Origin: Betaproteobacteria bacterium
GTDB taxonomy: Bacteria; Pseudomonadota; Gammaproteobacteria; Burkholderiales; Ferrovaceae
Reading direction: 5' to 3'
Assembly (NCBI GenBank): GCA_028870615.1
Contig: JAGWPH010000231.1
Span: forward strand, 1 to 16,263
Length of the DNA stretch: 16,263 bases
The notes below the pieces were generated by a model, which was not told where the DNA came from, ran no database searches, and saw nothing but the letters and a program-made list of their open reading frames with translations. Made by a program: the position numbers and the translations under genes. How positions within the stretch are numbered: position 1 is the stretch's first letter; the number at the start of each line of letters is the position of its first letter. This document shows, one piece after another, positions 1-16,263 of the stretch.

Positions 1-75
1 CAAAACGGTTTCCTGTTCAGGTGTCGCGCGCAGGCCAAGCCGGGCAGAACGCGCACTTGCGATAGTGGCGGGCAT
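1..75 (-). CDS. TacA-type (DUF1778) antitoxin, N-terminus only
   Basis: The first 25 codons of a gene that leaves the window on the left. The translation begins MPATIASARSARLGLRATPE, which matches the usual opening of DUF1778/TacA ribbon-helix-helix antitoxins (short basic tail, then an R-x-x-L-R-x-[TS]-P-E-Q strand). In this family the antitoxin binds DNA as a dimer, represses its own operon and neutralises a GNAT-type toxin (TacT) that acetylates aminoacyl-tRNA. The toxin would lie further left, outside the window. The ATG at 73-75 has a good ribosome site, AGGAGA, about six bases upstream (around 82-87 on the complementary strand). An imperfect palindrome upstream could be its operator. 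The family call rests on 25 residues only. Confidence 0.65.
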   Translation of the reverse strand, partial: MPATIASARSARLGLRATPEQETVL

Positions 76-94
76 ATTAGGTCTCCTGTTGGAT

Positions 95-118
95 GTACGT
101 TAGGCGTAATGTTAGTAC
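95..118. promoter_or_regulatory. possible operator upstream of the TacA-type gene
   Basis: An imperfect inverted repeat lies 20-43 bases upstream of the antitoxin start. GTAC occurs at both outer edges (95-98 and 115-118), and ACGTTA (97-102) faces TAATGT (107-112) with one mismatch around a GGCG centre. GTTA is also directly repeated at 99-102 and 111-114. Ribbon-helix-helix antitoxins commonly bind such short repeats next to their own promoter. The location fits, but I see no strong -35/-10 pair, so this is a candidate only. Confidence 0.25.
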
Positions 119-155
119 AACCGACGCAGATTGTCCAGATGGGGTCATCAGTCTT

Positions 156-251
156 GAAAAGGTATCGAAACGCCGTGGCTTTCACGAAGCCTATGATGCC
201 CTTGAAACCGAATATGCTGACGCATTCACCCTCTTAGTGCCATTGGAATAG
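156..251 (+). pseudogene. possible decayed fragment of an XRE-type antitoxin
   Basis: One plus-strand frame closed by TAG at 249-251 translates as E-K-V-S-K-R-R-G followed by FHEAYDALETEYADAFTLL. The pattern 'aYdaLe-Eya-a--l' resembles the N-terminal helix of HigA-like XRE antitoxins, which is normally followed by a helix-turn-helix. Here the frame stops right after that helix, there is no HTH, and I see no convincing start codon or ribosome site (an in-frame ATG exists at 93). It could be a remnant of a degraded toxin-antitoxin pair or a chance open frame. It lies in the gap between the TacA-type gene and the Crp-type regulator. Confidence 0.25.
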
Positions 252-270
252 GCTCCGCGTTTGCGGTTAA

Positions 271-298
271 GGTGGAGTAGTTCATAATGCGCCCATAA
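271..298 (+). promoter_or_regulatory. leader with ribosome site and 3-codon mini-ORF overlapping the next start
   Basis: A purine-rich ribosome site (GGTGGAG, 271-277) is well placed for an ATG at 287, which encodes only Met-Arg-Pro and stops at TAA 296-298. That stop overlaps the ATG (298-300) of the Crp-type regulator as TAATG. No in-frame start lies further upstream of the regulator, because a TAA occurs at 268-270. The regulator ATG is itself 20 bases from the ribosome site, so translation may depend on termination and restart at the mini-ORF. Confidence 0.3.
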
Positions 299-996
299 TG
301 GCAGTCCCCGCCCTCTTCCTGCAAACCTTTCCCCTGCTTCGCGCCCTTCCTGAGGCCACCCTCGCTGCCTTGGCCAGCCAGGCGGGCGACCTGGTGTTTG
401 CCAAGCGCGCCGTGGTGCTGCAGAAGGGCCCCCCCACGCCGTCGCTGTGCCTGCTGGCGGAAGGCCGTCTGCAGGCGGTGGACTTTACGATCGACGGCAG
501 GGAAGTGGGGCTTTATTTCATCAATCCGGGGGACTATGTCGGCGAGCTGAGCGTCATTGACGGCCTGGAACAACCCGAATTCATCATTGCCGTGGCCCGC
601 TCCCGGGTCATTACGCTGCCCCGGAATGCGGTACGCCAGGCCATTTTTGCCACCCCCCAAACCGCCGAAAGCGTCACCCTGCGGCTGTCCGCCCGGTTAC
701 GCGCCCAGAGCGCGCAACGGACCATCCTGAGCCTCACGAACCCCCTACAAAAAATTTGCGCCCAGTTGCAGTTGCTGATGGTTTCCACCAGCGCCGCGCA
801 AAACCGCATCAGCAACGCGCCCACCCACCAGGAAATTGCCATCATGGTCAACACCAGCCGCGAAACCGTGACCCGCGTGTTCCAGGTGCTGCAGGCCCAT
901 GGTGCGCTCCAGCGCCAGGGCAATGACCTGGTGCTGGGGGACGCCCAGATGATTATCCAGATTGCCCAGGGCACCCGGGAGTTGCCAAAGCCCTGA
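298..996 (+). CDS. Crp/Fnr-family transcriptional regulator (left copy)
   Basis: A 232-residue protein with the standard two-part Crp layout: an N-terminal cyclic-nucleotide-binding-like beta-roll (about residues 10-125, including PGDYVGELSVIDG at 77-89), a linking helix, and a C-terminal winged helix (about 150-215) with the recognition region THQEIAIMVNTSRETVTRVF at 176-195. The Arg-Ser/Ala pair that contacts the cyclic-nucleotide phosphate in true Crp proteins is replaced here by Pro-Glu after the conserved Gly-Glu, so cAMP binding is doubtful. There is no N-terminal cysteine cluster, so it is not an oxygen-sensing Fnr. Its stop is 7 bases from the stop of the convergent polysaccharide operon. 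Its target is unknown; the neighbouring operon is a reasonable guess. A second Crp-like regulator sits at the other end of the locus. Confidence 0.88.
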   Translation: MAVPALFLQTFPLLRALPEATLAALASQAGDLVFAKRAVVLQKGPPTPSLCLLAEGRLQAVDFTIDGREVGLYFINPGDYVGELSVIDGLEQPEFIIAVARSRVITLPRNAVRQAIFATPQTAESVTLRLSARLRAQSAQRTILSLTNPLQKICAQLQLLMVSTSAAQNRISNAPTHQEIAIMVNTSRETVTRVFQVLQAHGALQRQGNDLVLGDAQMIIQIAQGTRELPKP

Positions 997-1003
997 AGGG
1001 GCG

Positions 1004-3973
1004 TTATTGAAGGCGCAACTCGAGCGCTTCCGCCTGGGCCTTTGCCCGGGCCACGGCCGGCTTGTAGGCGGCATCCAGCACCACCAGCCGTTGCTGGTAC
1101 TGACCCGAATCGGCAGGCGTGCGAAACAGCGAAGTCACTTTGGGCACATAGAGAAAGTGGTTGCCGCAGGAATAGCGCAACCAGAGCACCCAGTCCTCCA
1201 GCGCTTCCATGTCCTCATCAAAACCCCCCCGCTGGATGAACAGCCGGCGCTCGAACAGTACGGACTGGATCGCCATCATGTTGTGGTGAAGCAGGATGTT
1301 GCGATCAAAGGGTTGTTGCAATGGCAAGGGCACCTCGTGGGTGTATTCCTGATATTTCCCGTCCTTCAGATGCGCGCTGTCAGTGAACACTTCCCACGCA
1401 GGGGTGTAGGCAGCCACGGCATCCCTGTCCTGGCGCAGGGCATGAACCAGCACCTCCACATGGTCCGCAAAAAGCAGGTCATCGTCATCAAGAAACAGGC
1501 ACCAGCGGCCGGTGGCTGCGGCCAGCCCGGCGTTCCCCGCCACCGAGCGCCCCACCTTGTCCAGCGCGATGTAGGTGGCCGGACGCCCGGTCAGTTGCCC
1601 CATGCCCGCAACAAGTTCCCGCAGCGTATCGCCCCCATCCTCCACCACGATGTGTTCGATCGACGGGTAGGTTTGGTGGGCGGCCGAGAGCAGGGCCTGG
1701 CGTAAATACAGCGCACGGCCCCGATAGGTGCGCGTAATGATGCTGACCAGGGGACGCTCCGCATCCATGGCAAAAACCGGGACAAATCCCCCCATGCGGG
1801 TCAGGTCGTAATCCCAGCCGTGGAATGGGAAATGCGCCTGCCCCCGGCGCCGGCCCAGGAGCGCTTTCGGCGTACAGAGTGCCAGCCGGGCCAGGGTGCG
1901 CAACACGGCCTTTCTCGACCCCGGATAGGCCTGCGCCCCGAAAAGCACGTTTGCGGCAAGGATCGGCACGGCCGCCAGATCGCCCCAGGTGCCGTACTTC
2001 AGGCGCAGGTACAGGCTGGCAAACGCGCTGCCGGTGTATTGCAGCGGCTTGACCTGGTGGGCCGCTTCATAGGTGTAGTGCATCACCAGGGCCGCCGGAC
2101 AGTAACGGAGCAAAAATCCTTCCCGGCGCAAACGATAGGACAGTTCCACATCCTCGCCGTACATGAACAGGGTCTCGTCGTAGCCCCTCACCTTCTCGAG
2201 AGCACTGCGCCGCAACAGCACACAGGCGTGAGAGTTCCAGTTGGTGGTGCCGGTCACCGGATCGTAAAACTTGGGATGCTCATAGGGCTTCTGCCGAAAT
2301 TCCCAGGCCACCGCCCGATCCACGTCGCTGAGTGCGCTGGCCACGGCCCGGGACAGGGCATCCGGCTGGAAGGTCAAATCCACATTGGTGACCAGACAGA
2401 AAGGCGCGTTTCCTGCCCGGATGGCGGTGTTATGACCCGCTCCGAAACCATGGTTGGGGCGTTGCAGCACTTCCACCCGGCATCCGGAAGCCTGGAGCTG
2501 CGGCACGGCGGACTGGATGGCGGCGAGCGTTCCATCCGTTGAAGCGTTATCCACAAACCGCACCACCAGCCGGGATTTTGGGTAGTCCAGGGCCCGCAGG
2601 CTGTGCACGAAATCGGCCACCCAGCGGCCGCTGTTATGGGTCACGATGCAGACGTCGATCATGGGCGGCTCCGCCGGCAGCCCCACCGCACACAAGGGAT
2701 CTGCGGCCGGATTCTCGCGGGTAAAACGACAACGTTCGGCAACGATCGCCGCGATGGCCGGATCATTGGCTTTTGAACGGGTCAGGAGGCTGCCGAACAC
2801 TTTCAGCCGCGACAGATATTTTCTGAAACGGTGCTTCACGGGAGTGGGCAGGCGCCGGCGCAAACCAGCCAAGGCGGCGCGAAGGACATTGCCGGCCGTG
2901 GCGAAATCGCCGCGGACCAGGTGCCCCACAAATCGCATGGGTGCGGTCACCCGCCAACTGGTGCTGCTGCGCATCTGTGCCAGCGCAGCCAGGAGCTGGT
3001 CGCGGTCGGTGGTCATGGCATTCAGGCTTTCCCGGAGCATGTGGGCTTGCTCCTCCATGAACCGGAGGTCCTGGCTGAGTTGCGTTACCGTTTCGTTGAG
3101 GCGCCCGATTTTTTCATCGCGCTGTCCCAGCGCTTCGTTAAGCTGCCCGATCGTCCCGTCGCGCTGCCCCACCGCTTCGTTAAGCTGCCTTATTGCCTCG
3201 TTGAGCTGTCGTGCCTCTTCATGGCGCTCGGCCACGGCTTTTTCAGCGCGGTGCAGGGCCAGGGATTCCCGGCCCGGTTGCCGGTCCAGTTTCAGGGTAC
3301 CCAGTTCATCGGCCGTGAGAATCAAATAGGCTTCGGCCGCTTCCACCGTTTCCGGCAAGGTATAGGTGCGGTAGCGGTTGAGGCCCGCCATATGCAGGTC
3401 ATAGCGTTGCCGGGCCAACTGGCTGGCAAAACAGGCCATGGCCCGTTGCTTCAGTTGCAGGAAGGGCGTGATGTCGAGCAGGGTGTTGGGCAGCAGCGGC
3501 ACCCCCACTTCGTACATGCCAAGCCGCACCCGCCCTTTCTGACGGATGACGGCGGCAATGGCTGCCTCGGCCACGGCCCGGTGGTCCCGATGCATCTCCC
3601 AGCAGGAGGGTGCAAGCAACAGGTCGGCCTGGGAGTCCGCAAGCCAGCGGCTGATTTTCTCCACAAGATCCGCTCCGGGCTGTACCGAGCCGTCCGGCAA
3701 CCCCCAGAAGTCGGGTGCGCCATAGCCGATGATCGCGGCAGCGGCGCGGGATTCGGAATGACGAATGTCAACCGCCTCGCCACTGCCCTCGCCCGCAAAC
3801 TCATCGGACACCACCGCCACATGGACCGGAATGGCGTGTGACGCCAGACTGGCCAGCGCGCCACCGCAACCGAGGATTTCATCGTCGGCATGGGGTGCGA
3901 GCACCGCCACGCATCGCGCGTCCAGGACGGAGGTGGCCGTATAGGGGACAAAAAAACTTTCCATCGCACTCAC
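1004..3973 (-). CDS. PIG-L deacetylase - coiled coil - GT2 - GT2 fusion protein
   Basis: A 989-residue multidomain protein. Residues 20-220 are a PIG-L/LmbE zinc-dependent N-deacetylase with the metal motif APHADDE (26-32) and HRDH (128-131). This family removes N-acetyl groups from amino sugars or glycolipids. Residues about 225-335 form a coiled coil built on QLNEA-type repeats, followed by SSTSWRVTAPMR (336-347), a linker often seen before glycosyltransferase domains. The first GT-A/GT2 domain (about 437-690) has NVD (530-532) and GED (606-608). The second (about 740-960) has FLDDDD (827-832) and ED (926-927). No signal peptide is visible, so it is probably cytoplasmic. The GTG start overlaps the upstream stop as GTGA; an ATG three codons in (3962-3964) is the alternative. 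It is the last gene of the minus-strand operon. One polypeptide could remove an acetyl group and add two sugars; the substrates are unknown. Confidence 0.85.
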   Translation of the reverse strand: MSAMESFFVPYTATSVLDARCVAVLAPHADDEILGCGGALASLASHAIPVHVAVVSDEFAGEGSGEAVDIRHSESRAAAAIIGYGAPDFWGLPDGSVQPGADLVEKISRWLADSQADLLLAPSCWEMHRDHRAVAEAAIAAVIRQKGRVRLGMYEVGVPLLPNTLLDITPFLQLKQRAMACFASQLARQRYDLHMAGLNRYRTYTLPETVEAAEAYLILTADELGTLKLDRQPGRESLALHRAEKAVAERHEEARQLNEAIRQLNEAVGQRDGTIGQLNEALGQRDEKIGRLNETVTQLSQDLRFMEEQAHMLRESLNAMTTDRDQLLAALAQMRSSTSWRVTAPMRFVGHLVRGDFATAGNVLRAALAGLRRRLPTPVKHRFRKYLSRLKVFGSLLTRSKANDPAIAAIVAERCRFTRENPAADPLCAVGLPAEPPMIDVCIVTHNSGRWVADFVHSLRALDYPKSRLVVRFVDNASTDGTLAAIQSAVPQLQASGCRVEVLQRPNHGFGAGHNTAIRAGNAPFCLVTNVDLTFQPDALSRAVASALSDVDRAVAWEFRQKPYEHPKFYDPVTGTTNWNSHACVLLRRSALEKVRGYDETLFMYGEDVELSYRLRREGFLLRYCPAALVMHYTYEAAHQVKPLQYTGSAFASLYLRLKYGTWGDLAAVPILAANVLFGAQAYPGSRKAVLRTLARLALCTPKALLGRRRGQAHFPFHGWDYDLTRMGGFVPVFAMDAERPLVSIITRTYRGRALYLRQALLSAAHQTYPSIEHIVVEDGGDTLRELVAGMGQLTGRPATYIALDKVGRSVAGNAGLAAATGRWCLFLDDDDLLFADHVEVLVHALRQDRDAVAAYTPAWEVFTDSAHLKDGKYQEYTHEVPLPLQQPFDRNILLHHNMMAIQSVLFERRLFIQRGGFDEDMEALEDWVLWLRYSCGNHFLYVPKVTSLFRTPADSGQYQQRLVVLDAAYKPAVARAKAQAEALELRLQ
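3089..3210 (-). repeat. 42-bp in-frame repeat (21-bp sub-period) encoding a coiled coil
   Basis: CGCTTCGTTAAGCTGCC at 3131-3147 recurs at 3173-3189, exactly 42 bases away. Degenerate copies lie at 3089-3105 and 3194-3210. In the encoded fusion protein this gives QLNEA repeats spaced 7 or 14 residues apart, that is, whole coiled-coil heptads. The length can change in steps of 7 or 14 residues without breaking the frame. Confidence 0.75.
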
Positions 3974-5049
3974 TTCGTATTGAGGTCACGCCAGCACAGG
4001 CTGCGCACCGGCCATGAAACACAGGGGGTCAGCCGGGCATAATACACGCCGCCCGAAAATCGCTCGCGCAGGGGGGCTGGCAGTGCGGTCTGACCCCCGC
4101 GACCTATCTGCCCGATGGCCGGCACAAAATCCGGATTGGGACTCACTTCCAGCAGCCACTGGTGCGTCCAGGCCGGTGGAATGAAAAATGTCACCGTGCC
4201 GTAACAGGGCTTCAGCAACGGAAAGGGCGCCGCCGGTCTGGATTCCGGGAACAGTTTCCGGAGCCATCGCGCCAGCCCGTTCGGCTGAAAATGTTTTTTC
4301 TCATAGGCCAGCCAGCCGGCGCTGATGAGCCGGTCCTTTTCCGGCGAATGGGTATATTCATGAACCGCAAGCGCCTGGGGAATCATGTACAGGCGATACC
4401 CGGCGGAACGCAGGCGTTGCATCAGGTCCGAATCCTCCCAGTAAAGAAAGAAGCGTTCGTCAAACAGCCCGCCGGCGGCCAGAAGGGCGGAACGTTTGAG
4501 CAGCACGTGTCCCCCGGACAGCGCGGGGACGCTAACCGGCCGGTCGCTTTGCCAGTAGCGCAGGGCAAAAGCCCGAAACCGCCGGCTGTGCAACCCGCCC
4601 ACCCCGCTGCAACAGCGCGACGCTGCATTCCAGAAGCGGCCTGCCAGCGACGGAAACGTGCTGGGAGGCATCAGGAATTGTCTCCCGGCATCCCAAAACA
4701 CCTTGGGGCCCACCGCCCCCGTAGATGCCTCGGACCGCAAGGCGGCCAGCAGCACAGCCAGGGCACCGGGCAGCAGATAGGCATCCGGATTCAGCAGCAA
4801 AACAGCTTCTCCTGACGAACTCGCAAAGGCCTGGTTGCAGGCCCGCGCAAATCCCGTATTGACTGCGTTGACCACCACCCGCACTGTGTCCGGCAACCCT
4901 GCCTTCAGTGTCCGGGCCTCGTTCTCGTCGGCACTGTTGTCCACCACGATGACTTCGCAGGAAACCTCCTGATCAAGCACCGACCGCACCGCACGGCTGA
5001 CGAGGGGTGCTGAAAAGTGGTTGACGATGATGACGGATACGGCCAGCAT
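3970..5049 (-). CDS. GT2 glycosyltransferase with C-terminal beta-rich extension
   Basis: A 359-residue WbbL-like glycosyltransferase (the family includes rhamnosyltransferases). The GT-A fold spans about residues 1-235, with VDNS (36-39), the metal/nucleotide-sugar motif NPDA (87-90), and the acceptor-side WEDSDL (204-209). After a charged segment, residues about 280-345 look like a separate beta-sandwich, with alternating aromatic and hydrophobic strands ending GVYYARL. This may be a fibronectin-like or carbohydrate-binding module, unusual for this class. The enzyme is expected at the cytoplasmic membrane, adding a sugar to a lipid-linked glycan. The ATG at 5047-5049 lies 4 bases after the upstream stop, and its own stop overlaps the next gene by GTGA, so it belongs to one operon. 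The sugar cannot be told from sequence. Confidence 0.85.
   Translation of the reverse strand: MLAVSVIIVNHFSAPLVSRAVRSVLDQEVSCEVIVVDNSADENEARTLKAGLPDTVRVVVNAVNTGFARACNQAFASSSGEAVLLLNPDAYLLPGALAVLLAALRSEASTGAVGPKVFWDAGRQFLMPPSTFPSLAGRFWNAASRCCSGVGGLHSRRFRAFALRYWQSDRPVSVPALSGGHVLLKRSALLAAGGLFDERFFLYWEDSDLMQRLRSAGYRLYMIPQALAVHEYTHSPEKDRLISAGWLAYEKKHFQPNGLARWLRKLFPESRPAAPFPLLKPCYGTVTFFIPPAWTHQWLLEVSPNPDFVPAIGQIGRGGQTALPAPLRERFSGGVYYARLTPCVSWPVRSLCWRDLNTK
4087..4097 (-). repeat. GGGGTCAGACC core inside the GT2 gene
   Basis: The 11-base core shared with the intergenic repeat copies in this window is present here inside a coding region, where it encodes Gly-Gln-Thr near the C-terminus of the GT2. 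The flank (GCACTG) does not continue the repeat, so chance or an old insertion are both possible. Confidence 0.3.
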
Positions 5050-5053
5050 GCCC

Positions 5054-6001
5054 CTATTGCCCCCTGATCATGGTGGGCAACAGGTCGGCGGCCCACCAGC
5101 GTCCCGGCCGCGCCAGGATCTGCCGGCTCAGAAAATCGTACAGTTGTTGGGCTGCGGCACCATAACCCTCCGGCCCCGGAACCGTCGGCGGATGGATCAC
5201 CAGACGGTAATGCCCCGGGCGCTCCTGCAGGCAGACAAAGGCCCCCATCGGCGCTTTCGCGAATTCGGCCATGCGCACGGCGCCCGGCGCCATGTAGCGC
5301 GGCGCACCCAGAAAATCGAGCAAAATGCCCTCCTCTTCCACAAGGGCCGGCGCATCCACCAGGATGACGGCGGACTCTCCGCGCGGCAATCCCGCGTAGA
5401 GCGGTTTCAGGTAGCGCTCGGCCTGCAATGCCCGGCCACCATTGAAGTAACGGGCCATGGCCGCGTATTTGCGGGCGTAATAGGACCGGATGGAAGCGGG
5501 AATCCGCGCATCCTCCACCACCGTGGACGTCATCAGGTTGAACTTCAATCCCGCAAGACCCAGACGCACGATGCCCAGCATGACACTGTCAAAATGGGCG
5601 GTCATCCAGACCGTTCCGCTCGCGGCGGACTCGTGCAATCGTTGCGGGTCCAGGCCCTCCCAGTGCATCGTTACTTCGGGCGCACGGCCCGCAATGATGA
5701 GATGGGCCTGCCATTCCTCCACGGAGGCTGTCACAAACCGCTCCTCCAGGGCGCGTTCCAGTGCCTCCGGCCCGGCGGAGGGCAGCAGTTCCGACAATGC
5801 CGTGCGGGTGGCATTTTTGACATAGGGGTGATGCAGGGAGAGCGATCGCCAGTCGCGGTCATGCCGGGCATCGCGCTTTCCTCTGCGGGCAGCGATCCTT
5901 CCTCCCAACGCAAAGGGCAAGCGGGCGGCAAGCGGCAGCACCCCCCGATAGGCCAGCTCCGAGACGGCCTGTTCCCATGCCCAGTGCAACGATCTCAGCA
6001 T
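5054..6001 (-). CDS. LpxL/HtrB-like lysophospholipid acyltransferase family protein
   Basis: A 315-residue protein resembling the late lipid A acyltransferase family. Visible marks are VWMTAHFDSVMLGI (131-144) at the usual active-site histidine, LDFLGAPRYMAPGAVRMAEF (228-247), which matches the family's F-L-G-x-P-x-x-x-x-G-x-x-x-x-A block, and RWWAADLLPTM near the C-terminus, where the family has a tryptophan-rich end. The family transfers acyl chains to lipid or glycolipid acceptors at the inner membrane. The odd point is the active site: the canonical HX4(D/E) has Met at the acidic position (His136 followed by FDSVM), with Asp138 nearby. I chose the ATG at 5999-6001, 10 bases after the upstream stop; longer readings of this frame run back into the preceding GT gene. 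It lies between glycosyltransferases in a tight operon, so a glycolipid acceptor is likely. Confidence 0.75.
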   Translation of the reverse strand: MLRSLHWAWEQAVSELAYRGVLPLAARLPFALGGRIAARRGKRDARHDRDWRSLSLHHPYVKNATRTALSELLPSAGPEALERALEERFVTASVEEWQAHLIIAGRAPEVTMHWEGLDPQRLHESAASGTVWMTAHFDSVMLGIVRLGLAGLKFNLMTSTVVEDARIPASIRSYYARKYAAMARYFNGGRALQAERYLKPLYAGLPRGESAVILVDAPALVEEEGILLDFLGAPRYMAPGAVRMAEFAKAPMGAFVCLQERPGHYRLVIHPPTVPGPEGYGAAAQQLYDFLSRQILARPGRWWAADLLPTMIRGQ

Positions 6002-6011
6002 GGTGTCCCGG

Positions 6012-6719
6012 TCATCCGGCAATTTCGGCCGCAGCGCGCACCTGGACCGCTGCGGCGACGTCTGAAGTGAGGGTGATGCAGGGCGTGGTGATCGGCAAAC
6101 GGTGGCGCCATTTCTCCTGGAAAATCGTGGCGGATGCCGTAAATCTTCCGATGAAACTTTCCGAAAACCGGGCCCTTGGCAGCGCGGAGTGATGCTCGCA
6201 GTAAGCATCCACCACCGCGACGGAAAACCCCCGCTCCCTGGCCTGCAGGGCCACATCGGCGGCGTAGAAATCAAAGCCCAGCGCGGCATCCAGCGCCAGT
6301 CCGGCATCACAGCGCACGGCAAAGCAGAGCTCGTCAAGGGTGTCGGCCAGCGCCGGCAGGGGAACGGACCCCACCAGCAAATGGCCGCGATCCAGGACGT
6401 GCCCCAGATGCACGGGATGAGGTTTGACCCCAATGCCATACACGCCCACCACGGCAAGGCGATCAAACTGGCGCTGTGCCGTGGCGATGCCTGCCAGGAA
6501 ATTGCGGTCCCAGCCCTCGGGCAGCACCACATCCTGGTGCACGAACACCAGCCAGGGGCTTGGGGCGGTCCTGAGCGCCGCATTGAAAGCCTCGGCGGCG
6601 CTGGTGCAATGCTCGAAAAGCGCCAGCGGATAGCGCTTCTTCGCAAGGCAGGGCGAGGTCAGCAGGCACCGCTCCAGCACTTCGCGATCATTGACGCAGG
6701 TGACAAAGGATAATTCCAT
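6012..6719 (-). CDS. GT2-like glycosyltransferase, HQDV type
   Basis: A 235-residue single-domain protein. It begins MELSFVTCVNDREVLERCLL and has LVFVHQDVVLPEGW at 57-70. The His-Gln-Asp-Val motif takes the place of the usual DXD and is typical of the Glyco_tranf_2_5 group of GT-A enzymes found in polysaccharide clusters. A second conserved stretch, FDFYAADVALQARERGFSVA, follows near the C-terminal third (acceptor side). It is expected to be cytoplasmic and to use a nucleotide sugar. I chose the ATG at 6717-6719; a TTG two codons upstream (6723-6725) is the alternative. It starts 14 bases after the acetyltransferase gene stops and ends 10 bases before the acyltransferase gene. The sugar is unknown. 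Confidence 0.72.
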   Translation of the reverse strand: MELSFVTCVNDREVLERCLLTSPCLAKKRYPLALFEHCTSAAEAFNAALRTAPSPWLVFVHQDVVLPEGWDRNFLAGIATAQRQFDRLAVVGVYGIGVKPHPVHLGHVLDRGHLLVGSVPLPALADTLDELCFAVRCDAGLALDAALGFDFYAADVALQARERGFSVAVVDAYCEHHSALPRARFSESFIGRFTASATIFQEKWRHRLPITTPCITLTSDVAAAVQVRAAAEIAG

Positions 6720-6733
6720 TTTCAACCGTCCCG

Positions 6734-7720
6734 TCAGCGAAAATCCGCATCACCGCCCATCAGCCACCAGCGGTCCTTGAGCCGTTGCACCGTCTCGGGC
6801 TGGCGCCATACGATGGCGGGAACCACCACTTCCGTGGCCTGCGCCTGGCCCGCCTTGCCGGCAATGCTTTTGACCGCCATCGGTGTGGCCCAGGCAAAGA
6901 CCCGTTGCTGCCCGCCCCGTTCTGCAATACGCCGCGCCACGTTGACCAATGCCGGCATCTGGCGGCGCGGTGCCACCAGGTCCAGAAGTTCCAGACCATG
7001 GGCGCCGTGATCACGCAATACCACCACCCCCAGGGGATGCCCCGTCAGGCGACGCGACACCAGCAGGACGTGGTAGCGCTGCACCGGGTGCTGGAGATAG
7101 CGATGCCGCAGAAAATCGAAATCGCGCACACCCACCACCCCACCGGACAGGTCTTTTGCCATGCGCTGCCACAGCCGGTTGACGGCCTGGTGGTCCGAAA
7201 CCGTCAGGGGGCGCGCCGAGACCAGCAGCCCATGGCCTGCCCCCTGTGCCGGCCACTGCACCTCGAGAATCCGGTCCATGGGCTGGTAAAGGTTCAATGC
7301 AACGCCCAGACGGCTGGCCCGTTCGGAAGGAAAGCCGAAGGCAAAATCGTATTCCCTGTGGGTGTCCATCCAGCGCGTGATGAACCCCGTGGCCGCCTCA
7401 AAGAAGGGGCCGTGCCGGGTCAGTTTTCCCCGCAGGGCCGGGGTCACCATCACGTCGCCGATTTGCACCGCAGTCACCGGGTTTCCAAAGCACCGTACGG
7501 TGCGCGGCACCCCTCCATAAAAGGCCACGACGTCTCCCGCGAATTCCACCAGGGTGCCATGGCTGCGAGGGTTCTGGTACTTCCAGCGCCACAATGCCGG
7601 CGCCATGTCGTGGCCAAAAGCCCGCCGGAACAGGGCCAGCAAGGCCGGTTCGTCGGCGGCAAGCGCCTCCCTCACCTGCCTTGCGGGGGCCTCCGATGGC
7701 CTGTGGCCGGCATCAATCAT
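6734..7720 (-). CDS. GNAT-family acetyltransferase (acyltransferase)
   Basis: About 328 residues. The N-terminal half has the pattern of GNAT proteins found in exopolysaccharide loci: FRRAFGHDMAPALWRWKYQN (31-50), FYGGVPRTV (67-75), the acetyl-CoA-side IGDVMVTPALRGKLTRHG (87-104), and FGFPSERASRLG (128-139). The C-terminal half (about 170-310) looks like a second, more diverged GNAT-like unit, giving a tandem arrangement. Likely role: acetylation or another acylation of a sugar amine or hydroxyl before export. The ATG at 7718-7720 overlaps the wzt stop by 8 bases, a normal coupled junction. A TTG 12 codons upstream (7754-7756) is possible but would deepen the overlap. A nearby partner is the PIG-L deacetylase domain in the same operon, which could free an amine for this enzyme (inference). 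Confidence 0.7.
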   Translation of the reverse strand: MIDAGHRPSEAPARQVREALAADEPALLALFRRAFGHDMAPALWRWKYQNPRSHGTLVEFAGDVVAFYGGVPRTVRCFGNPVTAVQIGDVMVTPALRGKLTRHGPFFEAATGFITRWMDTHREYDFAFGFPSERASRLGVALNLYQPMDRILEVQWPAQGAGHGLLVSARPLTVSDHQAVNRLWQRMAKDLSGGVVGVRDFDFLRHRYLQHPVQRYHVLLVSRRLTGHPLGVVVLRDHGAHGLELLDLVAPRRQMPALVNVARRIAERGGQQRVFAWATPMAVKSIAGKAGQAQATEVVVPAIVWRQPETVQRLKDRWWLMGGDADFR

Positions 7721-8948
7721 CCTGGGGCTTTGCAACGCTGTTCCAATGATGGGCAAGGGTCACCAGGCCGGGCTCAAGCCAGGACTGTTCTACGGTGATC
7801 TCAATGGCTTTCAGTGCCTGTTCGTACACGTGAAGCATGCGTTCGCAGGCCAGGAATACCGAGACGGTATACGCCCCCCGCAACAGGGGCACCCTGGGAA
7901 ACGTGATCGATGCCACGCCGCGCCCCCGGTCATCGCGGCTCAGCACGAATCCATCGTTGCGTGAATTGACTGTGGCCACCACCGTTCCCGATGCGCTGTC
8001 AATGCCGACGCCGATACAGGGAATGGGCAACTGGATGTCCGATGAAAATTCGATGCGCAAGGTCAGGTCCGATACGCCCGATTGCAAGACCACCCGGCTG
8101 CCCTCCACGCCTTCGGCCCGTGCGCTGATGCGCTCGATGCGCGCCGTCCCCTGGGGGGGCGGCAGGGGGGCCGTTTCGGGCGCACGCTTGATCCCCTCGT
8201 TCCGGGCCATGGGTCCTTCCAGGGATTGGCTATAGGCGGGCAGCACCGAGACGGGGTCGCCCAACTGCACTGCCTTGCCGTTTTCCAGCCACAGCGCACG
8301 ACTGCACACCGCCTCGATGTGATAAAGGGAGTGCGAACACACCAGCACGGTTTTACCCCCTTCCCGCAACTGCATGATCCGGTCAAAGGATTTTCTGGCG
8401 AAGGCCCCATCCCCCACGGAAAGCGCCTCGTCAATGATCAGGATGGCGGGGTCCACACTCGTGGCAATGGAAAAAGCCAGGCGCATGAACATGCCGCTCG
8501 AATAGGTCTTGACCGGTTGGTCGATGAACCGGCCGATGTCGGCAAAAGACAGGATGTCGTCCAGCCGCGCCTCGGTCTCTTCCCGGGTCAGGCCCAGAAT
8601 CGCTGCGTTCATGAAGACATTTTCGCGACCGGTAAATTCCAGGTTGAAGCCGGAGCCCAGCTCCAGCAGCGCCGCGACCCGGCCTTCCACTTCCACCGAG
8701 CCGGTGGTGGGCTGAAGGATGCCGCTGATCAGTTGCAGCAGCGTGGATTTGCCCGCGCCGTTGCGGCCCACGATGCCAAACACTTCGCCCCGTGGAATCT
8801 CGAAACTGATGTCCTGCAATGCCCAGAAGAGTTGTTCGGGATGCAACGCGCGCCCCAGCAGGGCCTGTTTGAGACGGTCCAGGGGATGGGTAAAAAGAGT
8901 GTAGCTTTTGCCCAGGCCGCTGACGCGGATGGCCCAATCAGAGGACAT
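7713..8948 (-). CDS. wzt: polysaccharide ABC transporter ATP-binding protein with C-terminal glycan-recognition domain
   Basis: A 411-residue ATPase of the Wzt/TagH type. The N-terminal nucleotide-binding domain has Walker A GRNGAGKST (61-69), the signature region YSSGM (149-153), Walker B AILIIDE (168-174) and the H-loop histidine (206). It also has LLELGSGFNLEFTGRENV, the family block between Walker A and the signature. After about residue 265 there is a beta-rich C-terminal domain (to about 395), as in Wzt proteins that recognise the non-reducing end modification of their O-antigen. The ATG at 8946-8948 overlaps the permease stop by 11 bases and has AAAGGA about eight bases upstream. A longer reading into the permease gene has no better ribosome site. 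With wzm it exports a complete lipid-linked glycan across the inner membrane. Confidence 0.92.
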   Translation of the reverse strand: MSSDWAIRVSGLGKSYTLFTHPLDRLKQALLGRALHPEQLFWALQDISFEIPRGEVFGIVGRNGAGKSTLLQLISGILQPTTGSVEVEGRVAALLELGSGFNLEFTGRENVFMNAAILGLTREETEARLDDILSFADIGRFIDQPVKTYSSGMFMRLAFSIATSVDPAILIIDEALSVGDGAFARKSFDRIMQLREGGKTVLVCSHSLYHIEAVCSRALWLENGKAVQLGDPVSVLPAYSQSLEGPMARNEGIKRAPETAPLPPPQGTARIERISARAEGVEGSRVVLQSGVSDLTLRIEFSSDIQLPIPCIGVGIDSASGTVVATVNSRNDGFVLSRDDRGRGVASITFPRVPLLRGAYTVSVFLACERMLHVYEQALKAIEITVEQSWLEPGLVTLAHHWNSVAKPQDD

Positions 8949-9750
8949 CGGCAAATCCTTTCCTGACACGCCTGAAAAACAACGCCCCCAGACCGGCCCA
9001 TCCGATCCCGATCAGTGCGTAAAGCGCCAGCGCAGACCAGTGGGGCCAGATCCCCTCAATGGTCACGCGCCGGGTCTCTTCGATGACGAGCGTGAGCGGG
9101 TTGATCATCAGCCAGGGACGCAGGGCCTCCGGCAACGCTTCCACGGGGTAGAACACCGGACTCAGAAACTGCAGGAACGTCACCACCAAACCAATCAACT
9201 GACCCAGATCTTTCAGGTAAACGCCCAGCGCCGAGAGAAACCAGCCTGTTCCCAGCAGAAAGGGAATCATGACCGCCCACACCAGCGGCACGGCGATGAG
9301 CGCAGGCTGGGGCGCACCATGCAACACGGACACGGCCAGCACCAGGACCAGCGCCGCTGTGATCAGGTGAAACAGGGCCGAGAACAACGCAGCCCATGGC
9401 AGGATCTCCAGGGGAAAGACCACACGCTTGACGAGGTTGGGCTGATCCACGATCAGCCGCGGGGCGCGCAGCAGATACTCCGCAAAGCAGTTGAACACGA
9501 TCAGGCCGGCGTACAGCCGGATTGCAAAATCAAAATCATCGCCGTCTGAATTCAGCCAGCGCGCATGGAAGATATGCTGGAAAACGAAGGTGTAAACCGC
9601 AAGCATCAACAGCGGGGTCACAAAGGCCCAGGTCAGCCCGCCATAGGAGCCCCGATATCGCGTACTCACTTCGCGCACTGCAAATTGCCTGATCAGGCCG
9701 CGCTGGGACCAGGGCCAGAGATATTGCCGCAAGGGGAGGATGGAAGTCAT
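8938..9750 (-). CDS. wzm: polysaccharide ABC-2 type transporter permease
   Basis: A 270-residue integral membrane protein with about six hydrophobic segments. Marks of the Wzm/TagG family are REVSTRYRGSYGGLTWAFV (26-44) at the cytoplasmic N-terminus before the first membrane span, QPNLVKRVVFPLEILPW (103-119), YLKDLGQ (179-185) and SPVFYP (197-202). It forms the channel of the ABC exporter whose ATPase is the next gene. The ATG at 9748-9750 was chosen because the family starts close to the REV..RY motif. An upstream extension of the frame (to 9855) would run through an intergenic repeat and the end of the previous gene. It lies 35 bases after the stop of the membrane glycosyltransferase gene, the widest gap in this operon. 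Confidence 0.92.
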   Translation of the reverse strand: MTSILPLRQYLWPWSQRGLIRQFAVREVSTRYRGSYGGLTWAFVTPLLMLAVYTFVFQHIFHARWLNSDGDDFDFAIRLYAGLIVFNCFAEYLLRAPRLIVDQPNLVKRVVFPLEILPWAALFSALFHLITAALVLVLAVSVLHGAPQPALIAVPLVWAVMIPFLLGTGWFLSALGVYLKDLGQLIGLVVTFLQFLSPVFYPVEALPEALRPWLMINPLTLVIEETRRVTIEGIWPHWSALALYALIGIGWAGLGALFFRRVRKGFADVL

Positions 9751-9774
9751 GCGCCCGATTGTAAACCAGAGGAT

Positions 9775-9799
9775 GGGGTCAGACCTCATTCCCCCCTTT
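9775..9799 (+). repeat. interspersed short repeat, GGGGTCAGACCTCATTCCC type
   Basis: A copy of the window's short repeat family sits between the membrane glycosyltransferase stop and wzm. Read on the minus strand, the last codons of the upstream gene (Glu-Arg-Gly-Glu-stop) are made from it. It resembles copies at 14595-14607 (inverted) and 15351-15388. Confidence 0.6.
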
Positions 9800-11450
9800 C
9801 CCAATACAGCGTCCCGTTTTTGGGGATGGTCAGCAAATCGGTATAGGACACCCACCCTTCGGGGGCGTTGTAACGCATGTAGAAGTCCGGGTTGGCAATG
9901 TGCACCCGGGCTGCTCCCACGGCATTGATCGGGACCTTGCTGCCTCCCACGGAGACGAATTCATAGCGGCCCTGGCGCGGAGGCCCCACGCGCCAATTCA
10001 AAAAACTGGAGGCGGCATCGTATCCGATGCCCAGGCTGAAGGGGGCCTGCCGCAGGCTTTCATGCCAGGCTGCAATCGCTCCGGGCAGTTGCTTTCCGTA
10101 GTCCACATAACCCTTCCGTGTTTCGTCGTAACGCCAGACCGTCTGGAAAGGATGCTGCAGATGCTTTAACTGGATCTCATCATAAATGAACTGTGGCCCG
10201 CCCTGCCCTGGATGAACGGATTCGCGAATTTCCTGAATCCCTTTCACCTGTTGATAAGGGACCTCTTCAGGGAGCCACACCAGTTGCGTGGCATCGCCGG
10301 ACCACAGGGGTTGTTCCAGCACCTGCGCCCTGTGCGCCTGCTGCGCGACGTCGATCACGTTCTGGTGCGCCAGCAGATAACAACGAAGCCCCAGCATCAG
10401 CACAAACAGCCCGGCCGGTCCCCGCAGGACCGGCTTCTCCCTGGAAATCGTATCAAGGGACAACACCACCATCACGACACATAACAGCGCGGGAACAAAC
10501 TGGTACCGTGGCGTCCCCAAGAGTCCCCCGTGCACCGGCACCAGCGGCAACAGGACTGCAGTGAGGGCGGCCAACAGGAGGGGCAAGCCCCTGGGGCGAA
10601 GATATAGGGCGCCGGCCAGCGCCAGCAGGGCAAAGCCGACGATCAGGCTGGCACGGGTATCCCCGCCGGACAGCGCCCGGGGCAACTGGCCAAAATGATG
10701 CAGCACCGGTGCAATCGAGATCGGCCCTGCCGCGCCATAGCCCCCCACCCACTCCCCCAGCATCCAGTGCCGCCAGAACAGATAGGTCAATGCGCCGATG
10801 CCATAGGGCAGCAACCCTCGTATCCTGCCGAGGACACGCCCTTGGGGCATCGCCAGCAGGATCAGGGGAAGAAGGGCAAACACTTCCTTTGAGGACAGCG
10901 CCAGGAGATAGGCCCCGGCACCCAGCCAGGCCCTGATGCGGCCCTGCCGGGCTTCCGTGCAATCCAGCGCCCCAAGAAAAAAGAACAGCGACACCAGGCT
11001 GAACATCAATCCGGACACGTAATGACGCGACATCAGTTGGTGCGCCAGGATCACCGTGGGAGGAGAGAGGATGAACAGGGCCGCGCCCGCAAAGGCCCAG
11101 AATCTTGAAGTGAAGCGCTGCAAAATGACATACAGCAGGCCGGCGCAAAGGGCCAGGGACAGCAGGACATGCCCGTAATATCCCGCTGCATCCAGGCCAA
11201 ACAGCGCATGGTCCACATCGAAATCCAGCACCAGCCACGGCGTGAGGTTGGCTGTCGTCAAATCCCGCCAGCTTTGCGGATCGAAAAAATATGCCAGGGG
11301 ACTGTGCGCCATGGCGTAAGCCAGGATGATGGGATCGTCATCCGAGAAAAACCCCCACCCGGTCACGCTCCCATCCACAACCCACAGCACGCCCGCCAGG
11401 GCCAGAACGGCGGCCAGGTCCTGCCAGCGCAACTTAAGCCCGCGGGTCAT
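9786..11450 (-). CDS. polytopic membrane glycosyltransferase (GT-C-like), possible GtrC-type transferase
   Basis: About 554 residues. Roughly ten hydrophobic spans occupy residues 10-362, followed by a soluble domain of about 190 residues, expected to be periplasmic. The first predicted outside loop has SDDDP (36-40), the position where GT-C enzymes carry their catalytic acid, and LSSKEVF (185-191) is a motif often seen in GT-C proteins. These enzymes use polyprenyl-phosphate sugars as donors. With a GtrB-type synthase and a GtrA-type domain encoded just across the divergent start region, it is a good candidate for the chain-modifying transferase of a Gtr system. I chose the ATG at 11448-11450 because it has GGA five bases upstream; an ATG at 11472-11474 would add eight residues. 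Its last four codons fall in a short repeat. No sugar specificity can be assigned. Confidence 0.65.
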   Translation of the reverse strand: MTRGLKLRWQDLAAVLALAGVLWVVDGSVTGWGFFSDDDPIILAYAMAHSPLAYFFDPQSWRDLTTANLTPWLVLDFDVDHALFGLDAAGYYGHVLLSLALCAGLLYVILQRFTSRFWAFAGAALFILSPPTVILAHQLMSRHYVSGLMFSLVSLFFFLGALDCTEARQGRIRAWLGAGAYLLALSSKEVFALLPLILLAMPQGRVLGRIRGLLPYGIGALTYLFWRHWMLGEWVGGYGAAGPISIAPVLHHFGQLPRALSGGDTRASLIVGFALLALAGALYLRPRGLPLLLAALTAVLLPLVPVHGGLLGTPRYQFVPALLCVVMVVLSLDTISREKPVLRGPAGLFVLMLGLRCYLLAHQNVIDVAQQAHRAQVLEQPLWSGDATQLVWLPEEVPYQQVKGIQEIRESVHPGQGGPQFIYDEIQLKHLQHPFQTVWRYDETRKGYVDYGKQLPGAIAAWHESLRQAPFSLGIGYDAASSFLNWRVGPPRQGRYEFVSVGGSKVPINAVGAARVHIANPDFYMRYNAPEGWVSYTDLLTIPKNGTLYWERGE

Positions 11451-11482
11451 TCTTTTCCGATACCATGCGATCATGGCGCTGA
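11451..11482. promoter_or_regulatory. divergent start region with CCATG-CGAT-CATGG inverted repeat
   Basis: Two operons diverge here, with candidate start codons 8 to 44 bases apart. The gap holds an inverted repeat with 5-base arms (11463-11476) and, on the plus strand, two tiny frames: ATG 11465 to TGA 11482, which abuts the next ATG, and ATG 11473 to TAA 11502. No good ribosome site precedes the plus-strand gene and no clear -35/-10 is seen. Promoters must therefore lie within the opposing coding sequences, and the two operons may be co-regulated. Confidence 0.35.
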
Positions 11483-12457
11483 ATGACTTTCTTCATGACT
11501 AAAGATACCACACCAAAAACCGTCAGCTTTGTGCTGCCCTTTTTCAATGAGCAGGGGAACATCGGCAAATTTTTCGAGCAGCTCCTGGCGGTGCTGGCCC
11601 CCTTGAACACGTATCGTTTCGAGTTGATCCTGGTGGATGACGGAAGCCGGGATGGCACCCTGGGCGAGCTGCGCCGCTTTTGCCGGTCCATCCCGTTGGT
11701 CGGACCGCTCACTGCGCACCTGGTGGTCTTCACCAGAAATTTCGGCAAGGAAGTGGCCATGACCGCAGGCCTTGATATCAGCACCGGAGATGCCGTGATC
11801 ATCATGGATACGGACCTGCAGCACCCGCCCGGATCCATTCCGGAATTTCTGGCGCAGTGGGAGGCCGGAGCAAAGCTGGTCATCGGCCAACGCACCAATC
11901 GCAAAACCGATACGCTGGTTTACCGGATCTTCGCCGGGCTTTTCCACGCCATCCACAACAAGCTCTCCAACATCAACCTGCCGCGCGGCACCGGTGATTT
12001 TCGGCTGGTGGATCGCGAGATCGTGGCGCAACTGGTGACCCTGCGCGAACGGCAACGATTTCTTCGCGGGCTGTTTGCCTGGCTGGGTTACGAACCCTGC
12101 ATCGTGACCTACGACGTCCAGAGCCGTCACCAGGGCCGGTCTTCGTTCACCCATTGGCGTTCCTGGAATCTGGCCCTTGAAGGCATTACCAGTTTCAGCA
12201 CGGCACCCATTCGCCTCTGGACCTACCTCGGCCTGGTTGTCGCCATTGCCGGCTTTGGCTATGGGTTTTACGTGGTCCTCATCACGGTGCTTTACGGAAT
12301 CCAGACCCCGGGCTACGCCTCCCTGGTGTCCCTGGTGCTGCTGATCGGGGGGCTCAACCTCATCGGCCTCGGGATGATGGGCGAGTACATCGGCCGGATT
12401 CACGCCGAGGTGAAAGACCGGCCGATTTACGTCATCAAAACCCACGAAACTTTTTGA
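11483..12457 (+). CDS. GtrB/ArnC-type polyprenyl-phosphate glycosyltransferase
   Basis: A 324-residue GT2 enzyme. The catalytic domain has VDDGSRDGT (51-59), the metal motif DTDLQHPP (109-116), GTGDFRLVDR (169-178) and QGRSSF (217-222). Two C-terminal membrane spans follow (about 245-270 and 280-299), and then GEYIGRIHAEVKDRPIY (300-316), the family's conserved end. The family moves a sugar from a nucleotide donor onto undecaprenyl phosphate at the cytoplasmic face, making the substrate that a GtrA flippase and a membrane transferase use. An ATG at 11495 is an alternative start; neither has a clear ribosome site. It is the first gene of the plus-strand operon; the next gene, carrying a GtrA domain, begins three bases after its stop. 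The sugar (glucose, mannose or other) cannot be told. Confidence 0.9.
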   Translation: MTFFMTKDTTPKTVSFVLPFFNEQGNIGKFFEQLLAVLAPLNTYRFELILVDDGSRDGTLGELRRFCRSIPLVGPLTAHLVVFTRNFGKEVAMTAGLDISTGDAVIIMDTDLQHPPGSIPEFLAQWEAGAKLVIGQRTNRKTDTLVYRIFAGLFHAIHNKLSNINLPRGTGDFRLVDREIVAQLVTLRERQRFLRGLFAWLGYEPCIVTYDVQSRHQGRSSFTHWRSWNLALEGITSFSTAPIRLWTYLGLVVAIAGFGYGFYVVLITVLYGIQTPGYASLVSLVLLIGGLNLIGLGMMGEYIGRIHAEVKDRPIYVIKTHETF

Positions 12458-12460
12458 CTG

Positions 12461-13582
12461 TTGAAAGTAAAACATCAATTCCTGCGGTTTGGGCTGGTTG
12501 GCGTCCTCAATACGGGAGTCCATCTTGCCGTTGTCATGCTGGTGCTTGCCAACACCCCATTGCACCAGATGGGCGCCAATGCACTGGCCTACCTGGTGGC
12601 TTCCTCGTTTTCCTATCTCCTGAATGCCCGGTGGAGTTTCAACGCAAGGCACCATTGGCCCGGGTTTCTGCGTTTCCAGGGGGTCAATCTGCTCGGGCTC
12701 TGTGTCAGTACGCTGATGGGTTTTATCGGCGATCTCCTGGCATGGCACTACCTGCTGACCGTGTTGTTGATTGCGCTGATCGTGCCGGCACTGTCGTTTT
12801 TTCTCCATCGTTCCTATACTTTTTTAGCGCCCGCCCCTCCGCCGGATCGGCGCCCGGATTGTTTTAAAAACTTTCCGAAAGTCCGCCCAACCTTGCCCCA
12901 ACCCTACCTTGCCGTCTATGAACAGGAATATATTGCCAACCGGACGGAGGGCGGCACTGCAAATCGCATCGCCCGGTTTCTGGAGTCCTGGATGCATCGC
13001 CAGGTCGCCGCTACGGCGCCCGGGACCCCCCACGCCATTCTTGAACTGGGCGCCGGTTCCCTCAATCACCTGCCCTGGGAGCAGGACTATCAGCGTTACG
13101 ATGCGGTCGAGCCTTTCAAACCCCTCGTTGAAGCCAGTCGCCATCACACTTTGGTCAATACGTTTTATTCCTCCCTGGCGGAGGTGCCGCCGGATCAATA
13201 TTATGATCGCGTCATCTCCATTGCCGTCCTGGAGCACCTTCTGGATTTGCCCGCCGAGATCGCGCGCGCTGCGTTGCATCTCAACGAACAGGGGGTGTTT
13301 TGTGCGGGCATTCCCACCGAAGGGGCCTGGCTCTGGTCCCTGGCCTGGAAATACGGCACCGGCCCGGGGTTCAGGAGGCGCACCGGGCTGGACTACGCAG
13401 TGCTGATGAAACATGAACACGTCAACACGGCAGACGAGATCGAAACCTGCATCCGCTATTTTTTCACGGAGGTCACCATCAAACGGTTCCCGACGCCCTT
13501 CAAGCCATTCAGCCTGTACACCTTTATCCAGGCAAAGGGAGTCCGTCGACTGCAATGCGTGGAGATGGGTGAACCCCAGTGA
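12461..13582 (+). CDS. GtrA-like flippase fused to a class I SAM-dependent methyltransferase
   Basis: A 373-residue protein with two unrelated parts in one uninterrupted frame. Residues 5-122 are a GtrA domain with four membrane spans: the opening FLRFGLVGVLNTGVHL (7-22), LVASSFSYLLNARWSF (45-60) and the ending SFFLHRSYTF (112-121) are hallmarks. After a proline/charged linker (123-145), residues about 150-365 are a class I methyltransferase, with SAM motif I ILELGAGSLNHL (193-204), acidic Glu217 at the end of the second strand, and YYDRVISIAVLEHLLDLP (247-264) as motif II and the following helix. GtrA proteins move polyprenyl-phosphate sugars across the membrane. The methyltransferase half would face the cytoplasm. 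The start is TTG, three bases after the previous stop; no in-frame ATG exists before the first membrane span. The stop overlaps the next gene by GTGA. A methylated sugar or chain-end cap is a plausible product (inference). Confidence 0.82.
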   Translation: MKVKHQFLRFGLVGVLNTGVHLAVVMLVLANTPLHQMGANALAYLVASSFSYLLNARWSFNARHHWPGFLRFQGVNLLGLCVSTLMGFIGDLLAWHYLLTVLLIALIVPALSFFLHRSYTFLAPAPPPDRRPDCFKNFPKVRPTLPQPYLAVYEQEYIANRTEGGTANRIARFLESWMHRQVAATAPGTPHAILELGAGSLNHLPWEQDYQRYDAVEPFKPLVEASRHHTLVNTFYSSLAEVPPDQYYDRVISIAVLEHLLDLPAEIARAALHLNEQGVFCAGIPTEGAWLWSLAWKYGTGPGFRRRTGLDYAVLMKHEHVNTADEIETCIRYFFTEVTIKRFPTPFKPFSLYTFIQAKGVRRLQCVEMGEPQ

Positions 13583-14505
13583 AAATACTCGCCGTCACTG
13601 TGACGTTTCACCCGGACCTTGGTGTGCTGCACCACCAGCTGGAAATGCTGCTGAGCCCCCTCCCGACGCAGTCCGCCCCCACGCAGGTCCTTTTCGTCGA
13701 CAACGGCTCGCCTCCCGACACCGTGACCGAATTGCGCCAATGGACAGCCACCAATGATCGCGTCTCGCTCATGGCCTTCGGGGAAAACCGCGGCATCGCG
13801 GCTGCGCATAACTACGGTATCGCCCATGCCCTGGGACATGGGTTCACTCACGTCCTGCTGATGGACCAGGACAGCCTGCCGGCACCCGATATGGTGGCGC
13901 AACTCGCTGTGGCGATGCATCGGCTGTCCTTAATCGACCCTTATGCGGCCGCCGTCGGTCCGCATTATGTGGATCCGGTTCTTGGCAACCCGCCTGATTT
14001 TGTTCGCATCCATGCGCTGGGCATTCGACGCCATCAGGCGCTGCCGGATCGCCCCATCGTCGGCGTGGACTATCTCATTTCTTCCGGCTCCCTGATTTCA
14101 CTGCAGGCGCTGGGCACCATCGGCGGCATGCAGGAAGCGCTCTTCATCGACTATGTGGACATCGAATGGGGACTGCGTGCACGACGCCTGGGCTGGCACC
14201 TCTACGGCATCTTTGCGGCAAGCATGACGCATTCTCTCGGCCCAAAAGTGATCCGGTTTTTCTGGCGGCGTTTTCCGCTGCACAGTCCGCAACGCCACTA
14301 TTTTGTCGTCCGCAATGCCCTCTGGCTGTATCGCGACGGTGGCCTGCCCCTCTCCTGGCGCATTCCTCATGGCATCCGCCTGATGCTGCGAGTGATGGTG
14401 TATCTGCTGATGGGCGACTCGCGCCTGACAAGGACCAGGTATATCTGGAGGGGTGTCCGCGACGGGCTGCGGGGACGCATGGGGAAACCCGCGTGGATGG
14501 CGTAG
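13579..14505 (+). CDS. rhamnosyltransferase-like GT2 glycosyltransferase
   Basis: A 308-residue GT2 enzyme resembling the RfbF/WbbL-type rhamnosyltransferases of O-antigen and capsule loci. Marks are VTVTFHPDL (6-14), VDNGS (40-44), ENRGIAAAHNYGI (69-81), the metal motif MDQDS (95-99), SSGSLIS (168-174) and FIDYVDIEWGLRAR (189-202). The C-terminal segment is basic and aromatic, with HSLG and a membrane-associating helix, as usual for the family. The start is GTG, overlapping the preceding stop as GTGA; no better start is nearby. It is the last gene of the plus-strand operon and is followed by a strong hairpin. The donor is probably dTDP-rhamnose by family resemblance, but no dTDP-rhamnose genes are visible in the window, so this is open. 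Confidence 0.85.
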   Translation: MKILAVTVTFHPDLGVLHHQLEMLLSPLPTQSAPTQVLFVDNGSPPDTVTELRQWTATNDRVSLMAFGENRGIAAAHNYGIAHALGHGFTHVLLMDQDSLPAPDMVAQLAVAMHRLSLIDPYAAAVGPHYVDPVLGNPPDFVRIHALGIRRHQALPDRPIVGVDYLISSGSLISLQALGTIGGMQEALFIDYVDIEWGLRARRLGWHLYGIFAASMTHSLGPKVIRFFWRRFPLHSPQRHYFVVRNALWLYRDGGLPLSWRIPHGIRLMLRVMVYLLMGDSRLTRTRYIWRGVRDGLRGRMGKPAWMA

Positions 14506-14522
14506 AGGGCAATGGGGGAATA

Positions 14523-14566
14523 AAAGGGGGCCGGACCTCAAACACACTTGAGGTCCGGCCCCCTTT
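14523..14566. terminator. bidirectional terminator hairpin built from two inverted repeat copies
   Basis: A perfect 19-bp inverted repeat, AAAGGGGGCCGGACCTCAA (14523-14541) and its complement (14548-14566), surrounds the loop ACACAC. T-rich sequence follows on both strands (TTTCATTTT on plus, TTTTATT on minus). It lies between convergent genes that stop at 14505 and 14585, so it can terminate both. An outer GGGGG/CCCCC pair extends the stem imperfectly. Each arm resembles the GGGGTCAGACCTCA repeat (12 of 14 bases). Confidence 0.85.
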
Positions 14567-14584
14567 CATTTTCCCCCTCTTTCT

Positions 14585-15340
14585 TCAGTTCACCGAGGTC
14601 TGACCCCTCCCGTTTTTGACCTGCAGCGGGGCCAACACCGTTTCTTCCGCACCGCTCGCCATGGTCTGCAGCACTTGCGGCTGGTGAATGATCAGACGGC
14701 GGTGATCTTTTTCCACAATGCCCTGTTTGACCAATTGCTGCAGCGCGCGCGACACGCTTTCGCGGCTGACATTCGCCATCATCGCGAGCGCCTGCTGGGT
14801 AGGCATGTTTTCGATCACGCCGGTTTTTGTTCCCGGCTGAAGGGTGGCCGTATTGTTGAGCACCGAAAAAATCCGCGCATGGGCGCGTGCCACACTGAGC
14901 GCAGCACGCATCCGTGAAGCATCCCGAATGGTTTTGCAGAGGCGGCGCATGACACGTTCAGCCACCAGCGGATGTTTGGTCATCAGTTCGTTGGCGATCG
15001 CCTTGGGCAAAAAGCCCACCACCGAATCTGCCAGAGAGACCAGTGACGAGGCCCGCGGCTGATCGTCGATGACGGCCACTTCGCCATAGAAATCACCCGG
15101 TTCCAGAAAATGAATGCCCACCTCGCGCCCGTCTTCCGAAAACGAAACCACCTGCAGGCGCCCCGCCACCACCAGCAACAGGGCATCTCCCGCCGAACCT
15201 TGCTGCAGCACCATTTGGCGCATCTGGAAATACTGGAAGCGCACGTGGCCCTCCAGCTGCTTGAGCAGCGCGGGATCGAGCCCCTCGAACAGCTTCTGCT
15301 GCCGGATGGCCTCGGTGGGATTGATGACGATTTTTTTCAT
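14585..15340 (-). CDS. Crp/Fnr-family transcriptional regulator (right copy)
   Basis: A 251-residue Crp-type regulator. The cyclic-nucleotide-binding domain covers about residues 15-130, with PGDFYGEVAVIDDQPRASS (81-99). Here the conserved Gly-Glu and the Arg-Ala of the phosphate-binding cassette are kept, so nucleotide binding is possible, unlike in the left copy. The winged helix (about 155-220) has TQQALAMMANVSRESVSRAL (181-200) as the DNA-reading element. There is no Fnr-type cysteine cluster. The ATG at 15338-15340 is preceded by a good sigma-70-like promoter. The C-terminal residues after about 243 (GRGQTSVN) are encoded by a copy of the short intergenic repeat, so the original C-terminus appears replaced or extended. 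It converges with the plus-strand operon and may regulate it (inference). Confidence 0.88.
   Translation of the reverse strand: MKKIVINPTEAIRQQKLFEGLDPALLKQLEGHVRFQYFQMRQMVLQQGSAGDALLLVVAGRLQVVSFSEDGREVGIHFLEPGDFYGEVAVIDDQPRASSLVSLADSVVGFLPKAIANELMTKHPLVAERVMRRLCKTIRDASRMRAALSVARAHARIFSVLNNTATLQPGTKTGVIENMPTQQALAMMANVSRESVSRALQQLVKQGIVEKDHRRLIIHQPQVLQTMASGAEETVLAPLQVKNGRGQTSVN
14595..14607 (-). repeat. interspersed short repeat GGGGTCAGACCTC overlapping a gene 3' end
   Basis: An inverted copy of the family lies inside the last codons of the right-hand Crp-type gene, where it encodes Gly-Gln-Thr-Ser. It lies 29 bases from the terminator hairpin, whose arms are diverged copies of the same unit, so three copies lie within about 85 bases. 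Confidence 0.6.
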
Positions 15341-15350
15341 GGGTGGACCT

Positions 15351-15388
15351 GGGGTCAGGCCCCATTCTAGGGGACAGGCCTCATTTCT
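15351..15388 (+). repeat. two tandem 19-bp copies of the short repeat
   Basis: GGGGTCAGGCCCCATTCTA (15351-15369) is followed directly by GGGGACAGGCCTCATTTCT (15370-15388); they match at 14 of 19 positions. Both match the copy at 9775-9799 (GGGGTCAGACCTCATTC). They fill the space just upstream of the right-hand Crp-type gene and contain most of its predicted promoter. Confidence 0.6.
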
Positions 15389-15392
15389 TCAA
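15364..15392 (-). promoter_or_regulatory. predicted sigma-70 promoter of the right-hand Crp-type gene
   Basis: On the minus strand, TTGAAG (15387-15392, 4 of 6 to the -35 consensus) is followed after exactly 17 bases by TAGAAT (15364-15369, 5 of 6 to the -10 consensus). Transcription would start near 15357, giving a leader of about 17 bases. The -10 lies within CCCCTAGAATGGGG, a symmetric C4/G4 context produced by the junction of two tandem repeat copies. Confidence 0.55.
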
Positions 15393-15538
15393 TTTAACAT
15401 TGTTTTTCGGGGTATCCGGAAGTTGCGATTAAAAGTACCGCAAGCTGAATGATTGTAATTATTTCCTAAATCCGGAAGATATGATCGACAGATCGCTGAT
15501 GTTGTTGGTACCATCTGCGCTGGAAAAGGAGATATAGC
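15393..15538 (+). promoter_or_regulatory. AT-richer intergenic region with promoter and ribosome site for the DUF433 gene
   Basis: No gene is seen here. The region is more AT-rich than the polysaccharide genes. TATGAT (15480-15485) is a good -10 candidate for the plus-strand pair, with only a weak -35 upstream. ATCCGGAAG occurs twice (around 15414-15422 and 15470-15478), a direct repeat just upstream of the -10 that could bind the autoregulating antitoxin. A strong ribosome site, AAGGAG (15526-15531), precedes the ATG at 15539 by seven bases. Confidence 0.4.
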
Positions 15539-15754
15539 ATGGACGGCCAACTCATTAGTACCGACCCCGAAATTCTCGGTGGAACACCGGTGTTTGTTGG
15601 GACGAGAGTCCCTGTAGCCGTGCTGTTTGAAAACCTCGCTGATGGTTTGAGCCTAGATGAAATTCTGGACTCCTACCCCACCCTCAAGCGCGCCCAGGCC
15701 ATTGAGGCTCTGCGCCAAGCTGAAATTCTCCTGGAACACCCGAAAGCTGCATAG
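15539..15754 (+). CDS. DUF433 antitoxin (VapB-like)
   Basis: A 71-residue DUF433 protein. The conserved core GGTPVFVGTRVPVAVLFENL (14-33) followed by LSLDEILDSYPTL (38-50) and a predicted helix is typical of this winged-helix-like family. DUF433 genes commonly precede a DUF5615 PIN-like gene and are taken to be the antitoxin and autorepressor of that pair. The length is normal for the family. The start is supported by AAGGAG seven bases upstream. The stop TAG directly abuts the ATG of the next gene, so the two are translationally linked. Confidence 0.88.
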   Translation: MDGQLISTDPEILGGTPVFVGTRVPVAVLFENLADGLSLDEILDSYPTLKRAQAIEALRQAEILLEHPKAA

Positions 15755-16171
15755 ATGCGTGTACTGATTGACGAGTGCCTCCCGAGGCAACTTAAGGGCT
15801 GGCTGGCGGGTGTTCATGATGCTGTGACCGTCCAGGAGATGGGCTGGGCGAATGTCAAGAATGGCAAACTGCTACGTGCCGCTAACGATGCCGGATTTGA
15901 TGTTTTTGTAACGGGCGACAAGAACATGTACTACCAGCAGAACTTCGATGGCCTGAATCTTTCTGCCGTCGTTGTCCCGAGTAATCGAAAGCTGCTGGTC
16001 CAGAAGAGTGTGCCAGCGTTGCTTCAGTCTCTGTGCCACATCCAGCCTGGACAAAAGGTCGTCATGACCCTTGGTTCCGATACCGATGCTTGGGAGTCGA
16101 TGCAGTTACACGCCATCGAACTTGAGGTGCAGCACACCACACACGTATTCAAATCTCCAGGTACGCAATAG
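15755..16171 (+). CDS. DUF5615 PIN-like toxin
   Basis: A 138-residue PIN-like protein of the DUF5615 family. Conserved acidic and polar positions are present: IDECLP (5-10), MGWANVKNGKLL (29-40), FDVFVTGDKN (48-57) and QQNF (61-64). PIN-fold proteins use clustered acidic residues and a metal to cleave RNA. The DUF433/DUF5615 pairing suggests a VapBC-like system, though the RNA target is unknown. Family members are usually about 110-120 residues; this one has a C-terminal tail after about 115 (ending KSPGTQ). It starts immediately after the antitoxin stop. It looks intact. An ISL3-like frame begins one base after its stop, so the tail may include sequence disturbed by an old insertion. Confidence 0.85.
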   Translation: MRVLIDECLPRQLKGWLAGVHDAVTVQEMGWANVKNGKLLRAANDAGFDVFVTGDKNMYYQQNFDGLNLSAVVVPSNRKLLVQKSVPALLQSLCHIQPGQKVVMTLGSDTDAWESMQLHAIELEVQHTTHVFKSPGTQ

Positions 16172-16172
16172 G

Positions 16173-16263
16173 GTGCATGCAAATATCCTCAACCTCCCTG
16201 TTTATCTGGTTACGGGCATCCAGGAAGACGAGCATGACTATCACATTACCGCTGCAGTAAAAA
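16173..16263 (+). CDS. ISL3-like transposase, N-terminus only
   Basis: A frame starting at GTG 16173 runs off the right end. It reads (M)HANILNLPVYLVTGIQEDE followed by HDYHITAAVK, which resembles the N-terminus of ISL3-family transposases ahead of their zinc-binding region. No ATG exists in this frame, and no terminal inverted repeat is visible between this start and the toxin gene, so the start is uncertain and the element may be incomplete at this end. The family call rests on 30 residues. Confidence 0.5.
   Translation, partial: MHANILNLPVYLVTGIQEDEHDYHITAAVK

Follow-up and report, generated by a model that had tools for sequence, protein, structure and literature searches.

A GtrA membrane domain joined to a methyltransferase in a Ferrovaceae surface-glycan gene cluster

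In the three-component systems of extracytoplasmic glycosylation, as set out in excerpts of two papers (PMC11127046, PMC7389260), GtrB makes an undecaprenyl-phosphate-linked sugar, GtrA is the proposed flippase, and a GT-C enzyme works outside. Direct flippase evidence for GtrA-type proteins is said to be lacking (excerpt of PMC11127046); their role in flipping is putative, resting on genetics and context, and the substrate that they recognise is little known. A methyltransferase (MT) with two predicted transmembrane (TM) helices is described in an Actinoplanes GtrA cluster (excerpt of PMC13390465). A search through titles and the beginnings of abstracts of openly available journal papers returned no description of a GtrA–MT fusion. 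Such a fusion is encoded in the window, i.e., the whole stretch of 16,263 nucleotides analysed here (contig JAGWPH010000231.1 of assembly GCA_028870615.1, family Ferrovaceae in the GTDB taxonomy).

The fusion protein and its gene cluster

The fusion gene, its parts and its neighbours are located as follows:
7713..8969, minus strand: Wzt-like ABC ATPase with a Wzt C-terminal domain (PF00005 and PF14524, over cut-offs)
8938..9855, minus strand: Wzm-like ABC exporter permease (PF01061, 79.6 bits)
9786..11474, minus strand: hydrophobic protein of 562 aa, candidate GT-C transferase, divergent from gtrB (multi-span by reading only)
11483..12457, plus strand: GtrB-like polyprenyl-phosphate glycosyltransferase (GT2; PF00535, 102.6 bits)
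12461..13582, plus strand: GtrA–methyltransferase fusion, 373 aa (open frame, two Pfam domains, homologues, structure model)
12485..12823, plus strand: GtrA/DPMS transmembrane domain, residues 9–121, with four predicted TM helices (PF04138)
12824..12871, plus strand: linker, residues 122–137, poorly conserved between the window protein and six other fusions
12872..13579, plus strand: class I SAM-dependent MT domain, residues 138–373 (PF13489, model, PDB matches)
13037..13081, plus strand: SAM motif I stretch ILELGAGSLNHLPWE, residues 193–207, invariant in seven fusions
13579..14505, plus strand: GT2, rhamnosyltransferase-like (TIGR01556, 199.9 bits against a cut-off of 200.55)

The frame at 12461–13582 starts with a TTG codon, at the same residue from which three homologues (P0003–P0005) are annotated, and runs through 373 codons without an internal stop. 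The original prediction, made from the sequence alone, placed a GtrA domain and an MT in one protein, and both domains exceed their Pfam cut-offs, PF04138 (GtrA_DPMS_TM) with 69.4 bits against a curated 26.1 and PF13489 (Methyltransf_23, residues 172–286) barely, with 29.8 bits against 27; this also holds when the halves are scored separately (72.8 bits for GtrA and 31.0 bits for MT). Neither a GT2 domain nor a kinase domain was found in the chain by a Pfam scan to E 1.

AlphaFold2 modelled helices at residues 3–30, 34–60, 66–93, and 97–120 (pLDDT blocks 57–73) and predicted a class I MT fold over residues 131–370 (pLDDT blocks 87–98). The MT model resembles many solved SAM methyltransferases in the PDB, and the substrates of these structural neighbours are molecules of many kinds. 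The stretch ILELGAGSLNHLPWE (residues 193–207) is what we take to be SAM motif I of the class I fold; its ELGAG core (195–199) and the acidic residue E217 after the modelled strand 210–216 are invariant in all seven fusions. A SAM fold in the downstream half is supported by the Methyltransf_23 match, the model, the PDB matches, and motif I. The linker, originally put at about 25 residues, is shorter: since the conserved FPK..RP..LP start of the MT family lies at residue 138, the variable part is nearer 16 residues (about 122–137). The counts of K+R along the N-terminus, the three loops, and the segment after TM4 (2/0/3/0/5) form a positive-inside pattern. Four TM helices with both ends in the cytoplasm are a prediction only, one that fits the GtrA/DPMS family, and the pattern supports a location of the MT domain on the cytoplasmic side.

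The gene was originally described as lying between a GtrB-type synthase and a rhamnosyltransferase. The upstream neighbour is a GtrB-type synthase by family resemblance, its best NCBIfam matches being PgfS (261 bits) and ArnC (143 bits), below the equivalog cut-offs of 500 and 529, respectively. Downstream a GT2 is indeed present, and its rhamnosyltransferase assignment falls just under the family cut-off. The gtrB stop codon (12455–12457) lies three bases ahead of the fusion start, and the fusion end overlaps the start of the downstream GT2 gene by 4 bases; this arrangement suggests a single operon of three genes. It can also be noted that gtrB and the fusion are in one reading frame, parted by a single TGA and one more codon (12455–12461).

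For the 562-aa protein, no Pfam or NCBIfam match was obtained, and its single-sequence structure model, with pLDDT 40, was unusable. No relatives were found among the loci L001–L191 (phmmer, E 1e-4, frames of at least 350 aa), and relatives are present in four other genomes out of 274 of the class, two of them clear (34–37% identity) and two weak. A genome of the same genus (G022, 57% complete) carries a near-identical copy of the 562-aa gene and a 97% identical GtrB; the fusion status of this genome is uncertain, and the gene may be lost to a gap, because the contig stops inside gtrB.

Several other features of the window deserve mention. A 989-aa protein (1004–3973, minus strand) combines a PIG-L deacetylase domain, a QLNEA-like repeat stretch, and two GT2 domains; for the repeat stretch, a possible length ruler, the matches to coiled-coil families stay below cut-off. 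The glycan cluster also includes a lipid A acyltransferase-like protein (PF03279; 5054–6067, minus strand). The cluster is flanked by two related, inward-facing regulators (298–996, plus strand, and 14585–15340, minus strand; 34% identical over 217 columns), the second of which has a Crp helix-turn-helix domain in addition to a cyclic-nucleotide-binding one. The last glycosyltransferase gene is directly followed by a palindrome (14514–14570) that shares 83% identity with its reverse complement and has one further match, of 76% identity, in its own genome; GDRPPxEVCP peptides in the tails of the homologues P0004 and P0005 perhaps come from a related palindrome. A DUF5615/PIN-like protein of 138 aa is encoded near the window end (15755–16171, plus strand).

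Distribution and conservation of the fusion

The original prediction had suggested looking for the same fusion in other genomes. A homologue search with the fusion gave 222 sequences at E 0.001 or better, and among the best 120 of these, PF04138 and the MT occur together in seven, including the window's own protein (P0002); the other 113 of these 120 carry no PF04138 tag and are 208–308 aa long. The six further fusions (P0003–P0008) are 62–77% identical to the window protein, share its domain order and frame, and stem from several sources (ncbi, jgi, ena, lgn), one bearing the name of a Ferrovum MAG; in P0006 and P0007, the annotated start lies about 15 residues deeper in the sequence. Because P0003–P0008 have the same architecture, with a common frame and order, an assembly error joining two genes near 12830–12900, a concern raised at the outset, is ruled out.

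The GtrA half alone as a query returned the same seven proteins. When the corresponding half of P0008, the most distant fusion, was used instead, P0008, P0004, and P0005 were obtained together with a 464-aa GT2–GtrA protein; neither of these two region searches brought up any other GtrA+MT protein. Among the fetched genome loci, no GtrA+MT frame was found besides copies of the window. In the window's family, two of 32 genomes match: its own, with the fusion, and G002, with only a GtrA-like part in a 172-aa frame. Eighteen of 398 genomes of the phylum match the MT half, and in the 17 besides the window's own, it resides in frames of 237–332 aa. The fusion is the sole PF04138 match found in its own genome (88.4% complete). 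These data confirm that the fusion is genuine, rare, and clade-limited. A widespread fusion is unsupported as far as searched, only seven GtrA+MT proteins having been found.

In a tree built with FastTree from 134 MT sequences, where 33 of the 131 inner branches are starred, the seven fusions form one group with a support of 83. Eight relatives from the same family (L199–L206) have a GtrB 43–45% identical to that of the window beside an unfused, divergent gtrA, and since they keep gtrA unfused, the window lineage differs from its kin.

Between the window protein and the six other fusions, identity is 63–79% in the GtrA half (residues 29–121), 63–80% in the MT half (residues 138–362), and 8–50% in the linker; for P0004, the corresponding values are 77.4%, 79.6%, and 43.8%. 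Among P0003–P0007, the GtrA half is more alike (86–96%) than the MT half (80–88%), while P0008 is less similar to the other five in the GtrA half (59–61%) than in the MT half (68–71%). The GtrA half is about as conserved as the MT half, unlike the expectation for a mere anchor. From a plain anchor, one would expect more drift than from the enzyme, which weakens a purely anchoring role.

This bears on a possible but rather unlikely explanation, namely that the protein is a tethered glycan methyltransferase acting on a cytoplasmic substrate other than the GtrB product, e.g., the end of the growing chain read by Wzt_C for export, with the GtrA domain serving mainly as an anchor. The window's own cluster does contain Wzm and a Wzt with a Wzt_C domain, and WbdD chain-terminating methyltransferases paired with Wzt_C-type exporters are described in an excerpt of PMC11127046. 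However, besides the similar conservation of both halves, the lack of a kinase domain in the fusion (Pfam scan to E 1) argues against such a role.

In Listeria GtcA, the residues reported to be essential include R95 and N132, the latter reported as needed for activity (excerpt of PMC7389260). When GtcA positions are placed by spacing only, without the GtcA sequence, the F74-like residue F60 is kept in all seven fusions, and the N132-like position is serine in all seven and serine or threonine in 7 of 28 other GtrA proteins of the class; at the R95-like position, placed in the same way, no arginine occurs in the fusions or in any of the 28 class GtrAs. By this placement, R95 and N132 lack a clear-cut counterpart in the fusions, and the serine at the N132-like position is a point against the pathway proposed below.

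Stand-alone relatives of the methyltransferase

Outside the seven fusions, the MT half occurs alone. Relatives of this half were found in 151 stretches of the genome collection, and the best 80 (L002–L081), from 18 phyla, were kept. Within 1.5 kb of the MT, a GtrB is present in 29 of the 80 loci, a separate gtrA in six, and an ArnE/F-like small protein with four TM segments (small 4-TM) in 11; at least one of these three partners occurs in 39 loci and in 10 of the 18 phyla, ten loci with a flank under 1.5 kb being retained in the counts. Within 5 kb, the numbers rise to 37 for GtrB, 7 for GtrA, 16 for the small 4-TM protein, and 51 for any of them.

With the same flank, any partner was found in one of 30 PF13489 (Methyltransf_23) and none of 30 PF05050 (Methyltransf_21, FkbM) control loci (Fisher p of 3e-6 and 2e-7, respectively). 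In this comparison, the MT loci span 18 phyla, while each control set comprises the 30 loci of the window's phylum that scored best, and the small 4-TM and GtrB profiles, partly built from counted loci, favour the MT loci. Taken by phylum, the MT count is 16 of 38 in Pseudomonadota and 10 of 11 in Acidobacteriota. Against the pooled 60 controls, the p values are 6e-9 for GtrB, 0.013 for the small 4-TM protein, and 0.04 for GtrA. The partner is encoded on the same strand as the MT for six of six nearby gtrA genes, 24 of 29 GtrB genes, and 6 of 11 small 4-TM genes. A further 18 loci from the 398 phylum genomes, mostly weak MT matches, had a partner in four cases by a count made with an earlier GtrA profile that included seeds read on the wrong strand; the close relatives among them are L114, with GtrB, and L115, without a partner.

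In four loci, GtrB, MT, and gtrA all lie within 1.5 kb, in the orders gtrB–MT–gtrA (L003, L070), gtrB–gtrA–MT (L073), and MT–gtrA–gtrB (L025). On the tree, the presence of gtrA within 5 kb, seen in seven loci, requires seven changes, at least four judging by well-supported branches. Such scattered linkage in varied orders is the pattern expected of cooperating partners, joined in one lineage. One could also propose a neutral fusion of neighbouring operon genes, in which each half works by itself and the joint brings no advantage. Joining would need little, because in six loci separate gtrA and MT genes are already found on the same strand, no more than 1.5 kb apart. We regard a neutral fusion as highly improbable, since seven sequences have retained the joined state, and conserved both halves, down to 59–63% identity; an advantage of the joint as such remains putative.

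The small 4-TM proteins were found near stand-alone MT genes in L007, L010, L023, L033, L049, L050, L051, L063, L072, and other loci. Ten of them, not all located within 1.5 kb, were scanned, each giving an EamA match (E 0.1 or better) and most also a match to TMEM234 or the Small Multidrug Resistance family of Pfam; only those of L049 and L063 exceed a Pfam cut-off. ArnE and ArnF are described as members of the small multidrug resistance family in an excerpt of PMC7389260. The ArnE/F-like proteins stand beside the stand-alone MT as if replacing GtrA. GtrB and a small flippase candidate occur together within 5 kb in nine loci, and in 28 of the 37 loci with GtrB within this distance, no small flippase was identified.

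Exporters offer a further view of the tethered methyltransferase. A Wzt-type exporter ATPase lies within 5 kb in 8 of the 80 MT loci, against 37 with GtrB, an uneven comparison because the search sensitivities were unequal (one sequence at E 1e-20 for Wzt and a profile at E 1e-25 for GtrB). On the other hand, 29 of the 80 loci have no GtrB, GtrA, or small 4-TM partner within 5 kb, which would suit a methyltransferase acting on another substrate. Overall, the chain-capping role proposed originally as one of two options is weakened by the Wzt count and the conserved GtrA half, and what speaks for it in the window is the Wzm/Wzt_C pair.

Frames of 420–800 aa with at least seven hydrophobic segments (Kyte–Doolittle) occur in 48 of the 80 MT loci. 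Of nine such proteins scanned, that of L007 exceeds the PMT_2 cut-off, those of L013, L025, and L053 match PMT_2 below cut-off, and those of L070 and L017 match DUF6311 and DUF6798, respectively, with nothing over cut-off for the rest. Two Caulobacteraceae loci (L033:4012–5958 and L046:4279–6717) have open frames of 648 and 812 aa, respectively, with the MT match at the C-terminus; these could be other fusions or merely open GC-rich frames.

Proposed role and comparison with known systems

Taken with the window's gene content, the fusion suggests that a sugar is methylated just before it crosses the membrane. With moderate confidence, we propose that the protein belongs, as a component with two domains, to an extracytoplasmic glycosylation system of the GtrA/GtrB/GT-C type, in which the MT methylates the lipid-linked sugar made by GtrB prior to flipping. 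By analogy with its family, the GtrB-like GT2 would load undecaprenyl phosphate with a sugar at the cytoplasmic face; the MT domain, tied to this face via GtrA, would methylate the lipid-linked sugar, most likely on a hydroxyl; and the GtrA domain, again by family analogy, would move the methylated undecaprenyl-phosphate sugar to the periplasm. There, the methylated sugar may be attached to an exported glycan by an enzyme of the GT-C kind, for which the divergent 562-aa protein is a candidate. Being tied to the flippase, the MT would meet its substrate before the latter leaves the cytoplasmic face. The originally suggested coupling of methylation to flipping is in line with the linkage of the partners across phyla; methylation of the lipid-linked sugar and flipping by GtrA are putative, and so is their obligatory coupling.

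A stronger version is that methylation gates flipping, the GtrA domain moving only, or preferentially, the lipid-linked sugar marked by its own MT. The fusion itself and the linkage of the MT with two candidate flippase types are compatible with this hypothesis, and a precedent is offered by Halobacterium salinarum, where, according to an excerpt of PMC4335974 citing Lechner 1985b, transient methylation of the dolichol-linked glycan was suggested to matter for membrane delivery, and N-glycosylation was prevented in cells unable to methylate. Since in that account the methyl group is found only on the lipid-linked glycan and N-glycosylation needs it, a licence to flip is conceivable beside a lasting decoration. 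Nevertheless, we consider gating improbable: linkage alone indicates a common substrate or pathway, described GtrA systems are reported without an MT (excerpts of PMC11127046 and PMC7389260), and Haloferax without methylation still N-glycosylates with the tetrasaccharide, although the complete pentasaccharide was not seen (excerpt of PMC4335974).

Under the preferred reading of methylation before flipping, the natural fusion names a partner enzyme for GtrA, whose recognition is otherwise little known. Together with the stand-alone MT near GtrB, GtrA, or ArnE/F-like proteins in 10 phyla, it points to a hitherto unassigned and perhaps common step in which lipid-linked sugars are modified ahead of flipping. 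The lipid handled by a GtrA protein would carry the methyl group as a mass tag, and therefore the question of the GtrA substrate becomes testable. If gating were true, the licensed flippase would parallel, within one bacterial protein, the transient methylation of lipid-linked glycans reported for Halobacterium, and in other phyla the stand-alone MTs would play this part next to GtrA or ArnE/F-like proteins.

Several described systems share features with the window. In the Arn system (ArnC, ArnD, ArnE/F), the sugar carried by undecaprenyl phosphate is changed by ArnD prior to translocation, as proposed here for the MT; ArnE/F-like proteins are, moreover, neighbours of the MT family. The Arn reaction is a deformylation, and the genes are separate, while here methylation is inferred and the MT is fused to a GtrA-type membrane domain. 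For Halobacterium salinarum methylation, we know of no GtrA fusion. The likeness there is methylation at the lipid-linked stage before translocation, inferred in our case; the archaeal substrate is an oligosaccharide on dolichol phosphate, and the methyl group is absent on the protein (excerpt of PMC4335974).

WbdD-type chain terminators likewise feature an MT in a cluster with a Wzt_C exporter, but the window fusion has no kinase domain (Pfam scan to E 1) and is joined to GtrA instead. In DPMS-type GT2–GtrA fusions, the GtrA/DPMS membrane domain is also joined to another domain: in six long frames from class loci, GtrA occupies about residues 234–356, behind about 235 residues of presumed GT2, and the homologue P0122 carries GT2 and GtrA by its Pfam tags. 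In the window fusion, by contrast, GtrA is at the N-terminus, ahead of the MT. Identity of the window protein as a DPMS-type fusion was rejected, the chain being without a GT2 domain (Pfam scan to E 1).

The closest resemblance is to the GtrA/GtrB/Gtr(type) O-antigen glycosylation of Shigella and Salmonella, with a GtrB-like synthase and a GtrA domain side by side in a surface-glycan cluster and a hydrophobic transferase candidate next door. The window differs in that GtrA bears a C-terminal MT, the GT-C enzyme is only a candidate, and the cluster includes an ABC exporter of the Wzm/Wzt kind. The new element is the joining of an MT to GtrA within the known GtrA/GtrB/GT-C type of three-component glycosylation.
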